DNA of 64,000 bases. It comes from Bacteriovoracia bacterium (GTDB lineage: Bacteria; Bdellovibrionota; Bacteriovoracia; Bacteriovoracales; Bacteriovoracaceae). The DNA lies in contig JAUIIL010000001.1 in NCBI GenBank assembly GCA_030431635.1, forward strand, positions 124,001 to 188,000, written 5' to 3'. Shown piece after piece: positions 1 through 64,000 of this stretch. Positions within the stretch are counted from its first letter, which is position 1; each line of letters opens with the position of its first letter. A program made the position numbers and the translations under genes. Below the pieces are notes generated by a model. That model saw only the letters and a program-made list of their open reading frames with translations, did no database searches and was not told the origin of the DNA.

Positions 1-1
1 T

Positions 2-1375
2 GATAATCACATTAGGATTAAGAGACTCGTTCTTTCTGAAAAAGATAGAGTGGGGATTGGTACATTTCAACCAAAAGATGAGAAAAACCAAGATTCAACA
101 GAGCTAACTGGAGATATCAACTACAGAAAAATTGCTCAGTATGGTTCTGACTCAGATCCAAGAGCTTTTAACTTTGATGGAGAGTTTAACATCGCTAACA
201 GAGGGATTGTTGAATTCATCGAGATGTTAAAACTTGATGTGGCCTTCCTTTATGATTTACTAGGAGCTTCTCAAGAACAGTCAATTAAACCCAAAAAGTT
301 TGCTCAAACTTCAATTGATGAAGTTATTTTGGGACATACAAATGAGCCTGAATTTAGAAAGCTTCAAAATAATGAGTTTATGGAAGCTCTTCGAGATAGA
401 ACGGTTAAAATTGATGTTCCTTATATTACAAGACTTGATCAAGAGGTGAAAATCTATCAAAAAGATTTTAACTCAAAAACTCTTGATATCCATATCGCTC
501 CTCACACAATTGATATGGCCAGTACATGGGCTGTTTTAACAAGACTAGAGGAACCAAAGAAAGCGGATTTGACAAGAATGCAAAAACTCAAACTTTATAA
601 CGGGAAGACTCTTCCAGGTTATAATGAAGATAATGTGAAGGAATTGCGTAAAGAAGCTGTGAGAGAAGGATTGGAAGGGATTTCTCCTCGTTATATCCAA
701 GATAAAATCTCAAATGCCATCGTAAAGAATGCTCATCACGGCTGTCTTAATCCTTTTATGGTCTTTAATGAACTTGAGTCTGGACTCAAGCATCACGCAT
801 TGATTAATTCTCCCGATCAACTTGAAGTTTATAAAGAGATGTTGGCGACGACTAGACAAGAGTATGAGGATACTGTGAAAAATGATGTCATGAAAGCCAT
901 TAGCGTTGATGAAACGGCCATTAATACTTTATGTGCGAACTATATTGATAACGTGAAGGCTTATACTCAGAAAGAGAAAATTAGAAATAAATACTCTAAT
1001 AAACTTGAAGAAGCAGATGAGCGTTTCATGAGATCGATCGAAGAGAAGATTGATATTCCTGAATCACGTAAAGATGATTTTAGAAGAGAAATCATGAATT
1101 ATATTGGTGCTCTTGCTATTGAAGGGAAGCAATTTGATTATAAGATGAATGAAAGACTGCATAGGGCGCTAGAGCTTAAGCTTTTTGAAGATCAGAAAGA
1201 TACGATTAAGTTAACGACAATTATTTCAAACGTTGTAGATAAGGCGACACAAGAGAAGATTGAAGTTGTAAAGTCTAGGCTTATTAAAAACTTTAATTAC
1301 TGTGAAATATGTGCAACTGATGCTTTAAATTTCGTTGCGAGTATTTTTGCCAAAGGCGATTCGATTAAATCTTAA
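2..1375 (+). CDS. prkA: PrkA-family serine protein kinase, C-terminal part (5' truncated)
   Basis: This is the C-terminal 457 residues of a PrkA/YeaG-type kinase, a cytoplasmic AAA+-related serine protein kinase linked in other bacteria to stationary-phase, starvation and stress responses. The frame is open from base 2, and the residues before the GTG at 50 ([12 protein letters not shown]) already match the family, so that GTG is internal. The motif [14 protein letters not shown] and the segments [19 protein letters not shown] and LTRLEEPKK are characteristic. Members are usually around 640-690 residues, so roughly 190 N-terminal residues, including the Walker A region, lie outside the window. 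The next gene begins 9 bases downstream, giving the classic prkA-yeaH-spoVR order. Confidence 0.95.
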
Positions 1376-1384
1376 GGAGAACGC

Positions 1385-2503
1385 TTGGACCACCCGATAA
1401 AAAGAGATCACGCACGTTTTAGAAAAATCGTAAAAGGTCGCGTGCGTGATAACCTAAGGAAATATATCTCTCATGGACAACAAATTGTTCCCAAAGGGGG
1501 AGATAAGTTTACTGTTCCAATGCCTCAAATTGATACCCCAAGATTTAAGTTTGGTGATAAATCCCAAGGGGGTGTCGGACAAGGTGAAGGGCAACCTGGA
1601 GATCCAGTTGATGGACAACAAGATCCAAATGGAGAACCAGGAGAGGGTGAAGCCGGTCAAGACGAAGGAAGTAAAGAATTAGAGGTTGAGCTAACTGTAG
1701 ATGAGTTGGCCCAGATTTTAGGTGAGCAGCTTGAGCTTCCTAATATTCAACCGAAGGGAAAAAAATCCCTTCAATCAACAGTTGATAAGTACTCGACTAT
1801 TGGAAAAACAGGGCCTGATTCACTAAGACATATTAAAAGAACTTATAAAGAAGCCCTCAAAAGACAGATTGCTTTGGGACATTACGATCCAAATAACCCA
1901 ACTGTTATTCCGACAAAAGGTGATTACCGCTACAGAGCAGCTGATACGAAAATAGAAATGGAGAATTCTGCTGTTGTCATTTATATGATGGATGTCTCAG
2001 GTTCTATGGGAGATGAGCAGAAAGAAATTGTTCGAACTGAATCCTTTTGGATTAATCTTTGGTTAAAGAGCCAATATAAGGATATCGAAATTCGCTATAT
2101 TATCCACGATGCCACGGCCAAAGAAGTGGATGAGAATACTTTCTTTAGAACCAGAGAGAGTGGAGGAACACTGATTTCTTCGGCCTATAGTTTATGTAAG
2201 CAGATCATTGAAGCTGATTACAATCCAAGCGAATGGAATATTTATCCTTTTCACTTCTCTGATGGAGATAACTGGTCTGCTGATGACACTAAGTTATGTC
2301 TGGAACTCTTAGATAAATTTATTGTTCCTGCTTCAAATATGTTTTGTTATGGCCAAGTAGAATCTCGTTATGGCTCAGGTCAGTTTTACAAAGATCTCAG
2401 CTCTAAGTATGGAGCTCAACATGATGAGGTTATTCTCTCAAAAATTAAAAATAAAGATGGGATTCTTGACTCGATTAAAGAGTTCTTAGGCAAGGGTAAC
2501 TAA
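1385..2503 (+). CDS. yeaH: YeaH/YhbH family protein (DUF444, VWA-like)
   Basis: This is a DUF444/YeaH protein of 372 residues, the standard partner of PrkA; its biochemical role is unknown. A von Willebrand A-like domain with the MIDAS-type motif MDVSGSMG lies near residues 200-208, followed by a GGTLISSAY segment typical of the family. Residues about 58-98 form a Gly/Gln/Glu/Asp-rich, probably disordered linker. The start is TTG, chosen because TAAGGAG stands 5-6 bases upstream and the [17 protein letters not shown]-terminus fits the family. Its stop codon directly abuts the spoVR start, so translation of the three genes is probably coupled. Confidence 0.93.
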
Positions 2504-4021
2504 ATGGAATTAAGAAGTAAGCCTATTACCGGTAAGTTAGTCGATCTTCAAAAAGAAATTGAAGGGTATGCTCTTGAGTATGGACTTGATTTTTTCCCAC
2601 AAATTTTTGAAATGTGTGATTACGATACGATTAATATTCTAGCGGCTCAAGGTGGTTTTCCTAGTCGTTATCCTCATTGGCGCTTTGGTATGGACTATGA
2701 TCAAATGTCCAAAGGCTATAAATATGGACTACAAAAAATTTATGAGATGGTCATTAATACTAATCCTTGTTACGCCTATTTGTTACAAGTGAACAACTGG
2801 GTTGATCAAAAAATTGTCATGGCCCATGTTTATGGACACAATGATTTTTTTAAAAATAATCTATGGTTTTCGGGAACAAACAGAAAAATGATGGATGTCA
2901 TGGCCAATCATGGAACAAAAATCCGCCGTTATATGGAAAAGTATGGAATCGATAGAGTTGAAGCTTTTATTGATAGGGCCCTCTCATTAGAAAATCTTAT
3001 TTCTGTAAATGAGCTTTTTGAAACAGCGGAACTTAAAAGAAGAAGAAGTGAAATCAATAAGCAAGCGGCCAGTGAGAGCGAAGAAGACTATATTAATGAC
3101 GATAGATCTGAAGCACTTAAGTCTTTTATGCGCTCAAAGAAAAGAAGAAGCGAAGAAAGAACAAGAGTAACAACTAAAGAAGAAAAGAAAGAACTTGTTC
3201 TACCTAAAAAAGTTCCACCAAAGCCCGAGCGAGATATCATGCAGTTTCTCATTAACTTTGCTCCTTTAGAAGAATGGCAAGCAGATATCTTGGGGCTCTT
3301 AAGAGAGGAAGCTTATTACTTTCTTCCTCAAAGATTAACAAAAATTATGAATGAAGGTTGGGCCAGTTATTGGCACTCAACGATAATGACCCAAAAAGCT
3401 CTAGATGCTTCAGAAATCATCGACTTCGCTGATAAGCATGCTGGGGTTATGGCCATGAGTCGTAAGCAGATGAATCCTTATAAAGTAGGGATTGAACTTA
3501 TGCGAGATATTGAATACCGCTGGAATACGGGACGTTTTGGTAAAGAGTATAATGACTGTGACGATATGGTAGAAAAAGAGAACTGGGATCTCAAACTTAA
3601 CCAAGGAAGAGAGAAGATATTCAGTGTGAGAAGAACCCACAATGATATTTCTTTCATTGATGAATTTTTAACTCCTGAGTTTTGTGAAAGACAACAACTC
3701 TTTACTTATAAATACAATCCTAGAACGGGCCGCTATGAAATTGACCAGAAAGACTTTGAAGCAATTAAATCGAAACTATTGATTCAATTAACAAACTTCG
3801 GCTCTCCTGTTATTGAAGTGGAAGATGGTAACTACAGAAATAGGGGAGAACTCCTTTTAGGCCATCGTCATGATGGAGTTGATCTTGATATGAACTATGC
3901 GGCCGATACTCTTCAAAATATCTACGCGATTTGGACCAGGCCAGTTAACATCAAAACCCGTTATGACGACAAAGAAGTTGTCTTTCACTTTGACGGGCAT
4001 CAGATGAAGCCTATTCATTAA
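2504..4021 (+). CDS. spoVR: SpoVR family protein
   Basis: SpoVR/YcgB-type cytoplasmic protein of 505 residues, close to the usual length. In Bacillus SpoVR affects spore cortex formation; in proteobacteria it travels with prkA and yeaH and its activity is undefined. Recognisable parts are the N-terminal FPQIFEMCDYDTIN and PHWRFGMDYDQM segments, the HVYGHNDFFKNN motif near residues 107-118, and the central NEGWASYWHSTIM segment. The charged insert around residues 185-240 is rich in Lys, Arg and Glu and is probably a flexible linker. The ATG immediately follows the TAA of yeaH. No strong terminator was seen in the following 150 bases. Confidence 0.95.
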   Translation: MELRSKPITGKLVDLQKEIEGYALEYGLDFFPQIFEMCDYDTINILAAQGGFPSRYPHWRFGMDYDQMSKGYKYGLQKIYEMVINTNPCYAYLLQVNNWVDQKIVMAHVYGHNDFFKNNLWFSGTNRKMMDVMANHGTKIRRYMEKYGIDRVEAFIDRALSLENLISVNELFETAELKRRRSEINKQAASESEEDYINDDRSEALKSFMRSKKRRSEERTRVTTKEEKKELVLPKKVPPKPERDIMQFLINFAPLEEWQADILGLLREEAYYFLPQRLTKIMNEGWASYWHSTIMTQKALDASEIIDFADKHAGVMAMSRKQMNPYKVGIELMRDIEYRWNTGRFGKEYNDCDDMVEKENWDLKLNQGREKIFSVRRTHNDISFIDEFLTPEFCERQQLFTYKYNPRTGRYEIDQKDFEAIKSKLLIQLTNFGSPVIEVEDGNYRNRGELLLGHRHDGVDLDMNYAADTLQNIYAIWTRPVNIKTRYDDKEVVFHFDGHQMKPIH

Positions 4022-4180
4022 AAAACTAAGAATTTGGGTTAGTTTCAAGCTCTCTTAAAGTTGATATGGGCTAGAACCTGTGTACTTATTACACCTTGCG
4101 GCATCCTTGTTAGACTAGACAAAACTTTATTGTTACCAGAATTAAGTGTCTATCTATTCAGTCAAGCGGGTTAAGAACTT

Positions 4181-4993
4181 ATGAAAGTATTTATTATTTT
4201 ATTCGTATTTAATTTTTCATTTGGTTATGCTGATATACTTTGTACATCTAAAGAAGAATGGCAGTTCAGTTGTAGACTTGATAGTAAAAGTAAAAAAAAA
4301 GATGCACTTTATATCTATCATCATAAGGAATCTTTTACGGCCGAACAAGGCTATGATGTAAACCACTTTTCTATTATCGGAGCTCCTGAAGCGAGTTGGA
4401 GGTTCACAAATCATCCTAATCGGAAAGTGCTTTTTCTAGAACAATTGCAAAACACTTTTTCCTACCTCTTTAATAAATTTATGGATAACGAAGGAAAGCA
4501 CGCAATTGTTCAGCTCAACCTCGAGCAAGACAAAATCTCAAAAAGTTCTCAATTAAGGTATTTAAATAACAACAAAGATTGGAAATACACTCGAGAGCAT
4601 TTTAAATTTAATGGACAGGTAGATTTGACAACTCTTGTAAGAGGAAAACCAAGTGTAAGCGGAGCTTCTGAGGTGAAGAGTTTCTTTCTTATTTTTCAAA
4701 CCAATATGGAGACAGACATCGTTTTTGATATAGATCCAAGAGCTATTTCTCTAATAGCTAATGGACAACATCTTGAGGATTCGCTTGTTCTTCTTCCTAA
4801 AAAGTTCAAGAAACAAATTAAAGGCGAAATAGAGAGGATGAAAAAAAGACTTCTACCTCAGTCTGATTTTACATTTTCATTAAACTATAAACTAATCACA
4901 GAAAATGGGGATAGTTTCTTGGTTAAAGAAAAAAATCCTTCTCAAATTCTCTCCTCTAATGTTTGTAGAGGGCTTTTAAGCAAGAAATTCTAA
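4181..4993 (+). CDS. Secreted protein of unknown function
   Basis: A 270-residue product not matched to any family. The N-terminus has a short Lys start, a hydrophobic core (IILFVFNFSFG) and a likely cleavage site after GYA, so export to the periplasm or beyond is predicted. The mature part is Lys-rich, with Cys residues in the first 15 mature positions (DILC, FSC) and one near the C-terminus (SNVCRG), which could form a disulfide. The following small gene has the same layout (signal peptide, an early Cys-Thr-Ser motif, Lys-rich body), so the two may be distant relatives. The 159-base upstream gap shows no clear Shine-Dalgarno site. Confidence 0.7.
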   Translation: MKVFIILFVFNFSFGYADILCTSKEEWQFSCRLDSKSKKKDALYIYHHKESFTAEQGYDVNHFSIIGAPEASWRFTNHPNRKVLFLEQLQNTFSYLFNKFMDNEGKHAIVQLNLEQDKISKSSQLRYLNNNKDWKYTREHFKFNGQVDLTTLVRGKPSVSGASEVKSFFLIFQTNMETDIVFDIDPRAISLIANGQHLEDSLVLLPKKFKKQIKGEIERMKKRLLPQSDFTFSLNYKLITENGDSFLVKEKNPSQILSSNVCRGLLSKKF

Positions 4994-5083
4994 CTTTCGA
5001 GAAAATTCTAAAGATATTACATAGCGCGTTGCGAAACAGTTCTTATTCCACTAGTTTGAAAAAAACCATGAGGAGTCCGAACC

Positions 5084-5638
5084 ATGAATTTTCTTTTTAT
5101 GATCTTGATATCCCTTTTATGCCTCAGCTCTTTTGCTAAAGAAAAGGAGCTGACAAAGTTTCGTTGTACTTCAGATGATGGGGACGTCAGTTTTAGTATT
5201 GTAAGAGACGGCTACTATAAAATAAGAGAGGGCAAGGCCATCAAGAAAGATCCTTGGAAAGGGAAGTATTCCTACTCGCTTGAAATCAGAGGTGTTTTTC
5301 AAAACCACCCACGCTACCAGGATGTTGTTCCTGTTCTAGAAATTCAGCAAAAATCAAAGAATTTCAAGTTTGTTCAAAAAATTGAAAGGGCCTTTAAGCA
5401 TGAGATTCAAGAAGGAATAAGAAATTCAATGCCTTACACGAGAGATAATTTTTCTATTGGTGATTATCGCAAAAAAGAAGAAAAGCAGAGAGTGAGTATT
5501 GTGGCCTGGACCTATGATAAGAAAAAGGGGAAGGCCCACATTGTTTTCCACAAAAAACAAAGGCAAAAAGAGGGCAATTCTTGGAAAAATTCCCCTCAAA
5601 TAGACATTGATTTAATTGCTGATTGCCTGTTTGAGTAA
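5084..5638 (+). CDS. Small secreted protein of unknown function
   Basis: A 184-residue product with a convincing signal peptide (FLFMILISLLCLSSFA, cleavage probably before KEKEL). The mature protein is strongly basic, contains an early Cys (RCTSDD) and one near the end (ADCLFE), and ends immediately after that Cys pair could close a disulfide. The ATG is preceded by GAGGAG at good distance. No family was recognised. It lies between another secreted unknown protein and a pair of large exported proteins, all on the same strand but with gaps of 75-90 bases, so they may be separate transcription units. Confidence 0.7.
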   Translation: MNFLFMILISLLCLSSFAKEKELTKFRCTSDDGDVSFSIVRDGYYKIREGKAIKKDPWKGKYSYSLEIRGVFQNHPRYQDVVPVLEIQQKSKNFKFVQKIERAFKHEIQEGIRNSMPYTRDNFSIGDYRKKEEKQRVSIVAWTYDKKKGKAHIVFHKKQRQKEGNSWKNSPQIDIDLIADCLFE

Positions 5639-5716
5639 ATATTTCATTTTAATGCGATTATCTTGAGGCGTTAAGTGTTCTAAGGTACTAAATTTATAGT
5701 CTTTTAAGGGGCTTTG

Positions 5717-7570
5717 ATGTTGTATCTTACTTTGTTCACTTCTCTCGTGTGCTCCGTTATATGGGCCCAGGATTATGCTCTGATTCTTTCGGAGAAAAAA
5801 CTCAAAGAACAAATCAACCAACAACTTCATTATTTCTCTCTCAAAGAATTGAATCGAAGTTTTGATCTTTCTCAAAATCCTATAGCTGTTAAGAGACTCA
5901 ATCTTTTTAAAGAAGATAGTAATATTATCAATGTTTATGGAAACTATCTTTTTGGTCTTCAGTTTCATCCAGAAAACGCGATAGAGCTAAACCTGGGACA
6001 AGGGAGTCTTCAAACAGGACTTAAGATTAAGAGACTTTCTTTTCCCTTGATGCGCTCTAGTGAAGAATTAAATATAGAGCTTGAACTAGAACTGAATCAT
6101 TTTCAAGTGATGTTTCCTGAAGTAGTGGCCAAGGAGTTAAATATCACTTTAGAAAAAAATCCTTATTCCAGGTGTTATAAAGAGAAAAACCTGGATCCAC
6201 AGAATAGAATTTCGGTTAAATACCAAAGCTTAAAACTTTTTAATCAGGAGTCTACTCCTCTAACTCTTTCTTTTTCCCTAACAACTTATCTCTCTCATCA
6301 AAATAAATTGGCGACAGTTGTTAATTCAGTCCATTCCAATCTTGATGAGAGCTTTCTTACAAAAGCAGTCATTGAATATTCACACTTTCTTATTCCTCCT
6401 ATTTATATCGAAACTGTTAATAAAGAAAATGGTGAAAGGAAGTGCTTTCTTGTTAATAAAGATGAAGCAGTTCAAAAACTTTTCAAGGCCCAATTGGTTA
6501 AATTAACTCCCAAAATTTTAGGTGCCGTTGGGAAAATCATAAAGACAAAACTCTCCGAGAAGTTAACGACCTTGGTAGGAGAGCTTCTTGCCCCTTTACC
6601 AACAAAGTTTAAATTTGAGTATATAACAAGGCTTCAAAAAGATAAGAAAGCAGCCTCCTATACAACTTATGTGCAAAGAAGAGCAAGTGAGAGAATCGAT
6701 ATCGATGAATTAGATAGCACAGAAACTAAAAACTTTCCTCAATTAAAATCAGTAAAGATCCCAGTAGAGGAAAAAGAAAATAAAGTGAGCGATAATACTT
6801 ATTATCACAAAGAAGAGAGTCCTTTCTTTTTTCAATCTCTTGTTGAAAATCTTTTCTATTTGAATTTAGAGTTAGAGCTGGTGCGTTTAAGAAAATTACC
6901 AGGGCAGATAAGAATTGATATTAAGCAATCTCTGCAAACAAATACTATTAATTTAGACTACCAAAAATCAAGAATCAGTTATCCTACTCCGCAGTCGTCA
7001 CTGGGACTTGGAATAAGTGAAGAGCTTCTTAATGATTTATTTATTCACTCATATTACTTGGATAAATTTCATGGACTCCCCTTTCCAGAAGGAATTCATT
7101 TTCAGAATAAAAAGCCAGAAATAAAACTGCAGAAAGACAAAATGATTTTAACCTTATTTGTCGAAGCCAGATTAAAAGAGCTTCCTTATTATTGGCCAGC
7201 GGGAGAAGTTTTAAGCCGTTATGAGAAAACTTTTGGCAAAACAAATGGAGTTTTTAAGTTTCCAGTTCGAGTTATCCTGATTCCTAATTTAAATGAAGAA
7301 GGGATTAGTTTTATTCATGGTTTTGACTGGGATTTTCTTGATGAAGAAAGTGAGCAAAATAATATAGGAGAGGCTTCTAGGTTAACTCAGTATCTTTGGA
7401 AAAAATTAAGACCTAAACTAGAAGAAATTGTTTCTGGTCTTAATTTATCTTTTCCTTTTAAAACTAGACCTTGGAGCAAACTAGGTCTAGAAATTCAAGG
7501 TTTGCAAGTAGTTGAGGGTGGAGTTTTAGTTGAAGTAGAAGCTATGTCAAAACTAGGAGGAGAGAATTGA
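5717..7570 (+). CDS. Large exported protein, TULIP/BPI-like layout, function unknown
   Basis: A 617-residue protein with a signal peptide (LYLTLFTSLVCSVIWA, cleavage before QDYAL). ATG 5717 is preferred over TTG 5714 because AAGGGG lies 5 bases upstream. The body alternates long amphipathic beta-rich stretches with a helical segment near residues 255-285 (LVKLTPKILGAVGKIIKTKLSEKLTTLVGEL), and the C-terminal part repeats a strand-helix-strand plan. The next gene overlaps by 4 bases and has the same plan, so the two are probably paralogues acting together. The overall shape recalls lipid-carrying TULIP/BPI-type domains, but that is inferred from pattern only; no catalytic motif is visible. Confidence 0.7.
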   Translation: MLYLTLFTSLVCSVIWAQDYALILSEKKLKEQINQQLHYFSLKELNRSFDLSQNPIAVKRLNLFKEDSNIINVYGNYLFGLQFHPENAIELNLGQGSLQTGLKIKRLSFPLMRSSEELNIELELELNHFQVMFPEVVAKELNITLEKNPYSRCYKEKNLDPQNRISVKYQSLKLFNQESTPLTLSFSLTTYLSHQNKLATVVNSVHSNLDESFLTKAVIEYSHFLIPPIYIETVNKENGERKCFLVNKDEAVQKLFKAQLVKLTPKILGAVGKIIKTKLSEKLTTLVGELLAPLPTKFKFEYITRLQKDKKAASYTTYVQRRASERIDIDELDSTETKNFPQLKSVKIPVEEKENKVSDNTYYHKEESPFFFQSLVENLFYLNLELELVRLRKLPGQIRIDIKQSLQTNTINLDYQKSRISYPTPQSSLGLGISEELLNDLFIHSYYLDKFHGLPFPEGIHFQNKKPEIKLQKDKMILTLFVEARLKELPYYWPAGEVLSRYEKTFGKTNGVFKFPVRVILIPNLNEEGISFIHGFDWDFLDEESEQNNIGEASRLTQYLWKKLRPKLEEIVSGLNLSFPFKTRPWSKLGLEIQGLQVVEGGVLVEVEAMSKLGGEN

Positions 7571-9303
7571 ATAAGAAAATTTTCTTTTTTCTTTTTTTGA
7601 CCAATATCAACACTCTATTTTCTCAGGAAAATAAATGGCCACAATTTAATCCTGATGTTTCCATTCAAACCGTTTTTGATGCTGATGCTCAAAACTTTAT
7701 GCTTAATATTATCAACAAAGTAGTAACAGATATAACAGGAGTAAATCCTCTACATTACTCTTTTAAAGAACCTATTGTTATTGATGGACCGATGAAAGGG
7801 AATATGCAAGAGCTTATTTATGGTGTTGTCTCTAGTATTTTCAATTATCCCTTTGATGAGGGAAGACTTCATATTCAAATTGACGGACTTAACTATCATA
7901 TTAATAAATCAGAAGTTTTAATCAAAGAAACTCAAGGCTCAAAGGATAAGCGCAAATTAAATTTGACCTTCAAGCTCTATGAGACAGTTATAGAAACAAA
8001 GAAAACAAGTATTGATATAAAAGGAGTAGAAGGGAAAGAGAGCTTTATTGATGATGTCGTCATTTACCTTGAGGGGTTGGGGATGAGCTCTCCTCATTTA
8101 AATTCTTTAACTCTTAATTCTGATATCATGGTAGAGAGAATTGATGGTAAGCTTCTTTTTACGATTCTTGATGCTAAGGCCGATTACTTCCAAGATATTA
8201 CTCTTGAGGAGATAAAAAAAGATGTCAAAGTTAAAGTTGATGAATCCTCCCTCTCCCATGATTTAAGCCTTTCCCTAGGAACCACTCGGATTGACTCAAA
8301 TGATGACTCTCTTATTTATGCGATAGAGAAGAGAAATGATAGAATTGCAGATATGCTTTTAAAGCCTATTGTGAAGCTCTTTCATTCTTTACCTCAGAAG
8401 ATGGGAGACTCTCTTGATAAATATAGAAGTTTTAGTATCGCTGATAATATTAATTTTAAGATAATGGGAGAGAAAACATCTTTAGAGATTGCGGATTTGA
8501 ATTTTATCAGAGACGGCCAACTTTTTCTTGATACATTTATTGGGCAAAAAGAGAGCGTGAGCTTCTCTGAGGTAGAGGACTTTGAGTTTAGTTTTGAAGA
8601 TATCCACCAAAAAATTCAAGATGAAGAAGCTGATATCATTGTAAGTGCTTCAGAGAAAGGGCTTAGCAAAATGATTCAGAAATTTTTAAGCCAAAGGTTT
8701 CCAGAGAATCAGCTAAGTAAAGAGATTAGAATAGGATCTCAGGGAATAAGGTGGGTGCAAAGAGAAAATGACCAAGGAGAAATCGTGGTCGATCTCTTTA
8801 TAAGGCCCACTTTCTTTAAACGTTTGGGACTTTTCTTACTAACAGGTAAATCTGAAATCACGCTTCCAGTTGTTATTAGACCTGAAATCTTTATGACTTT
8901 TGAAGAAAATAAAAACTATCTTAACTTAAAGTGGCATCATGACTATACTGACTTTACATCCCTATCCCAAAGTTTTTATGGTGTTGAAAACGATCTCGCT
9001 AAAATTAAAAGATCAAAAAAACTCATTCATAAATTTCTTCTCAAAAAATTAAATGAAATCTTAAATAAGCTTGAAAAGAAAGTTTATCTTCCGATCTTTG
9101 ATAATCTTAATATGAAGGTTTTAGAAATTAAATCTAATCAGCATGGAAGATTGAATTTCTTATTTAAGCTCTCTTACTGTGATCAAGAGGAATTATTAAA
9201 GGGATGCAAAGACTCTCATCCTTACGCTCAAGAGTTTTGGGAGCAATTGCCTGCCTTTATTTCGGAGCAGTTCGCCAAAAAAGAAGAAAGGAGAAAAAAC
9301 TAG
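7567..9303 (+). CDS. Large exported protein, partner/paralogue of the upstream gene
   Basis: A 578-residue protein with a signal peptide (IFFFLFLTNINTLFS, cleavage before QENKW). The TTG start overlaps the TGA of the preceding gene (TTGA), and AGGAGG lies just upstream, so the pair is translationally coupled. Like its neighbour it is beta-rich with interspersed amphipathic helices (RIADMLLKPIVKLFHSLP). It has a closing section (SEITLPVVIRPEIF, then LKKLNEILNKLEKK, then LNMKVLEIKSNQ) that lines up in order with the neighbour's KFPVRVILIP, KLRPKLEEIV and LGLEIQGLQ. A periplasmic lipid-binding role is a guess from this architecture. Confidence 0.68.
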   Translation: MNKKIFFFLFLTNINTLFSQENKWPQFNPDVSIQTVFDADAQNFMLNIINKVVTDITGVNPLHYSFKEPIVIDGPMKGNMQELIYGVVSSIFNYPFDEGRLHIQIDGLNYHINKSEVLIKETQGSKDKRKLNLTFKLYETVIETKKTSIDIKGVEGKESFIDDVVIYLEGLGMSSPHLNSLTLNSDIMVERIDGKLLFTILDAKADYFQDITLEEIKKDVKVKVDESSLSHDLSLSLGTTRIDSNDDSLIYAIEKRNDRIADMLLKPIVKLFHSLPQKMGDSLDKYRSFSIADNINFKIMGEKTSLEIADLNFIRDGQLFLDTFIGQKESVSFSEVEDFEFSFEDIHQKIQDEEADIIVSASEKGLSKMIQKFLSQRFPENQLSKEIRIGSQGIRWVQRENDQGEIVVDLFIRPTFFKRLGLFLLTGKSEITLPVVIRPEIFMTFEENKNYLNLKWHHDYTDFTSLSQSFYGVENDLAKIKRSKKLIHKFLLKKLNEILNKLEKKVYLPIFDNLNMKVLEIKSNQHGRLNFLFKLSYCDQEELLKGCKDSHPYAQEFWEQLPAFISEQFAKKEERRKN

Positions 9304-9311
9304 TACTCATG

Positions 9312-9335
9312 CTCTTCACAAGAGGCCCTTTTTTT
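9312..9335 (+). terminator. Weak terminator-like hairpin
   Basis: A 5-bp stem CTCTT/AAGAG with loop CAC is followed, after GCCC, by seven Ts. It sits 8 bases after the stop of the upstream exported-protein gene and before the PhoD-like gene. The stem is short and not directly joined to the T run, so the call is weak. Confidence 0.3.
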
Positions 9336-9349
9336 AGTCAAATACTCCA

Positions 9350-10291
9350 GTGATAAAGTTTTTTTGTGTCTTTTATTTTTTTGTTTTTTCTTCCCATGCT
9401 TACAAAATAACCTTTGGTTCTTGTAATAAGCAGTGGCTAGATCAATCCTACTGGGACGTTATGGCCAGGAAAAACCCCGATTTGTTTATTTGGTTGGGGG
9501 ATAATATTTATGCAGATACACAAGATCCGCTGGTCTTAGAGCAGAAGTATGCAGTTCAATTAGCTCACCCTGAATACCAAAGATTTAAGTCTCATATTCC
9601 TATTCTTGGGACTTGGGATGACCACGATTTCGGACTAAACAACTCAGGCAAGGAAAACGTCAATAAAAAAGAATCTCAGCGACTTTTTCTCGATTTTTTG
9701 GGTGAAGAGAAGAACTCTCAAAGAAGACATCAAGAAGGTATTTATGGCTCTTATCTCATTGGAGAGGGAGAAAAATCGATTAAGATTATTCTTTTAGATG
9801 TGCGCTATTTTAGAGACAAAAATAATCTTTTAGGGAAAAAGCAGTGGAAATGGCTTAAGCGAGATCTAAAAAATTCTAAGGCAAGAGTTCATATCATCGC
9901 GTCAGGTAGTGCTTTTTTTTTACGGGAAACTTTCCGGACAGAAGAGTGGAGTGATTACCCTGAAGAGAAGCGGATGCTAATGGATCTTGTTGTCAAAAAT
10001 GAGGTGCCCAACCCCATTTTTATAAGTGGTGATCTTCATTTTGCTAAAATTTTCTCTAAAGAGATCGATCCTTATAATAGATACTTTACTGAGGTCATGA
10101 GTAGCGGACTTAATAGTGGAAACAGGGCCCCAGCCTTTCTTATTAAAATGCTCTATGGGGCCCAGAATACTTTTGTTGGTAATAATTTTGGGCAGATAGA
10201 AGTTAATTGGGAAAAAAAACAGGTTGATCTCAGCATTTTCTCAAGTAATGACGGTGAGCAAAAAGCATATCATCAGATACAATTGAAATAA
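9350..10291 (+). CDS. PhoD-like metallophosphoesterase (alkaline phosphatase D family), exported
   Basis: A 313-residue protein of the PhoD-like calcineurin-type metallophosphatase family, expected to hydrolyse phosphate esters in the periplasm. The metal-binding blocks appear in order: ITFGSCNKQ after the signal peptide, WLGDNIYAD, GTWDDHDFGLNNSG, IILLDVRYFRD and FISGDLHFAKI. It is shorter than classical PhoD enzymes (about 500-550 residues), lacking the N-terminal Fn3-like domain, as in many bacterial and eukaryotic short forms. The hydrophobic FFCVFYFFVFSSHA stretch is a signal peptide. Start is GTG with no clear Shine-Dalgarno sequence, so initiation is less certain than identity. Confidence 0.88.
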   Translation: MIKFFCVFYFFVFSSHAYKITFGSCNKQWLDQSYWDVMARKNPDLFIWLGDNIYADTQDPLVLEQKYAVQLAHPEYQRFKSHIPILGTWDDHDFGLNNSGKENVNKKESQRLFLDFLGEEKNSQRRHQEGIYGSYLIGEGEKSIKIILLDVRYFRDKNNLLGKKQWKWLKRDLKNSKARVHIIASGSAFFLRETFRTEEWSDYPEEKRMLMDLVVKNEVPNPIFISGDLHFAKIFSKEIDPYNRYFTEVMSSGLNSGNRAPAFLIKMLYGAQNTFVGNNFGQIEVNWEKKQVDLSIFSSNDGEQKAYHQIQLK

Positions 10292-10324
10292 TTTGTGAAG
10301 CTTTAGTTAACCCCCTCAATTTAT

Positions 10325-10353
10325 ATGACAGGGCAAAAAAGACAAGTTACAAT
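10325..10353 (+). promoter_or_regulatory. Sigma-70-type promoter for the desaturase gene
   Basis: ATGACA at 10325-10330 (5 of 6 to TTGACA), a 17-base spacer and TACAAT at 10348-10353 (5 of 6 to TATAAT). Transcription would start near 10360, giving a leader of about 23 bases with an ACTGGAG ribosome-binding site. Confidence 0.6.
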
Positions 10354-10382
10354 AAACGTGTATTTTAACTGGAGTCAAAAAC

Positions 10383-11468
10383 ATGCTTACTTTTTTCAAA
10401 CTTTCCTCTATCTACATCGCTATCATCGCTTTTGTTGAAACTCAGTTAGGTGGCCATGGAGTACTAGGAAATGTATTGGCTGAGAGTACTGCTCTAAAAA
10501 TAAGTGCTTACTATCTTATCATGGCCCATCTCACGATTACGATGATGAGCCTTTCTTTTCATCGCTACCACACTCATAAAGGAATTATTATTAATAAATA
10601 TGTTGATGCTTTTATGAATGTATGGCTATGGATGGTAACAGGAATGGCCAGAAGGGACTGGGTTTCCATTCACCTTTATCATCATGCTCATTCTGATAAA
10701 GACAAAGACCCGCATTCACCAGTGAAAAAAGGGTTTTGGAGAGTTTTTCTTTTTGGGGCCGTTGATTATGCTAAAGCAAAAAATAACCCAGAAGTGGTGA
10801 GAATTAAAAATAATATCGAAGCTTCGAAAATGGATCTATTTTTTGAAAAACACAGCTTTCTTGGATTAGGAATTTTAAGCGCTTTCTCCATTGCTGGGTT
10901 AGGTGTTGCTTGGGGAAGTCTTTTCTCTGTTCTTCATTTCACCATTTCTCCTTTATTTGCAGTTGGTGGAGTTAATGCTCTGGCCCACACTTGGGGATAC
11001 CGTAACCATGATAGTAAAGATAATAGTCGTAATATTGGTTTTTTAGTACCTCTAAACTTTATTATTTGTGGTGAGCTTGATCACAATAACCACCACGCAG
11101 TTCCGCGTTCATCTTCTTTCAGACATAAGTGGTATGAGTTTGATATTGGGTATGTTTATATTAAAGTCTTAGAATTTTTTGGACTAGTTGAAGTTAAGAA
11201 TGCCTACACAACAACTTCTTTAAAAGCTGATTTGGCCAAAGAATTTCAAAAACAATTTCAGGCCTTAATGGAAGAGAATGCTGAATTTAAGAAGAAATTA
11301 GAACAAATGGCCAGAGAACTAAATACAACTTATCAAGAATTAATAGCTCAAATTAAAGCTTACTTAGCAGGGAAAAAAATTGAATTAGAAGCTCCTGTTA
11401 AAGAGTTTGCGGCTGAAGTGAAGCGTATTATTAAAACTAACTATCGACTTAATTTAAGTTATAGTTAG
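10383..11468 (+). CDS. Acyl-lipid/acyl-CoA fatty acid desaturase with C-terminal coiled-coil tail
   Basis: Membrane-bound di-iron desaturase, delta-9/stearoyl-CoA type, introducing a double bond into fatty acyl chains for membrane fluidity. Three histidine boxes are present: HRYHTHKG at about residue 60, HLYHHAHSDKDKDPHSP at about 97 and DHNNHHAVP at about 233. Hydrophobic segments fit the usual four-helix membrane plan (residues 5-60, 155-200). After the catalytic domain, residues about 280-345 form a charged heptad-like helix (FQALMEENAEFKKKLEQMARELN), which is unusual for the family. It has its own promoter, and a long hairpin overlaps its stop codon. Confidence 0.92.
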   Translation: MLTFFKLSSIYIAIIAFVETQLGGHGVLGNVLAESTALKISAYYLIMAHLTITMMSLSFHRYHTHKGIIINKYVDAFMNVWLWMVTGMARRDWVSIHLYHHAHSDKDKDPHSPVKKGFWRVFLFGAVDYAKAKNNPEVVRIKNNIEASKMDLFFEKHSFLGLGILSAFSIAGLGVAWGSLFSVLHFTISPLFAVGGVNALAHTWGYRNHDSKDNSRNIGFLVPLNFIICGELDHNNHHAVPRSSSFRHKWYEFDIGYVYIKVLEFFGLVEVKNAYTTTSLKADLAKEFQKQFQALMEENAEFKKKLEQMARELNTTYQELIAQIKAYLAGKKIELEAPVKEFAAEVKRIIKTNYRLNLSYS

Positions 11469-11471
11469 TTT
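11434..11471 (+). terminator. Long hairpin overlapping the desaturase stop codon
   Basis: AAACTAACTAT (11434-11444) pairs perfectly with ATAGTTAGTTT (11461-11471). Inside, ACTTA/TAAGT add five pairs beyond a small CG/T bulge, closing on the loop ATT. The TAG stop is in the right arm. No T run follows, so it may be a 3'-end stabilising structure rather than a classical intrinsic terminator. Confidence 0.5.
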
Positions 11472-11576
11472 AAAGTAACTCTTAGGCTTTACCAGAGCTG
11501 TCAAAAAACTAGTCACTATTAGTAATGATTTCAAAGTCCTAAGTAGAAAATCCTTTTTTATGCTATTTTTATACCT

Positions 11577-12074
11577 ATGAAATTAAGGGCCCTTTTCTAT
11601 TTATTCCTCTCTTTTAATGCTTACTCAATTGATTTAATGAGAGTCTATTATCTCTCTTCACAAAGTAGTGAGATGTATGTCAGGAGAAGTAGTCAGTATG
11701 ATGCTGGAAGGTATTTAACCTCATCGGGAGAGTTCTTAGCGACTTCCTACGATAGGGATGGATACAAACGCTATATCTATTCTATTGAAATTGATGGAGA
11801 AACTTACCAGACAATGGAGAACTTTGCTTGGGAGCATTTTGATGGACAAATTCCAACCGTTGGAGATTATCATCGAAATCTTAAAAAACTCAATGAATTT
11901 CGCGAAGTTGGAGTCATCATTGGGGAAGTTAACGGGCAAGAAAAAGTAATCTGCGTGGGAGAATTTGATAGCTCAATTGCTCCTCAGAAGGCCGAGCAAA
12001 AATTTAAAGAGCAAGTGATGGAGTCTTGTTATCAATCTGTTCAATCACATCAAAGAGTATTTTCTCTTAAATAG
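11577..12074 (+). CDS. Small exported protein of unknown function
   Basis: A 165-residue protein starting with a short signal peptide (RALFYLFLSFNAYS). The mature part is Tyr- and Ser-rich at first (MYVRRSSQYDAGRY) and includes a single late Cys pair (VICVGEF, ESCYQSV). No family was recognised. TATACC immediately precedes the ATG and no Shine-Dalgarno site is visible, so the transcript may be nearly leaderless. Its 3' end overlaps the convergent aminotransferase gene by 25 bases. Confidence 0.65.
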   Translation: MKLRALFYLFLSFNAYSIDLMRVYYLSSQSSEMYVRRSSQYDAGRYLTSSGEFLATSYDRDGYKRYIYSIEIDGETYQTMENFAWEHFDGQIPTVGDYHRNLKKLNEFREVGVIIGEVNGQEKVICVGEFDSSIAPQKAEQKFKEQVMESCYQSVQSHQRVFSLK

Positions 12075-12961
12075 TTTTGAACTAGCTTGAGATACCCTTC
12101 ATTAATTTTGGCCGTCATAGGCCCAAAACCGTTTGTTAATTCAGAATTATTAATGTGAGAGATAGGGACAACACTTCGAAGAGATGAAGTAATAAAAGCT
12201 TCATCTGCGTTTTCAAACTCTTGGGCCGTAAAATTTTCTTCTACAAATTGAAAATCAGTCGAGTTTTGAATCACTTCAATAACCTTACTTCTTGTAATAC
12301 CCATGAGAAGACCTGCACTTTGGGGAGGAGTTTTAATGACTCCATCTTTAATCATCCAGACGTTAAAAGTTGTTCCCTCCGCCACATGTCCTTCTTTATT
12401 CACCATAACAGCGTCGTAGAAATTTTTCTTCTTGGCTTCAATATGGGCCATGACGTTATTTAAATAGTTTCCTGATTTTGCATTCGGATCTGTTGCTTTC
12501 GGGTCATTCCTTTGAACACTACTGACAAAGAGAGAAACACCCTTCTCATACATCCAAGAGGGATTCTCGGGAAGATCCTTAGAAATAATGACTAAGTTGT
12601 TTTGTAGGTCAGAATTAGGAGTCAAACCGATAGAGCTCTCACCACGGGTAATAATAATTCTGAGGTATTGATCATCAACAGTAGAGGCCTTAATTGTTTT
12701 TTGCATTTCCTTGATAATATCCTCTGGCATAAATACGAGTGGCATAGCAAGAAGTTCTGCTGAGTTAAGGAGTCTTTTTATATGATCTTCAAGAAAAAGG
12801 GGGATTCTTTCTCGAACAGGAAAAGTCTCGTATATAGAATCTCCATATAAAAATCCTCTATCAAAAATTGAGATTTTGGCCTCGGATGCTCGGTAGAGTT
12901 TAGAGTTGATATTAACGATAGCTGTAGGGAAGAGCTCGTCAAGATTTGGATTTGTTTGCAT
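12050..12961 (-). CDS. Class IV aminotransferase (BCAT / D-amino acid / ADC-lyase family)
   Basis: PLP-dependent fold-type IV enzyme of 303 residues. Diagnostic segments are ISIFDRGFLYGDSIYETF near residue 32, the lysine segment NAKSGNYLNNVMA near residue 160 (the expected Schiff-base Lys), AEGTTFNVWMI for cofactor binding, and AGLLMGITR, which binds the PLP phosphate. The length matches branched-chain aminotransferases, D-amino acid transaminases and aminodeoxychorismate lyases; the sequence alone does not decide among them. A lipoprotein gene lies 6 bases upstream and a TPR-protein gene beyond it on the same strand, so all three may form an operon. Its 3' end overlaps a convergent gene. Confidence 0.88.
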   Translation of the reverse strand: MQTNPNLDELFPTAIVNINSKLYRASEAKISIFDRGFLYGDSIYETFPVRERIPLFLEDHIKRLLNSAELLAMPLVFMPEDIIKEMQKTIKASTVDDQYLRIIITRGESSIGLTPNSDLQNNLVIISKDLPENPSWMYEKGVSLFVSSVQRNDPKATDPNAKSGNYLNNVMAHIEAKKKNFYDAVMVNKEGHVAEGTTFNVWMIKDGVIKTPPQSAGLLMGITRSKVIEVIQNSTDFQFVEENFTAQEFENADEAFITSSLRSVVPISHINNSELTNGFGPMTAKINEGYLKLVQNYLRENTL

Positions 12962-12967
12962 ATAACC

Positions 12968-13447
12968 TCAGTTAATAAGGAAACTCCCAATTCCTTTTAA
13001 GAGTACTTGTTGTTGTTCGCCCTGAATAATATAGATTTCTTTCATGTTTGGGAAGTAGCGCCCGATAGTTAGAGAGAGGTATTTACCAGAAATTTCTTGT
13101 TCACAATCAATTTTAAATTTGAGCTTGCCATCATCATTAAATTGGCATGAGTTTTTATCAAAGAGAATAATTTTTTTTATATACCGATGGAGAAATTTTT
13201 GGGCAATCTCAGGAGTCATTTCGGCTTTTTGATTCCCAGTAGGGAAGTAAAGTGAGCCTAGGGTCTCTTCAGTTAGAAAGAGCTCAAGTTGGGCACTTTT
13301 TTGCTGAACACTCAGTTCGACAGAGGGATACAACCGAGAGATTTTTTCCGTGCTCTCTTTTTTAAGAGGTTCTCTTACTTGAATCTTTTTTTCCTCTTGG
13401 CAGGCACAGATGAGAAATAAACAAAGCGAAATAATCGTGATTTTCAT
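12968..13447 (-). CDS. Probable lipoprotein of unknown function
   Basis: A protein of about 159 residues with a hydrophobic N-terminus ending in FLICAC, an acceptable lipobox, followed by QEEKK, so outer-membrane lipid anchoring is likely. ATG 13447 is chosen over the GTG two codons upstream; neither has a good ribosome site. The mature part is Lys/Glu-rich and includes a Cys pair (NSCQF, IDCEQ) that may form a disulfide. No family recognised. It lies between the TPR gene and the aminotransferase gene on the same strand with short gaps. Confidence 0.65.
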   Translation of the reverse strand: MKITIISLCLFLICACQEEKKIQVREPLKKESTEKISRLYPSVELSVQQKSAQLELFLTEETLGSLYFPTGNQKAEMTPEIAQKFLHRYIKKIILFDKNSCQFNDDGKLKFKIDCEQEISGKYLSLTIGRYFPNMKEIYIIQGEQQQVLLKGIGSFLIN

Positions 13448-13489
13448 GCGCACATCATATCAAAAAAGAAGTGAATGCAAAGAGTTAAT

Positions 13490-14881
13490 TTAGAGCTCTC
13501 CGAGCTTTCGGTCGAGGTCTTCGATGTCTTTTTGATCGATTAAAAGCTCTTCTTGGAGCGTCTGCTCAATAGGAGTCTTCATCTGATTCAGAAAACCAAC
13601 GCTATCATGATGAATAGTTTGATCTTTTTCTATGATTTCAGGAAAATGTGTCCATTGGCCCATCTGGTACATGACCCAGCAGTTGAGCAGATCGTACTTT
13701 TGACAGGATAAAGAGCCAAAGAGAAGGACATCATCTTCATTTTTTTGTCGCAAAGAAGCATAGCTCATAATTTGCGAGAGCTCTAAGGGTGTTTTTTTTA
13801 TGTCTTCGTATCGTTGCTCTTTAATAAGGGCAATACTATTTTGATAATCTTCTTGCATAAGAAAAAAAGCGCTTTTAAGAGCCGTTTGCTCTACGCTTTT
13901 ATCTTTTCTATAAAGTGAGAACTGATCCGAGAGCTCACTTCCATCTCTCCATTGCTTTAACTTCCAGGCCAGAGGGATGGCCCGTTCAAAAGCATTTAAG
14001 GAATTAGGCTTGAGGGTAAGAGCAAGTCTAAACTGAGCGTAGGCCAGTTCAAGTTTCTCTTGTAGTAAATACAAATTCCCTTTGATATTTTCAATATTAG
14101 GAGTTTTAAGGTCTTCAATAAATTGATAGCTCTTATTAAACTTTCCATCTCTAAAATAGAGAAGCCCAATGAGCTCGCGGATATCTTCATCAACTAAAAA
14201 GTAAGAGGTGAGTTTATTAATAAAGGGATAGAGTATTTCTGGTTCATTTAAATAGAGTCCCATTTTAAGCCAAACTCTAGCGTGCTCTCTTGAGAATTCA
14301 AGAGTTGAGAGGTCGTTAAAAGCGTTTTTAGTTGAGTCCAAAGAGCCTTTTTGAAGTTTGAGCTCAACCATCGTCTTTAGCCAAAGATTTTGAGTGTCTG
14401 AATACTTCTGGGTAAATCTCCGGCAAAATTCCCATTCACTAGCAAGCTCTTGAGTTTTATCTAAAATGAGCAAATTGAGTATTTTAAGAGAGCAAATCTT
14501 TGCCTCATTTTTGGCCTGCTTGAAGTGGGGTTTATTTAAGATGGCCAGACTTCTGTCGTACTCTTCTTTTAAAAAGTAGACGATAGCATGATACCTATCT
14601 AATAAAGGAGTCACTCGAGCGATGGGAGTGCTCTCCTTCATCTTCATTATTTCAACTTGGGCTCTTTCAAGATTTCCTACAATAATAGAGTATTTAATCT
14701 TTCCCAATTGTTCGTGAAGAGTTTGATTTGCCTCTTGCTTCTTTTGAAACCTCTCCTTGTGAACTAAGGCTTCATCTTTGTAATGAATGTAGTCTCTCTT
14801 TCTTTTTAACTCAGCTTGTGGGTCATAACCTGCGAAGCAGTAGGCAACAAGTAAACTACTCAAGTAAATAGATATTCTCAT
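13490..14881 (-). CDS. Periplasmic TPR-like repeat protein
   Basis: A 463-residue exported protein: the signal peptide ISIYLSSLLVAYCFA is followed by an almost entirely helical body. Repeats resembling tetratricopeptide units are visible, for example LYFRDGKFNKSYQFIEDL, LYLLQEKLELAYAQFRLAL and LKPNSLNAFERAIPLAWKL, in the middle third. TPR proteins in the periplasm usually serve as assembly or docking platforms; no partner can be named. The divergent gene starts 66 bases away and encodes another exported protein, so the intergenic region must hold two promoters, though no clear boxes stand out. Confidence 0.7.
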   Translation of the reverse strand: MRISIYLSSLLVAYCFAGYDPQAELKRKRDYIHYKDEALVHKERFQKKQEANQTLHEQLGKIKYSIIVGNLERAQVEIMKMKESTPIARVTPLLDRYHAIVYFLKEEYDRSLAILNKPHFKQAKNEAKICSLKILNLLILDKTQELASEWEFCRRFTQKYSDTQNLWLKTMVELKLQKGSLDSTKNAFNDLSTLEFSREHARVWLKMGLYLNEPEILYPFINKLTSYFLVDEDIRELIGLLYFRDGKFNKSYQFIEDLKTPNIENIKGNLYLLQEKLELAYAQFRLALTLKPNSLNAFERAIPLAWKLKQWRDGSELSDQFSLYRKDKSVEQTALKSAFFLMQEDYQNSIALIKEQRYEDIKKTPLELSQIMSYASLRQKNEDDVLLFGSLSCQKYDLLNCWVMYQMGQWTHFPEIIEKDQTIHHDSVGFLNQMKTPIEQTLQEELLIDQKDIEDLDRKLGEL

Positions 14882-14947
14882 GTAAATGTATCGTTGTATT
14901 TGTCGATAAGATTTAGTGAATCAAGAAGAAAAATAAACTAGGAACTT

Positions 14948-16612
14948 ATGGAAAAGTTGACTATTACACTTTTACTTTTAATCACAAGCTCTCATGCCCT
15001 TATGCCTCTGAGAGGAATTATTTATGGAAATGTAAAAGACGATCAGCTCTACGATCCTCTGAATAATATTTTTGAACATAGGTATGAGAGTATAGATGAA
15101 AAAAAGATGAGTCTTGTTGATCTAAAAATTTATGATTATCTTGCCTTACTTACTGAGGGGGAGAATTTAAAGAACAGTTGTGAAAAAAACTTTGATTCTC
15201 CAAGTTATCTAAACCAGTGGGAAGAAATAAGGGCCAAAAGAGGAGTTGTTTCTACTTTTCAATATATCTCTTTAGATGTTCTCACAAGGGCCATTGCTAA
15301 GTATGCCCGTGAACTCAATTGGAGCAAACCAGAGTATTCAAATTTAGTGAGTAACCTTACTCAAAAAATGTGCTCTCAAAATCTGAGTGTTTATAGTCTT
15401 AAGTTACTCCAAGATAATCTTATGGCCAAGTTTGAAGGGGAAAATGGCTACCAGCTTCCTCATTGGGATAACAGTCAGTTCTTTCCTCAAAGTCTACAAG
15501 GTAGAGTCCATCTAGAAGAAGTTCGAGAAAGAGAGTTCGCCTCAACAGTTAAGCTATTTAGAAATATTTGTTCATGGAATGGTAATGTTGAGAACTATAG
15601 GATGATGACTCCATATTTAAAAAACTCTTATTTAATGAGTTTTATTTTTAGAAACTTAGAAGGCAAAGAAATTTATTTTAATTTTGAAGAGCTCAAACTG
15701 GTTCAAAAAGATAGTAAAGAGACTGTTCAAGTTGTTTGTCAGAATATGATTTGCCGAAAAACAGATCAAAAGAAATTCCTCTCACTCTTTCCTCGAATGA
15801 TTGGGTCAAGCTCTCTTCATAACGACTTTGAAAGGCTTTATTGTCATCATTTTAAGAAACTCAAAGTAGTTAAAAAAACTCCGCACAATTTAATTGCAAA
15901 GTGGCAGGGTGAGAGGAGCTCTGAAGAAGAAATATTAGAAAACTCTCAACTGATTGCTCTTTTTACTGGAGGAAGTGATCTTCTATTTACTGCCAATAAG
16001 TATAGTGATCTCAAAGATTATCTGAGTTTGGCCATTACACAGAGGTGGGATAAATGGGCCGATGAGAATCTTTCTCACTTTGATAACGATCTTCTTTATG
16101 AAGAGGCCCTTCAAATAGAAGTGAAGCAAAAACCTCTTGCAAAGAAAAGAATGCATATTGATCTTGAAATAACACTTGGTGAAGCTGATAGGGGAATGAG
16201 TTTTTTTGACAAACTTGCGGTTAATTTTCATATGAATTTTTCAAAAGATTTTGTGAAATATGTATGGAGGCAAATGAGAGAGAGCTCCTCGAAAGAAAAG
16301 GCCTATCAGAGGCAGAAGCTCATGCACTACCTCCATGAACAGGTTAAGGTTCAGCTTTTAAGTAAACAGGCCAGAATTGTTGTGACACCTTGGAGTCAGA
16401 GAGAAAAACCTGTTGGTGGGCTTGAAGAAATTATTGTCCCAGAGCTTTTAAGACAACTTAACCTCTTTAAATTTGAGGAGATAGATTCTTTGGCAACAAA
16501 CATCTCAATTCCTGTTTCACTGCATTATGGTAATTTTGCTTTAAAATATATGAACGATAAATTCAACTATAAGTTTAAGAGAAGATTAGGACCCTTGACA
16601 TTAAATAAATAA
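14948..16612 (+). CDS. Exported protein of unknown function
   Basis: A 554-residue protein with a signal peptide (LTITLLLLITSSHA, cleavage before LMPLRG). AGGA lies 4 bases before the ATG. The mature protein is soluble in character, mixed alpha/beta, with five scattered Cys residues in the central part (KNSCEKN, KMCSQ, NICSW, VCQNMICR) and no recognisable catalytic motif. It ends 16 bases before the rpoH-like sigma factor ATG, so the two could be co-transcribed, which would be an unusual partnership. Confidence 0.68.
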   Translation: MEKLTITLLLLITSSHALMPLRGIIYGNVKDDQLYDPLNNIFEHRYESIDEKKMSLVDLKIYDYLALLTEGENLKNSCEKNFDSPSYLNQWEEIRAKRGVVSTFQYISLDVLTRAIAKYARELNWSKPEYSNLVSNLTQKMCSQNLSVYSLKLLQDNLMAKFEGENGYQLPHWDNSQFFPQSLQGRVHLEEVREREFASTVKLFRNICSWNGNVENYRMMTPYLKNSYLMSFIFRNLEGKEIYFNFEELKLVQKDSKETVQVVCQNMICRKTDQKKFLSLFPRMIGSSSLHNDFERLYCHHFKKLKVVKKTPHNLIAKWQGERSSEEEILENSQLIALFTGGSDLLFTANKYSDLKDYLSLAITQRWDKWADENLSHFDNDLLYEEALQIEVKQKPLAKKRMHIDLEITLGEADRGMSFFDKLAVNFHMNFSKDFVKYVWRQMRESSSKEKAYQRQKLMHYLHEQVKVQLLSKQARIVVTPWSQREKPVGGLEEIIVPELLRQLNLFKFEEIDSLATNISIPVSLHYGNFALKYMNDKFNYKFKRRLGPLTLNK

Positions 16613-16628
16613 ATGTCATCTTGTGTTT

Positions 16629-17549
16629 ATGTCTGATGATTCCAAAAAATCAATAAACCCTATTGTTCTAAACGAAGAGAATAGTCTTCCCGCACTACGA
16701 ACTAGTTCTGAAGTCACAACAGCTGACGATCCTCTTAAAACTTATCTCAAGCAAGTAGGGCGCTATAAACTTCTCTCAGCTGATGAAGAGCAGGAGCTTG
16801 TGAATCAACTCCATGAAACAGGTGATATTGAAGTCGCAAAAAAACTTGTGACAGCCAATTTGCGTTTAGTGGTCAAAATCGCCATGGAGTATAGAAGTGC
16901 TTATAGAAATGTTCTCGATCTTATTCAAGAAGGCAATATTGGTTTAATGAAAGCTGTCTCTAAATACGATCCTACTAAAGGAGCAAAGCTTTCTTACTAT
17001 GCTAGTTGGTGGATTCGTTCTTATATTTTGAAATTTATTTTAGATAACTTTCGTTTAGTGAAGATTGGAACAACCCAGGATCAGAAGAAGCTTTTTTATA
17101 ACTTAATGAAAGAAAAGCAGCGACTCATGGGAATGGGAGTAGAGCCAGATGTGAAGCTCTTATCTGAGAATCTAGGAGTTTCAGAGAAAGCCGTTGTTGA
17201 AATGGATATGAGGTTAAGTTCTTCTGGTTCAGAAGTAAGCCTTGATAAACCTCAGTTTGATCAGGGTAATGCCACGCTGGCCGATATTTTAGATAGTGGG
17301 GAAGAGTCTATTGAAGAGGAGCTTTCTCATAAACAAGGTCTTGAAATTCTTCAAGAACAGCTCCAAGAATTTGTTGCTGGACTTAAACCTCGTGACAAAG
17401 AAATCTTTAAAAAACGACTACTTAGCGAAGTGCCTCCTTCTCTGCAATCTATTGCTGATGATTACGGAGTCTCCAGAGAGAGAATTAGGCAGATTGAAGA
17501 GAGACTCCTAGATAAGTTAAAAGTTTACATGTCAGAATATATCCGCTAA
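16629..17549 (+). CDS. rpoH: RNA polymerase sigma factor, RpoH (sigma-32) type
   Basis: A 306-residue sigma-70-family factor. Region 1.2/2 is present (DDPLKTYLKQVGRYKLLSADEE, RLVVKIAMEYR, NVLDLIQEGNIGLMKAVSKYDP, YASWWIRSYI), and the stretch RLVKIGTTQDQKKLFYNLM corresponds to the RpoH box (QRKLFFNLR in E. coli), which separates heat-shock factors from RpoD and RpoS. Region 4 carries IADDYGVSRERIRQIEERLL, the -35-binding helix-turn-helix. It should direct polymerase to heat-shock or stress promoters. ATG 16629 is preferred over the GTG two codons before it; there is no evident Shine-Dalgarno site for either. Confidence 0.9.
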   Translation: MSDDSKKSINPIVLNEENSLPALRTSSEVTTADDPLKTYLKQVGRYKLLSADEEQELVNQLHETGDIEVAKKLVTANLRLVVKIAMEYRSAYRNVLDLIQEGNIGLMKAVSKYDPTKGAKLSYYASWWIRSYILKFILDNFRLVKIGTTQDQKKLFYNLMKEKQRLMGMGVEPDVKLLSENLGVSEKAVVEMDMRLSSSGSEVSLDKPQFDQGNATLADILDSGEESIEEELSHKQGLEILQEQLQEFVAGLKPRDKEIFKKRLLSEVPPSLQSIADDYGVSRERIRQIEERLLDKLKVYMSEYIR

Positions 17550-17570
17550 ATTAGCTCACCATATAAACAA

Positions 17571-17611
17571 CACCTGTTCGGTGAACCTCCACTCGGTGAA
17601 GAGCTTGGTGG
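17571..17611 (+). promoter_or_regulatory. Structured leader of rpsO, possible S15 autoregulatory site
   Basis: The 76-base gap before rpsO contains CACC (17571-17574) pairing with GGTG (17580-17583) across a TGTTC loop, a second pairing option CCAC (17589-17592) with GTGG (17608-17611), and TCGGTGAA repeated twice 16 bases apart. Competing GGTG/CACC pairings just before the AGGAG site fit a ribosomal-protein leader. S15 binding is inference from known S15 feedback control. Confidence 0.4.
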
Positions 17612-17625
17612 AAAAGGAGATGAAC

Positions 17626-17892
17626 ATGTTAACGAAAGAAGTCAAAGCAGAGTTGACTAAGAAGTTTGGGAAAAACCCACAAGACACTGGAAGCGCAGAA
17701 GTGCAAGTGGCCATTCTTACAGAAAGAATTAAGTATCTTACTCCCCACCTTGCTGAAAATAAGCAAGATAAGCATTCTAAAACAGGATTAATGAAGCTTA
17801 TTGGGAAAAGACGTCGTTTCTTAAAGTATATTAAAAATACTTCAGAAGAGAGTTATAAAAAACTTATCGATGAGTTAGGAATCAGAAAGTAA
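17626..17892 (+). CDS. rpsO: 30S ribosomal protein S15
   Basis: Ribosomal protein S15 of 88 residues, the standard length, binding 16S rRNA in the central domain of the small subunit. Conserved blocks include DTGSAEVQVAILTERI, LTPHLAENKQDKHSKTGLMKLIGKRRRFLKYI and the C-terminal YKKLIDELGIRK. ATG 17626 is the start: AGGAG lies 6 bases upstream, whereas the in-frame ATG at 17620 would abut it and GTG 17581 would add residues foreign to S15. A strong intrinsic terminator follows. pnp, its usual neighbour, is about 3.3 kb away. Confidence 0.97.
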   Translation: MLTKEVKAELTKKFGKNPQDTGSAEVQVAILTERIKYLTPHLAENKQDKHSKTGLMKLIGKRRRFLKYIKNTSEESYKKLIDELGIRK

Positions 17893-17911
17893 TTTTTTTC
17901 AAAAAATAAAA

Positions 17912-17950
17912 CGAAAAAAAAAGCCCCTCTTTATGAGGGGCTTTTTTATT
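17912..17950. terminator. Bidirectional intrinsic terminator between rpsO and the convergent gene
   Basis: A perfect 7-bp GC-rich stem GCCCCTC (17923-17929) and GAGGGGC (17935-17941) with loop TTTAT, flanked on the left by nine As and on the right by six Ts. It can terminate rpsO transcription on the + strand and the convergent secreted-protein gene on the - strand, whose stop codon begins at 17953. Confidence 0.9.
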
Positions 17951-20161
17951 TTACTTCACTTCTTCTGTTTTAATAAGATTTCTTTCTTTATCAAAGTAGA
18001 GCTTAAGTACTCCATTACGAGGAATTTGAGGAAGTTCGACATCAATATCAATAGTTAAATCGTCAATAATAGTAAAAAAGGTGTAGCGGTATTTAGCTCT
18101 ATTAATGGCCTTAAGTTTTTCAGGCACTTGAAAAACCAATGATTTAACTTCAACTGAATTATCATGAAAGGTGATGTCAAAGGGCTCAACTCTTCTATTT
18201 CTTTCTGTGAGATAGACTCTTTTATCTGAAGTGCGAAGAACGCTTGCTTGATAAAGCACTGTTTTGATTTTTTCAGTGAAATAGTCTCGTTTTTCTTTTA
18301 AGTATTGCTCTCTTTCAAACTGAGTTCTTTCTTCTTCTGAATCAAGAGAAAGCATTTCTTCGCTTAAACAACTCTCAATCCTAAATTTTTCACATCCAAT
18401 CGTTTTATTGGCGGGAAAAGTTACTGCGTACTTTTCTTTACCTTGAATGTGCTCAACTTGAGCATTTTCAGAATAGTGAGCGCTAGTAAGATGGTAGTCC
18501 TCATCAATGTAATATAAAGTCTTAACATTATTATTTACTCGTGTCTTATCAAGTATAGAGTTGTAAAAAGAAACAGAATGGAGTGTCGAAGTTTCAATAA
18601 GAGTATTTTCTAAAAACTTAATAAAAACATGCATGTAAGGTTGAGAAGTGAATTTAATTTTTTCAACACCTTTATGAATTAGAGAAAAGGTAGCATCAGA
18701 CTGAATTGTACGAACTTCTCCACTATTAAAAAAGACAGAAATGAGACGAGGAGATTTTAGTTTGATATCTTTGGTGGGGATTTCGATTTCACATTCATCA
18801 CTACAGTTCAGTTGATAGTAATTGATACCATTTTGCTCTTTCATTCTAATACTCGCGGATTTGGCCTTGAGGATATGAATGGTATCGATTCCTAAATCTA
18901 GAGTCATTGAAACATAGTCTTTTGTTTGGCTCTCTTTATTAGTAATAAGGAGGTAATCCTCAGCAGTTGTAATTTTATGAGCACTAACAATCGGATTGAT
19001 GTCATCAAAAAAAGCTTCGATTAAAAAGTCCTTAGCAACTAGTTCTTTAGGTGCTCGAAGAGAAAATGCTGTATCATTAGTAAAATAAATTTGAGAACCT
19101 GCTTGAAGTTTTTGTCTTTTATTATTCCAATCAATTTCGCTATCATTAACAAGTTCAAGGTAGCTCTCTCCTTTGACTTTAAAATCTCCTCCAAAAACAT
19201 AATAGATATCACCAGGGTATGAGAGTTCATTTTGAATAAGAAAACCTAAATAGTCTGGGTTACTCTTCTGAGCAATAAAATTAGTCATAGAGAGGTGAGT
19301 GAAGAAGCGGATTCTATTTGAGTTGATGGCCTTATTAAAAATAATATCTTCTTCAAGATAGAGCTCATGCAAAATTGTCCCAACCCTATCTTCTAGAGAA
19401 AAAATGGGGGAGTAGTAAATACTACTGGTGATAAGAACCTTCGGATCCCCTGGTTTAATCACAGAATTAGGCTGCTGATAGGCCAGAGGAACTTCATAAC
19501 AGTTCTCATCAAAATGTCCCTTGAGGTTATAGTCAGAATCCTTAGCATCAGGAATACTTCCTCTCTCTACCACTGAGTAGAAAGGTGAGAAACTCTCACG
19601 GTGAGATTTTAGTCTTTTAGTGAGTCTCTCGTAGCGTGTAGGATCTTTTGCTTTAAATTTTTCTAAAACAATGAAGGCAGCTTCTTCAACCATTTTATCT
19701 TTTTCTATGCTGCCTTCAGGTAGAGAACTGTAGCGCTGCATGAACTCTTGCTCAGTTTTTGAATCAGAGAAGATCTGAATTTGAAAACGATTTTTTTTCA
19801 CTCTTCTTTCATAGAGATCGAGAAGTTCAGCGGACTTGAGTTTAGGTTCCGTTTTATCTGTATAGTTAATGCGGCTTAGAATCTGAATAGTATTGGTTTG
19901 GTTGCCAAAAGTATCAGTCTCTGGGATGACGTCAATTTTAGAGAGAGTGAGTTTACCTGATTTATAGTCTGCTCGTTGTTCAAGGGACTTTCTAATCCTC
20001 TCTATATGATCTTTAATTTCGACATCTATACTATGAGTTTCTTTATAGATCTCAAAGAGAGGTTTGTCATAACAGACGATAGCATCAGCTCCGTTTCCTC
20101 CCTGGCCGCCAGCAAAGGAGAGAGAGGAGAGAAGGGTGAGTGTGAAAAAGAATTTTGTCAT
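17951..20161 (-). CDS. Large exported protein with GGNG-type N-terminus and HE motif, function unknown
   Basis: A 736-residue exported protein: signal peptide FFFTLTLLSSLSFA, then GGQGGNGADAIVCYD, a glycine-rich motif ending in Cys that I associate with secreted proteins of Bdellovibrio-like bacteria, followed by SAELLDLYERR. Near residue 265 VGTILHELYLEEDI contains an HE pair that could bind metal, but a full HEXXH is absent. The C-terminal half is beta-rich. Its ATG overlaps the stop of the upstream TIGR02147 regulator (ATGA), so the two are translationally coupled, and the regulator may control it. Confidence 0.7.
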   Translation of the reverse strand: MTKFFFTLTLLSSLSFAGGQGGNGADAIVCYDKPLFEIYKETHSIDVEIKDHIERIRKSLEQRADYKSGKLTLSKIDVIPETDTFGNQTNTIQILSRINYTDKTEPKLKSAELLDLYERRVKKNRFQIQIFSDSKTEQEFMQRYSSLPEGSIEKDKMVEEAAFIVLEKFKAKDPTRYERLTKRLKSHRESFSPFYSVVERGSIPDAKDSDYNLKGHFDENCYEVPLAYQQPNSVIKPGDPKVLITSSIYYSPIFSLEDRVGTILHELYLEEDIIFNKAINSNRIRFFTHLSMTNFIAQKSNPDYLGFLIQNELSYPGDIYYVFGGDFKVKGESYLELVNDSEIDWNNKRQKLQAGSQIYFTNDTAFSLRAPKELVAKDFLIEAFFDDINPIVSAHKITTAEDYLLITNKESQTKDYVSMTLDLGIDTIHILKAKSASIRMKEQNGINYYQLNCSDECEIEIPTKDIKLKSPRLISVFFNSGEVRTIQSDATFSLIHKGVEKIKFTSQPYMHVFIKFLENTLIETSTLHSVSFYNSILDKTRVNNNVKTLYYIDEDYHLTSAHYSENAQVEHIQGKEKYAVTFPANKTIGCEKFRIESCLSEEMLSLDSEEERTQFEREQYLKEKRDYFTEKIKTVLYQASVLRTSDKRVYLTERNRRVEPFDITFHDNSVEVKSLVFQVPEKLKAINRAKYRYTFFTIIDDLTIDIDVELPQIPRNGVLKLYFDKERNLIKTEEVK

Positions 20162-20940
20162 TTGGAACTCCTAGAAAGAGGGTATAGTGCATTACATAGT
20201 TGATAAACATGAGTTTTCTCAGATGTGAGGCTTTCTTCAAGAGAGCTAATCTCACTAATAAATTCCTTCATTTTCTCTTTAAATAGAGGAAGGTCATTTT
20301 CGTTTAAAGAAAAGGTAAGACTTGAATTTACTCTTTGTTGAAAATCAACTTCATCGATGGCCTCAATGGCCTTGTGAAGCAGTTGTTTTTGCATCATTTT
20401 GCGAGCGTGGTTTGTATTTTGGTAATTAAACCATTCATTATCAGTTCTGATGAGTTCTATTTGTTCGGGATTTATTTCGATGAAGCCAAGCCTTTCAAGT
20501 CTCTCCAGCGCAAGTTTGATTTCAAAGGCCTTCACCCCCAAAGTTCTTGCCATCCAGTTCAAATCATTTTGAAAATCATCAAGTTTGATTAACTCAAGTA
20601 AAGCAAAATGATACCAATCACTCATCATGACAAAAACATCTTCTTGGATTTTTTTAAACTCGTTAGTAATAACTCTATCTTGTTTTAACTTTTGACTTGT
20701 TTCTTCTGTACTTAGGCCAAGTGAGTGTGACAAACGCATGGCCATTTTAACTGTGAGCTCTCTTTCTCCTCGCATGATTTTTGAAAGCAGCGACTGATCG
20801 ATTCCAAGAGATTTGGCATAGGCCCTCATACTGTAGCTCTTATTACTTTTAAGCCTTTTAAGAAACTCCTCTTGAATAAGATTTTTGATGCTTTGTGTTT
20901 GCATAGAAAGGGTATAACGTAAAATAAAAGAGTCTCTCAA
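20158..20940 (-). CDS. TIGR02147 family transcriptional regulator-like protein
   Basis: A 260-residue protein matching the TIGR02147 pattern found mainly in Bdellovibrionota and Fibrobacter: an N-terminal Cro/C1-type helix-turn-helix (YSMRAYAKSLGIDQSLLSKIMRGERELTVKMAMRLSHSLGL, about residues 37-77), then the conserved segments SDWYHFALLELIKL, WMARTLGV, ALERLERLGFIE and an acidic C-terminus. Start TTG 20940 has GAGG 8 bases upstream; an internal ATG at 20904 is an alternative. A palindrome overlaps the ribosome-binding site, suggesting self-control. It overlaps the following secreted-protein gene by 4 bases. DNA binding is inferred from the HTH. Confidence 0.88.
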   Translation of the reverse strand: MRDSFILRYTLSMQTQSIKNLIQEEFLKRLKSNKSYSMRAYAKSLGIDQSLLSKIMRGERELTVKMAMRLSHSLGLSTEETSQKLKQDRVITNEFKKIQEDVFVMMSDWYHFALLELIKLDDFQNDLNWMARTLGVKAFEIKLALERLERLGFIEINPEQIELIRTDNEWFNYQNTNHARKMMQKQLLHKAIEAIDEVDFQQRVNSSLTFSLNENDLPLFKEKMKEFISEISSLEESLTSEKTHVYQLCNALYPLSRSSK

Positions 20941-20948
20941 TAAGTTTT

Positions 20949-20961
20949 CCTCAAATTGAGG
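20949..20961. promoter_or_regulatory. Palindrome over the ribosome site of the TIGR02147 gene
   Basis: CCTCAAATTGAGG is a perfect 6-bp inverted repeat around one base. On the minus strand its GAGG is the Shine-Dalgarno sequence of the TTG start at 20940. It could be an operator for the encoded HTH protein or a hairpin hiding the ribosome site. Confidence 0.4.
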
Positions 20962-21109
20962 ACAAAAGTGGCCTCAGTGCGTAATATTTTCAGCTTTTCT
21001 TTGATGAACAGCGTGATAAAAGTGTTGTTTAATCGTTCTCAAAGCGCTAGAAATGTCTAAGATATTGTTTTTGTGAAGCTTGAGGAGAATTCGGGTTTTA
21101 GGGGATAAA

Positions 21110-21138
21110 TAAAAAGTTAAATCAAATTTAGCTTTTTA
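21110..21138 (+). promoter_or_regulatory. Hairpin in the pnp leader
   Basis: TAAAAAGTTAAAT and ATTTAGCTTTTTA pair over 13 positions, with one G-U pair, across a CAA loop about 65 bases before the pnp ATG. In E. coli an RNase III-cut leader hairpin underlies PNPase autoregulation; an analogous role here is inference. Confidence 0.4.
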
Positions 21139-21203
21139 CTTATTCTTTAAAGCCTACCTTCAAAAGCTTCTTTAATAACTTTTAGTTAAAAGGAGCGTTG
21201 TTT

Positions 21204-23327
21204 ATGGTTAACAACAAACAAGAGTTTAGTTTTAATTTTGGTGGAAAAGAAATCACTGTAGAAACAGGACGAATTGCAAAACAAGCAGACGGTGCTGTTC
21301 TTCTAACTTGCGAAGGAACACAAGTTCTTGTGACTGTTTGTTCTGCTCGTGAAATGAATGACGGACAAGATTTTTTTCCTCTTATGGTTGATTACAAAGA
21401 GAAATTTACAGCTGCTGGGAAATTTCTAGGTGGTTTCATGAAACGTGAAGGGCGTCCAGGAAATCATGAAATTCTTCTGATGAGAATGATCGATCGTCCC
21501 CTTCGTCCTCTTTTCCCTGAAGGGTACATGTTTGAAACGATTGTCATGGCACAAGTTCTTTCTTACGACCCGGCTTTTGACCCAGAAGTCTTAGCTGGTC
21601 TAGGAGCTGCGGCAGCTATTCAACTTTCAGATATTCCTTTCAATGGCCCATTAGGTTTTTGTAAGGTTGGTAAGGTTGATGGACAATTAATTCTTAACCC
21701 AACCCTAGAGCAAATTGAAAAATCAGATGTTGAGCTAGTTATCGCAGCTAGTGAGAACGCTATTATGATGGTTGAAGGTGAAGCTCAAGAAATTTCTGAA
21801 GAAGAAATGCTAGAGGCCATCAATTTTGGTCATGATAATATTCGTGAATTTTGTAAATTTATTAAAAACATGGAGTCCAAAACAAATAAAACTCAAAAAA
21901 GAGAATTTGTTTCAGCAGCTCCAAACACAAAACTTGTTGAACAGGTTAAATCTCAATTTACAAATGAAGCTCGTGAGTGTTTAGCGATTACTCCTAAACT
22001 AGATCGTCAACTAAGAATTAAAGACCTTGAAGTCACGGTTGCTGAAGCGATTAGTGTTAACCCTGAAGCCTTTGGACTTAAGGAAGGGGATGATTATAAA
22101 AAGAATGCTCTGAAAGCTGTTGATGAACTTCTTTATAACATGATGCGATCGGATATCTTAAATGAAGATAAAAGAATCGGCGGTCGTGGGATGAATCAGG
22201 TGAGAGAAATTGAAACTGAAGTGAATCTTTTAAAGAAAGTTCATGGTTCTTCTCTTTTTACTAGAGGTGAAACTCAAGTTATGGCTCAAGTCACGATTGG
22301 TGGGAAAGAAGGCGAGCAGATGAGTGATCGTCTGACTGGAATTTTCTTTGATAAATTCTATCTTCATTATACTTTTGCTCCTTACTCTGTCGGTGAAGCC
22401 AGAGGTTATAGAGGAGTCGGTCGTCGTGAAGTCGGTCACGGAAACTTGGCCGAAAGAGCTCTTAAAAATATGATTCCTCCTACTTCAGAGTTTCCTTACA
22501 CTGTAAGAGTTGCTTGTGAAGTTACAGAATCAAATGGTTCTTCTTCTATGGGTTCAGTTTGTTCAGGTTCAATGGCCTTAATGGATGCAGGTGTTCCTCT
22601 TTACCGTCCAGTCGCAGGTATCGCGATGGGACTTGTTAAGAGTGACGAGAAATTTAAAATTCTTACTGATATTCTTGGTGATGAAGATCACCTTGGTGAT
22701 ATGGACTTTAAAGTCGCTGGAACAGATGCTGGTATTACGGCCATTCAAATGGATATCAAAATCACAGGAATTGATAATGAAATTATGAAAACCGCACTTG
22801 CTCAGGCCAAAGAAGGGCGTATGCATATTCTTGGAGAGATGGCCAAAACCATCAGTCGTAGCCGAGAGCATTTTAAAGATGGTGTTCCAACTATTACCTC
22901 AACTCAGATTGATAAAGAAAAAATTGGAATGCTAATTGGACCTGGTGGGAAGAATATTAAGGCCATTCAAGAGAAGTATGATGTTTCCATTGAAATTTCT
23001 GAAGAAGGTCAAGTGAATATCTTAAGTCCAAGTATAGAGAGAAATGACATTGTTAAAGGTGTTATTGATATGCAAATTACTGGGCCAAAGCTTGATGCGA
23101 ACTACACAGGGAAAGTTGTGACCATTAAAGAGTATGGAGCTTTCGTTGAACTAGCTGATGGAGTTTCTGGTCTTGTTCATGTTTCTGAAATTGCAGATGC
23201 TCGAGTAAACGATGTGAACGAATACCTTTCTGAAGGTGATGAAGTTGAAGTCAAAGTTCTTGATATCGATCGTTTTGGAAAAATTAAGCTTTCAATAAAA
23301 GCTGTTAAGCCTTTAGAAAAAAAATAA
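21204..23327 (+). CDS. pnp: Polyribonucleotide nucleotidyltransferase (PNPase)
   Basis: Phosphorolytic 3'-5' exoribonuclease of 707 residues, a core RNA-decay enzyme. Two RNase PH-like domains are recognisable (first: GTQVLVTVCSAREMNDGQDFFPL, KREGRPGNHEILLMRMIDRPLRPLFP; second: GSSLFTRGETQVMAQVTIG, SVGEARGYRGVGRREVGHGNLAERAL), then a KH domain with IGPGGKNIKAIQEKY near residue 577 and an S1 domain from about 632 (GKVVTIKEYGAFVEL, LVHVSEIAD). ATG 21204 is chosen because AAAGGAG lies 9 bases before it; the track-style TTG at 21198 is too close. It ends directly against the stop of the convergent gene. Confidence 0.97.
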   Translation: MVNNKQEFSFNFGGKEITVETGRIAKQADGAVLLTCEGTQVLVTVCSAREMNDGQDFFPLMVDYKEKFTAAGKFLGGFMKREGRPGNHEILLMRMIDRPLRPLFPEGYMFETIVMAQVLSYDPAFDPEVLAGLGAAAAIQLSDIPFNGPLGFCKVGKVDGQLILNPTLEQIEKSDVELVIAASENAIMMVEGEAQEISEEEMLEAINFGHDNIREFCKFIKNMESKTNKTQKREFVSAAPNTKLVEQVKSQFTNEARECLAITPKLDRQLRIKDLEVTVAEAISVNPEAFGLKEGDDYKKNALKAVDELLYNMMRSDILNEDKRIGGRGMNQVREIETEVNLLKKVHGSSLFTRGETQVMAQVTIGGKEGEQMSDRLTGIFFDKFYLHYTFAPYSVGEARGYRGVGRREVGHGNLAERALKNMIPPTSEFPYTVRVACEVTESNGSSSMGSVCSGSMALMDAGVPLYRPVAGIAMGLVKSDEKFKILTDILGDEDHLGDMDFKVAGTDAGITAIQMDIKITGIDNEIMKTALAQAKEGRMHILGEMAKTISRSREHFKDGVPTITSTQIDKEKIGMLIGPGGKNIKAIQEKYDVSIEISEEGQVNILSPSIERNDIVKGVIDMQITGPKLDANYTGKVVTIKEYGAFVELADGVSGLVHVSEIADARVNDVNEYLSEGDEVEVKVLDIDRFGKIKLSIKAVKPLEKK

Positions 23328-24881
23328 CTAGGGAGCAGTCTCTACTTCTGGAGTGCTAGGGTCGTCATAAAAGCCTTCTGGAATATCAGTTCCAGCAGGC
23401 TTTGGCTCTTTTGATGGATCGTAGCGCTCTTCGATAGCTCTTTCGATAATGTCTTTTTTGACAGGCTCTTCATAAACAGGAAAAAAAGCTTCACTTAAAA
23501 CATCTGTGGCCTCAATTTGCTCAATATTATTATCATCTCCAAAGAAAGCCCGATCGAGTAGGTCTTGTTTGACTTGTAATTTTTTGGCCAACTTCTCCAA
23601 TGAATCATCATTCTCAGCAATGATTTCTCCTTCGTATTTTTCTTCAAAATCTTTTGACTCAAATCGAGGTGTGAGCCCTATACGGCAATCTGTCTGATGA
23701 TGATAACGATAGATTTCTTCCCATTTATCAGCTTGGATGACAGAGCTAATCTCTGGAGCAGCATCTGCTAGGCAATAAGCAATGGCCACCAGGAATTGGA
23801 GTCCTTCGGAGTAGTAAGCTTTAAAATTATCAAGAATTTGCAAACTCATTTTCACTGGATCATCAACAATCCTTTTATCTTGCCAATCAGGCTGATCTAA
23901 ATAATGCCCTCTGCATACTTGTTCTTGATTACTATGAATGAGCTCGGACTTAAACCACGAACGGATGTAAGGTTTTTTCAACTCTTGAGCTTCTTCTTCA
24001 GTTTTGTACTTAAGAAAAATAAGATTACTAACGGCTTGAGAGGAGAGAAGACCTAAGAACTTTCGATTTGTTGTATAATTAAGGTCTTCACCTAAAGAAT
24101 AGACTTGGTCTTCATCAACGATAGGCCCAGGAGAATCTGTAAAGACAGGAGTGTGTGCATCAAAAACAACAGACTTGATATTGGGAGAGAGAGCATAGTT
24201 ACTTTTGAAAGTGTTATTTAAGGCCTCTCTATGTTCAGCATGAAGAGAGTCAAAAAGCTTTTTATTCTCATTTTTTAAGATAAGATAGAAATTTTTAAGA
24301 TATTCTTCTAGAGTTTGAAACTTGTCAGATTTTACTGTGAGAACATTAGTTTTTGCATATTTATGTCTTCTGCGACTCATAAGAGTGAGAGGGTTTTTAT
24401 CTTCAAAAATAGCAGTTTCAAAAAAATCAGTTCGAAAAATAACATCCATATCAACGGTTAAAGAGGAGATATAAGATTGGGGAGAAATATAAATAGGGTA
24501 AGTCCAATTATGACCGCAAAAATAGCCATTGCGGTTTCCTAGATATTCTAAATTGGTTGCACTAAAGCAACGAACCCCTTCAATGTCAGCAGGATCGATT
24601 TCTTTCTTCTTTTTACGCACGACTTTTTTAGTGGTTCTCTTTTTTCTAAGTTGCTCGAGCTTGAAAACTTCAAGAGCTTCTTGGGGAACTTCATCAGGGG
24701 CGTTTTTTGCTTGCTGGGTAAGAGATTGGTTTTTCTTTTTTTGAGACTCGAGTTCGGAGTCTTCTTTCAAAAAGTCAGAAAAGCTATCATCAGAAGAGTT
24801 TGATACCTGTGCTTGAAGGGAATTACTAGCTATTAAAAGCATACCGAGAAGTATGAGGAAATAAACTCTTTTTGAACTCAT
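23328..24881 (-). CDS. Exported protein of unknown function with possible LysM-like segment
   Basis: A 517-residue exported protein: signal peptide VYFLILLGMLLIASNSLQA, then an acidic/Lys-rich linker with a very basic tract (KKRTTKKVVRKKKK, about residues 76-92). The central domain contains Cys residues (GVRCFSATN, YFCGHNW, EQVCRGHY, TDCRIGL). Near residue 430, ENDDSLEKLAKKLQVKQDLL resembles a LysM repeat, hinting at peptidoglycan binding, but only weakly. The C-terminus is Pro/Glu-rich. A TATAAT box on the same strand ends 7 bases before the ATG and no ribosome site is visible, so the mRNA may be leaderless. Confidence 0.65.
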   Translation of the reverse strand: MSSKRVYFLILLGMLLIASNSLQAQVSNSSDDSFSDFLKEDSELESQKKKNQSLTQQAKNAPDEVPQEALEVFKLEQLRKKRTTKKVVRKKKKEIDPADIEGVRCFSATNLEYLGNRNGYFCGHNWTYPIYISPQSYISSLTVDMDVIFRTDFFETAIFEDKNPLTLMSRRRHKYAKTNVLTVKSDKFQTLEEYLKNFYLILKNENKKLFDSLHAEHREALNNTFKSNYALSPNIKSVVFDAHTPVFTDSPGPIVDEDQVYSLGEDLNYTTNRKFLGLLSSQAVSNLIFLKYKTEEEAQELKKPYIRSWFKSELIHSNQEQVCRGHYLDQPDWQDKRIVDDPVKMSLQILDNFKAYYSEGLQFLVAIAYCLADAAPEISSVIQADKWEEIYRYHHQTDCRIGLTPRFESKDFEEKYEGEIIAENDDSLEKLAKKLQVKQDLLDRAFFGDDNNIEQIEATDVLSEAFFPVYEEPVKKDIIERAIEERYDPSKEPKPAGTDIPEGFYDDPSTPEVETAP

Positions 24882-24887
24882 AGCATT

Positions 24888-24893
24888 ATTATA
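24888..24893 (-). promoter_or_regulatory. TATAAT -10 box just before an ATG (leaderless candidate)
   Basis: On the minus strand TATAAT is followed by 6 bases and then the ATG of the exported-protein gene, so transcription would begin at or next to the start codon. There is no purine-rich ribosome site, and no good -35 box at 17 bases. Confidence 0.4.
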
Positions 24894-24976
24894 CTTATTT
24901 CAATAGCTTGGGTCTTTGTAGGCAAAAACGAGTAAATGTGGCCAAAGCTTAAATTTCCTAGTAATTAAAAGGGCTT

Positions 24977-25426
24977 ATGGAAATTAAATGTAAAAAACTC
25001 GGTCATTTTGATGAAACTCTTGGTCTTCCTCAATACGAGACTCCTGGTGCTGCAGGGGCAGATATCAAAGCTTGTCTTGGCTTGGGAGAAAAAATGGTTA
25101 TTGCTCCAGGTGAGAGAGTCCTTGTTCCAACGGGTCTTAGTTTTGAAATTGAGCAAGGTTATGAAATGCAAATTAGACCTCGCTCAGGTCTTTCACTGAA
25201 AACATCACTTTTAGTTGTCAATTCACCTGGAACAATTGATGCTGATTACAGAGGGGAATTAAAAATACTTTTAGGTAACTTTGGAAAGGATAATGAAGTT
25301 ATTGAACATGGTCAGAGAATAGCCCAAGCTATTATTGCTCCAGTTGTTCAAGCGAGTTTTGAAGAAGTTCAAGAGCTAGGAAAAAGTGAACGTGGAAGTG
25401 GTGGTTTTGGTTCAACGGGTAAATAA
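24977..25426 (+). CDS. dut: dUTP diphosphatase
   Basis: Trimeric dUTPase of 149 residues that hydrolyses dUTP to dUMP and pyrophosphate, keeping uracil out of DNA and supplying dUMP for thymidylate. All five motifs are visible: AGADIKACL (1), IRPRSGLSLK (2), NSPGTIDADYRGELKILL (3, with the catalytic Asp and Tyr), HGQRIAQAII (4) and the flexible C-terminal RGSGGFGSTGK (5). AAAGGG precedes the ATG. A small gene follows after 9 bases, and a ferredoxin gene overlaps that one, suggesting an operon of three. Confidence 0.96.
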   Translation: MEIKCKKLGHFDETLGLPQYETPGAAGADIKACLGLGEKMVIAPGERVLVPTGLSFEIEQGYEMQIRPRSGLSLKTSLLVVNSPGTIDADYRGELKILLGNFGKDNEVIEHGQRIAQAIIAPVVQASFEEVQELGKSERGSGGFGSTGK

Positions 25427-25435
25427 GGAATAAAT

Positions 25436-25720
25436 ATGTCTCTAGCAATCAATTATGTTCAGTCAGCCGATGAAAATGAAGCTTTTCAAAGGGCCAAAGC
25501 AGCCATTTCAACTGAAGCTATTGCAAAGTACCAGGTGCAAGCTGATATTGAATATAAAGAAGAGAGTAAAAGTATCGTTGCAATGGGGAAGGGGTTTAAA
25601 CTCATTCTTGATTTCGACAAGAGAGCGGCTAAAGTTTCTATTGAGTTGGCCTTCTTACTTAAGCCTCTAAAAAATAAAATATTAAGTTCTATTGAAAAAC
25701 AATTAAAAGAAGTTTTATGA
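25436..25720 (+). CDS. Small protein resembling PHA-granule-associated family (PF09650-like)
   Basis: A 94-residue cytoplasmic protein without signal peptide. It begins with a beta strand and a helix (ADENEAFQRAKAAISTEAIAKYQV), continues with strands (ADIEYKEESKSIVAMGKGFKLILDF) and ends with VSIELAFLLKPLKNKILSSIEKQLKEVL. The closing pattern, a hydrophobic strand, LxFLLxPLK and an amphipathic helix, resembles the family annotated as polyhydroxyalkanoic acid system protein. No PHA synthase gene is in the window, so the role is open. Its TGA overlaps the ATG of the ferredoxin gene (ATGA). Confidence 0.6.
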   Translation: MSLAINYVQSADENEAFQRAKAAISTEAIAKYQVQADIEYKEESKSIVAMGKGFKLILDFDKRAAKVSIELAFLLKPLKNKILSSIEKQLKEVL

Positions 25721-26214
25721 GTGAAGACAAAGTAAAGATTACAATTTGGCCAGAAACGCAGAGCTTTGAAGTTGAGAAAGGGGCCAAGCTCATGACTGCA
25801 CTAAAAGAAAATGGCTATGAGATTAATTCTTCCTGCGGGGGATGTGCCAGTTGTAGTGACTGCATTGTATTGATCAAGGCCGGAGAAGATAATCTCTCCG
25901 CCCAAGAGTTTCCTGAACTCAAATTACTAGGAAATGTTTTTCATATTACAAAAGAAAGACTCTCTTGCCAGACTCTCGTTCTGGGAGATGTTAGTGTCGA
26001 TATTTCAAAACATAAAGATAAAAGTATTAAGAAAAAATTTGAACAAAAAAAATCAGGCTCGGTTGTTGTTAAAAAGAGAGAGGTTGTAGAGCAAGAGACA
26101 AAAGAAAAAGAAGTTGCAAGGGAAGAAAAATATCAAAAATGGAAGAGTGAGCAAGGTAATAAAGGTGGCTTTAAAAAGGCCAAACCTTTTTTTATCAAGG
26201 ACTCTGACGAATAG
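25717..26214 (+). CDS. [2Fe-2S] ferredoxin with basic C-terminal extension
   Basis: A 165-residue protein whose first ~95 residues form a plant/adrenodoxin-type [2Fe-2S] ferredoxin: the cluster ligands fit C-x5-C-x2-C in INSSCGGCASCSDCIV, with the fourth Cys in ERLSCQTLVLGDVSVDI. An additional Cys lies inside the loop. After the fold, about 65 residues of Lys/Glu-rich sequence (SIKKKFEQKKSGSVVVKKREVVEQE) form a charged, probably helical or disordered tail that is not usual for the family and might bind nucleic acid or a redox partner. Translation is coupled to the upstream small gene. Confidence 0.88.
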   Translation: MSEDKVKITIWPETQSFEVEKGAKLMTALKENGYEINSSCGGCASCSDCIVLIKAGEDNLSAQEFPELKLLGNVFHITKERLSCQTLVLGDVSVDISKHKDKSIKKKFEQKKSGSVVVKKREVVEQETKEKEVAREEKYQKWKSEQGNKGGFKKAKPFFIKDSDE

Positions 26215-26225
26215 GAGGCATGAAA

Positions 26226-27578
26226 ATGGCTAGCACAAACCAGGTGGATTTAAATAAATTTCCGCCACAAATTAAGTACATCGTCAGTCAGGAAGGAGCA
26301 GAGCGCTTTTCTTACTATGGGATGAGAACAATTTTAACCATTTTTATGGTTCAATATTTGTTATTTCAAAAAAACGATGCTGTCGCTATTTATCACTTAT
26401 TTGTTTCTGGATGTTATTTGACTCCTTTGCTTGGGGCCTATATTGCAGATAGAATTTGGGGGAAATATAAAACAATTCTTTATCTCTCTCTTGTTTACTG
26501 TCTTGGGCACTTAGTTCTGGCCATTTGGGAAAATACTCAAGGGCTTTATGCAGGACTTTTTCTTATTGCCCTTGGTTCTGGAGGGATCAAGCCTTGTGTT
26601 TCGGCCCACGTTGGGGATCAGTTCATTAAAGGTCAAGAAGGGCTCTTAAGAAAAGTTTTCGATCTTTTCTACTTTATGATTAATTTTGGCTCTACGGCTT
26701 CATCTCTTTTAACACCTGTTGTTCTGGCCAAGTATGGACCAGGTTGGGCCTTCGGAATTCCTGGTGTTCTTATGGCCATTGCCACTCTTATTTTTTGGCT
26801 GGGAAGAAAGCACTATGTTCATGTTCCCCCAGTAAAAGATGAGCACAGTTTTGGAGCAATGCTTGTAACTGGATTCAAAAAGCAAGCTGGTGGAGTTTAT
26901 GATTCTATCAAGGCCAAGCATGGAGCTGAAAAACTAGAAGAGTTCAAGGCCGTCGTTCAAATTGCCAAGGTTTATATTGGAGTTATCCTTTTTTGGGCCT
27001 TATTTGAACAACACGGTTCGACTTGGGTTCTTCAGGGCGCTCAGATGAAACAGGAATTTATGGGCATGACAATTCTTCCTTCTCAAATGCAGGCCATGAA
27101 TCCAATTATGGTTATGACAATGATTCCTCTCTTCTCTTTTGGTCTTTATCCTTTAATTGAGAGAATGACAGGAACAGAGTTTACTCCTTTGAAGAAAATG
27201 GGGACAGGTCTCTTTTTCGCGGGAACATCATTTGTAGCCGCAGGGGCGATTCAGTATGCTCTTGATTCAGGGGCTGAACTTAATATTATGTGGCAATCAG
27301 TTCAGTATTTTTTAATAACAGGTTCAGAACTATTAGTCTCAATCACTGGACTAGAGTTTTCCTATACTCAAGCTCCACGTTCAATGAAATCAACGATTAT
27401 GAGTTTATTTTTTCTTACTGTTTTTTCAGGAAGTTTTTTAACCGCTATCATTGCTAAGTTTAACGTTTTTGAAGGTGGGAACTTTTATATGTTCTTCGCG
27501 GGGTTAACTTTTGTGTTTACTCTTATTTTTATTTGGAATGCGAAGAAGTTTGAATACAAAAATTTCATGGAAGGCTAG
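26226..27578 (+). CDS. POT/PTR family proton-dependent oligopeptide transporter
   Basis: A 450-residue inner-membrane carrier of the proton-coupled peptide transporter family, importing di- and tripeptides. The N-terminal signature EGAERFSYYGMRTILTIFMVQYL contains the ExxERFxYYG motif needed for proton coupling. Further family segments are LGAYIADRIWGKYKTI, LIALGSGGIKPCVSAHVGDQF and, in the second half, LFWALFEQHGSTWVLQ and SYTQAPRSMKS. About 12 membrane helices are evident. ATG 26226 is chosen because AGGAGG lies 7 bases before it, whereas the ATG at 26220 nearly touches it. Peptide uptake suits a protein-degrading lifestyle. Confidence 0.93.
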   Translation: MASTNQVDLNKFPPQIKYIVSQEGAERFSYYGMRTILTIFMVQYLLFQKNDAVAIYHLFVSGCYLTPLLGAYIADRIWGKYKTILYLSLVYCLGHLVLAIWENTQGLYAGLFLIALGSGGIKPCVSAHVGDQFIKGQEGLLRKVFDLFYFMINFGSTASSLLTPVVLAKYGPGWAFGIPGVLMAIATLIFWLGRKHYVHVPPVKDEHSFGAMLVTGFKKQAGGVYDSIKAKHGAEKLEEFKAVVQIAKVYIGVILFWALFEQHGSTWVLQGAQMKQEFMGMTILPSQMQAMNPIMVMTMIPLFSFGLYPLIERMTGTEFTPLKKMGTGLFFAGTSFVAAGAIQYALDSGAELNIMWQSVQYFLITGSELLVSITGLEFSYTQAPRSMKSTIMSLFFLTVFSGSFLTAIIAKFNVFEGGNFYMFFAGLTFVFTLIFIWNAKKFEYKNFMEG

Positions 27579-27592
27579 TCGTCTTTATTTAA

Positions 27593-27620
27593 TGTAGGTC
27601 AGTTCTTTTACTGGCCTACA
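27593..27620. terminator. Hairpin in the convergent intergenic region
   Basis: TGTAGGTCAG (27593-27602) pairs with CTGGCCTACA (27611-27620) with a single T-G wobble; the loop is TTCTTTTA. The stop codon of the minus-strand lipoprotein gene lies in the loop. No clear T run follows on either strand. Confidence 0.45.
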
Positions 27621-28021
27621 CTCTCGTTAATAACAAGTCTTAACATCGTTTTTACTCTTAGAGAGCTATCGAGACAATAATAAGAGTAATAGCTTTTTTG
27701 TTGCTCTTTAGACTTCAATAGATAATTTTTTTCAAAAGAAATATTATCAACTTCTTCAATTTCATAAGTTGGAGATTGTTTTTCTTGGTCTGGAAAAAAA
27801 CTAATATACTTACAAGCAGATAAAGAGTTTAACTTAACTGAAAAATTTTTTTGAGAATTGATATAACAGGTTTGCCCCTTTTCGTATTTGTCAGAACGAA
27901 GACTGGCTGAACATTGAGATGAATTTGGTAAATCAAGCCAAAAGAGGGCTTTTCCTTCAATTCTTGTTCTCTCACAAGAAAGAGAGAAAATTCCTAGGAA
28001 AAGAAGAAGTATTTTGGTCAT
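27608..28021 (-). CDS. Small lipoprotein of unknown function
   Basis: A 137-residue protein with a clear lipobox: ILLLFLGIFSLSC followed by ERTR, so lipidation at the Cys is expected. The mature part carries five further Cys residues (SQCSAS, QTCYINS, SACKYIS, YYCLDSS), enough for two disulfides, and is Tyr/Ser-rich. No family recognised. It lies upstream-to-downstream next to a secreted 554-residue protein on the same strand (43-base gap). A hairpin overlaps its stop codon. Confidence 0.7.
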   Translation of the reverse strand: MTKILLLFLGIFSLSCERTRIEGKALFWLDLPNSSQCSASLRSDKYEKGQTCYINSQKNFSVKLNSLSACKYISFFPDQEKQSPTYEIEEVDNISFEKNYLLKSKEQQKSYYSYYCLDSSLRVKTMLRLVINESVGQ

Positions 28022-28064
28022 ACAATCTTATCGAGAGGTCAAGAAAATTACTTGAGTAACCGAC

Positions 28065-29729
28065 CTATTCACTTTTACAGAGTTTATGAAAAAATCTCTG
28101 TGTGGGAGCACTCGGATCGAGTACTTCAGTTAAAACCGATGTTACACACAAAGCTTTATAAACTCTTGTTTGAGGTTTTTGCGAATAGGGGGCCATAAAA
28201 GCTTCAACCCACTCATGGGCCTTAATATCTTTAGTATAAATAAGAGCACCTTCGGCCTTGGCCAAGGCCGTGAAAAAGAGTTCAGTATCTATTTCTTCAG
28301 GAGCCTGATTGAGAAAAGGGTCGAGTTGCTGAAAAAAGGCTTCGTAGAGATCTTCTGATCTTCCATCCACTTCTTCAAGGTAGCGAGGATCTCTGAGAAC
28401 TCCTCCATGTTGAATAAGTAAATCTTTAGCTTGAGAGCGAAGCTTTTTTGCTTTTTCGATTACTTCAGCTAAAGGAACTTTATGGTAGTTTTCAATAAGC
28501 TCATAAACTCTCAGAGGCTTCTGTGAAACAGAAGTAATGAAAAGATCTGCGTTTTGAATTAATTTTTGATTATCAACGCGGGAAAAACCTTCGAGGGCCT
28601 CAAAGAAGCCATAAGTCGCATGTCCATTCTCAGCGAGAATTGCTTCAGACATTTCAATAATTTTTTTTCCATACATAGGGTCTGCATAAATATCAGATAA
28701 GTGAATAATATCATGAACAAAAGTTGAAGTTTTAATTCTAACATTACTTGCGTTAATAATGGCATCTTTAGTTAAGCCAATCACAAACTTTCCTTGAGAT
28801 AAGAGGTAGAGAAATTCTTTATTCTCAATAATACCTTCGTAAATCCTTGCTCCATCTGGAATTTTCTCTCCATAAGAAATAGCTGCTCGAACCCCATTAG
28901 GATAAACAATCATCAGGGCAGGGTCCAAGACTTGATTTTCAGTGACAACACCATCAGCAATGAGTTTTTGATATTTATTTCTTATCGTAGAGACAATTTC
29001 ATCCCAAGAAATATTATTCATATCAGCTTTAAGACCTGAATCTTTAAGAAGGTTGATAATATCTTGTGAGACATATTTAGAGACAAAAGCTTCTGTGAGT
29101 TTTTTCTCTCCATTAATAAATTTATGAAAAAACTGTTCTTCAAAAACTTCTTTTATTTCTTCATTAATCTCCTGATAGTTCAAGTCTGATTCATGAAATG
29201 TTGGATTTGGATTCACTTTCTTCATACGAGCAATTTTCTCTGGAGGAATCTTGACCCTTTCTTTAAGCATTAGTGAAGTCTTTAATTTCTCATGCTCTGG
29301 AAAAATAAGAATCTCAAACTTCCAGCCTGGCTTAAAAGGAAGTCTCTCTTTCTTCCCTTGTGCATTAACTATTGTTATTGAGTCAGCAGACTGATCTATA
29401 ATCATTCCGGCAAGGGTGAGAGCTTCATTACCAGTTTTCTCACTTCGTATTTTTATTTGAGTGTAATGCCCAATATAATTTGTCCATCCTTTGAGTGAAA
29501 TGAAACTAGACATTTCATTAGGATTATAGACTGTTTGAAAGGAGAGGTGGTTGGGCATTAAGATAGGGCCTTGCTCTGGATGAATAGGCTTTCTTGCTAA
29601 GTTTTTTTGTGAAGAAGTGCTCTTAACATCTTGAAGAAGTTCTTGATATCTTTTCCTAAGACTCTCTGTACACAATGTTGATTGTGCTAAATGGGGAAGA
29701 ATACTCATGAGTAAAATCAATACTTTCAC
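28065..29729 (-). CDS. Exported protein of unknown function
   Basis: A 554-residue exported protein: signal peptide VLILLMSILPHLAQS, Cys at the start of the mature part (TLCTESL) and two near the C-terminus (ALCVTS, KLCKSE). The N-terminal third looks beta-rich (SFQTVYNPNEMSSFISLKGW, IDQSADSITIVNAQGKKERL, as in an SH3-like fold). The C-terminal half is helical, with STFVHDIIHLSDIY near residue 345, where His/Asp residues could coordinate a metal. No known active-site pattern could be confirmed. A divergent exported-protein gene starts 104 bases away. Confidence 0.68.
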   Translation of the reverse strand: MKVLILLMSILPHLAQSTLCTESLRKRYQELLQDVKSTSSQKNLARKPIHPEQGPILMPNHLSFQTVYNPNEMSSFISLKGWTNYIGHYTQIKIRSEKTGNEALTLAGMIIDQSADSITIVNAQGKKERLPFKPGWKFEILIFPEHEKLKTSLMLKERVKIPPEKIARMKKVNPNPTFHESDLNYQEINEEIKEVFEEQFFHKFINGEKKLTEAFVSKYVSQDIINLLKDSGLKADMNNISWDEIVSTIRNKYQKLIADGVVTENQVLDPALMIVYPNGVRAAISYGEKIPDGARIYEGIIENKEFLYLLSQGKFVIGLTKDAIINASNVRIKTSTFVHDIIHLSDIYADPMYGKKIIEMSEAILAENGHATYGFFEALEGFSRVDNQKLIQNADLFITSVSQKPLRVYELIENYHKVPLAEVIEKAKKLRSQAKDLLIQHGGVLRDPRYLEEVDGRSEDLYEAFFQQLDPFLNQAPEEIDTELFFTALAKAEGALIYTKDIKAHEWVEAFMAPYSQKPQTRVYKALCVTSVLTEVLDPSAPTQRFFHKLCKSE

Positions 29730-29811
29730 ATTTCCTTATCGGGCTAAGACTCCTGGCCCTTTAAAAAAAGACAGTAGTTGAGCATTTCTCTTTTGTTTTC
29801 TCTGGTCTATC

Positions 29812-29825
29812 TATAATGCTATAAT
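29812..29825 (+). promoter_or_regulatory. Two TATAAT boxes 8 bases apart before a start codon
   Basis: TATAAT occurs at 29812-29817 and again at 29820-29825. The second ends 8 bases before the ATG at 29834 and no ribosome-binding site is seen, so the transcript from it would be nearly leaderless. No convincing -35 box was found. Confidence 0.4.
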
Positions 29826-29833
29826 GAAATGGC

Positions 29834-30658
29834 ATGAAATTTTTGATTCTTCTTCTTTTAATAACTTCTTCCAGCCTTTGGGCAGAAGCTCAATGGGGGA
29901 TTATAACGACTGATAGGGCCGTTATTTATGCTGATGTGTATAAGAAAAGTCCTATTGGATATGCTAAAAAGGGGAAGAAGTTCAAAGTGGGAAGTATTCC
30001 TCGTAACAATGGAGAGCTACTACCAGTTGTTATTAGTGGGAGAATTGCTTACATCGAAATTGAGAAAATCAATGTCGCTCATGATAAAAAGCTTTTAGAA
30101 TTACCAACAGAGAAGTATTTAAAACGCAGACGTAAAACATTATTCCAAAAAGATGTTTCGCTTTTTCTTTACCAATACACCTCAAATCTTAAGTCTGGAG
30201 AGTATGATTCAAATCAAAAAACAAAAGAGAGCTCCTCTACTTTTGGTATGAAGCTACAAGGACTTGTAGAAGTTCGTCGGAATTGGAAGTTTGGGACTTC
30301 TTTTAGTTTTGAAAACACAGCAGAAGGAACTCAGAGTCTCACTTCGGCCTTCATTAATATAGACTCAGTTTATAAGTTTTTAAATCGCTATAAGTATTAT
30401 CTGGGCCATGTCATTAGTGCTGGTTTTGCTCCCTATTCACAACTTAAAGTTGATAATGAGTTTACTGAAGAAGGGCAGGGCTATCAGTTAGCAACTGGTC
30501 TTGAATATGGATATTTATTTAAAACTTTCTCTATTAAACTTGGGGCTTACTATAAGATTCAAACTTTTTCTAATTTTGATTTATCAGAAGATCTTGAAGA
30601 CTATAACCCAACGGCCCATGGTCTCCAAGTCGCTTTAGGCCTGGCCTACAACTATTAG
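29834..30658 (+). CDS. Outer-membrane beta-barrel candidate with N-terminal SH3-like domain
   Basis: A 274-residue protein: signal peptide FLILLLLITSSSLWA, then residues about 20-80 with the alternating pattern of a bacterial SH3 domain (GIITTDRAVIYADVYKKSPIGYAKKGKKFKVG, AYIEIEKINV), and from about 115 a run of amphipathic strands (LFLYQYTSNL, FGMKLQGLVEV, WKFGTSFSFE) ending in LGLAYNY, an aromatic terminus typical for outer-membrane barrels. The strand count suggests 8-10. SH3-like domains often bind peptidoglycan, so it could tie the outer membrane to the wall. It shares a 4-nt tail overlap with the next gene. Confidence 0.65.
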   Translation: MKFLILLLLITSSSLWAEAQWGIITTDRAVIYADVYKKSPIGYAKKGKKFKVGSIPRNNGELLPVVISGRIAYIEIEKINVAHDKKLLELPTEKYLKRRRKTLFQKDVSLFLYQYTSNLKSGEYDSNQKTKESSSTFGMKLQGLVEVRRNWKFGTSFSFENTAEGTQSLTSAFINIDSVYKFLNRYKYYLGHVISAGFAPYSQLKVDNEFTEEGQGYQLATGLEYGYLFKTFSIKLGAYYKIQTFSNFDLSEDLEDYNPTAHGLQVALGLAYNY

Positions 30659-31224
30659 TTGAGGGCAAGGAGCTCTATCATTTTTTCGAGATCTGCTTTC
30701 CTGCTGTTTCTATCTAAGAATATAAGCTCCCCATTACTATCTCTCATATAAAGTTCAAAATGACCCTTATTTTGAAAACCTCTTAGCTCTCTTTGCCCTG
30801 AGAGCCTGGCCATATTAGGGGAGTCCAGAAAATGTTTAATTTCAAAGCATTGAGAACCTTTTTTTTGATAAACTTTTTTTCTAATAGGAAGAAAGAAAAG
30901 TCGGTGTAAAAGCGTAATATGATGAGGTGATGAGATAATATACTTTTCATAAAAAAAGAAACTTATAAGCAGCAGTGGAGTTAAGGTGAAAAGCCCAATA
31001 ACTGCTGAAAAAATAAGTTTATCAAGGCCAGAATCATACTCCGCTAGCTTTGTGAGGGGGGTATAGATGGCCAATAAAAGAAGAGACAAAATAAGAAGAA
31101 TCCCAATAGCATAACCCCAGAAAATATAGGGAAGCCCATAAGTTTTAAGCGTGATGCTACCTTTTTGGATTTCAATTCTCTCGTTATCACTCTTGTCTGT
31201 TGGAAATAAGTATAAAAGTCCCAT
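30655..31224 (-). CDS. Two-helix membrane protein of unknown function
   Basis: A 189-residue membrane protein with no signal peptide. Two hydrophobic helices are evident (YIFWGYAIGILLILSLLLLAIY and LIFSAVIGLFTLTPLLLISFFFY), followed by a cytoplasmic or periplasmic domain of about 90 residues beginning YIISSPHHITLLHRLFFLPIRKK. The arrangement, short N-terminal beta stretch, two helices and beta-rich C-terminus, is similar to PH-like (bPH2/YdbT-type) membrane proteins and to the protein at 41310-41756, but this is only a layout match. Its stop overlaps the convergent gene by 4 bases (TTAG). Confidence 0.65.
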   Translation of the reverse strand: MGLLYLFPTDKSDNERIEIQKGSITLKTYGLPYIFWGYAIGILLILSLLLLAIYTPLTKLAEYDSGLDKLIFSAVIGLFTLTPLLLISFFFYEKYIISSPHHITLLHRLFFLPIRKKVYQKKGSQCFEIKHFLDSPNMARLSGQRELRGFQNKGHFELYMRDSNGELIFLDRNSRKADLEKMIELLALN

Positions 31225-31256
31225 AGTGGATTTATACTTGAAGTCTTTACATATGA

Positions 31257-32537
31257 CTAGACTAACTCATAAACATCACAGGTATCAAAGCGAAGTTTTA
31301 TAAGTTTTCTTTGAAGCTTATGTCTGGTCGGACTCCACTGGCCTTCTCGTTCGATAACCTCTTGCAACTTCTTGTTTTGCAGTTGGCCATTAAGCTTACT
31401 CCCTAGCCTAGTTATTTGGTTGATTCTAAGTTCAAAGAGAAGTCTAAGCTCGTTTTGATAGTCGGGAAGATCCTTTGAGAGTTTCGAAAACTCATGAGCA
31501 ATTGCTAGAAACTCTTCATTTGTTTGAGCATAAATGTACTGCAAAATACAAAAAAGAAAATTTAAAAGAGCTTGGGTCTTCTTTTCTTTTAAACTTGCAA
31601 TACTCATTTGCAAATGATGATAGCATCGAGGCATTTCATCGTCATGGTAAGCCTTTTGAGCTTCATGGAGATGAAAAGCTCCCTGGGAAGCCGCAATTGA
31701 AGTGAGCTCTAGGTATCCTTTTTCTCCCAGTTTAATCAAATGGCCGAAAAAAGGAATAGGGAGATTTTTTTGGGAAGAAGATGAATAATCGTCATCGAAA
31801 AAAATGGATTTTTCTTGCTCTAATTGATAACGATGAAATTTTTTTTGATTTCCAATAATATCACATTCAAGAAGAACTTGATTTTTATCGATAAGATAAA
31901 GACTCCAAGCAGACTGAGAGGTCATTTTTTTTAGTTTTTTTTCTGCTTCGGAGATATTTCTGCATTCGAGTAAAAGTTCGAAAATAATATCTGGCATACA
32001 ACGGGCATTAAAATAAAACTGAGATGAGTTTTTTCTGTGCGCGCTAATTAAGAGTCCCTTTTCGCTTTTAGAAAAAAAGAGAGGAAGGGCTTCTTTTTGA
32101 AAATTAATATAGCTTATATGAGGAAAATTATCAGGAGAAAAGGAGAGTACTCTCAGAGATTGGTTTTGAGGAGCAGTTAATAATTTTCTCTCGATCTGAT
32201 TTAAAGAAAATTCGGTAGTGTTACCAAACCTCATGAGTTCATAACTTTTAAGATGAGGAAGGGAGCTAAATAAATCCCATCTTGCATTATGAAGCATGAC
32301 AGTTTCAATAGATTGACTCACTCCTTGGCTATAATCTTTCAAATAAGGGGTACTGTAGCTAAAAGCTTTTTTGAAATATTGAGAAAAACCAACCAGTTTG
32401 GGAATAAGATCTTGAAAATAAGTGTCTTCGTGATGCCTTTGGTAGGAAAATTTGTCCTTTATCCCTAAATCATAAAAGCTCTGGTGCAAATTTCCGAGAA
32501 GTTTAATAGAGGAATTTTTGTTGGAGGGCTCTTCCAT
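31257..32537 (-). CDS. Protein with similarity to C45-type (AAT) hydrolases, probably inactive
   Basis: A 426-residue protein without signal peptide. Residues about 155-245 (ISAHRKNSSQFYFNARCMPDIIFELLLECRNISEAEKKLKK, SAWSLYLIDKNQVLLECDIIG) follow the pattern of C45 autoproteolytic acyltransferases, where this region precedes the substrate pocket. The expected N-terminal nucleophile Cys is not found: the first Cys in the protein is at about residue 178. It may be a degenerate family member, or the similarity may be misleading. The C-terminal ~150 residues are helical. Its ATG overlaps a + strand start by a shared CATG. Confidence 0.5.
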   Translation of the reverse strand: MEEPSNKNSSIKLLGNLHQSFYDLGIKDKFSYQRHHEDTYFQDLIPKLVGFSQYFKKAFSYSTPYLKDYSQGVSQSIETVMLHNARWDLFSSLPHLKSYELMRFGNTTEFSLNQIERKLLTAPQNQSLRVLSFSPDNFPHISYINFQKEALPLFFSKSEKGLLISAHRKNSSQFYFNARCMPDIIFELLLECRNISEAEKKLKKMTSQSAWSLYLIDKNQVLLECDIIGNQKKFHRYQLEQEKSIFFDDDYSSSSQKNLPIPFFGHLIKLGEKGYLELTSIAASQGAFHLHEAQKAYHDDEMPRCYHHLQMSIASLKEKKTQALLNFLFCILQYIYAQTNEEFLAIAHEFSKLSKDLPDYQNELRLLFELRINQITRLGSKLNGQLQNKKLQEVIEREGQWSPTRHKLQRKLIKLRFDTCDVYELV

Positions 32538-32763
32538 GAATTTTATTTTAACTGATTCGCAAGGAAATGAACAATACTTGATTTTTGCCTGTCTTATCTT
32601 AGCAGTTTTTAGAATTTATTTAGAGGTCATTGGTTTTAATTTTATGTCACTTCCACTTACACAAAGATTAGGACAAAAAGGAGCGACATCAGTGCACCAG
32701 ATGGGTTTTTACCTTAGTGTTGGATATTTGCTTCTTTTTGGCCCTCAGTTTTTTCTCACTTAA
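32536..32763 (+). CDS. Small two-helix membrane protein
   Basis: A 75-residue product with two hydrophobic segments (YLIFACLILAVFRIYLEVIGF and MGFYLSVGYLLLFGPQFFL) joined by a polar loop. GGAGG stands 8 bases before the ATG. The ATG is part of CATG, which also contains, on the other strand, the ATG of the 31257-32537 gene, so both genes begin at the same point in opposite directions. It fills the gap between two minus-strand genes exactly, with its stop abutting the stop of the convergent HAD gene. No family recognised. Confidence 0.62.
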   Translation: MNFILTDSQGNEQYLIFACLILAVFRIYLEVIGFNFMSLPLTQRLGQKGATSVHQMGFYLSVGYLLLFGPQFFLT

Positions 32764-33855
32764 TCAACCGACATAAAAATCAACCAAAGAGAGATCTGTC
32801 TTCATAAAATCTAGCGTGTAATCTCTTTGCATAATTTCTTGAATATCATCTTTTCGACACCGTATATGAATAGAAGTTTTTTGAGGGGCCTTTTCTTTGG
32901 TAAGGTTTCCTAGGCGGTAGAATTTAGTAAGGAAGCGCGATTGTTGTTTGGTTGTAAGTTTAAAAGCTTCTTTCTTTTTCAAAGAGTTCCAAACTTTCCA
33001 AGGGTCTGCTTTTTCATTTATAACAGCATGTAAAGTAAGATAAATAAGAGTATCTGACTCGAACCCATCCCCAATAAGAGTGATTTCATCTGGAATCCCA
33101 GTCATGAGTAAAATGTTCACAAGAGAGCTGAGTTTATAAAAACCTTGAGATTTAAGATCCTTTGGGGTGAGATCTCCTTCAAAAAGAGAGAAGACTTTAC
33201 GGTAATCCTTCAGCATGAGATTACCAGTGAATATTTGGTTTTGATAGAGCCAATCTCTAATGGCCTTTTCATAAAAATGAGGTGAAGCTGAAAGAATAAA
33301 AGGTTGATAGTCCTTGGCGATATACTCTTTTAGAAGCTCAATACTAGAGTCGATTTTAGGAAAATGCTCTAGAGGTCTTCTCAATGATTCATAGAGCTCT
33401 CTAGGAGTAGAGTACTTTGTTTCAACCAATGTTTTATCAAAATCGCATACCACAATTTTTTTAGGAGATTGAACTTTAACGGGAATAAAAGTTCCTAACA
33501 GTAGTTCGAGTCCTGGGCACTTAGAAACTTCATAGGCCTGAACAAAGTGAATACTATTATTATTGATTTTCTTTTGAAATCTGATCTCAAAATTACCAAA
33601 AGAGTCTGAGTCATACTCCTTTCGATAAACCTCTTCTTTCTTCTCATTTAGTCCAACGATGAGGACTCGAAATGTATAAGCATTGAGTAATCCTAGACTT
33701 TGAATAGGAGAGGAGGGAGTTATATTTGAAATATTGGATTGAAGATAATTTTTATGAACTTCACTAGAGTTCAAGGAAGCCTTAATCGATATATGGTTAT
33801 CACTCTCAATAATAATGAAATTGACAATATAAGGTCTTTTCATAAACTCTATCAT
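32764..33855 (-). CDS. App1-like HAD-fold phosphatase (DUF2183 type)
   Basis: A 363-residue protein: an N-terminal beta-sandwich-like portion (about 1-130, RVLIVGLNEKKEEVYRKEYDSDSFGNFEIRF) and a C-terminal HAD phosphatase domain. HAD motif I is VVCDFDKTLVETKYS near residue 137 (the nucleophile is the first Asp), motif II is FILSASPHFYEKAIRDW, and the acidic motif is LIGDGFESDTLIYLT near 262. This arrangement, a DxDxT followed by SASP and GDxxExD, is that of the phosphatidate phosphatase App1 catalytic domain. Lipid phosphatase activity is inferred from the family. ATG 33855 is used; an internal ATG at 33843 is possible. Confidence 0.8.
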   Translation of the reverse strand: MIEFMKRPYIVNFIIIESDNHISIKASLNSSEVHKNYLQSNISNITPSSPIQSLGLLNAYTFRVLIVGLNEKKEEVYRKEYDSDSFGNFEIRFQKKINNNSIHFVQAYEVSKCPGLELLLGTFIPVKVQSPKKIVVCDFDKTLVETKYSTPRELYESLRRPLEHFPKIDSSIELLKEYIAKDYQPFILSASPHFYEKAIRDWLYQNQIFTGNLMLKDYRKVFSLFEGDLTPKDLKSQGFYKLSSLVNILLMTGIPDEITLIGDGFESDTLIYLTLHAVINEKADPWKVWNSLKKKEAFKLTTKQQSRFLTKFYRLGNLTKEKAPQKTSIHIRCRKDDIQEIMQRDYTLDFMKTDLSLVDFYVG

Positions 33856-33898
33856 ATTATCTTAAGACCATTTTGGGCAAGGCAAAGGGCGTTTATTT

Positions 33899-34183
33899 GT
33901 GTTATATGAAATGAGTTTAGTTGTTCACGGACAAGTTCAAGGGGTAGGGTATAGGGCCAGCGTTACCCGTTTTATTGATGATAATTATCTTGAAATCAAA
34001 GGTTTTGTACGAAATCTCCCCAACGGAACAGTTAAAATCGTGGCTCAAGGGGCCAAAGAAGAACTAGGGCAGTTACGTCAATTTGCTTCTGAAGGCTCAC
34101 GTTTAAGTAAACCTGAGCAAATTGAAGAATCAACTTGGGCAATTGTTGATTATACTTATCACTCTTTTGAAATTTCTTATTAA
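33899..34183 (+). CDS. acyP: Acylphosphatase
   Basis: Acylphosphatase of about 94 residues that hydrolyses carboxyl-phosphate bonds in small molecules. The phosphate-binding loop VHGQVQGVGYRASVTRF carries the catalytic Arg, and the second catalytic residue, Asn, is in KGFVRNLPNGTVKIVAQG. The fold's closing strand (YHSFEISY) is present. GTG 33899 with AAAGGG about 10 bases upstream is plausible; the ATG at 33911 gives the normal length for the family and may be the real start. It overlaps the convergent coiled-coil gene by four bases. Confidence 0.92.
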   Translation: MLYEMSLVVHGQVQGVGYRASVTRFIDDNYLEIKGFVRNLPNGTVKIVAQGAKEELGQLRQFASEGSRLSKPEQIEESTWAIVDYTYHSFEISY

Positions 34184-35358
34184 GCCTTTTTGATATTAAA
34201 AACAAGAATTCCTTCACCATAAGATTTTGAAACTTTGGCCTTCGGGTCGAGGATATCTGGAACTTCGAAAGAGGTTGAAAGTGTTTCAAACTTTTTTGAC
34301 TTACTTGTTACACCATTTTCTTCGACTTTGTCATCAAAGCGTCTATCAAGAGAAATAGTGACTTCTCTTCCACTTGCCATTAAGTTCATCCCTTCAACTT
34401 CGTGTTTGGGAACTTTGACGAGAATATCGTAAGAGTCTCCTAGGTCTTTAAACAAAGGAGTAAAGCGATGGGCGGTATAAAAGCTATCCTGGGCTTTAGA
34501 AGTGAGATTGGCCTTTTCTCGAGAGAGCATAAGTTTACCTTTCTCAATAAGCTGTTGGGTTCTGTTTTGAAGATTATCTACTAGCTTATTATGCTCAGAG
34601 AGAACTTTTTGATAATCTTTTTCAAATTCTTTTTGAACACCTCTTTTCAGGTTTTCTTGTTTTTCAAGAATCTTATCCATTTCGTGTTTAAATCTTCTAC
34701 GGTGAAGATCGGTTTGTGTATCATGAGACTTTTTCTCTACTGAGAGCTGCTTTAAATGTTTTTCTTTTTGAGTAAGAAGAGCTTTTTCAAACTTCCCTTG
34801 CCTCAGACTATGAACCTTTTCAAAGTTATTTTTCATCGTTTCATAGTTTGTTTGATGCTTCACTTGCTCTGTTGCCATCTCTGATTTGTGCTTAAACTGG
34901 CTCATTTGCTCTTTTTGCGTAAAGTTCTCATTCATCTCTTTCATTGAATCTTCAAAACGAGAGTTTAAGTTATAAATAGCTTCATTGTTTCTGACATTTT
35001 TATCATGAAATCTGGAATCAAATTCAACCTGTTTTTTCTCAATATTTTTCTGATGGTTCTCTTTGATATTTTTTAGTTGCGATTCAGTGACTTCTCTTGT
35101 TTTATCCACCTTATCTTTAAGAGAGGTGAGGAGTTTATCCTTTCTCTCTATTTCATCAAAAACTTCAATTTCATTGGCTTGGCGTAATCCTCGAACCTTT
35201 GTCTCATGATCAATTTTAGCACTTTCAACTTGGGCCTTGTTTGTTAAATCGAGCATTTCTTTTTGTTTGACATGCTCTTTATTGATTTTGTCTAAATTTT
35301 TCTGATGACGTAAATGCTGTCTGTGAATTTCCATATTTTGGCCATCAATACGACTCAT
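34180..35358 (-). CDS. Long coiled-coil protein with C-terminal alpha-crystallin (Hsp20-like) domain
   Basis: A 392-residue soluble protein with two parts. Residues 1-295 are almost continuously helical and highly charged (KQKEMLDLTNKAQVESAKIDHETK, KNIKENHQKNIEKKQVEFDSRF), an extended coiled coil. Residues about 300-392 form a beta-rich domain: SYDILVKVPKHEVEGMNLMASGREVTISLDRRF and then SFEVPDILDPKAKVSKSYGEGILVFNIKKA, the latter ending like the GxL-type segment of small heat-shock proteins. The fusion of a long coiled coil to an alpha-crystallin-like domain is unusual. It is the last gene of a three-gene minus-strand operon, overlapping its neighbour by ATGA. Confidence 0.65.
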   Translation of the reverse strand: MSRIDGQNMEIHRQHLRHQKNLDKINKEHVKQKEMLDLTNKAQVESAKIDHETKVRGLRQANEIEVFDEIERKDKLLTSLKDKVDKTREVTESQLKNIKENHQKNIEKKQVEFDSRFHDKNVRNNEAIYNLNSRFEDSMKEMNENFTQKEQMSQFKHKSEMATEQVKHQTNYETMKNNFEKVHSLRQGKFEKALLTQKEKHLKQLSVEKKSHDTQTDLHRRRFKHEMDKILEKQENLKRGVQKEFEKDYQKVLSEHNKLVDNLQNRTQQLIEKGKLMLSREKANLTSKAQDSFYTAHRFTPLFKDLGDSYDILVKVPKHEVEGMNLMASGREVTISLDRRFDDKVEENGVTSKSKKFETLSTSFEVPDILDPKAKVSKSYGEGILVFNIKKA

Positions 35359-35639
35359 TGCGGACTCTCTGATAATAGTTTAGCGTATGGACTTTCACAG
35401 TACTCTTTTCTTCCACCAGTATGTCCTGGACAAAGCCAAGTTCTTAAAAGATCAATCTGAATTGTTTCTTGTCCTCCATGATAGGCTTTGTAAGAAACAG
35501 GATTAAGAGTTGAGAGAACTTCGTAGGAAATATCTTTTTCTTGAAAGCTATCGTTGTTTTTAACGAGATATTGATAGACCCTGTACTCAGCATGGCCTAA
35601 TGAAAGGTAGAATAAATAACATAAAACAAAAATTCTCAT
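35355..35639 (-). CDS. Small exported protein of unknown function
   Basis: A 94-residue protein with a signal peptide (IFVLCYLFYLSLGHA, cleavage before EYRVY). The mature protein of about 77 residues ends with two Cys (TWLCPGHTGGRKEYCESPY), which probably form a disulfide. No family recognised. The start ATG abuts the stop of the preceding gene, and its stop overlaps the start of the coiled-coil/alpha-crystallin gene, so the three are tightly co-translated even though this product is exported and the other two appear not to be. Confidence 0.68.
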   Translation of the reverse strand: MRIFVLCYLFYLSLGHAEYRVYQYLVKNNDSFQEKDISYEVLSTLNPVSYKAYHGGQETIQIDLLRTWLCPGHTGGRKEYCESPYAKLLSESPQ

Positions 35640-36008
35640 TTAATGTAAACTCGTACTTTCTTTATCTAAAATCTTGTTTTCTACAACACGAAAAAAAGAT
35701 TGAATAAAAACTTCTCTTTTATTTTTTTCCATCGAACTAAGTGCAATTTTTTTTCTTTCAAAGTTCTTATGACGAGATAAATTATCGAGAGTTAATTTAA
35801 CTTCTTTTCTGGCCTTTGATAAAGAGATGGGTTTTCTTTCACCTTGAAAAGAATCTTGAATCCAATCTTGGAAGAAAAGAGGGAAATGCCCCTGTGTTCC
35901 CAGTTCTATTAAGTACTCTGAATCACTATGCCCAGAAGATGCGTTTAAATCGCTTGAACTTTTCATTTGGGCCAACTTGTAAGATATGTTTTTCTGCTTG
36001 TCACTCAT
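35640..36008 (-). CDS. Small cytoplasmic protein of unknown function
   Basis: A 122-residue protein, first in a three-gene operon. ATG 36008 is chosen because AAAGGGG is 8 bases upstream; the GTG three codons earlier would sit within that site. The N-terminus is polar (MSDKQKNISYKLAQMKSSSDL), the middle contains GTQGHFPLFFQDWIQDSF, and the C-terminal half is basic and helical (LSKARKEVKLTLDNLSRHKNFERKK). No recognised domain. The divergent outer-membrane candidate gene starts 145 bases away. Confidence 0.6.
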   Translation of the reverse strand: MSDKQKNISYKLAQMKSSSDLNASSGHSDSEYLIELGTQGHFPLFFQDWIQDSFQGERKPISLSKARKEVKLTLDNLSRHKNFERKKIALSSMEKNKREVFIQSFFRVVENKILDKESTSLH

Positions 36009-36153
36009 TTGCACCACCCCTTTGTTCTAATCGTAATATACTAAGCTTTTAAGTGGCAGCGGGTAGCAATTTCCTAAGTGCAGATTTAGGCTTGGTTTTT
36101 AATGTCAGACATGTTTTAATTGGTATTGTAAACATTGAAACCAGGAAGGTTTA

Positions 36154-37104
36154 ATGAAAAATTGGATTGTTTTAGTCGGCTTTTTTCTTCTCTTAAAATC
36201 AGCCTTTGCCCTTGTTGAGTACGATGATGAATACACTGGGGATAGTGTTAGTTCTAAGCAGTCTTCTCTTAGAAAAACAAATACTTCTTTTAAAAAAACA
36301 AAAAACCTAGGAAAGTCCTCGTCTTTTGCCAAGAATTCTGAACTCCAGGTTGGTTATGAATCTGTTGGACTTGACTTAAATTCTAAAGAATCTACTACGG
36401 CGACTTTAGCTGATATTCACAAATATAATTTTGGGCTTCATCTCGATACAGCATATGATATTTACCTTGATGCTTCCTTCTGGACTGCAAAGAGTGGTAG
36501 TGATGAGTTACTTGATACCCAAAAAAGCCAAAAGGGGAATGCCCATTATAAGATAGGGTTTAATTGGTTTAAATCAACAGGCGAGAATCCTGTCCAAGCT
36601 GATATTTATCTTGCCTATGTTCAGGGAGCGAAAAACTCTCAATTTGCGAGTTCACGTAATGATCAAATCATAGGTCTTGAGACATCAAAGAGAATTCATA
36701 AAGTGGCCTTGGGACTTGGGGCCGAGTATAGGCGCGTTGGAAATCCGAAAGAAGAAGAAGAGTATGCGGTAGGAAATATTTCAAAATTCGCAGCTGGTTT
36801 TGCGTGGCTTGTTTCTAATGACATAAGATTCACCTTCGAAGCAGCTGCCTATAAGATATCAGAAAGTGATGATCGCTTTAGGGCCAATAAGTGGGAAGAT
36901 GAAATTTCTTTTTCAGTTTTTTCTCCTGCATTACATTTACAGTTATTTCGCTCTCTAGAGATGAAGTTGGGAGCTCATGTACGGACAAATAAACCTCAGT
37001 TTGAAAATGAAAGTGAAATCAACTCATTTTTAAATGCGAAGCTTCTGGATTTGCCTGGTGTTTATGGAAACTCAGTTTACTCAAGTTTAAACCTTTCTTT
37101 TTAA
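36154..37104 (+). CDS. Outer-membrane beta-barrel candidate
   Basis: A 316-residue exported protein with signal peptide WIVLVGFFLLLKSAFA. A polar Ser/Thr/Lys linker (SSKQSSLRKTNTSFKKTKNLGKSS) follows, then regularly alternating amphipathic strands with long acidic loops (HKYNFGLHLDTAYDIYLDASFW, HYKIGFNWFKSTG, VQADIYLAYVQG, KVALGLGAEYRRVG), ending in NSVYSSLNLSF with a terminal Phe, as outer-membrane barrels do. AGGAAGG lies 4 bases before the ATG. The following zinc-finger gene starts only 3 bases after the stop. Confidence 0.68.
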   Translation: MKNWIVLVGFFLLLKSAFALVEYDDEYTGDSVSSKQSSLRKTNTSFKKTKNLGKSSSFAKNSELQVGYESVGLDLNSKESTTATLADIHKYNFGLHLDTAYDIYLDASFWTAKSGSDELLDTQKSQKGNAHYKIGFNWFKSTGENPVQADIYLAYVQGAKNSQFASSRNDQIIGLETSKRIHKVALGLGAEYRRVGNPKEEEEYAVGNISKFAAGFAWLVSNDIRFTFEAAAYKISESDDRFRANKWEDEISFSVFSPALHLQLFRSLEMKLGAHVRTNKPQFENESEINSFLNAKLLDLPGVYGNSVYSSLNLSF

Positions 37105-37107
37105 TTC

Positions 37108-37989
37108 ATGGGTATCAGGCGACAAAAAGTTTATTTTTGCCATCATTGCCATAAAACGATGGAATCAAGTGATACTTTGATGTTAGTTGAGGAAGAAGCA
37201 AGTCGATGCTTTTGCTCTGAAGATTGTATTATGGGGTTTTACGGACCTCGCAACGATTATTTTGACTTGAACGCACAAAGGATAAGAGCAGAGCTAAAGC
37301 TTCCTGAGAAAGATAAACTCCTTCAATATAAAAATTCGGAAGAGAAAATTAAACAAACTCTTGAAGAGCCTGATGAAGTGTGGGAACAAGAGAATGAAGT
37401 TGGTGAAGTTTACTACACTCATCTTAAAGAGTTTAAAGTAGGGACATCTTCTTTTTGGATGATTATTATCTGTTTTCACTTCCAAGAAGAACCTTCTTAT
37501 ATCTTTTTAACTGAAGTCACAAATAGCAAAGAATTAGTTAACTACTACAGAAGTGAAGAAGAGTTTTCACTAATTCAGTATGAAGCAGATAATGAACCTC
37601 CAGAGTTAGAAATTCCTACTGAGATTTTGGAGAGTGTTGAGTTAAAGAAATCAAATTTTTTAGCACTACTACTTCAAAGTAGGGATGAGAGTGATATTGA
37701 GTATGAAAAATTTTTTTTATATGAAAAGAATACTGTGACAACATTAGAAGATCCTGATGAGATTTTTAAACATAGAGACGAAGAGAACGATACTTTACTT
37801 ACCTATGTAAAGAGTTTTCCAGAAGATAATGGCAACTTCTTTTATATTGTTGTTTGTATGAAAGTTGATTTAGATTCATCTGCTGATGACGACGTTCTCA
37901 TTCCTATTATCTCTTTCCCTTCAACTGACCCTAATCTCTACATGAAATACGCGACGGGGGAGAGAATATCAGGTAACATTAAAAATTAA
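37108..37989 (+). CDS. Zinc-finger protein with two copies of an acidic domain, function unknown
   Basis: A 293-residue cytoplasmic protein. The first 45 residues form a likely treble-clef zinc finger with Cys at 11, 14, 36 and 40 (CHHC, CFCSEDC), similar in spacing to FCS/TRASH-type fingers. The rest contains two related copies of a ~110-residue domain: TLEEPDEVWEQ (84-94), then HLKEFKVGTSSFWMIIICFHFQEE and ELVNYYRSEE, versus TLEDPDEIFKH (212-222), YVKSFPEDNGNFFYIVVCMKVD and LYMKYATGERI. The pattern loosely recalls PBECR/barnase-like nuclease folds (a TLxxPDxI opening), but catalytic residues cannot be assigned. It starts 3 bases after the previous gene. Confidence 0.65.
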   Translation: MGIRRQKVYFCHHCHKTMESSDTLMLVEEEASRCFCSEDCIMGFYGPRNDYFDLNAQRIRAELKLPEKDKLLQYKNSEEKIKQTLEEPDEVWEQENEVGEVYYTHLKEFKVGTSSFWMIIICFHFQEEPSYIFLTEVTNSKELVNYYRSEEEFSLIQYEADNEPPELEIPTEILESVELKKSNFLALLLQSRDESDIEYEKFFLYEKNTVTTLEDPDEIFKHRDEENDTLLTYVKSFPEDNGNFFYIVVCMKVDLDSSADDDVLIPIISFPSTDPNLYMKYATGERISGNIKN

Positions 37990-38710
37990 ATAAAATATAG
38001 TCGTGTCTATCAGCGAAGTAATCGCATTTAACATCTCTTTGGTAACTAGCACCATTAAGACAAGCTTGATTGTACCCTGAGGAGCATCTAAGTGGAGTCG
38101 ATGAGTTTTGGCAGTAATAATCATTGCCGTTATAATAAGGGCAACTAAGACTAACATAGTCAGCAGCAGCATTCATGCAGTTATAAAAGTCCGTTAAAGC
38201 ATTTGGTTTTAAAACCATTACAGCGTTCATCGGTTGGGCAGCTTCGTTTGTATATTTATTCAAAGTTCCCTCATAAACAGCGTCTGCATGATGGCCAAGA
38301 CAGGCATGGTTACCAATATACCTCTGGTTAACTTGGTTTCCATCTATAAATTCAGTCATGGGAACGAGACAACTTCCTGGGCTTAGGTTTGTAGCACTGA
38401 AACTGACACGAAACTCAACAGCTGTTTGATTAACGCTTTCTGAGGCCTTACAGGCACTCACGTAACCTATTTGTTGGGCATAATCATCATCACAGTTAGT
38501 GAATTTATCATCTGGGTCCAGTTCATCATAACCATCAGTATCTTCTGGTGTATCGTCAGTATCACTATCAGGATCTTGAGTGGAAGGATTTTTGAAAGCG
38601 CCACTTCCAACTTCTGTAAAACTCCCAAAATCTCTAGTACTAGTAGGGGGAGCACACCTTGAGAGTGTGAGCAAAATAAGAGTCAAAGGAAGAGCAAGTT
38701 TTAGTAGCAT
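37979..38710 (-). CDS. Probable surface lipoprotein with acidic repeat linker
   Basis: A 243-residue protein with a hydrophobic leader LALPLTLILLTLSRC; the Arg at -1 is unusual for a lipobox, but the Cys followed by APPTS and a low-complexity acidic linker (DPDSDTDDTPEDTDGYDELDPDDK) is typical of surface lipoproteins. The mature domain contains about ten Cys residues (KFTNCDDD, YVSACKAS, GSCLVP, HACLGHH, YNCMNAA, SLSCPYY, YYCQNSS, LRCSSG), so several disulfides are expected. No family recognised. Its 3' end overlaps the convergent zinc-finger gene by 11 bases. Confidence 0.68.
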   Translation of the reverse strand: MLLKLALPLTLILLTLSRCAPPTSTRDFGSFTEVGSGAFKNPSTQDPDSDTDDTPEDTDGYDELDPDDKFTNCDDDYAQQIGYVSACKASESVNQTAVEFRVSFSATNLSPGSCLVPMTEFIDGNQVNQRYIGNHACLGHHADAVYEGTLNKYTNEAAQPMNAVMVLKPNALTDFYNCMNAAADYVSLSCPYYNGNDYYCQNSSTPLRCSSGYNQACLNGASYQRDVKCDYFADRHDYILFNF

Positions 38711-38738
38711 AATATCCTCTGTCTTTTTATCGGCTCAG

Positions 38739-38768
38739 TTGTTCTAAAAATTAAATTTAAGTTATAAT
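38739..38768 (+). promoter_or_regulatory. Candidate promoter for the membrane-anchored protein gene
   Basis: TTGTTC (38739-38744), an 18-base AT-rich spacer and TATAAT (38763-38768). A transcript would begin near 38775 and include the AGGA ribosome site 6 bases before the ATG at 38794. Confidence 0.45.
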
Positions 38769-38793
38769 AAGAAGATAAATAGGTAGGATTACA

Positions 38794-40017
38794 ATGCGTT
38801 TCCTGAGTGGGTTAGTCGGCTTTGTCGCTATTATTATCTTCTCCGTAGGATTAGTCCTGCTTTCGCCTTTTATAGGTTACTACCTTGTGACTCATTTTGA
38901 ATTTGATATTCCTAATTATTACCATTTGAAAAAGCATATTTCTCATTTGCTGACTCCACAGAAGGTAGGACAGTATGGAAAAATAGATGAGCAAACGGCT
39001 TATCAAGACAGGTGGAATAAGTATCATTTTGGCGATGTTCTCATCCCGCTTCCTACTGAGAATCCCTTATTTACTGTGGTGCCCTTACTAAAAAATGAAG
39101 GGAAAAAATTCTCTCTAGGTCTAGAACTTTATAATTCAGTTGGACAAAAAATTTCTCAAATTCAGTTTTTAGAGAATGCTTTCTTTAATTACTCTTTTGT
39201 TGATCAGGAGCTTTTTCAAATACCTATTGTGGAGAAGACTTTACAAGAAATTTCTCTTCAAAAAATGTGGAGGGATCTTTTTAATAAAGACCTTCAAAAA
39301 CTTCCTACAAGCTATGGAGAAGTCATTTATGGTCTTTATATTCTTCATTTAAGACAAAATATATTTCCAGAAAATACAATTGGTTTCGGGACTGGTCCTA
39401 AAGAGGATGTTGGTGTTGTTGAAGTTAACAACGCTAATAAAGATTTTAGTGCAGAACTCATTATGAGTAATGAAGCAGGAGTTATTTATTCCTATACCTT
39501 GAGTGTTAGGAAAGAAAGTCAAGAAGCTCAAAAAGTAAGAGATTATTTCTATCAAAAAATGGATTTTCAAAGGGGCTCTCGAGAACTTTCAGATATTATC
39601 TATAAAGAGTTTAAATCTTTAAGGTACGAGCAACAGGCCCATCAGTATGGGATGCTTCTTTTGCTATCGGCTTGGACTCATTGGACAGAAAATAAAGAAT
39701 TTATTAGGCAGATGGTAGAGTTGTCAGAAAGAGAGAAGCAAAACGAGAAGCTTCTTCAAGTTCTCTATAAATTCTCTCTCGAACGATATGGAACAACTTT
39801 CTCTCAGGGTCTTTCAAATTTCAAGGCAAACGAAGCAGAAGTTGAATTGATGAGAAAAATAGAGATTGAACAAAGAGAGAAAATAAACTCAAAATCTGAA
39901 TTGAAAAAAAATGAAGACTTAAAGCAGAATAAGGGCAAAGATAGTGGAATTGAATACGAATTGAGAAAGGCCAAAGAGCGTCAGTTAAAGTCATCTGATA
40001 AAAAACTTAAATTCTAG
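38794..40017 (+). CDS. Membrane-anchored protein of unknown function
   Basis: A 407-residue protein anchored by one long N-terminal hydrophobic stretch (LVGFVAIIIFSVGLVLLSPFIGYYLV). The body is mixed alpha/beta with no Cys and no recognised motif; a Gly-rich stretch near residue 205 (TIGFGTGPKEDVGVVEVNN) may be a loop. The C-terminal 60 residues are strongly charged and helical (MRKIEIEQREKINSKSELKKNEDLKQNKGK). It seems to stand alone, with its own promoter and a divergent lipoprotein gene. Confidence 0.62.
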   Translation: MRFLSGLVGFVAIIIFSVGLVLLSPFIGYYLVTHFEFDIPNYYHLKKHISHLLTPQKVGQYGKIDEQTAYQDRWNKYHFGDVLIPLPTENPLFTVVPLLKNEGKKFSLGLELYNSVGQKISQIQFLENAFFNYSFVDQELFQIPIVEKTLQEISLQKMWRDLFNKDLQKLPTSYGEVIYGLYILHLRQNIFPENTIGFGTGPKEDVGVVEVNNANKDFSAELIMSNEAGVIYSYTLSVRKESQEAQKVRDYFYQKMDFQRGSRELSDIIYKEFKSLRYEQQAHQYGMLLLLSAWTHWTENKEFIRQMVELSEREKQNEKLLQVLYKFSLERYGTTFSQGLSNFKANEAEVELMRKIEIEQREKINSKSELKKNEDLKQNKGKDSGIEYELRKAKERQLKSSDKKLKF

Positions 40018-40284
40018 TTTATTTGGATTTCTTAACAAATAAGGTTACTCTATTTACTGGTCATCAGGGGCCTAAGGACCCTGGTTCTGGTTCTGGTTCT
40101 GAAAATCAAGAGCTTAACCTTTGTACCTTATTTGCCAATAATTTCTGACAGTTAAAAGAATTAAAAGGTTTTTTTTGCTTCCTATCTACCTGAAAATACA
40201 TAATAACCTAAACCTGTAATATAATTCACTTTGTAATTAACTGCCTAAAGTTATCAGGAATATTCCCGATACTGGAATTGAGGT
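40018..40284. other. Intergenic stretch with hexamer tandem repeat
   Basis: A 267-base gap without a credible gene. It holds a 7-bp hairpin TTATTTG/CAAATAA (40019-40042) right after the upstream stop and a short direct repeat CTGGTT x3 (40081-40098). The rest is AT-rich leader for the next gene; no clear promoter boxes were assigned. Confidence 0.5.
40081..40098 (+). repeat. Three tandem CTGGTT hexamers
   Basis: CTGGTT is repeated exactly three times and followed by CTG. Such short repeats can vary in copy number by slippage; here it is non-coding and its effect is unknown. Confidence 0.7.
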
Positions 40285-41313
40285 TTGAAAGAAGTGAAAT
40301 TACTCTTAGGTCTTTTTTTTGTCTTTTCTACTACCACCGCTCAGGCAAATTCTACTGAAGTCTCTGCACTTATTAATAAAGCTTTTATGAAGAGGCACTA
40401 TGAGTATTATCAGCTCTCAACTCAAAAGGCCCTAAAGGTTTATTCTCAAGGGAGAAAGAGCAGAAAACTTTTTTTAGAGCAGTTAAATGTTTCAAACCAG
40501 AATAAAGAATTCTATCGTAGCTATATGAAACGCTATCCTAGTTTCAGACCATCCAAAGTGAAAATCGTTGATGGAAATATCATCATGATTCATAAAGGGA
40601 ATAAGATAAAAATGAGTTATGAAAATTATTTAAATAACGAATTCATTCTTAATCATGAAAAGATTAAGTTCAATCTTGAAAATGATATTCTTATTGAGTT
40701 AGATAAATTTAAGGGACACTACCGCTCACAAGGGATACCTATTATCATTTATTTAGAAAAGATTTTTTCAATTGGGCTTATTGATAAAGCAATTGCATCT
40801 GACTTCACCCACAGACCTCATTTTGGTCTTGCTCTGTCCTTCTATAACTTGCTTTATACTATCTCGAATGAGCAAGAGAAGTCTTTTGAAGAGTTCGTTG
40901 AACTTTTTAATTCTGAGATGAGTATTTTTTATGATGACTGCCAAGGAGCAAAAGTAGATGTTGAAGCATTTAAGAAATTTATGAAACAACTAGTACCTGG
41001 TTATCAAAATGAGAGCATTGACAGTTTTCTTCAGTTTGCCAATGAGTTAGAAAAGGTGATGGGAATTTATTCCATAACTGACAAAAACTGCTCAAAAGAT
41101 ATAGAGGGACTTTTTTCCAATCGTTTGAGAAGAGAGTTTTTTGGTGAAACTCTCGATAAGCTTTGTCTTAATATTCAAGTCTTAAATAAATGCATAGTTT
41201 CTTTAAGAGATGAGAATAAGTTTAATTTAGGTCGAGAAGAAAGTTTATCTGGAGGTGAAAGATTTATCAGCTCAGAAGAAATAAATTGGGAGAGTCATGG
41301 AGCTCAGAAGTGA
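40285..41313 (+). CDS. Exported protein of unknown function
   Basis: A 342-residue exported protein with signal peptide LLLGLFFVFSTTTAQA. TTG 40285 is given; GTG 40294 (three codons later, MKLLLG) is an alternative and looks more like a signal-peptide start. The mature part is helical and charged, with Cys residues towards the C-terminus (YDDCQGAK, DKNCSKD, LCLNIQ, NKCIVS). A small membrane protein gene overlaps its stop with GTGA, so the two are coupled. No family recognised. Confidence 0.65.
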   Translation: MKEVKLLLGLFFVFSTTTAQANSTEVSALINKAFMKRHYEYYQLSTQKALKVYSQGRKSRKLFLEQLNVSNQNKEFYRSYMKRYPSFRPSKVKIVDGNIIMIHKGNKIKMSYENYLNNEFILNHEKIKFNLENDILIELDKFKGHYRSQGIPIIIYLEKIFSIGLIDKAIASDFTHRPHFGLALSFYNLLYTISNEQEKSFEEFVELFNSEMSIFYDDCQGAKVDVEAFKKFMKQLVPGYQNESIDSFLQFANELEKVMGIYSITDKNCSKDIEGLFSNRLRREFFGETLDKLCLNIQVLNKCIVSLRDENKFNLGREESLSGGERFISSEEINWESHGAQK

Positions 41314-41756
41314 CCTTTAAAAGATCGGGTCTAAAATCTTTTTTTATGTACTATACAATAAGCTGTTTCTTAGTTTTACTTTGTGCTTCATTGTACGGAC
41401 ATATACAAGATGATATTCATCTTATTCAAGACATAGCGATTGCCCTCGCAATTGTCACTTTACTCGTTTGTCTATTTACTCCTTTGACTTGTTTAAGGAC
41501 TGTTGATATTTCTCAAAATAGAGTGACAATTAGATGGAATTTAATGAAGAGGAAAAAATGCATTCCTCTTGGTCTTGTTGACCATTTTGAGAAGAAAGAG
41601 TTCATAGGTATTGATGTTTTAAGTATTTTTTATAAAAGCGGTAAAATCGAGAAAGTCCCTCTAAAGAAAAAATCGCAAGTTCATCAATTCTTTACATATC
41701 ACAAGATTGTATCAGGCAAAGATATCCAGCAATATAAAAATAACAAAGCTGCTTAG
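41310..41756 (+). CDS. Two-helix membrane protein with PH-like tail
   Basis: A protein of about 148 residues. GTG 41310 is chosen over upstream TTG 41286 because GTGA overlaps the preceding stop and GGAG lies 7 bases upstream. Two membrane helices (FFMYYTISCFLVLLCASLYG and IALAIVTLLVCLFTPLTCL) are followed by a beta-rich segment VDISQNRVTIRWNLMKRKKCIPLGLVDHFEKKE, a layout like bacterial PH (bPH2) membrane proteins. It resembles the protein at 30655-31224 in plan. Its stop overlaps the convergent amidohydrolase gene by TTAG. Confidence 0.6.
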   Translation: MTFKRSGLKSFFMYYTISCFLVLLCASLYGHIQDDIHLIQDIAIALAIVTLLVCLFTPLTCLRTVDISQNRVTIRWNLMKRKKCIPLGLVDHFEKKEFIGIDVLSIFYKSGKIEKVPLKKKSQVHQFFTYHKIVSGKDIQQYKNNKAA

Positions 41757-42562
41757 TTTACAGCAAATGCTTTAAACAGATCCAAAAGTGATTCTGTTAA
41801 GTCGTTCTTAATTTTAAGAGCTTCATGTTTCATTTCAAGTTTAGACTCATCCATATAGAGCGCGCGATTTATTTCAATTTGAATATTGTTTGTCTTGTAA
41901 GTGTTAACATACTCAGTAATATAACCACCGATATAAGGGTTATTAAGGTTACATTGGTATCCTTTGTTTTGAAGCTTAGTTGTTATATTTTGGATAAACT
42001 CTTTCTCACAAGTAAGACCATGACGATCACTCAGGCAAAAATCAGGTCTATCCTGCTTTTGGTTTGGGTTTTGCTTCATATGATACTCTGTTGGTCTAGA
42101 GGGCATACTATGAAGGTCCACAAAACTTGCTAAGGTCATTTTTTTCTCGAGCTCATGAATCATGCTCTTTAGCATCTCATAATAAGGGCGGTAGTAACTT
42201 AAAAGAAAAAGGGCCTTTTGTTCTTCACTAGGTTGAGAGAGAACCAGTTTTTGACCTTTTGTATTTTCTTCCCAGAAAAAAAGACTATTTTCTTCACTTC
42301 GGTTAAGATCAACCGCAACTCGGTGAATATTTGAAGTAATAACAGCAACTCCAGCAAGTTGGAGTTTTTTTATATCGATGAGCTCATTTACTTTGTAATC
42401 CACATCACTCATAAGGGCTTTTCTATCAGAAGATAGGAATTGGGCGAGCTCGTCGGGAATAGTCTCTCCAGAATGAGGAACAGAGACAATCCCTATATAG
42501 CGACTTTCTGGAGGGTAGAAGTTAAACAAAGATTGGGTCTCAGGTTGATTGCTGTCGATCAT
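41753..42562 (-). CDS. N-formylglutamate amidohydrolase family protein
   Basis: A 269-residue protein of the N-formylglutamate amidohydrolase (HutG/FGase) family, zinc enzymes that release formate and glutamate in histidine breakdown or act on related N-acyl amides. Family blocks: VSVPHSGETIP near residue 27, MSDVDYKVNEL, HRVAVDLNRSEEN, SFVDLHSMPSRPTEYH and QIEINRALYMDE, with the His and Asp residues expected for metal binding. No histidine-degradation genes lie nearby, so the substrate is uncertain. The divergent gsk gene begins 108 bases away. Confidence 0.85.
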   Translation of the reverse strand: MIDSNQPETQSLFNFYPPESRYIGIVSVPHSGETIPDELAQFLSSDRKALMSDVDYKVNELIDIKKLQLAGVAVITSNIHRVAVDLNRSEENSLFFWEENTKGQKLVLSQPSEEQKALFLLSYYRPYYEMLKSMIHELEKKMTLASFVDLHSMPSRPTEYHMKQNPNQKQDRPDFCLSDRHGLTCEKEFIQNITTKLQNKGYQCNLNNPYIGGYITEYVNTYKTNNIQIEINRALYMDESKLEMKHEALKIKNDLTESLLDLFKAFAVN

Positions 42563-42670
42563 AGATTATCCTTATATTAGATAGTTAAAGTTACCATGTG
42601 GCCGAAAAAAATGACAAGTTTGTGGGTTTTTGTTGCCCAATGTTAGAAAAGTGAGGTAGTTTATCTTAAA

Positions 42671-43969
42671 ATGAAATTTCCAGGTAGAAGAAAAACGAAA
42701 CATTATTTTCCAGTAGAGCAAAGGGGACGTGAACCTCTGGTTAATAGCTTTACTCAAGCAGCAAGTGTCTATATTGTTGGTATCACTCAACCAATCGTTG
42801 ATATTGAGATAGAAGTTCACGATGATTTTTTTCAAGAACATGGATTGAAAAAAGGAGAATCCATTATCATTGATGATGCCAGAGCAGAAGAATTCTACCT
42901 GCATTTTAAAGCAAAGGGGGCCATAAGAGGAGAGTTCCCTGGAGGTAGTATTGCCAATACACTTCATAACTTTGCTATACTCTCTGATAACCCTTGCGTG
43001 GCCCTAGGGGCCATTAATGAAAATATTAGCGTTGGAGACTATGCTTTCCATTACATATCAAAAACAAGTTCTAAAGTAGATTTGTCTTACTTAACGCCTT
43101 CTCAAAAATCAATGGGAAGGGCCCTGGTTTTTGTAAACAAAGAAGGTGAGAGAACTTTTGCAATTAGCCTTGGGTGCATGAATGAGTTGTATCCTGAAAA
43201 TATTCCTTCAAAGATTATTAGTGACTCTTCAGCACTTGTGATTTCTGCTTATTTATTGCGAGATGAGAATTCCCCTATTTTTCAATCAACCATTAAAGCT
43301 TGTGAGCTGGCCATACAATCAAAAATTCCAGTTGTTTTATCTTTAGGGACAAGTCAACTGGTCAAAGATAAAAGAGAGTTTCTGTTTGATTTTTGCCAAA
43401 AATACGTCAACGTGCTTGCAATGAATGATGAAGAAGCACTTTCTTTAACCAACAGAGAAGATGCTTTACTTGCAGGGGAAATGATCTTGGAGTTTGTTGA
43501 TTTGGCCTTTATCACAGTTGGACCTAAAGGACTATATATCTGCGCTCATGTAGATAAAGAGATGGCCAGAGAAACTAAAGACCCTCTCCATACAAAGTCC
43601 ATCATTGAATATAACCGATATGAATACTCTCGAGCGATGAAGAAAAAAGATTGTAAAGAGCCCATTAAAATCTACTCCCATATTAATCCTTTTCTTGGTG
43701 GCCCAAATGCTATAACTAATACCAATGGCGCTGGGGATGCTGCTCTGTCCGCTTTATTGCATGATATGGTGGCCAACAGTTATCATAGAAAAATGATTCC
43801 TAACTCTCCAAAACATAATTGTAGCTACCTAACTTATTCATCACTTTCTCAGATTAATAAATATGCCAATAGGGTGAGCTATGAAGTTTTAATACAGAAC
43901 TCGCCTCGGTTAGTAAGATCCCTTCCTCAAAAAGAAGATGTTTTAGAAGAAGCTTACTGGGAGAAATAA
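42671..43969 (+). CDS. gsk: Inosine-guanosine kinase
   Basis: A 432-residue PfkB-family nucleoside kinase strongly similar over its full length to E. coli Gsk (434 residues), phosphorylating inosine and guanosine in purine salvage. Shared stretches include the start MKFPGRRKTKHYFPV, FPGGSIANTLHNFAIL, GERTFAISLGCMN, VVLSLGTS, ILAMN-type VLAMNDEEALSLT, and the PfkB signature NTNGAGDAALSALLHDMVANSYHR with the catalytic Asp, ending SPRLVRSLPQKEDVLEEAYWEK. No good ribosome site precedes the ATG. The stop overlaps the start of the next gene by one base (TAATG). Nucleoside salvage fits a predator consuming host nucleic acids. Confidence 0.95.
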   Translation: MKFPGRRKTKHYFPVEQRGREPLVNSFTQAASVYIVGITQPIVDIEIEVHDDFFQEHGLKKGESIIIDDARAEEFYLHFKAKGAIRGEFPGGSIANTLHNFAILSDNPCVALGAINENISVGDYAFHYISKTSSKVDLSYLTPSQKSMGRALVFVNKEGERTFAISLGCMNELYPENIPSKIISDSSALVISAYLLRDENSPIFQSTIKACELAIQSKIPVVLSLGTSQLVKDKREFLFDFCQKYVNVLAMNDEEALSLTNREDALLAGEMILEFVDLAFITVGPKGLYICAHVDKEMARETKDPLHTKSIIEYNRYEYSRAMKKKDCKEPIKIYSHINPFLGGPNAITNTNGAGDAALSALLHDMVANSYHRKMIPNSPKHNCSYLTYSSLSQINKYANRVSYEVLIQNSPRLVRSLPQKEDVLEEAYWEK

Positions 43970-44934
43970 TGCTCTCACGTGAAAAAGAAGCGTACTTAAA
44001 TGAATTTAAAGGAAATTTATATGAGTATTTAGTGGCCAATTTCCTGGCTTCTCAATGCGATACAACTGAATGGTTTCTTTCTTCTCTTGGACCGCATTTT
44101 CAAAAACAATTAATTGATTATGAATTAATGTTAAGAAAATACTCACCAAATTTAATTCAAGATTTACCTGTAATGGCGGGATCTCTTGCAGATGAAATCC
44201 TCAAAGTTGTTGGGGCACAGAAATATAAAGTTCATTTGATTGGGAAAATAACAACGGCCAAAAGTAATAATCAATGGGCCGAAGCCGATATTGTTTTAGA
44301 ATCAAAAAAAATGGTTCCTATAAGCATCAAGCTTTCTAAAGAGAACTCCTTTGTTAATACAAAGAGTGCTGGGATAAGAAGCTTTCTTAAAACCTATTTT
44401 CAAGAGGACAAACTTCAGGAAGATTTTAATAAGTTTATTGATTATCACTTTGATACAATGGCCTTAAAAGTACATGAAGTGATGAATATTGATTATCATT
44501 CTGATTTTTCTGGGTGGATAGCAGCTGGTTTTAGTGAATTACCAGGGGGACAGCCTCCAGAAGTGAGTGAAGTTCTTCATGACTATTACCATACTCTTGC
44601 CAAAGAACTTTTTCGCCTAATGGAGCTTATTTCTATTAAGAACAAACACTATTTCTCAAATCAACTTCTTCCACTTATTGGGTATAGCGAAAACTCGATA
44701 CTTCAAGCCATTACCTATTATAAAAGTTCTCAAAAGAACTCCCCATCATTTTACCACTTATTAAAAGAGCAATCTCCGCAAATGGATGACGTTTCTCTTA
44801 TTTCTCCTCGAGAAGGAGTTGGCAATTTTGAAATAAAGCTAAAAGACTTAATATTACAAATTAGAATAAAACCAATGAATAAGTTTACAACTGCAGCTTA
44901 TAAAATTAACTGCTCTGTGAAGTTTTCTCTTTAG
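43969..44934 (+). CDS. Putative PD-(D/E)XK-like protein coupled to gsk
   Basis: A 321-residue cytoplasmic protein. Residues 1-130 show features of the restriction-endonuclease-like fold: an opening helix FKGNLYEYLVANFLASQ with a conserved Glu, then WAEADIVLESKKMVPISIKLSKENSF, in which Asp 107 and Lys near 121 could form the D...xK part of a PD-(D/E)XK site, though the usual acidic residue before xK is Ser here. This is an inference by pattern only. The C-terminal half is helical with no recognised motif. The ATG overlaps the gsk stop, so the two are translated together; the 3' end overlaps the convergent gene by TTAG. Confidence 0.5.
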   Translation: MLSREKEAYLNEFKGNLYEYLVANFLASQCDTTEWFLSSLGPHFQKQLIDYELMLRKYSPNLIQDLPVMAGSLADEILKVVGAQKYKVHLIGKITTAKSNNQWAEADIVLESKKMVPISIKLSKENSFVNTKSAGIRSFLKTYFQEDKLQEDFNKFIDYHFDTMALKVHEVMNIDYHSDFSGWIAAGFSELPGGQPPEVSEVLHDYYHTLAKELFRLMELISIKNKHYFSNQLLPLIGYSENSILQAITYYKSSQKNSPSFYHLLKEQSPQMDDVSLISPREGVGNFEIKLKDLILQIRIKPMNKFTTAAYKINCSVKFSL

Positions 44935-45542
44935 GCCACTTTTTTTTCGTCAATTATTTGCCATATGCTCTTGGGAGTATTGTTGGCTTCATGCCATCTT
45001 TTTTTATAAAGTCTATTCTCTGAAAGGATAAACTCTCCACTGTCATTTTGCTGTAGTTTTTGAGTAAAAAGATCTTCCCATATTTCTTCTTGAAGAGAGG
45101 TAATAAAAATACTTTTTTGATTTTTGATAAACTCGTGTACGAGAGCATCTTTTAGAACTTCTAGATTACTAAGACTTAAATTCTCTTCGGGAGATTCAAG
45201 TAATAAATAGGGAGACTGACTGATAATAGCCCTACACAAGGAGGCGATTTTTTTTTCTTCAGAGTTTAATTGGTGAATAAAACGCGAGAGAGGATAAATC
45301 CTTTTAATTAATTTTCTTAAAAAGTCGTTATTAGATTGATTCAAGTTTTCAAGCCCATTATCTGTAAGGATGTTATTTTCAACAGTAACGCTTTGGTGAA
45401 AAGTACAATCATGAGATGAGTAAGAAAACTGAGTGATATAAGAGGGATTTTGAGTTTTAAGAAAGGAGATACACTTCCTGAGTGAATTACTCTTGTAAGC
45501 CCCTTTATTTTCGTGAAAAAGATAGATTTGCTTCTTCGTCAT
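44931..45542 (-). CDS. ABC-ATPase-like protein lacking Walker A
   Basis: A 203-residue protein whose C-terminal half resembles the second half of an ABC transporter ATPase: RFIHQLNSEEKKIASLCRAIISQSPYLLLESPEENLSLSNLEVLKDAL matches the order signature loop, Walker B, D-loop, and KSIFITSLQEEIWEDLF the H-loop region. The signature is degraded (LNSEEKK instead of LSGGE), Walker B has Glu-Ser instead of Asp-Glu, and no Walker A (GxxGxGK) exists in the N-terminal half. It is probably a non-catalytic remnant or regulatory relative. It overlaps the convergent nuclease-like gene by 4 bases. Confidence 0.5.
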   Translation of the reverse strand: MTKKQIYLFHENKGAYKSNSLRKCISFLKTQNPSYITQFSYSSHDCTFHQSVTVENNILTDNGLENLNQSNNDFLRKLIKRIYPLSRFIHQLNSEEKKIASLCRAIISQSPYLLLESPEENLSLSNLEVLKDALVHEFIKNQKSIFITSLQEEIWEDLFTQKLQQNDSGEFILSENRLYKKRWHEANNTPKSIWQIIDEKKVA

Positions 45543-45646
45543 GAAACTCTATCGAATTGGTGAAAGAGAACTGTGAGTTAAATAGGGGTAAAGGAAAAAA
45601 CTTCTCCATCATTCTGTGAAGAGATATAATGAAGGTGGAGATATCA

Positions 45647-46936
45647 ATGAATCAAGTAACACAAAATCCACCTGAACAAATAGATACAAGTGAAATAGCT
45701 CATTACCCCAACCACAAAATAAGAGTGCTGGTGGGCATGACAGGATCGATTGACTCCCTGGTCGCTGCTTTTCTCCTTAAAAAACAAGGATTCCAAGTCT
45801 ATGCTCTAGCTCTTGTCACTTGGGATAAAAAAAATCCTGCTCGCTCTTTTGTTAAACCCCCAAACTGTTTTGTTGAGAACTTGGATGAACTTAAAGAAAT
45901 TTGTGAGAGTGCTGATATCGCTTTTTATGCGACAGATATTAAAAGTCGATTTGATTATGAAGTTTTAGAGAGCACAGTAGGAAATAAACTGACTGGAATT
46001 GCTAATATAAGTTGTTTTAATTGCACAAAGTTAAGGTTTCAAGTTTTATTTGAAAAAATGAAAAAACTTAAATGCCATTTTATGGCAACAGGACATTTTG
46101 CGAAGACTTATAAAAATCATAAAACGAATGAATTTTTTGCTCACTCGGCCAATGATAAGGACTTTGATCAATCAACTTTTATAGCTGGTCTTCCTCAAGA
46201 AATCTTAAGAAAAACGCTCTTTCCTTTATCTGAACTTAAAAAAGATGAAGTGAAAAAAATAGCACAAACTTATAAACTGGATAGAAAGAATCAAAACGAT
46301 CACAAAACAATGTGCTTTGATCATGACTCTCAATTTCCAACTTTTATCAAGACCAGAGTGCCAGAACCCCTACGAGAGCCAGGAAATGTTCATGAAATAG
46401 GAACAGAAAAATATATTGCCGAACAAGACGGTGTTTTTAACTACCATATAGGGCAAACAGAAATTAGAAGTAAGGATAAACTTATTGATAAACAACAGGG
46501 GTTTGAAGTCGTTAGCTTTGATTACAAAGAAAAAATTGTCTATGTAGGTTCAAATGAGAAAAATCATTATCTAGGTGCTCAAGTTGTACAAACGATATTT
46601 TCCTCTGAAATCGATCGAACAAAACCAGTAAAAGTTTATTTTAAGGTCAACACCAATGAGCAGTACTATGAGTGCGTTCTTTTTTATAAAAATAATAATA
46701 CTTTGTATGTTGAGTTTACACAGCCTTACTACAGGTTGGCCGAGAGTGATAAAATTGTTTTTTATGATAGAGCAAATAAAAGTGCAAAAATATTAGGCTT
46801 TGGATTTATTGCAACTCGAGGAGAGTACAAAAAAATCAATCGAACTAAAGCTTATGATAAAGAGAAAGACGATCCTTTCTCCTCACCAGAAGAGAAAAAG
46901 GCCAAGGCCAAGAAAGAAGTTGAGTTTGGTTTTTAA
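45647..46936 (+). CDS. MnmA-like protein with altered PP-loop (second MnmA paralogue)
   Basis: A 429-residue relative of tRNA 2-thiouridylase MnmA, longer than the canonical copy at 49572. The PP-loop SGGVDSS is changed to TGSIDSL (residues ~32-38), but the adenylation-domain order is kept: VGMTGSIDSLVAAFLLKKQGFQVYALAL, NISCFNCTKLRFQVLFEKM with Cys near 123/126, FMATGHFAK, DQSTFIAGLPQEILRKTLFPL and KTMCFDHDSQF with Cys near 223. The GQRKGLG motif of MnmA is replaced by GQTEIRS. ATG 45647 has GGTGGAG 6 bases upstream; ATG 45629 is alternative. The C-terminus has an extra charged tail. It may thiolate a different substrate or be inactive. Confidence 0.8.
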   Translation: MNQVTQNPPEQIDTSEIAHYPNHKIRVLVGMTGSIDSLVAAFLLKKQGFQVYALALVTWDKKNPARSFVKPPNCFVENLDELKEICESADIAFYATDIKSRFDYEVLESTVGNKLTGIANISCFNCTKLRFQVLFEKMKKLKCHFMATGHFAKTYKNHKTNEFFAHSANDKDFDQSTFIAGLPQEILRKTLFPLSELKKDEVKKIAQTYKLDRKNQNDHKTMCFDHDSQFPTFIKTRVPEPLREPGNVHEIGTEKYIAEQDGVFNYHIGQTEIRSKDKLIDKQQGFEVVSFDYKEKIVYVGSNEKNHYLGAQVVQTIFSSEIDRTKPVKVYFKVNTNEQYYECVLFYKNNNTLYVEFTQPYYRLAESDKIVFYDRANKSAKILGFGFIATRGEYKKINRTKAYDKEKDDPFSSPEEKKAKAKKEVEFGF

Positions 46937-47004
46937 ATGGGTCTTAATACCGAGTAATAATTACAAAAAAGAGAGTAAGTAGTAGTTGAATTTATGCGTT
47001 GTGC

Positions 47005-47010
47005 TATAAT
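47005..47010 (+). promoter_or_regulatory. TATAAT box just before ATG (leaderless candidate)
   Basis: TATAAT is followed by TCACGA and then the ATG at 47017. There is no ribosome-binding site in between. TTGAAT at 46986 is too close (13-base spacer) for an ideal -35, so the promoter call is tentative. Confidence 0.4.
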
Positions 47011-47016
47011 TCACGA

Positions 47017-48318
47017 ATGCGCTCTCTATTGTATTTAGTCTTATTTTCTTTAATGATTTCAGTATCTTACTCTTCTCTTGGTAAGTTGAGACACCTTGTG
47101 GGTAAAAAGTTAGGCTGTTGGAAAGACTTTTATACTTTGGCCAAATACAAACCAGAGAAATTTGAAGAAGTCCGCAAACTCTCTGAAGAGCTTTTGGTTG
47201 ATTCTCCTTTAAAAACTCAAGAAAAACTAGAGATTCTTGAAAAGTTTGAGCGTGGTCTTGATGTCTGGAGCACTATAGCTTCCGCTCCTCAGATATCATC
47301 AATAACAAATAATTACCACTATCTTGAAGCCTTGGGTGATGGGTTCATTGAAAAACTCACCTCACTAGTGGATGAGATGTATAGCAAGAATTTAATGGCG
47401 ATAGAAACTCATCAACATAAAGCAGAGTTACTAGATAGGGCCCTCATGAGTTTCCATCAAATAAGCCAGGCCAGATGGAACCTTGTTCTTTACAAGGAGC
47501 AAAGTAGAATCCTTGATAAGGTCAATTTTTTATCTTCTTACGATAATCTCTCACAAAGAGAAGTCAATTTTAACGGCTTAAGAGGCGAGGTGAGGGCCAA
47601 TCAAAATTATACAGAAGCTAACTTTCAAACTTATAAGAGTGAACTTAGAGAAAGGATTGATGAAGTCAAGGTTTTGAGCTTTCGCCAAGACGATGATTTC
47701 ATTTGGGCACAGGAATACTTAGAAGATATTGGCTCTTTTCTTTTCTTTGCGCTGAAAAATTACCCAGGTGAACTACTCTCGGAAATCCCTGAAGTGATTA
47801 AAATGCTTCATCTGACGATGGGGAAACTCCTCGCTTTAGAAGGAGGACATCTTCCATTAGAGCAAACTCTTCTGCACTTTGATGAACTACTCATAAAAAT
47901 GCTTCATTTGGAATTAGGCTCTACTGCTGATGAATTTTTGAAAAAAGAAACCTTATCTATAGAGGCAGGGCTTTTGGAAGCTATTTCAAAATATGCATTA
48001 CGCAAGTATAAAATTTTTGAGACGACTGGACATGAGATTGATAAGTTAGAAAGTATTATCAGGAGAAATTCAGCTGAGGGAATGAATCCATTAACAGAGA
48101 AGTCAGCCAAAAGACTCAGAGAGATGAAAAGTTTTCTTAATTCAGATAGAGAATCATTTCAAAAAAGAGGTCAAGAGTTATTTTATATGCTTGAACTTAC
48201 TCATGACTCAGAAATTGTTCAGGCCGTCGATGATTTTGAATTTTCTGAGAGAGTAAAAAAATACCAACAAGAAAATGAGCAGAAACAAAAAACTCAAGAG
48301 GAGTCAGGTGAAAAGTAG
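47017..48318 (+). CDS. Exported helical protein of unknown function
   Basis: A protein of about 433 residues with signal peptide SLLYLVLFSLMISVSYS. ATG 47017 is chosen because upstream codons (MCYNSR) precede the hydrophobic core poorly and the TATAAT box lies just before it. The mature protein is nearly all helical, starts with a single Cys (LGCWKDF) and contains long charged stretches (QKYQQENEQKQKTQEESGEK at the end). The following gene encodes a protein of similar size, a single early Cys-Trp/Trp-Cys (DIWCLVKF) and helical body, so they are probably paralogues and form an operon with mnmA. Confidence 0.65.
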   Translation: MRSLLYLVLFSLMISVSYSSLGKLRHLVGKKLGCWKDFYTLAKYKPEKFEEVRKLSEELLVDSPLKTQEKLEILEKFERGLDVWSTIASAPQISSITNNYHYLEALGDGFIEKLTSLVDEMYSKNLMAIETHQHKAELLDRALMSFHQISQARWNLVLYKEQSRILDKVNFLSSYDNLSQREVNFNGLRGEVRANQNYTEANFQTYKSELRERIDEVKVLSFRQDDDFIWAQEYLEDIGSFLFFALKNYPGELLSEIPEVIKMLHLTMGKLLALEGGHLPLEQTLLHFDELLIKMLHLELGSTADEFLKKETLSIEAGLLEAISKYALRKYKIFETTGHEIDKLESIIRRNSAEGMNPLTEKSAKRLREMKSFLNSDRESFQKRGQELFYMLELTHDSEIVQAVDDFEFSERVKKYQQENEQKQKTQEESGEK

Positions 48319-49570
48319 AACTTTATTATTGGCCTTTCTTTTATCAACATCTATTTTGGCTTCTTCTGAGAAGGGGTTTTTTGAGACTGTTTTAAACCAA
48401 GATATTTGGTGCTTGGTTAAGTTTAAGCTTAAGTCAAAAATTCGCTCTTCAGAAGAATTAGATAACTTAATTTTTAAGGCGTCAGAATCATTTTATAATG
48501 GCAAATATAAAGCTCTTTCTGAGAAAAGGTTTCGTGATGTTAACGTCTCCATGTCTTTGATACCTATGATTAAGAAAGAAGAAGAGAATATCATGAAAGG
48601 AGGGATCAGCAATGTTGAATTTCTTGTGACTCATATGAACGAGATAAAAAAGGGGCTCGTTTTTATGACATCAGAAGAAAAGAAGAAAGCAGTTGCAGCA
48701 GTCAATTATCTTTATGATTTTTCCGAGAGTATTGGTCTTAAAGCAATCAAAGATCATGGTAAAGAAGCAAGAATCAATGTCTCAGATTCTAAGATTATGG
48801 GAATTGAGATGTTTAGTGATGTTCAATTACAAGCTTTTGATTTAGGGCCTAATAAAATTCACGAATATTATCAAAATATTTCTGATCTTTTTTTTATACT
48901 TGAAAGTAAAACTGAAAACTCAGAAATGGTTATCAATAAAGTCGGTGACTATCATTTGATGAAAACCCACGAACTATTCCACGAAAGTTTACAAAAGGTT
49001 ATGCTGGCCGATTTTATTAATGGGAATGACTTTCTAAATAGACTTAGTTTTCAGCGAACAATTAAAGATTATCTTGAACTCTTAGACAAAGAGCTTGATC
49101 TGAGAGAAATCGGTCAAAGAATTAGAAATTTAGAAAATAAGTATACTGACGCTATTAATAAAGAGTCCCAGAGAATGGGGAACGCTCCGCTTGAAAGAGT
49201 AGAGAGATTAGAGCTGTATAAATTTTGGAAGCAATCAATCTCAGAATATACCGCTTTTTTAGATGAGAAATCTCCTAACGGTGCCCATAAAATGAAAGAC
49301 TATTACAGCTCTCTTTTAGAGAATGAGTTTAATCTTACGCAGAGAATTCAAGGGATTAAAAATGCTTTGAAACAGGGGCAAGAATATCGTTTGGATTTCA
49401 TTCAGAATGACGCCCTTAAACAGCAAATAAAGGGACAAATTCCTGCTGCCATAGAGAGAAATCTCAAATTAGCAGAGAAACTCATCAAAACAGATTCTCA
49501 AGAGTTACGCCAGCAAGCCTATTTTTTGGTTAATTTCATTGCTTCAAATTTTGTTGAAGCTAGCATATAA
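48308..49570 (+). CDS. Exported helical protein, probable paralogue of the upstream gene
   Basis: A protein of about 420 residues. GTG 48308 is chosen because GAGGAG lies 4 bases upstream and the resulting start MKSRTLLLAFLLSTSILASSEKG is a proper signal peptide; the ATG at 48275 would add 11 polar residues inside the preceding gene. The mature part is helical; near residue 215, DYHLMKTHELFHESLQKVM contains a His/Glu-rich helix that could bind metal. It overlaps the previous gene by 11 bases, and the mnmA ATG begins 2 bases after its stop. Confidence 0.65.
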   Translation: MKSRTLLLAFLLSTSILASSEKGFFETVLNQDIWCLVKFKLKSKIRSSEELDNLIFKASESFYNGKYKALSEKRFRDVNVSMSLIPMIKKEEENIMKGGISNVEFLVTHMNEIKKGLVFMTSEEKKKAVAAVNYLYDFSESIGLKAIKDHGKEARINVSDSKIMGIEMFSDVQLQAFDLGPNKIHEYYQNISDLFFILESKTENSEMVINKVGDYHLMKTHELFHESLQKVMLADFINGNDFLNRLSFQRTIKDYLELLDKELDLREIGQRIRNLENKYTDAINKESQRMGNAPLERVERLELYKFWKQSISEYTAFLDEKSPNGAHKMKDYYSSLLENEFNLTQRIQGIKNALKQGQEYRLDFIQNDALKQQIKGQIPAAIERNLKLAEKLIKTDSQELRQQAYFLVNFIASNFVEASI

Positions 49571-49571
49571 A

Positions 49572-50678
49572 ATGGGAATGAAAGAGAAAGCTAAAATTAT
49601 TGTTGGAATGTCTGGTGGTGTTGATTCCTCAGTTGCGGCCCTTCTGTTAAAAGAGCAAGGGCATGAAGTCATTGGCCTTTTCATGAAAAACTGGGAAGAT
49701 GATGAGCATTGCCCTGCTGAGAAGGACTATCAAGATGTTGCTAGTATTTGCCAAAAATTAGGCATTTCATATTACACTGTTAATTTTTCACAAGAATACT
49801 GGGAAAACGTTTTCAAAGATTTTTTAGAAGATTATGAGAAAGGATTAACTCCTAACCCAGATATTTTATGTAATAGTGAAATCAAATTTAAAGTTTTCTT
49901 CGAAAAGGCCATGGCCCTTGGAGCTGATTATTTGGCCACAGGACATTATTGCCAAACAAATGATGAAGGGCTTCTGCTTAAAGGAGCAGATCCCAATAAA
50001 GATCAAAGCTACTTCCTCCATGCAGTGGATAGAGAGGTTCTTAAAAAAGTATTGTTCCCAATCGGTCATCTTGAAAAGTCTCAAGTCCGTCAACTGGCAC
50101 TAGAGAACGATCTTATTACTCATAATAAAAAAGATAGTACAGGTATCTGCTTTATCGGAGAGAGAAAATTTAGGGAGTTTCTGTCTCAGTATATTAAAAA
50201 ATCTCAAGGAAATTTTGAGCTTTTAAATGGAGAAGTTGTCGGGAAACATCAAGGACTTCCTTTCTATACCATTGGACAGAGAAAAGGGTTAGGACTTGGT
50301 GGACCAGGTGAGCCTTGGTATGTTGTTGGTAAGGACTTAAGAAAAAATATTGTTCAAGTAGCAAGGGGAAGAGTCCATGAAGCTTTGTTCACTGAAGAAC
50401 TCTACACAACAAAGATTCATTGGATAAGAAAACCAAATCAACTACCAATAAGCTTGAAGGCCAAGATCCGCTACCGTCAAAAAGATCAAGACTGCGTTTT
50501 GGAAGAAGTTGAGGGAGCTTTTAAAGTAAGCTTTGATAAGCCTCAAAGAGCAGCGGCCCCTGGGCAGTTTATCGTTTTTTATGAGGGGAATGAGTGTCTT
50601 GGTGGTGGTGTTATTGAAAGAGTTGGACCTAATTACTATCAAATGAAAAAAGAATTACCAGAGTCTTTTATCGTTTAA
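49572..50678 (+). CDS. mnmA: tRNA-specific 2-thiouridylase MnmA
   Basis: A 368-residue enzyme that installs sulfur at U34 of tRNA-Lys, -Glu and -Gln. Hallmarks: the PP-loop IVGMSGGVDSSVAALLL near residues 9-22, NPDILCNSEIKF with the catalytic Cys near 100, ATGHYCQ, DQSYFLHAV, DSTGICFIGERKFREFL with the second Cys near 193, and YTIGQRKGLGLGG followed by the C-terminal beta-barrel with RYRQKDQDC and AAAPGQFIVFY. ATG 49572 follows the previous stop by one base; an in-frame ATG at 49578 is also possible. The 3' end overlaps a convergent gene by 24 bases. A degenerate paralogue lies 4 kb upstream. Confidence 0.96.
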   Translation: MGMKEKAKIIVGMSGGVDSSVAALLLKEQGHEVIGLFMKNWEDDEHCPAEKDYQDVASICQKLGISYYTVNFSQEYWENVFKDFLEDYEKGLTPNPDILCNSEIKFKVFFEKAMALGADYLATGHYCQTNDEGLLLKGADPNKDQSYFLHAVDREVLKKVLFPIGHLEKSQVRQLALENDLITHNKKDSTGICFIGERKFREFLSQYIKKSQGNFELLNGEVVGKHQGLPFYTIGQRKGLGLGGPGEPWYVVGKDLRKNIVQVARGRVHEALFTEELYTTKIHWIRKPNQLPISLKAKIRYRQKDQDCVLEEVEGAFKVSFDKPQRAAAPGQFIVFYEGNECLGGGVIERVGPNYYQMKKELPESFIV

Positions 50679-51014
50679 GTCGAGAGTGTTATTTTTTTTC
50701 TTTTTCTCTTCAAATTTAAGGCAATCCTCTCCCGAGGCCTGCTTTACTATAATAGATGGAAAATTTTTGGATTTAATTCCATAGGCCTTACAACCTTTAG
50801 GTGAACTCATGTCCCATGTGACGTGATAGAATTTGCATTGTAAGCACTTTGCTTTGTTCATAAGAGTTATTCTAGCATAAATTTCAATGTCTAAAGATTG
50901 AGCAAGTGACAGGCAATTTATGTCAATAATAGAGCATGATAGCCTCATCCCATTGAAATCAGGCATATAAGTAGTCTTTTTCATCAGGGATTCAAGGAGA
51001 TAGGTTGGCATCAT
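50655..51014 (-). CDS. Small Cys-rich protein (CxxC type), start uncertain
   Basis: The conserved part is the C-terminal ~68 residues: MNKAKCLQCKFYHVTWDMSSPKGCKAYGIKSKNFPSIIV and ASGEDCLKFEEKKKK, with four Cys (C-x2-C, then C, then C) that probably bind a metal. Similar short proteins occur in Deltaproteobacteria-like genomes. ATG 50861 would give only this domain; the longer reading adds 51 residues that include a plausible extended domain (MKKTTYMPDFNGMRLSCSIID) and two extra Cys. No ribosome site decides the matter. It is read opposite to mnmA and overlaps its end. Confidence 0.6.
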   Translation of the reverse strand: MMPTYLLESLMKKTTYMPDFNGMRLSCSIIDINCLSLAQSLDIEIYARITLMNKAKCLQCKFYHVTWDMSSPKGCKAYGIKSKNFPSIIVKQASGEDCLKFEEKKKKNNTLDLNDKRLW

Positions 51015-51044
51015 AACTGCATATTAACTCTCGAGGGGAGATAA

Positions 51045-51476
51045 GTGAGGAATATGGATAAGTCACAAGAACCTGAAATTTCAAAAGTATTTGATTTCTC
51101 GGCCTTTAGGAAAAGGCAAGGGGATTCGTTGCTAAAAGATAGAGCTGTTGATAAGGCCCCAAAAGAATTTCGTGAATTTCCTTATAAAAACGAAAAAGAA
51201 GAGGTCATCGAAGGTCTCAGTAATGGTGAGCTCAAGGATGATATTATTGGAGCTCTTCTTAATGAATTTTCAGAAGAACTGGAGAATTCTGAGGCCCATA
51301 ATGAAGATAAATCACTTCATTTCTTTGAGCTTAAAAATCGTCCCGAAATCAAAGGGGATGAGGGATTACCAGAACTTCTTGAAGGAATCAGTTTACGTTT
51401 AAGTGATCTCAAAGATAATTGTACTCGTATCAAATTCCTAATTGATGAAATAGAAGATAAGATTTCTGATAATTAA
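51045..51476 (+). CDS. Acidic cytoplasmic protein of unknown function
   Basis: A 143-residue protein without signal peptide, rich in Glu, Asp and Lys. GTG 51045 is chosen because AGGGGAG is 4 bases upstream; ATG 51054 has only a weak GAGG 3 bases away. The N-terminus has VFDFSAFRKRQGDSLLKD, and the C-terminus SLRLSDLKDNCTRIKFLIDEIEDKI is a helical heptad-like segment. No recognised domain. It precedes the EEP-family gene by 47 bases on the same strand. Confidence 0.58.
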   Translation: MRNMDKSQEPEISKVFDFSAFRKRQGDSLLKDRAVDKAPKEFREFPYKNEKEEVIEGLSNGELKDDIIGALLNEFSEELENSEAHNEDKSLHFFELKNRPEIKGDEGLPELLEGISLRLSDLKDNCTRIKFLIDEIEDKISDN

Positions 51477-51523
51477 AAATAAAGCACATTGAATAATCTT
51501 GTTAAGTTTGAGACTATAGCAAG

Positions 51524-52234
51524 GTGAAAGTTTTAACCTTCAATATCAATAAAAGTAGAGGCTTCTCTTTTCTTAATGATTCGACTCAGAAGATCAAGGA
51601 TCTTATTTGTGAATTAGGAGCCGATGTTGTCATGCTTCAGGAAGTTGTTGGGGCCAATAAAAAAAGAGGAATTACCTCTCCTCAATTTGAAGAGTTGGCC
51701 GATAGTATTTGGAGTGATTTTGCTTACGCCAAAAATGCTGCTTATAAAAATGGTCATCATGGCAATGTTATTCTAAGTAAATACCCCATTACAAAATGGG
51801 AAAATTTGGATCTCACAACAAATCGCTTTGAATTTAGAGGAATGCTTTTTGCTGAAATCGAAGTTGGAGAGAAAAAAGTTCATCTCTATTGCACTCACCT
51901 CGATCTCCTTGAGCGTGGACGTTTACTTCAAGTTGAAAAAATTATTCGTTTTATTCATAAAACCTCTATCTCGACACCCTTTATTCTTTGTGGTGATTTC
52001 AATGATTGGTCTCTAAAGAATGGGCAAAGGCTTGAAAGAGAGCTTCAAGTCAGTGAGGCCTTTAAAGTTCAAAACGGAAGTTATACAAAGTCTTTCCCTT
52101 CTTTTTCACCTTTTTTGAAATTAGATAGAATTTACTATAAATCCATTGCCTTAAGTAAAGCTCAAACAATATCCAGAAGAAATCTGACAAATTACTCCGA
52201 CCATGTCCCTTTACTTGCAGAGTTTGAACTATGA
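51524..52234 (+). CDS. Endonuclease/exonuclease/phosphatase (EEP) family protein, YbhP-like
   Basis: A 236-residue EEP-fold hydrolase; relatives include DNase I-like nucleases and lipid phosphatases. Active-site blocks are all present: KVLTFNINKSRG at the start, VVMLQEVVG with the Glu, GHHGNVILSKYPI, LYCTHLDLLERGR, FILCGDFNDWS and NYSDHVPLLAEFEL. Its stop overlaps the start of a phospholipase D-family gene (ATGA). In E. coli ybhP, an EEP protein, sits beside clsB (ybhO), so this pair is probably the same lipid-related unit. GTG start with AGCAAG upstream. Confidence 0.85.
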   Translation: MKVLTFNINKSRGFSFLNDSTQKIKDLICELGADVVMLQEVVGANKKRGITSPQFEELADSIWSDFAYAKNAAYKNGHHGNVILSKYPITKWENLDLTTNRFEFRGMLFAEIEVGEKKVHLYCTHLDLLERGRLLQVEKIIRFIHKTSISTPFILCGDFNDWSLKNGQRLERELQVSEAFKVQNGSYTKSFPSFSPFLKLDRIYYKSIALSKAQTISRRNLTNYSDHVPLLAEFEL

Positions 52235-53508
52235 GTCGCATCTACTTCTACTCAGATGGGCATGATTATCAAGAAAATTACATCAATACGATTGAAAGCG
52301 CTCAAGAAGAGATTGTTTTACAAACCTATATTTTTCAAATGGATAACTTTGGAACAAGGGTTTTTGAAGCCCTTAAAGAAGCGTTGAGGAGGCAAGTGAA
52401 GGTCAGTTTACTCCTTGACTCTATTGGAAGTGCCGAGTTTCCTCAAGACTTGAGAGAGAGCTTTCAAAATGAGGGCGGATTGCTTGAATTTTTCAACTCG
52501 ATTAAGTGGAAAAATGTTCGACATTGGGGACGAAGGCTTCATCATAAAGTCTTACTTGTCGATCGCAGAAAAGCTTTTGTCGGTGGAATTAATGTTATTG
52601 ATTGCTTTGATGAAGGCTTTGATAGACCAAGACTAGATTTTGCTGTTTTAATTGATAATCACGATTTCACTTTTCTCTATCATTATTGCCATGATTTAGT
52701 GTTAAACAAAAGATCCAAGAAGTTCATGAAGGAGAGCTCTCATGAAAACTTCTCTCTCTCTGTTAATGATTGGATTTATAATAGATGGAGTATCTCCCAA
52801 GATTATAAAAGAATGCTTGAGAATGCACAGTCTTCAGTTGATATTATTAACTCCTATTTCTTTCCCCGCTGGAAGTTTCTAAAAAAACTCGCTCAAGCAG
52901 CCAAGAGAGGAGTCAGAGTGAGGCTTTTTCTTCCTCGTTATTCAGATTGGCAGAGCCATGTCTATGCAAGTGAGTTTTTTTATTCTTATCTATTAAAAAA
53001 TGGTGTTGAAATCTATCAATGGAAATGCTCTGTTGTTCATGGGAAGATGGCCGTTATCGATAAAAAACTATGCAGCGTAGGCTCCTTTAATCTTCACTAC
53101 ACGAGTTATCAAGGGAACCTTGAAATGAATGTTAACTTTAAAGAAGAAGAAGCGATGAAAGAAGTTAATTATTTTGTTCATACAACGTTAATGATGAACT
53201 CCGAGAAAGTTAGCTTTAACTCGCTAAGAGAGTTTTCTTGGATAAGAAAATTACAACAGCTTTTTTATTATGTGATAGTCTCAACAGTTTCTAGTTTTAG
53301 TTTAGGTTTTACCCATCAAGAAGAGGTGGATAAGCTATCAGAAAAAAGAACTCCTTATTTTGTCTTTAGAACTTTTTTTTCTCTTATTCTTTTCTTCTTA
53401 GGAATTTTAGGAATTGTTCTTCCTGTTATCCCTGGTATTCCTCTACTTATCCTGAGCTTTTTCACTATCTATCCCCAAGTGTTACTCAATCGTAAAAATC
53501 TTGATTAG
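52231..53508 (+). CDS. Phospholipase D / cardiolipin synthase family protein with C-terminal membrane segment
   Basis: A 425-residue protein with two HKD motifs: HHKVLLVDRRKAFVGGIN near residue 104 and HGKMAVIDKKLCSVGSFN near 270, defining the phospholipase D superfamily; cardiolipin synthases such as ClsB are the closest by context. Flanking family segments are IVLQTYIFQMDNFGTRVFEALKEAL and VDIINSYFFPRWKFLKKL. The C-terminal ~60 residues include a hydrophobic segment FVFRTFFSLILFFLGILGIVLPVIPGIPLLILSFFTIYP that resembles a DUF454-type helical hairpin, which is not part of ClsB. It overlaps the EEP gene by 4 bases. Confidence 0.85.
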   Translation: MSRIYFYSDGHDYQENYINTIESAQEEIVLQTYIFQMDNFGTRVFEALKEALRRQVKVSLLLDSIGSAEFPQDLRESFQNEGGLLEFFNSIKWKNVRHWGRRLHHKVLLVDRRKAFVGGINVIDCFDEGFDRPRLDFAVLIDNHDFTFLYHYCHDLVLNKRSKKFMKESSHENFSLSVNDWIYNRWSISQDYKRMLENAQSSVDIINSYFFPRWKFLKKLAQAAKRGVRVRLFLPRYSDWQSHVYASEFFYSYLLKNGVEIYQWKCSVVHGKMAVIDKKLCSVGSFNLHYTSYQGNLEMNVNFKEEEAMKEVNYFVHTTLMMNSEKVSFNSLREFSWIRKLQQLFYYVIVSTVSSFSLGFTHQEEVDKLSEKRTPYFVFRTFFSLILFFLGILGIVLPVIPGIPLLILSFFTIYPQVLLNRKNLD

Positions 53509-53517
53509 AGAAAGACT

Positions 53518-54474
53518 CTAATTATCACGACTTTTTAAATTTTGAACTCTGTACTGAATATAATTTTGCAAATCTCGGCAAAGCGCTTCTAAGTCAAGAT
53601 GGTGAAAACTTTCTCGATGGCGTTTGAGTATGTTGTTTTGTATTAATGTTTTTTGTAAAATCATTGAAAGAGAATCCCCAATCGAAGCTCCAGCTCTTCC
53701 GTAGGGATTGGCCCAAAACCATAACCATTCAAATTTTGCTAGTTTTGTTAAATAGTCATTTCTCGATTGATTGAGTTCTAACATATCCTCCCAAAGTCTA
53801 TTTAATTCATCTAGAATTATTGGAATTGCTTTGCTTTCTGCATGCCTAATAAAGTATTCCCCTGACTCAAACTTAAAAAGTTGAAATTTTAAAATAAAAT
53901 CATTGGGCAGTTTATAAAGAAAGGAGGCTTCCTTTACCGTTTGGTATCCTGTTTTTTGAACAAGGGGAAAGATACTCATATTAACTTTAGTCTCTATAAA
54001 ATCTTGCTCATTCAAATTATAATTTAAGAATTTCCATATTGAGTGGGCCCTTTCATGTCCTTCAATGCCAAAGGACCAAGAGTCTTCATCCAATTTCCCT
54101 TCTATTCTTTCTTTCCATTTAAATTGAATTTTCCCTGGATCTAACAGTGTCTCCATGTGAGAAACAAAATTTGTATTATACTTTTTGGCCAGATTAAGTC
54201 TGAGTTGAAACGCTTCATGAGATAATCTTTCAAAATTATCAGATTCTGCATCATTATTTTGTATGAAATCTCCAAAGAGGGTTGAAAAGTCTCTTCCCAT
54301 ATTATCTCGAGGAGACTCCGCAATAATATGGTGATAATGAATGTTTTGGAGAGAACTCTGATTCTCTTGTGAGAAGAGTTTGAGACAAGCTGTTTTTTTA
54401 CTATTTTCACCACAATAAGCATTGAAAGTTGTGAAAAGTAAGAATGCTATTAAATTGTGAATAGTGGCCTTCAA
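53518..54474 (-). CDS. Exported protein of unknown function with NPYGRAGASIGD motif
   Basis: A 318-residue exported protein: signal peptide ATIHNLIAFLLFTTFNAYC, three Cys (YCGEN, TACLKLF, ALCRDL). TTG start with TGAGGA 5 bases upstream. The most striking segment is FEWLWFWANPYGRAGASIGDSLSMILQKT near residue 255, preceded by a helical section. It faintly recalls the Fic motif (HPFxxGNGR) because of the xPxxxGxxx layout, but the His and the GNGR core are missing. An EGHERAHSIW segment near 150 could bind metal. No family could be assigned. Confidence 0.6.
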   Translation of the reverse strand: MKATIHNLIAFLLFTTFNAYCGENSKKTACLKLFSQENQSSLQNIHYHHIIAESPRDNMGRDFSTLFGDFIQNNDAESDNFERLSHEAFQLRLNLAKKYNTNFVSHMETLLDPGKIQFKWKERIEGKLDEDSWSFGIEGHERAHSIWKFLNYNLNEQDFIETKVNMSIFPLVQKTGYQTVKEASFLYKLPNDFILKFQLFKFESGEYFIRHAESKAIPIILDELNRLWEDMLELNQSRNDYLTKLAKFEWLWFWANPYGRAGASIGDSLSMILQKTLIQNNILKRHRESFHHLDLEALCRDLQNYIQYRVQNLKSRDN

Positions 54475-54760
54475 ATAGTCCTCATTTATTAATTGCTTAA
54501 TGAACCATTTTATTAAAATTTATCTTGCTTGTGGGGTTTGTCTGAAAACTTTACAAAAGTGCTTGTCTCATAAATGAACAGTTTCTCACGTAATTTCTTA
54601 AGTTTAGATGCCTTTGATATACATAAAGGAGCAGAGGGGCTTACGGCTATAGGAGCTTTGTAAACTATCGGTTGAAAGTTCTATATGCCTGTTCTTAGGG
54701 TCTGAGTGCGGTGTGTTCCACCATTAAGTGTGTAGAGTCGTAGAGTCGGACTTGTAATTT
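54475..54760. other. Intergenic stretch between exported-protein gene and tRNA-Leu
   Basis: About 286 bases without a credible gene. TAGAGTCG occurs twice in tandem with one added base at 54733-54749, directly after the tRNA 3' end in its reading direction. No promoter or terminator is convincing. It might hold a tRNA 3' trailer and the promoter of the minus-strand exported-protein gene. Confidence 0.5.
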
Positions 54761-54846
54761 TGGTGCTCGGAAGAGGACTTGAACCTCCACGGGGTTGCCC
54801 CCACTACGACCTCAACGTAGCGCGTATACCATTCCGCCACCCGAGC
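54761..54846 (-). tRNA. tRNA-Leu (GAG)
   Basis: A complete 86-base type II tRNA. The acceptor stem GCTCGGG pairs with TCCGAGC (one G-U), then A73 and an encoded CCA. T8 G9 and the D-arm GGCGGAATGGTATACGCGC follow; the anticodon arm CTACG-TTGAGGT-CGTAG gives anticodon GAG (54811-54813 on the + strand read CTC). The long variable arm is TGGGGGCAACCCCG and the T-loop TTCAAGT. It reads CTC/CTT leucine codons. The methyltransferase gene on the same strand is 48 bases upstream of it. Confidence 0.97.
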
Positions 54847-54894
54847 ACTTTTGAAAGAAAAAACTAACTGATTTTGAGAACTTTGACAATCCAC

Positions 54895-55815
54895 TTATTG
54901 CAGTTGAAGGATAAAACCCGCTTGATCTGAAAGCCCTTCTTGATTTAAACGTTCTGTGATTTTTTCCCACTTTCTTTTTTTGAGCTTGAAGAAGATTCTC
55001 TCTAGAGGACCATTATAATGTCTGTCACTGAACTTTTTTCCTTTGAGATATTTCTCACTTTGGGCAATATAGTCCCAGACTGAATCGTAAATGATTTTCT
55101 TTATTTTTAAATTCGTACCCTGAGTCATAATCTCCATCGCTTTTGGTGTGAAAAGAAAGAAATGTCTTGGTGCGTCTATCCCGAAATGATATTCTCCATA
55201 TTTTTTCCAACCGTACCCAACAATGGGTACACGAATAAGGATTTTTCCTTCAGAGTTGAGTCTTGAGGTGAGCTCTCTTAAAACTATCTTTGGGGTTGGC
55301 ATGTGCTCAAGAGAGTGGTTAAGAATAATGAGGTCAAACTTTTTATCAACTTGAGTGATGTCTTGTTTTTTTATCTTGAGACCATTTGAGTAATGAATAT
55401 CTTTTTCAAGAAAAGGGTCAATTCCCATAATGTCTTCGAATCCTAATTGCTTAAGATGATAGAGGAATTCTCCAGCTCCACAACCAACATCGAGAATAGA
55501 GTCGCTCTTATGGGGTTTAAGTTGAGTGAATATGCTATAGTCACCCTCTATTTTTTGAGACGGAGTCCTAAGAAGTTTTTCGATCCTATTTGTCTTTCTA
55601 CGAAAGCGTTTTGTTTTTGCAAAACTCTCGTCAAAAGCTCCCATACTATAATAACTAGCGCCATAGAAAGGTCTCATGTCATCAGGAAGGGATTTAATTT
55701 GAAGACATCCACAATCAAGGCATTCTAAATACTCAAAGCGATCTTCTAGACCAAACATCCTTTCTTTAAAGATATGTTCTTTTGTTGTTTGTGATTCACA
55801 GATTTTACAAGTCAT
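54895..55815 (-). CDS. Class I SAM-dependent methyltransferase with N-terminal zinc-ribbon
   Basis: A 306-residue protein. The N-terminal 40 residues contain two CxxC pairs (TCKICES and LECLDCGCLQ), a zinc-ribbon seen in methyltransferases of sugar and polysaccharide pathways. The methyltransferase domain starts near residue 100 with motif I SILDVGCGAGEFLYHLKQLG, followed by IMGIDPF, DLIILNHSLEHMPTPKIVLREL and ILIRVPIVG. Similar proteins often act on nucleotide sugars, LPS or lipids; the actual substrate is unknown. tRNA-Leu follows 48 bases downstream on the same strand. Confidence 0.85.
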   Translation of the reverse strand: MTCKICESQTTKEHIFKERMFGLEDRFEYLECLDCGCLQIKSLPDDMRPFYGASYYSMGAFDESFAKTKRFRRKTNRIEKLLRTPSQKIEGDYSIFTQLKPHKSDSILDVGCGAGEFLYHLKQLGFEDIMGIDPFLEKDIHYSNGLKIKKQDITQVDKKFDLIILNHSLEHMPTPKIVLRELTSRLNSEGKILIRVPIVGYGWKKYGEYHFGIDAPRHFFLFTPKAMEIMTQGTNLKIKKIIYDSVWDYIAQSEKYLKGKKFSDRHYNGPLERIFFKLKKRKWEKITERLNQEGLSDQAGFILQLQ

Positions 55816-55919
55816 AATTAAAAATTAGCAATGAGCGTTCTTGATGTAAATACCCATATCCTTTGAAGATGACTTTTAAGAGCGAGAATGGTTTGATAAT
55901 ACCCAAAAAGGGAGGAAGC

Positions 55920-56465
55920 ATGAAGATTATATTAAGCGTTGTCTTTTTTTTATGTCTTGCACAAGCGGCCAAATTAGGGGAAGTGGAGTTTTCTGATACT
56001 TATCAACTAGAAACGAAGTCTCTCGTTCTAAATGGGCTTGGAAAGAGAGAGGCCACCTGGCTTGCGATCGATGTTTATATAGCGGCACTGTATCTAGAGA
56101 AAAAAGAACAATCAGCTGATTCTATTATTAATGATAGTACTCATAAAAGTTTACAAATGAAGTTTGTTAGAGATGTTGAAAAAGAAAAGGTTATAGATTC
56201 TTACCAAGAATCTTTTGAAAAAATTATGGGAGAAGAGTACTCATCAAATAAGTCAGTCACAACTTTTCTTAATTCAATGCAAGAAATGAAAGAGGGAATG
56301 GTTATGGCCTTAGATTTTTATCAGGATAAACTCGCTCTAAGTTTTAATGGAAAAAGAAAAGTCGTTATTCAAGACAAAGAGTTTCAAAAAAATGTTTTAA
56401 AGATTTGGCTTGGAAAATATCCTCCTAATAAAGATCTTAAAAAAGGTCTTTTGGGGTTACTCTAA
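55920..56465 (+). CDS. Exported chalcone-isomerase-like protein
   Basis: A 181-residue periplasmic protein of the bacterial chalcone-isomerase-like family. The signal peptide IILSVVFFLCLAQAA is followed by LGEVEFSDTYQLETKSLVLNGLGKREATWLAIDVYIAALYLE, which has the NGxGxRxxxxxxVYxAxLYL pattern of the family, then LQMKFVRDVEKEKVIDSYQESFEK and KIWLGKYPPNKDLKKGLL. Bacterial members have no flavonoid role; some may bind fatty acids or haem. ATG 55920 is chosen for GGAGG 4 bases upstream and because it starts the signal peptide. It is followed after 3 bases by a permease gene. Confidence 0.85.
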   Translation: MKIILSVVFFLCLAQAAKLGEVEFSDTYQLETKSLVLNGLGKREATWLAIDVYIAALYLEKKEQSADSIINDSTHKSLQMKFVRDVEKEKVIDSYQESFEKIMGEEYSSNKSVTTFLNSMQEMKEGMVMALDFYQDKLALSFNGKRKVVIQDKEFQKNVLKIWLGKYPPNKDLKKGLLGLL

Positions 56466-56468
56466 TTC

Positions 56469-57212
56469 ATGCTTAGTTTCTCTATTCCTATAATAATTGG
56501 TCTTTTTCTGACTGCAACTGGCGCGTCAGTTGTCTCTGCTGTAACAGGGATGGCAGGAGGAATTCTTCTCTTCTCTTTTATGACTATGTTCATGACTTTG
56601 GAAGCCATTATTCCTTTGCATGGGCTTTGCCAATTAGGCAGTAACACTTCTAGGATTTATTATCTCAGAGGTCATATGATCAAAGAGATGATCCTCTTTT
56701 TTTCTGTTGGAGCTTTAATTGGAGCAGGCAGTGCCACTTGGCTTAAGAGCTCACTTATCGTTAACCCAAAATATCCTCTCTCTGGTGTTGTTCTACTTAT
56801 TCTTTATGTTCTTTTTAGGCCTAAAAAACTTCCTAGTTTAGCAGTCTCTAAAAAGTCTTTTTTTTGGGTTGGTTTAGTAGGTGGATTCCTTGGAATTTTT
56901 ATTGGAACTATTGGACCCTTCTTGGCCGCTTTTTTTGTGAGAGATGATCTGACTAAAGAGCAGATTATTTCAAATAAGGCGATTATGCAGGCATTTGTTC
57001 ACTTAACTAAAATCCCTGCTTATTTGGTGCTTGGTTTTGACTATACTTCCATTCTTCCTCTAGCGGGATTAATGGTCCTAGGAGCCGTTATAGGATCAAA
57101 AATTGGAGTAGGAATCTTAAAAAAGATAGACTACTCCATTTTCGTTTTGCTTTTTAGAAGTTGTCTTTTCCTAGGAGCTTGTCGCCTTAGTTATAAAGTT
57201 ATTTTTGAATAA
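56469..57212 (+). CDS. TauE/SafE family permease (TSUP)
   Basis: A 247-residue inner-membrane protein of the sulfite exporter TauE/SafE family, with about eight hydrophobic helices in two related halves. The first contains GASVVSAVTGMAGGILLFS, the second GFLGIFIGTIGPFLAAFFVRDDL and LVLGAVIGSKIGVGIL, corresponding to the conserved GxxxGxxG-type segments. Family members export organosulfonates, sulfite or related anions; the substrate here is unknown. It starts 3 bases after the chalcone-isomerase-like gene and is probably co-transcribed; the HiPIP gene is convergent, ending 4 bases away. Confidence 0.88.
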   Translation: MLSFSIPIIIGLFLTATGASVVSAVTGMAGGILLFSFMTMFMTLEAIIPLHGLCQLGSNTSRIYYLRGHMIKEMILFFSVGALIGAGSATWLKSSLIVNPKYPLSGVVLLILYVLFRPKKLPSLAVSKKSFFWVGLVGGFLGIFIGTIGPFLAAFFVRDDLTKEQIISNKAIMQAFVHLTKIPAYLVLGFDYTSILPLAGLMVLGAVIGSKIGVGILKKIDYSIFVLLFRSCLFLGACRLSYKVIFE

Positions 57213-57215
57213 TAA

Positions 57216-57611
57216 CTATGTTTTCTTAAGTGACTTCCACTTTTTCTTGGCGGAACTATCCCAAGCAAACATATTGCAATAACCTTTTTCATGAACTAAA
57301 GGAAAAAATTTATCTTTGCCTTTTTGAATTTTCATTGAAGCAAGAGTACAAACTTTTTGTTCTTCACAATAGTGCTTACAGTTAGAACAAAGTTTGCCTT
57401 TTGTTGCTTTGGCCTCTGGAGATTCTTTAGTATAACCTAGCTTCCCAGTTTGAACGTACTCAGTGGAGTATCCTGCGAATTTTTTCTTCTCAACTTTTTT
57501 CGCTGCTGTTTTACAAGCGCTTTCTCCAGAGAAAGATGGTGAAGAGAACAAAGTGGTTAGTGCTGCAAAAGCAGAGGTTTTAAAAAAGTGACGTCTATCA
57601 ATTTTTTTCAT
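57216..57611 (-). CDS. High-potential iron-sulfur protein (HiPIP), Tat-exported
   Basis: A 131-residue protein with a twin-arginine signal (KKIDRRHFFKTSAFAALTTLFSSPSFS, RR-x-F) and a mature domain with the HiPIP ligand pattern: LCSNCKHYC, KVCTLAS and GYCNMFAW hold the four cluster Cys near the C-terminus. HiPIPs bind a [4Fe-4S] cluster and carry electrons in the periplasm. ATG 57611 has AGGAG 4 bases upstream; the ATG at 57623 overlaps that site. It is divergent from a YceI gene, and the shared 183-base region holds a palindrome and a direct repeat that could regulate both. Confidence 0.88.
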   Translation of the reverse strand: MKKIDRRHFFKTSAFAALTTLFSSPSFSGESACKTAAKKVEKKKFAGYSTEYVQTGKLGYTKESPEAKATKGKLCSNCKHYCEEQKVCTLASMKIQKGKDKFFPLVHEKGYCNMFAWDSSAKKKWKSLKKT

Positions 57612-57688
57612 GAAACTCCTCATGTGGTATTTAAATCGTTTAAGTTATCATTAACTATTTACCTTTCTTTTTTTGTATTTTCAATAGT

Positions 57689-57701
57689 TTAGGCTGCCTA
57701 A
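57689..57701. promoter_or_regulatory. Palindrome between divergent HiPIP and YceI genes
   Basis: TTAGGCTGCCTAA is a perfect 6-bp dyad around a central T, located about midway between two start codons. Its position and symmetry suit binding by a dimeric regulator acting on both genes; no regulator is identified. Confidence 0.4.
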
Positions 57702-57729
57702 CTTTTGTTTGAGTTCACCAACATTGGTT

Positions 57730-57751
57730 TTTTACTAAATCTTTTACTAAA
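57730..57751. repeat. Direct repeat upstream of the YceI gene
   Basis: TTTTACTAAA occurs at 57730-57739 and at 57742-57751, 12 bases apart, about 44 bases before the YceI start. Near one-turn spacing suggests tandem binding sites, but chance in AT-rich DNA cannot be excluded. Confidence 0.4.
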
Positions 57752-57794
57752 ACTTTGTTAAGGTTGTGAGAAATTCTTTTATCAGGAGGCCTTT

Positions 57795-58370
57795 ATGAAA
57801 TTGCTGCTCGTCTTCACGATTTTTCTTTCAACTTCTTTTGCTAAAGTTTGCTCGTATACATTAGAGACAAAAGGTTCAAAACTAGGTTGGAAGGCTTTTA
57901 AAACTGCTGAAAAGGTGGGAGTCGGAGCTTCTTTTACTGATTTTTCGATAATAACTTCTCGTGCTTCATCTATTGAAGCTCTACTATCAAGTGCTGCTTT
58001 TCATATTAATGCTCTTTCTGTGAATTCAGGTAATGAGGGTAGGGATAAAAAGATTGAAAAATTTTTCTTCTCTCCAATGAAAGGTGGAGCGCATATCAAG
58101 GGTTTTGTCTCAAAAGTAAAACCTTCTTCCACTACGGCCGGAGTTGCTGAGGTTGAACTAAATATGAATGGTAAAACAGAAGATGTGCAGATGAATTATA
58201 CTTACAAAGAAGGAATCCTTACTCTCTCTAGTAGTATTGATGTTCTTAAATGGGCCTTGGATGGTTCTTTGAAGGCCATCAACCAAGCCTGCTACGCGTT
58301 ACATAAAGGAAAGACTTGGAATGATGTTGAACTTCTTATTGAAGGAAAGATTAAAGAGTCTTGTAAGTAA
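57795..58370 (+). CDS. YceI-like periplasmic protein
   Basis: A 191-residue protein of the YceI family, exported beta-barrel (lipocalin-like) proteins that bind isoprenoids or other lipids. Signal peptide LLLVFTIFLSTSFA, then YTLETKGSKLGWKAFKTAEKVGVGASFTDFSI, which is the conserved opening (signature W-x-AFKT-V-GV-G-F), and HINALSVNSGNEGRDKKIEKFFF, the NxxRDxHLxxxDFF-type region, followed by GFVSKV and a closing VELLIEG strand. AGGAGG lies 5 bases before the ATG. Two Cys (KVCSYTL, NQACYALH) may form a disulfide. The HiPIP gene is divergent. Confidence 0.88.
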   Translation: MKLLLVFTIFLSTSFAKVCSYTLETKGSKLGWKAFKTAEKVGVGASFTDFSIITSRASSIEALLSSAAFHINALSVNSGNEGRDKKIEKFFFSPMKGGAHIKGFVSKVKPSSTTAGVAEVELNMNGKTEDVQMNYTYKEGILTLSSSIDVLKWALDGSLKAINQACYALHKGKTWNDVELLIEGKIKESCK

Positions 58371-58412
58371 AATTTATTTATTTATTTTGTAGAGGACAAG
58401 AAGAGGCAAGTT

Positions 58413-58440
58413 TTGTAGTGTAATCCTCAAATTTTATAAT
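58413..58440 (+). promoter_or_regulatory. Candidate promoter for pckA
   Basis: TTGTAG (58413-58418), a 16-base spacer and TATAAT (58435-58440). A second TATAAT follows at 58446-58451. The GGAGG ribosome site and ATG 58489 lie about 40 bases downstream. The -35 match is only three of six. Confidence 0.4.
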
Positions 58441-58488
58441 TAACTTATAATAACTTGATAATAAATCTGATCTCGGAGGATCTTCAAA

Positions 58489-60093
58489 ATGGAAGCACTT
58501 TTATCTTACCTTGGTATCGAAAAAAAGAAGGGACTTCATTTTAATCAAACTGATGATGAACTTGTTCAAAGAGCAGTTGAGTTAGGTAAGGCCAATCTTT
58601 CTGAAGATGGGGCATTACTTGTTTATTCAGGAAAACATACAGGTCGATCGGCCAAGGATAAATATGTTGTAAAACGTGAGTCTATTAACTCAATTATTGA
58701 TTGGGGTGGAGACCTCTCTCCAATGGAAGCCGACAAATTTGAGCTTCTTAAAAACTGGGCCATCTCAACCATCTCTGAGAAAGAAGAGCTTTTTATTTCT
58801 TCACGTACTTGCGGGGCACATGAAAAATATAATATGAGGGTAAATCTTATCACTCCTAATCCTGCCCATAACCTTTTCTTTCATCATATGTTCAGAGAGG
58901 AGAGTTTTGAAAACCGTGTTTTTGAAGACTTCACTATTATCCATCTTCCTGAAGATGAAGCTGATAAAGAACTTCTCGGAACGAGAAGCTCTACTGTTGT
59001 TGCAACAGATTTTGATTCTAAGCTTATTATCATTGTTGGAACTCGCTACGCTGGAGAGATTAAAAAATCTATCTTCTCTATAATGAATACAACTCTTCCT
59101 AATGAAGGGATTCTTCCGATGCATGCGGGAGCAAGTATTAGCGACGAAGGTGTTGTAAGTGTTTTCTTTGGTCTATCCGGAACTGGAAAAACAACCCTTT
59201 CTACTGACGTTGGAAGTCTGATTATTGGTGATGATGAGCACGGCTTAAGTGATGAGGGTGTTTTTAACTTTGAAGGTGGGTGTTACGCGAAAACTTATAA
59301 GCTAACTGAAGAAGGTGAGCCTGAGATTTATAAAGCTTGTCACACTAAAAATGCTTTTTTAGAAAATGTTAAAGTCGATGAGAATAATAAAATTGATTTT
59401 TTTGACATGTCGATTACTGAGAATGGAAGAGCATCATACCCTTTAAGTTTTATTGATGAAATTGTCCCTTCAGGGACGGCCAAAAAGCCTGAGCATATGT
59501 TCTTTTTAACAGCAGATGCCTTTGGAGTTCTACCTCCAGTAAGTCTTCTAAATAAAGAACAGGCCATGTATTATTTTCTTTCAGGGTATACCGCCAAATT
59601 AGCGGGAACAGAAATTGGAGTACAAGAACCTCAAGCAACTTTCTCAGCTTGTTTTGGAGCTCCATTCATGATGAGAAATCCCAATGATTATGCTCAACTC
59701 CTAGGTCAGTATTTGGCCAAAAATGATATCAAAGTATGGCTTGTGAACACTGGCTGGAGCGGTGGTGTTTATGGGGTGGGTGAGCGTTTTCCCCTTAAAG
59801 TCACACGCCAAATCATCAGAAGCATTCAGGCCGGAGAGCTTAACTCATGTGAAACAGTAACTGAGAAAATCTTTGGCCTTAATATTCCTAAAAGTATCCC
59901 AGGGGTTGAGGCGAGTTACCTTAATCCAAATGGAACATGGAGCGACCAGAGTGATTATGAAAAAGCGGCAAAAGAGTTAGCTGGAATGTTTCATAAAAAC
60001 TTTAAAAAGTTTAAGAAGATTGGAACTGAAGTTCTTAAGGGTGCGCCCTTATATGGAAATGAAAGTTTTTCGTACTTAAGAAGTGAAGCTTAG
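58489..60093 (+). CDS. pckA: Phosphoenolpyruvate carboxykinase (ATP)
   Basis: A 534-residue ATP-dependent PEP carboxykinase, converting oxaloacetate to PEP for gluconeogenesis. Motifs: YSGKHTGRSAKDKYVV (substrate/Arg), GTRYAGEIKKSIFSIMN, the P-loop GLSGTGKTTLSTD near residue 227, the metal-binding IGDDEHGLSDEGVFNFEGGCYAKTYKL, and YFLSGYTAKLAGTE with NTGWSGGVYGVGERF. GGAGG is 9 bases before the ATG. A perfect hairpin overlaps the stop codon. Gluconeogenesis from amino acids suits a protein-consuming cell. Confidence 0.97.
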   Translation: MEALLSYLGIEKKKGLHFNQTDDELVQRAVELGKANLSEDGALLVYSGKHTGRSAKDKYVVKRESINSIIDWGGDLSPMEADKFELLKNWAISTISEKEELFISSRTCGAHEKYNMRVNLITPNPAHNLFFHHMFREESFENRVFEDFTIIHLPEDEADKELLGTRSSTVVATDFDSKLIIIVGTRYAGEIKKSIFSIMNTTLPNEGILPMHAGASISDEGVVSVFFGLSGTGKTTLSTDVGSLIIGDDEHGLSDEGVFNFEGGCYAKTYKLTEEGEPEIYKACHTKNAFLENVKVDENNKIDFFDMSITENGRASYPLSFIDEIVPSGTAKKPEHMFFLTADAFGVLPPVSLLNKEQAMYYFLSGYTAKLAGTEIGVQEPQATFSACFGAPFMMRNPNDYAQLLGQYLAKNDIKVWLVNTGWSGGVYGVGERFPLKVTRQIIRSIQAGELNSCETVTEKIFGLNIPKSIPGVEASYLNPNGTWSDQSDYEKAAKELAGMFHKNFKKFKKIGTEVLKGAPLYGNESFSYLRSEA

Positions 60094-60108
60094 TTATAGC
60101 TTCACTTC
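60080..60108. terminator. Hairpin with the pckA stop codon in its loop
   Basis: GAAGTGAAGCT (60080-60090) pairs perfectly with AGCTTCACTTC (60098-60108), 11 bp, with loop TAGTTAT containing the TAG stop codon. It is followed by GCTCTTTCC, a weak T-rich stretch. It stands between convergent pckA and the phosphatase gene. Confidence 0.6.
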
Positions 60109-60119
60109 GCTCTTTCCAA

Positions 60120-61370
60120 CTAATGATTATTTTCTTTATTAACGCTTGAATTAAATTCAAGTCCTAGACTTTGAAGTATCTTCTTAGGAATATCACTATT
60201 TTTCATAAAACCTGAAAAAAGTTCAGCTCCAGGTCCATTGGCCAGGATAGGAACATCGACTGCTGTGTGATTAGCGAACTCTTTAAAATAAAGGGCCCTC
60301 TCTAGCTTCTCATCACCCTCTCCTAAATTCTTAGCACCTGGTCCTGTTGACCAACTGACATAAGAATCAGTGATGTCTGTTTTCTCGTTGACCATTCTAT
60401 CTCCTTTAAGAGAGAGGTCAGCGTAACCATTAATAGCAAGCCCAGCAGTTTCATGATCAGCAGTCACCACAACAAGAGTTTGAGCACTGGCCTTTTCAAG
60501 AGCAATTTGAAGAGCTTCATCTAGGGCCATTGTTTCATGGGCCTGACGTCTGAAGTGATTCTCATGGGCCGCATGATCGATTCTTCCTGCTTCTACAACG
60601 AGGATATAACCTTTGGGGTTTTTAGAAAGAGTTTGAATTCCCCAAAAAAGCATCTGAGCAAGTGTGGGCTCTTTCGTCTCTATCTGCTCAACTTTTGGGC
60701 GATCGAAGGTATAGGTGAGATGACTTTCATTAAATAGGCCCAGGACTTTCAGATTCTTTTGGTTTGTATTAATGGCATTGAGATCTTGAGCGTTTGTGAC
60801 ATAAGTCCAACCTTTTTTCTTTAGCTCGTCTAATTCATCTTTAAAAAACCTTCGCCCTCCACCAAGAAGGAAAGTGAGGTTTGAATTTTTGAGTTGGGCC
60901 GCTATTTCTTTTTCTTTATCTCTATGATCGATATGAGCGTAAAAACAAGCAGGAGTGGCGTGGGTTACTCTTGTTGTTGTGATAACACCAACAGATTTTC
61001 CTGCTTCATAAGCAACATCTAAAATCGTTTGAAGCTCCCGCGAGCTTTGCTCTTTATCTTTTTTAGGGTCTGTGACTGAAATAGCGCCGTTATAACTCTT
61101 CACTCCTGTTGCTAGAGCTGTGGCACCAGCAGCAGAGTCTGTGGTGAAGTTATCAGTTGAATAAGTTTTAGAAAAACCTGTATGAGTGAAGCGCTCAAAA
61201 TTCATCCGCCCAGTCGAACCCTTAGCATAAATTCTTGCAGCAGTTAAAGAAGCTAGTCCCATTCCATCACCGATAAAAAAAATCGCATTCTTTGTTTTGA
61301 CCATTTCCACTTTTTCTTGTTGGCAGCTAAGTAATAAGAAAGATAAGAGGAGTAAGAAAGAGAATTTCAT
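60120..61370 (-). CDS. Alkaline phosphatase (PhoA family), lipoprotein
   Basis: A 416-residue PhoA-type alkaline phosphatase, releasing phosphate from organic esters outside the inner membrane. Leader FSFLLLLSFLLLSC ends in a clear lipobox (LLSC), so it is lipid-anchored rather than free. Catalytic and metal motifs: AIFFIGDGMGLAS, FTTDSAAGATALATGVKSYNGAI with the Ser nucleophile, GVITTTRVTHATPACFYAH, VVEAGRIDHAAHENH and VVTADHETAGLAI. ATG 61370 has AAAGGA 6 bases upstream; the ATG at 61397 lies inside the neighbouring gene. It follows the ZIP transporter gene by 10 bases; zinc uptake would supply its metal. Confidence 0.93.
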   Translation of the reverse strand: MKFSFLLLLSFLLLSCQQEKVEMVKTKNAIFFIGDGMGLASLTAARIYAKGSTGRMNFERFTHTGFSKTYSTDNFTTDSAAGATALATGVKSYNGAISVTDPKKDKEQSSRELQTILDVAYEAGKSVGVITTTRVTHATPACFYAHIDHRDKEKEIAAQLKNSNLTFLLGGGRRFFKDELDELKKKGWTYVTNAQDLNAINTNQKNLKVLGLFNESHLTYTFDRPKVEQIETKEPTLAQMLFWGIQTLSKNPKGYILVVEAGRIDHAAHENHFRRQAHETMALDEALQIALEKASAQTLVVVTADHETAGLAINGYADLSLKGDRMVNEKTDITDSYVSWSTGPGAKNLGEGDEKLERALYFKEFANHTAVDVPILANGPGAELFSGFMKNSDIPKKILQSLGLEFNSSVNKENNH

Positions 61371-61380
61371 GTGGAATCCT

Positions 61381-62169
61381 TTAGCTAAGAAGTACATCTA
61401 GCATCATCATAATAATGAATCCAACCATAAGTCCTGTGGTGGCCTTATGTTCGTGTCCATGACGATGAGATTCGGGAATAATTTCGTGAGAGATGACATA
61501 AATCATGGCCCCAGCGGCGAAGGCCAAACCAAAAGGCAATGCAGGGCCGGAAATGTTAATAAGAACATGGCCCAGGATGGCCCCAATAGGTTCAACAAGC
61601 CCAGTGAGTAGAGCTATCCAAACAGAATAGCCCCGTGAGTATTTAAGTGTAATTAAGCTTAGAGCAACAACAAGACCCTCTGGCATATTTTGTAGACTAA
61701 TACCAATTGTTAGAGGAAGGGCTTCATGAAGGCTTTGCCCTCCTACACTAACTCCCACTGCGAGCCCTTCTGGGAAATTGTGCAGAGTAATCGCAATGAT
61801 AAAAAGCCAAATTCTTTTAAGATGATATTCATCTCTTCCTTCATGTCCTTTGATAAAGTGTTCGTGAGGAAAATAGATGTCACAAAGCCTAAGGGCGATT
61901 GCCCCAAAGGCCACTCCCAAACTAACCAAGAGAAGGCATAGAGTTTTACTCGCATAAAGTTGTGTTCCAATAGAAATGGCGGGATTTAAAAGAGAGAAGC
62001 AACTTGCTGCTAGCATAACTCCAGCACCAAAACCCATCATTTGATCTTGAAGTTTTTGAGAGATTGTTTTGACGAAAAAAATAGGGATGGCACCAAGCCC
62101 AGTTGCAGCTCCTGCTGCAAGAGAAGCTAAGAAAGCTGTGAGTAATCCACTGTTATCTAAAATAGACAA
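61381..62169 (-). CDS. ZIP family divalent metal transporter
   Basis: A 262-residue, roughly eight-helix transporter of the ZIP family (ZupT/GufA subgroup), moving zinc and related metals. The metal-binding helix IAITLHNFPEGLAVGVSVG (HNFPEG) and its partner ISLQNMPEGLVVALSLI are conserved, as is GLVEPIGAILGHVL. A His-rich loop (YFPHEHFIKGHEGRDEYH) and a His-rich C-terminal segment (SHRHGHEHKA) may gather metal. It is co-directional with and 10 bases from the phosphatase gene, which needs zinc. Confidence 0.92.
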   Translation of the reverse strand: MSILDNSGLLTAFLASLAAGAATGLGAIPIFFVKTISQKLQDQMMGFGAGVMLAASCFSLLNPAISIGTQLYASKTLCLLLVSLGVAFGAIALRLCDIYFPHEHFIKGHEGRDEYHLKRIWLFIIAITLHNFPEGLAVGVSVGGQSLHEALPLTIGISLQNMPEGLVVALSLITLKYSRGYSVWIALLTGLVEPIGAILGHVLINISGPALPFGLAFAAGAMIYVISHEIIPESHRHGHEHKATTGLMVGFIIMMMLDVLLS

Positions 62170-62258
62170 TCATACCTCTGTACAAATAATCACTAGACAA
62201 TAAAAACAAGACGACTATACACTAAAAGTAAGGAAAACTTGAGAAGAAATAATTATTT

Positions 62259-63398
62259 ATGAGTGATTATCGCCAGAAGAAATTTCATTTTATTGACTTG
62301 TTTAGTGGTTGTGGGGGCTTTTCTCGAGGTTTAGAGAGCGCAGGGCATAAATGTCTTCTTGGAGTCGATTTTCAAAAAGATGCGATAGATACTTTTGCAA
62401 TGAATCATCCTAAGGCCAAAACCTATTTGGGCGATATTAGAAATTTGCATGCTCAAAAACTCAAAGAGCTTATCAATATTAATAAAGTTGATATGGTGAT
62501 TGGTGGTCCTCCTTGCCAAGGCTTTTCTACTGTGGGGCGAGGGGAAGTTGAAGATGAGAGAAATTCTCTTTTTCGTGAGTTTATTAGAATCGTCAAACTC
62601 ACTGACCCTAAAGTTGTTATTATGGAAAATGTCACAGGTTTAGTGGCCCAAAAAAATAGGAAAATTCTTAATGCTATCTTTAGAGAATTTGAAAAACTTG
62701 GATTTACGATGGATGCGAGAGTTCTCTCTGCTGAAGAATATGGTGTTCCTGAAAAAAGAAGACGCACAATTATCATGGGCGTAAAGGGAGCAGATAGAAT
62801 GCCCTTTCCACTTATTACTCATGGGCAAAGAGGAAAGCAAAAGGTTCAAACAGTGGGATCTGCCATAAAAAAACTCAAAGCCAGTGATAATAAAATTTAT
62901 AATCACGATATTCAGTTAGCACAACTCAAAAATGAGTTGGATAGAAAAAGACTCTCTTGTATCCCAGAAGGCATGGGAATTAGATATGAAGAAGATGAGA
63001 AGACTTATTTACCTAAGAAACTCCGCTTTAATGTTGATTGGAGTAAGCTGCCAGAAAGCCGTTTTAGACAAACGAAGTTTCAAAGACTTCACAGAAAAAA
63101 ACCTTCTCCTACTATTTTAACTTCAAGAACAGCTTATTATCATCCCACTCAAGATCGATACCTTACGATGAGAGAAGCAGCAGCTTGCCAGAGTTTTGAT
63201 AATGATTTTATTTTTTGTGGTTCTCAGACATCAGTTTTTCGTCAAATTGGAAATGCAGTACCGCCTTTATTGGCCAAAGCTATCGGAGAAGCGTTAAAGA
63301 AAGTACGTTTTCATCATAAGCTTAAACCAAAGTTAAAAAGAGATGCTGATTTTCACAAGAAAGCCTTTACTTACAAAGAGTATACCCTTGCTGGATAA
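62259..63398 (+). CDS. DNA (cytosine-5) methyltransferase
   Basis: A 379-residue C5 methyltransferase. All core motifs occur in order: I FIDLFSGCGGFSRGLESAG, IV VIGGPPCQGFSTVG near residue 84 with the nucleophilic Cys, VI VIMENVTGLV, VIII SAEEYGVPEKRRRTIIMG, IX KPSPTILTSRTAYYHP, and X FRQIGNAVPPLLAKAIGEAL. The target-recognition region lies between VIII and IX and is short, as in single-specificity enzymes. No restriction endonuclease gene is within reach of the visible flanks, so it appears solitary and may be regulatory or a defence remnant. The TTG-started AmpG-like gene follows after 3 bases. Confidence 0.93.
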   Translation: MSDYRQKKFHFIDLFSGCGGFSRGLESAGHKCLLGVDFQKDAIDTFAMNHPKAKTYLGDIRNLHAQKLKELININKVDMVIGGPPCQGFSTVGRGEVEDERNSLFREFIRIVKLTDPKVVIMENVTGLVAQKNRKILNAIFREFEKLGFTMDARVLSAEEYGVPEKRRRTIIMGVKGADRMPFPLITHGQRGKQKVQTVGSAIKKLKASDNKIYNHDIQLAQLKNELDRKRLSCIPEGMGIRYEEDEKTYLPKKLRFNVDWSKLPESRFRQTKFQRLHRKKPSPTILTSRTAYYHPTQDRYLTMREAAACQSFDNDFIFCGSQTSVFRQIGNAVPPLLAKAIGEALKKVRFHHKLKPKLKRDADFHKKAFTYKEYTLAG

Positions 63399-63401
63399 GT
63401 T

Positions 63402-64000
63402 TTGAAAAAGCACTCATTCAAAGAACTTATTCAAAACCTTGCACTTAAAAAATTTCGAATTGTTCTCTTCTTAGGAATATCGGCGGGATTGCCGTTGATG
63501 CTCGTATTTTCAACAGTTAAAATCTGGCTGAGAAGAGAGGGAGTGGAGCTTGAAACCATTGGATATTTTTCTTGGTTAACCATTCCTTATTCTATCAATT
63601 TTTTATGGGCCCCTTTTCTTGATCATTTATATTTCAATAAATGGGGACGCAGAAGAACTTGGATCTATCTCACTCAATTAGGATTATGTTTCTCAATGCT
63701 CTTTATTGGCTTCTTTGACCCTCAAAGTGGGCTATTGAGTATTATGATTTGTACTTTTCTTATTGCTCTCTTTAGCGCGACTCAAGATATCGCGATAGAT
63801 GCTTATCGAAGAGAAATCATGACTGATGATGAGCAGGGGATAGGGGCTTCTCTTTATGTGTATGGCTATCGCTTAGGGATGCTCGTCTCATCTGGCTTTG
63901 GACTTTGGGTAGTCGACCCTGAGACCCTAGGTTTAAGTTTTGCTCAAATGTATCAAGTGATGGGTCTTATCATGCTTCTTTTAATGTCTGTGACTTTCTT
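63402..64000 (+). CDS. ampG: AmpG-like muropeptide MFS permease (3' truncated)
   Basis: The first ~199 residues of a major facilitator protein, cut by the window end. The pattern fits AmpG permeases, which import anhydro-muropeptides from peptidoglycan breakdown: SAGLPLMLVFSTVKIWLRREGVELETIGYFSW, PYSINFLWAPFLDHLYF, WGRRRTWIYLTQLGL and ATQDIAIDAYRREIM. Start is TTG with only a weak ribosome site, 3 bases after the methyltransferase stop. No stop codon occurs to the end. Peptidoglycan recycling is plausible for a predator dismantling host walls. Confidence 0.85.
   Translation, partial: MKKHSFKELIQNLALKKFRIVLFLGISAGLPLMLVFSTVKIWLRREGVELETIGYFSWLTIPYSINFLWAPFLDHLYFNKWGRRRTWIYLTQLGLCFSMLFIGFFDPQSGLLSIMICTFLIALFSATQDIAIDAYRREIMTDDEQGIGASLYVYGYRLGMLVSSGFGLWVVDPETLGLSFAQMYQVMGLIMLLLMSVTF

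Follow-up and report, generated by a model that had tools for sequence, protein, structure and literature searches.

What does a second MnmA-type protein with an eroded ATP loop do in a bacterium that also encodes an intact MnmA? This question is raised by a locus in the window, by which we mean the whole 64,000-nucleotide stretch of Bacteriovoracia DNA analysed here. A preliminary description had reported two MnmA-type genes in it, and both were confirmed, at 45629-46936 and 49572-50678. We use PAR as a working name for the MnmA-type paralogue protein encoded at 45629-46936 on the plus strand. Its open reading frame starts with ATG at 45629 and contains no internal stop; position 45647, originally given as the start, is an in-frame alternative ATG. 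The canonical mnmA gene lies 2.6 kb downstream and its product shares 26% identity with PAR. The 3.3-Mb genome holds just these two MnmA-type genes. The features of the locus are as follows.

44931-45542, minus strand: conserved divergent neighbour of PAR with an ABC-ATPase-like fold and without recognisable Walker A (AlphaFold2 model and Foldseek)
45629-46936, plus strand: PAR, degenerate C-type MnmA paralogue, 435 amino acids (open reading frame, profile and PDB matches, AlphaFold2 model)
45740-45763, plus strand: degenerate PP-loop of PAR, TGSIDSLV (residues 38-45), which is SGGxDS in MnmA (alignment)
46013-46024, plus strand: CFNC, that is C129xxC132, cysteines 1 and 2 of the CxxC-C (Fe-S type) triad (alignment)
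46085-46099, plus strand: retained ATGHF block (residues 153-157)
46166-46174, plus strand: retained DQS block (residues 180-182)
46313-46315, plus strand: C229, third cysteine of the triad (alignment)
46451-46471, plus strand: GQTEIRS (residues 275-281) in place of the MnmA signature GQRKGLG (alignment)
46835-46933, plus strand: C-terminal tail of PAR, of low confidence in the model, ending in VEFGF
46999-48318, plus strand: intervening gene 1, putative secreted protein, 439 amino acids
48275-49570, plus strand: intervening gene 2, putative secreted protein, 431 amino acids, overlapping gene 1 and ending 1 nt before mnmA
49572-50678, plus strand: canonical D-type mnmA with SGGVDSS, NPDILCN, GICF and GQRKGLG (open reading frame and profile matches)

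The homology of PAR to MnmA is far beyond chance. Profile searches returned PF03054 with an E-value of 2.5e-39 (135.5 bits) and PF20258 with 21.7 bits, both over the cut-off, and PF20259 with 17.3 bits, below the cut-off of 27; an MnmA of the PDB matched the sequence with an E-value of 2e-29. The scores against the curated NCBIfam MnmA equivalogs stayed below their cut-offs (NF001138, 208.9 versus 284 bits; TIGR00420, 179.3 versus 236.95 bits). An AlphaFold2 model built on 29 sequences reached a pLDDT of 85.6 and a pTM of 0.84, with a mean pLDDT of 67 for the block around C229. Its best solved matches are MnmA structures, namely 2hma (Z 35.2, rmsd 2.7, 349 residues) and 2det (Z 34.0, rmsd 2.9, 349 residues), and the match spans residues 26-402 with all three domains. 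The structural comparison that had been proposed as a check hence returned a full-length MnmA fold. Because the model matches solved MnmA structures, we conclude that PAR has kept the entire MnmA body, which is followed by the low-confidence tail.

The motifs quoted in the preliminary description were correct: PAR carries TGSIDSL and GQTEIRS, compared to SGGVDSS and GQRKGLG in the canonical copy, and has kept ATGHF, DQS and the cysteine segments. Its statement that the PP-loop was lost has to be softened. The SGGxDS loop of the MnmA superfamily reads TGSIDS in the window copy, with changes of S to T, of the second G to S and of the last S/T to L, and GQRKGLG is gone, but since G39, D42 and S43 remain, the loop is degenerate rather than erased. 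These leftover residues might still bind ATP.

MnmA proteins are split into a D-type (DxxC-C; D99, C102 and C199 in E. coli) and a C-type (CxxC-C) (PMC8584467, PMC11784392), and the C-type MnmA of Thermus thermophilus carries a [4Fe-4S] cluster (Shigi et al. 2020, cited after PMC8584467; PMC11784392). The downstream MnmA of the window is D-type (NPDILCN, GICF). PAR has the cysteine pattern of the ancient C-type (NISCFNC, MCF), i.e. a CxxC and a third cysteine in the catalytic domain (C129, C132 and C229), and it reads NISCFNC at the position of the D-type NPDxxCN. Ordinary MnmAs of other phyla, which make up most of the lower-ranked loci from the taxonomy scan, served as outgroups for phylogenetic analysis. 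In a tree of 86 sequences the PARs formed one clade (SH-aLRT 100) and the D-types a separate clade (100), and a second tree of 103 sequences again recovered PAR as a single clade outside the D-types. Forcing PAR and the D-types of the family together was rejected (p-AU 0.03); the best tree placed PAR with the C-types of other Bdellovibrionota, with a support of only 78. Since the PAR clade lies outside the D-type clade, PAR and mnmA are not recent tandem duplicates. Judging by these trees, PAR derives separately from the D-type MnmA of the same cluster. The phylogeny in Bdellovibrionota that had been called for thereby gives no support to the origin implied earlier, in which PAR would have arisen by rewriting a copy of the canonical gene next to it.

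We then considered the distribution of PAR in a phylum sample of 291 genomes, 97 of them from the window's own family. About 83 of these 97 genomes showed at least two MnmA-type matches; most other genomes have one. PAR orthologues occur in these predatory bacteria across the Bacteriovoracales; the named records include Halobacteriovorax marinus as well as several Bacteriovorax. Wherever both genes were in view, in 40 loci, PAR lies upstream of the D-type mnmA on the same strand, with a gap of at most 77 nt in nine of the 40 and of zero in one. The gene between them varies or is missing among relatives, so that PAR and mnmA form the constant pair. Usually, relatives carry at this place a putative M28-like secreted peptidase (e.g. 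at 10094-11329 of L036), as read from the sequences, and the two putative secreted proteins that occupy the interval in the window are unrelated to it. We infer that the PAR-mnmA cluster is co-transcribed; scanning it for promoters and terminators yielded numbers close to those expected by chance. Genes sharing one cluster need not act together. Moreover, E. coli MnmA works without a PAR-type partner and the genomes of genus g10 of the same family (G067, G093 and G144) contain a D-type mnmA and no PAR match, which indicates that MnmA does not generally depend on PAR; these genomes can be viewed as natural deletions.

The divergent neighbour of PAR (44931-45542, minus strand) is conserved across the family and has no Pfam match. 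Its AlphaFold2 model (pLDDT 83.8) resembles ABC ATPases (best Foldseek E-value 2.7e-8, TM about 0.6), and on the basis of this model it may be a second degenerate ATPase adjoining the degenerate MnmA. Downstream of mnmA, a small convergent gene (50655-51014, minus strand), likewise without a Pfam match, is conserved in most relatives.

Motifs were counted in 61 PARs with a complete N-terminus and in 122 other MnmAs of the set; like the charge and omega values given below, these counts are not independent, since the sequences are related. A strict SGGxDS was detected in 7 of the 61 PARs and [ST]GGxDS in 10, compared to SGGxDS in 116 of the 122 other MnmAs. All three cysteines of the triad are present in 37 PARs, none in 22 and one in two. 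On the tree, the PP-loop pattern requires seven changes and the triad pattern two, and as only two are needed, the near all-or-none distribution of the cysteines is weak evidence of co-selection. In the window's own PAR branch, every member has the triad and none an intact PP-loop. The earlier view that the chemistry residues were kept while the ATP loop was lost is thus valid for this branch. Retention of these residues holds for 37 of the 61 orthologues in all, about 60%, but not for the 22 without the triad or the two with a single cysteine. Universal cysteine retention was ruled out by the orthologue alignment, and because of these same losses, PAR must have some conserved function besides cysteine chemistry.

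Forty further MnmA sequences were added for comparison across the phylum. Single-copy MnmAs sampled from many other families were C-type with an intact SGGVDS in 28 of 28 cases. Outside the window's family, 14 genomes had two copies, 13 with a D-type and one with another C-type. Their second C-type copies have lost SGGxDS in 8 of 14 cases and kept the three cysteines in 14 of 14, and the C-type and the other MnmA gene are not neighbours. Second C-types with a broken PP-loop and a full CxxC-C were seen at L174, L175, L137, L140, L141, L146, L149 and L158, all from other Bdellovibrionota families. The decoupling of cysteines and ATP loop noticed in the window therefore extends to these families. 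It fits a scenario in which the presence of another MnmA may release the C-type from adenylation, with the cysteines still in use. The relation between PP-loop loss and D-type presence is a pattern only, as with 3-4 independent transitions a phylogenetic test is without power.

MnmA recognises the tRNA anticodon with its C-terminal domain (PMC8584467). The PAR core had a higher pI than the D-type MnmA of the same genome in 34 of 40 pairs (paired test p 1.4e-6, relatedness ignored), with values of 8.8 and 6.4, respectively, in the window, and the excess basicity was clearest in the charge of the C-terminal domain. As it is this domain that recognises the anticodon and that of PAR is more basic, tRNA binding by PAR is plausible. 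The tails of the PARs comprise about 30 residues and are mostly acidic, and a terminal Phe is found in 50 of 61 PARs versus 0 of 47 D-type neighbours. The tail of the window PAR is net positive, yet it ends in Phe as well. It may be guessed that this terminal Phe tail is a docking motif. With regard to sulfur supply, the genome contains SufB/D-type genes and several members of the aminotransferase-V family, one of which adjoins the suf genes. The TusA and DsrC/TusE families gave no match in the genome, which indicates that the E. coli Tus relay is absent.

Could PAR be a pseudogene in decay, or a duplicate that is being lost? The fast divergence (27-45% identity of the orthologues to the window copy), the lost catalytic motifs and the absence of PAR from a few relatives would be in line with this, and the orthologue of L126 (3669-5156, minus strand) is split by a stop codon, whereas the frame is uninterrupted in another member of its genus. 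L126 is the sole such case, however, and the frames of all other examined orthologues are open. Pairwise omega was about 0.04-0.11 for the closest PAR orthologue pairs and 0.03-0.08 for the D-type gene where measured, values that are rough because dS is near saturation. At the level of sequence evolution they clearly indicate purifying selection on PAR, including the cysteine-less lineages. The position of PAR and its terminal Phe are conserved too. Open frames and omega thus rule out a frameshift or pseudogene reading, and we consider decay highly improbable. The preliminary description had favoured maintenance over decay, in agreement with these data. It had also named a stop in relatives or cysteine loss across orthologues as marks of a pseudogene; both exist (one stop, 22 of 61 orthologues without cysteines), but the conclusion does not follow, as omega is low even where the cysteines are gone.

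A different reading is that PAR is an active Fe-S-dependent thiolase of U34 (or another position) with a tolerant PP-loop, which would act on other tRNAs or under low oxygen while the D-type enzyme works in air. The window copy and 36 other orthologues have the full triad, G39, D42 and S43 as well as ATGH and DQ are kept and SUF genes are present for cluster assembly. Against this, SGGxDS has been lost in most PARs with seven changes on the tree, although none of the 28 single-copy MnmAs sampled in the phylum has lost it; GQRKGLG is gone, and the 22 orthologues lacking all three cysteines are still conserved. We regard this activity as unlikely. PAR may also have left thiolation, being an Fe-S or sulfide protein (a sensor or a Tus-replacing carrier) in the window lineage and a mere scaffold in the cysteine-less lineage. 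This appears doubtful: the cysteines are kept or lost nearly as a unit (37 all, 22 none, two one) and outlast the ATP loop, and the triad persists in all 14 second C-type copies outside the family, but the pattern within PAR needs just two tree changes, and the linkage to mnmA favours a role near thiolation. The missing TusA and DsrC/TusE matches would agree with a carrier, but a Tus substitute is not required, because the Bacillus subtilis desulfurase YrvO hands sulfur straight to MnmA (PMC11784392). A changed, acceptor-dependent sulfur reaction of PAR, as put forward in the preliminary description, is possible, although the reaction is putative.

Taken together, the eroded ATP loop of this second MnmA points to a partner in tRNA sulfur modification that is non-catalytic or repurposed. 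We see about even chances that PAR is a C-type MnmA that, as a pseudoenzyme or in a repurposed form, has become an accessory to the D-type MnmA and probably no longer adenylates. Once tRNA U34 thiolation had passed to a D-type MnmA, the C-type MnmA of the lineage would have been retained. Encoded in one gene cluster with the D-type enzyme, PAR would keep the three-domain MnmA fold with a more basic, tRNA-binding-type body, and it could assist MnmA by presenting tRNA in a heteromer, as is thought for Ctu2/Ncs2 with Ctu1/Ncs6. Alternatively, PARs that retain the cysteines, the window copy among them, may hold a [4Fe-4S] cluster or sulfide for MnmA; the PAR of the window lineage is possibly still cluster-binding. 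It may further be speculated, with low confidence, that Bacteriovoracales possess a two-component U34 thiolase, in which a catalytic D-type would be combined with an ATP-independent C-type that presents tRNA, donates Fe-S or sulfide in some lineages and replaces the Tus relay. If true, bacteria would have evolved a counterpart of Ctu1/Ctu2 independently. Both the need of MnmA for a [4Fe-4S] cluster and the sulfur route to MnmA are disputed (PMC11784392). The literature collection searched contained no paper on MnmA in Bacteriovorax. The genomes described here represent a natural experiment, in which a single genome encodes a C-type homologue next to a D-type MnmA and the ATP loop and the cluster cysteines of the former were lost separately in different lineages.

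Among known systems, PAR shares the three-domain fold and the CxxC...C pattern with the C-type MnmA of Thermus thermophilus and falls next to the C-types of the phylum with modest support. Unlike C-type MnmA, it has a degenerate PP-loop and GQRKGLG and an extra C-terminal tail, and 22 of 61 orthologues are without the triad; the NPC..CN context is altered, with one residue deleted after CxxC. With the D-type MnmA of E. coli, PAR has the fold and the ATGH and DQS blocks in common, and a D-type gene sits in the same cluster, whereas PAR lacks the Asp of NPDxxCN and an intact PP-loop, is not a member of the D-type clade and does not reach the NCBIfam cut-offs. Ctu2/Ncs2 of the eukaryotic cytosolic U34 thiolase belongs to another PP-loop subfamily (Ncs6/TtuA, not MnmA), but it, too, is a homologue that has diverged from the intact thiolase beside it and whose active-site motifs are impaired. 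Ctu2, the partner of Ctu1, has no cluster cysteines (PMC10067955). The window PAR retains all three and so differs from a Ctu2-like subunit in how it would work, a comparison that does not concern family; in addition, PAR is of a different MnmA type from its neighbour, and its putative pairing with MnmA is suggested by gene-cluster linkage. Trm6/Trm61 offers a precedent for a paralogous subunit pair (PMC6382703): in this m1A58 methyltransferase, Trm6 is thought to lack cofactor binding and to have kept RNA binding, similar to our reading of PAR, although fold and chemistry are unrelated and the likeness is an analogy only. If PAR assists MnmA, it would represent a bacterial case of the split into catalytic and non-catalytic subunits known from eukaryotic tRNA-modifying enzymes.
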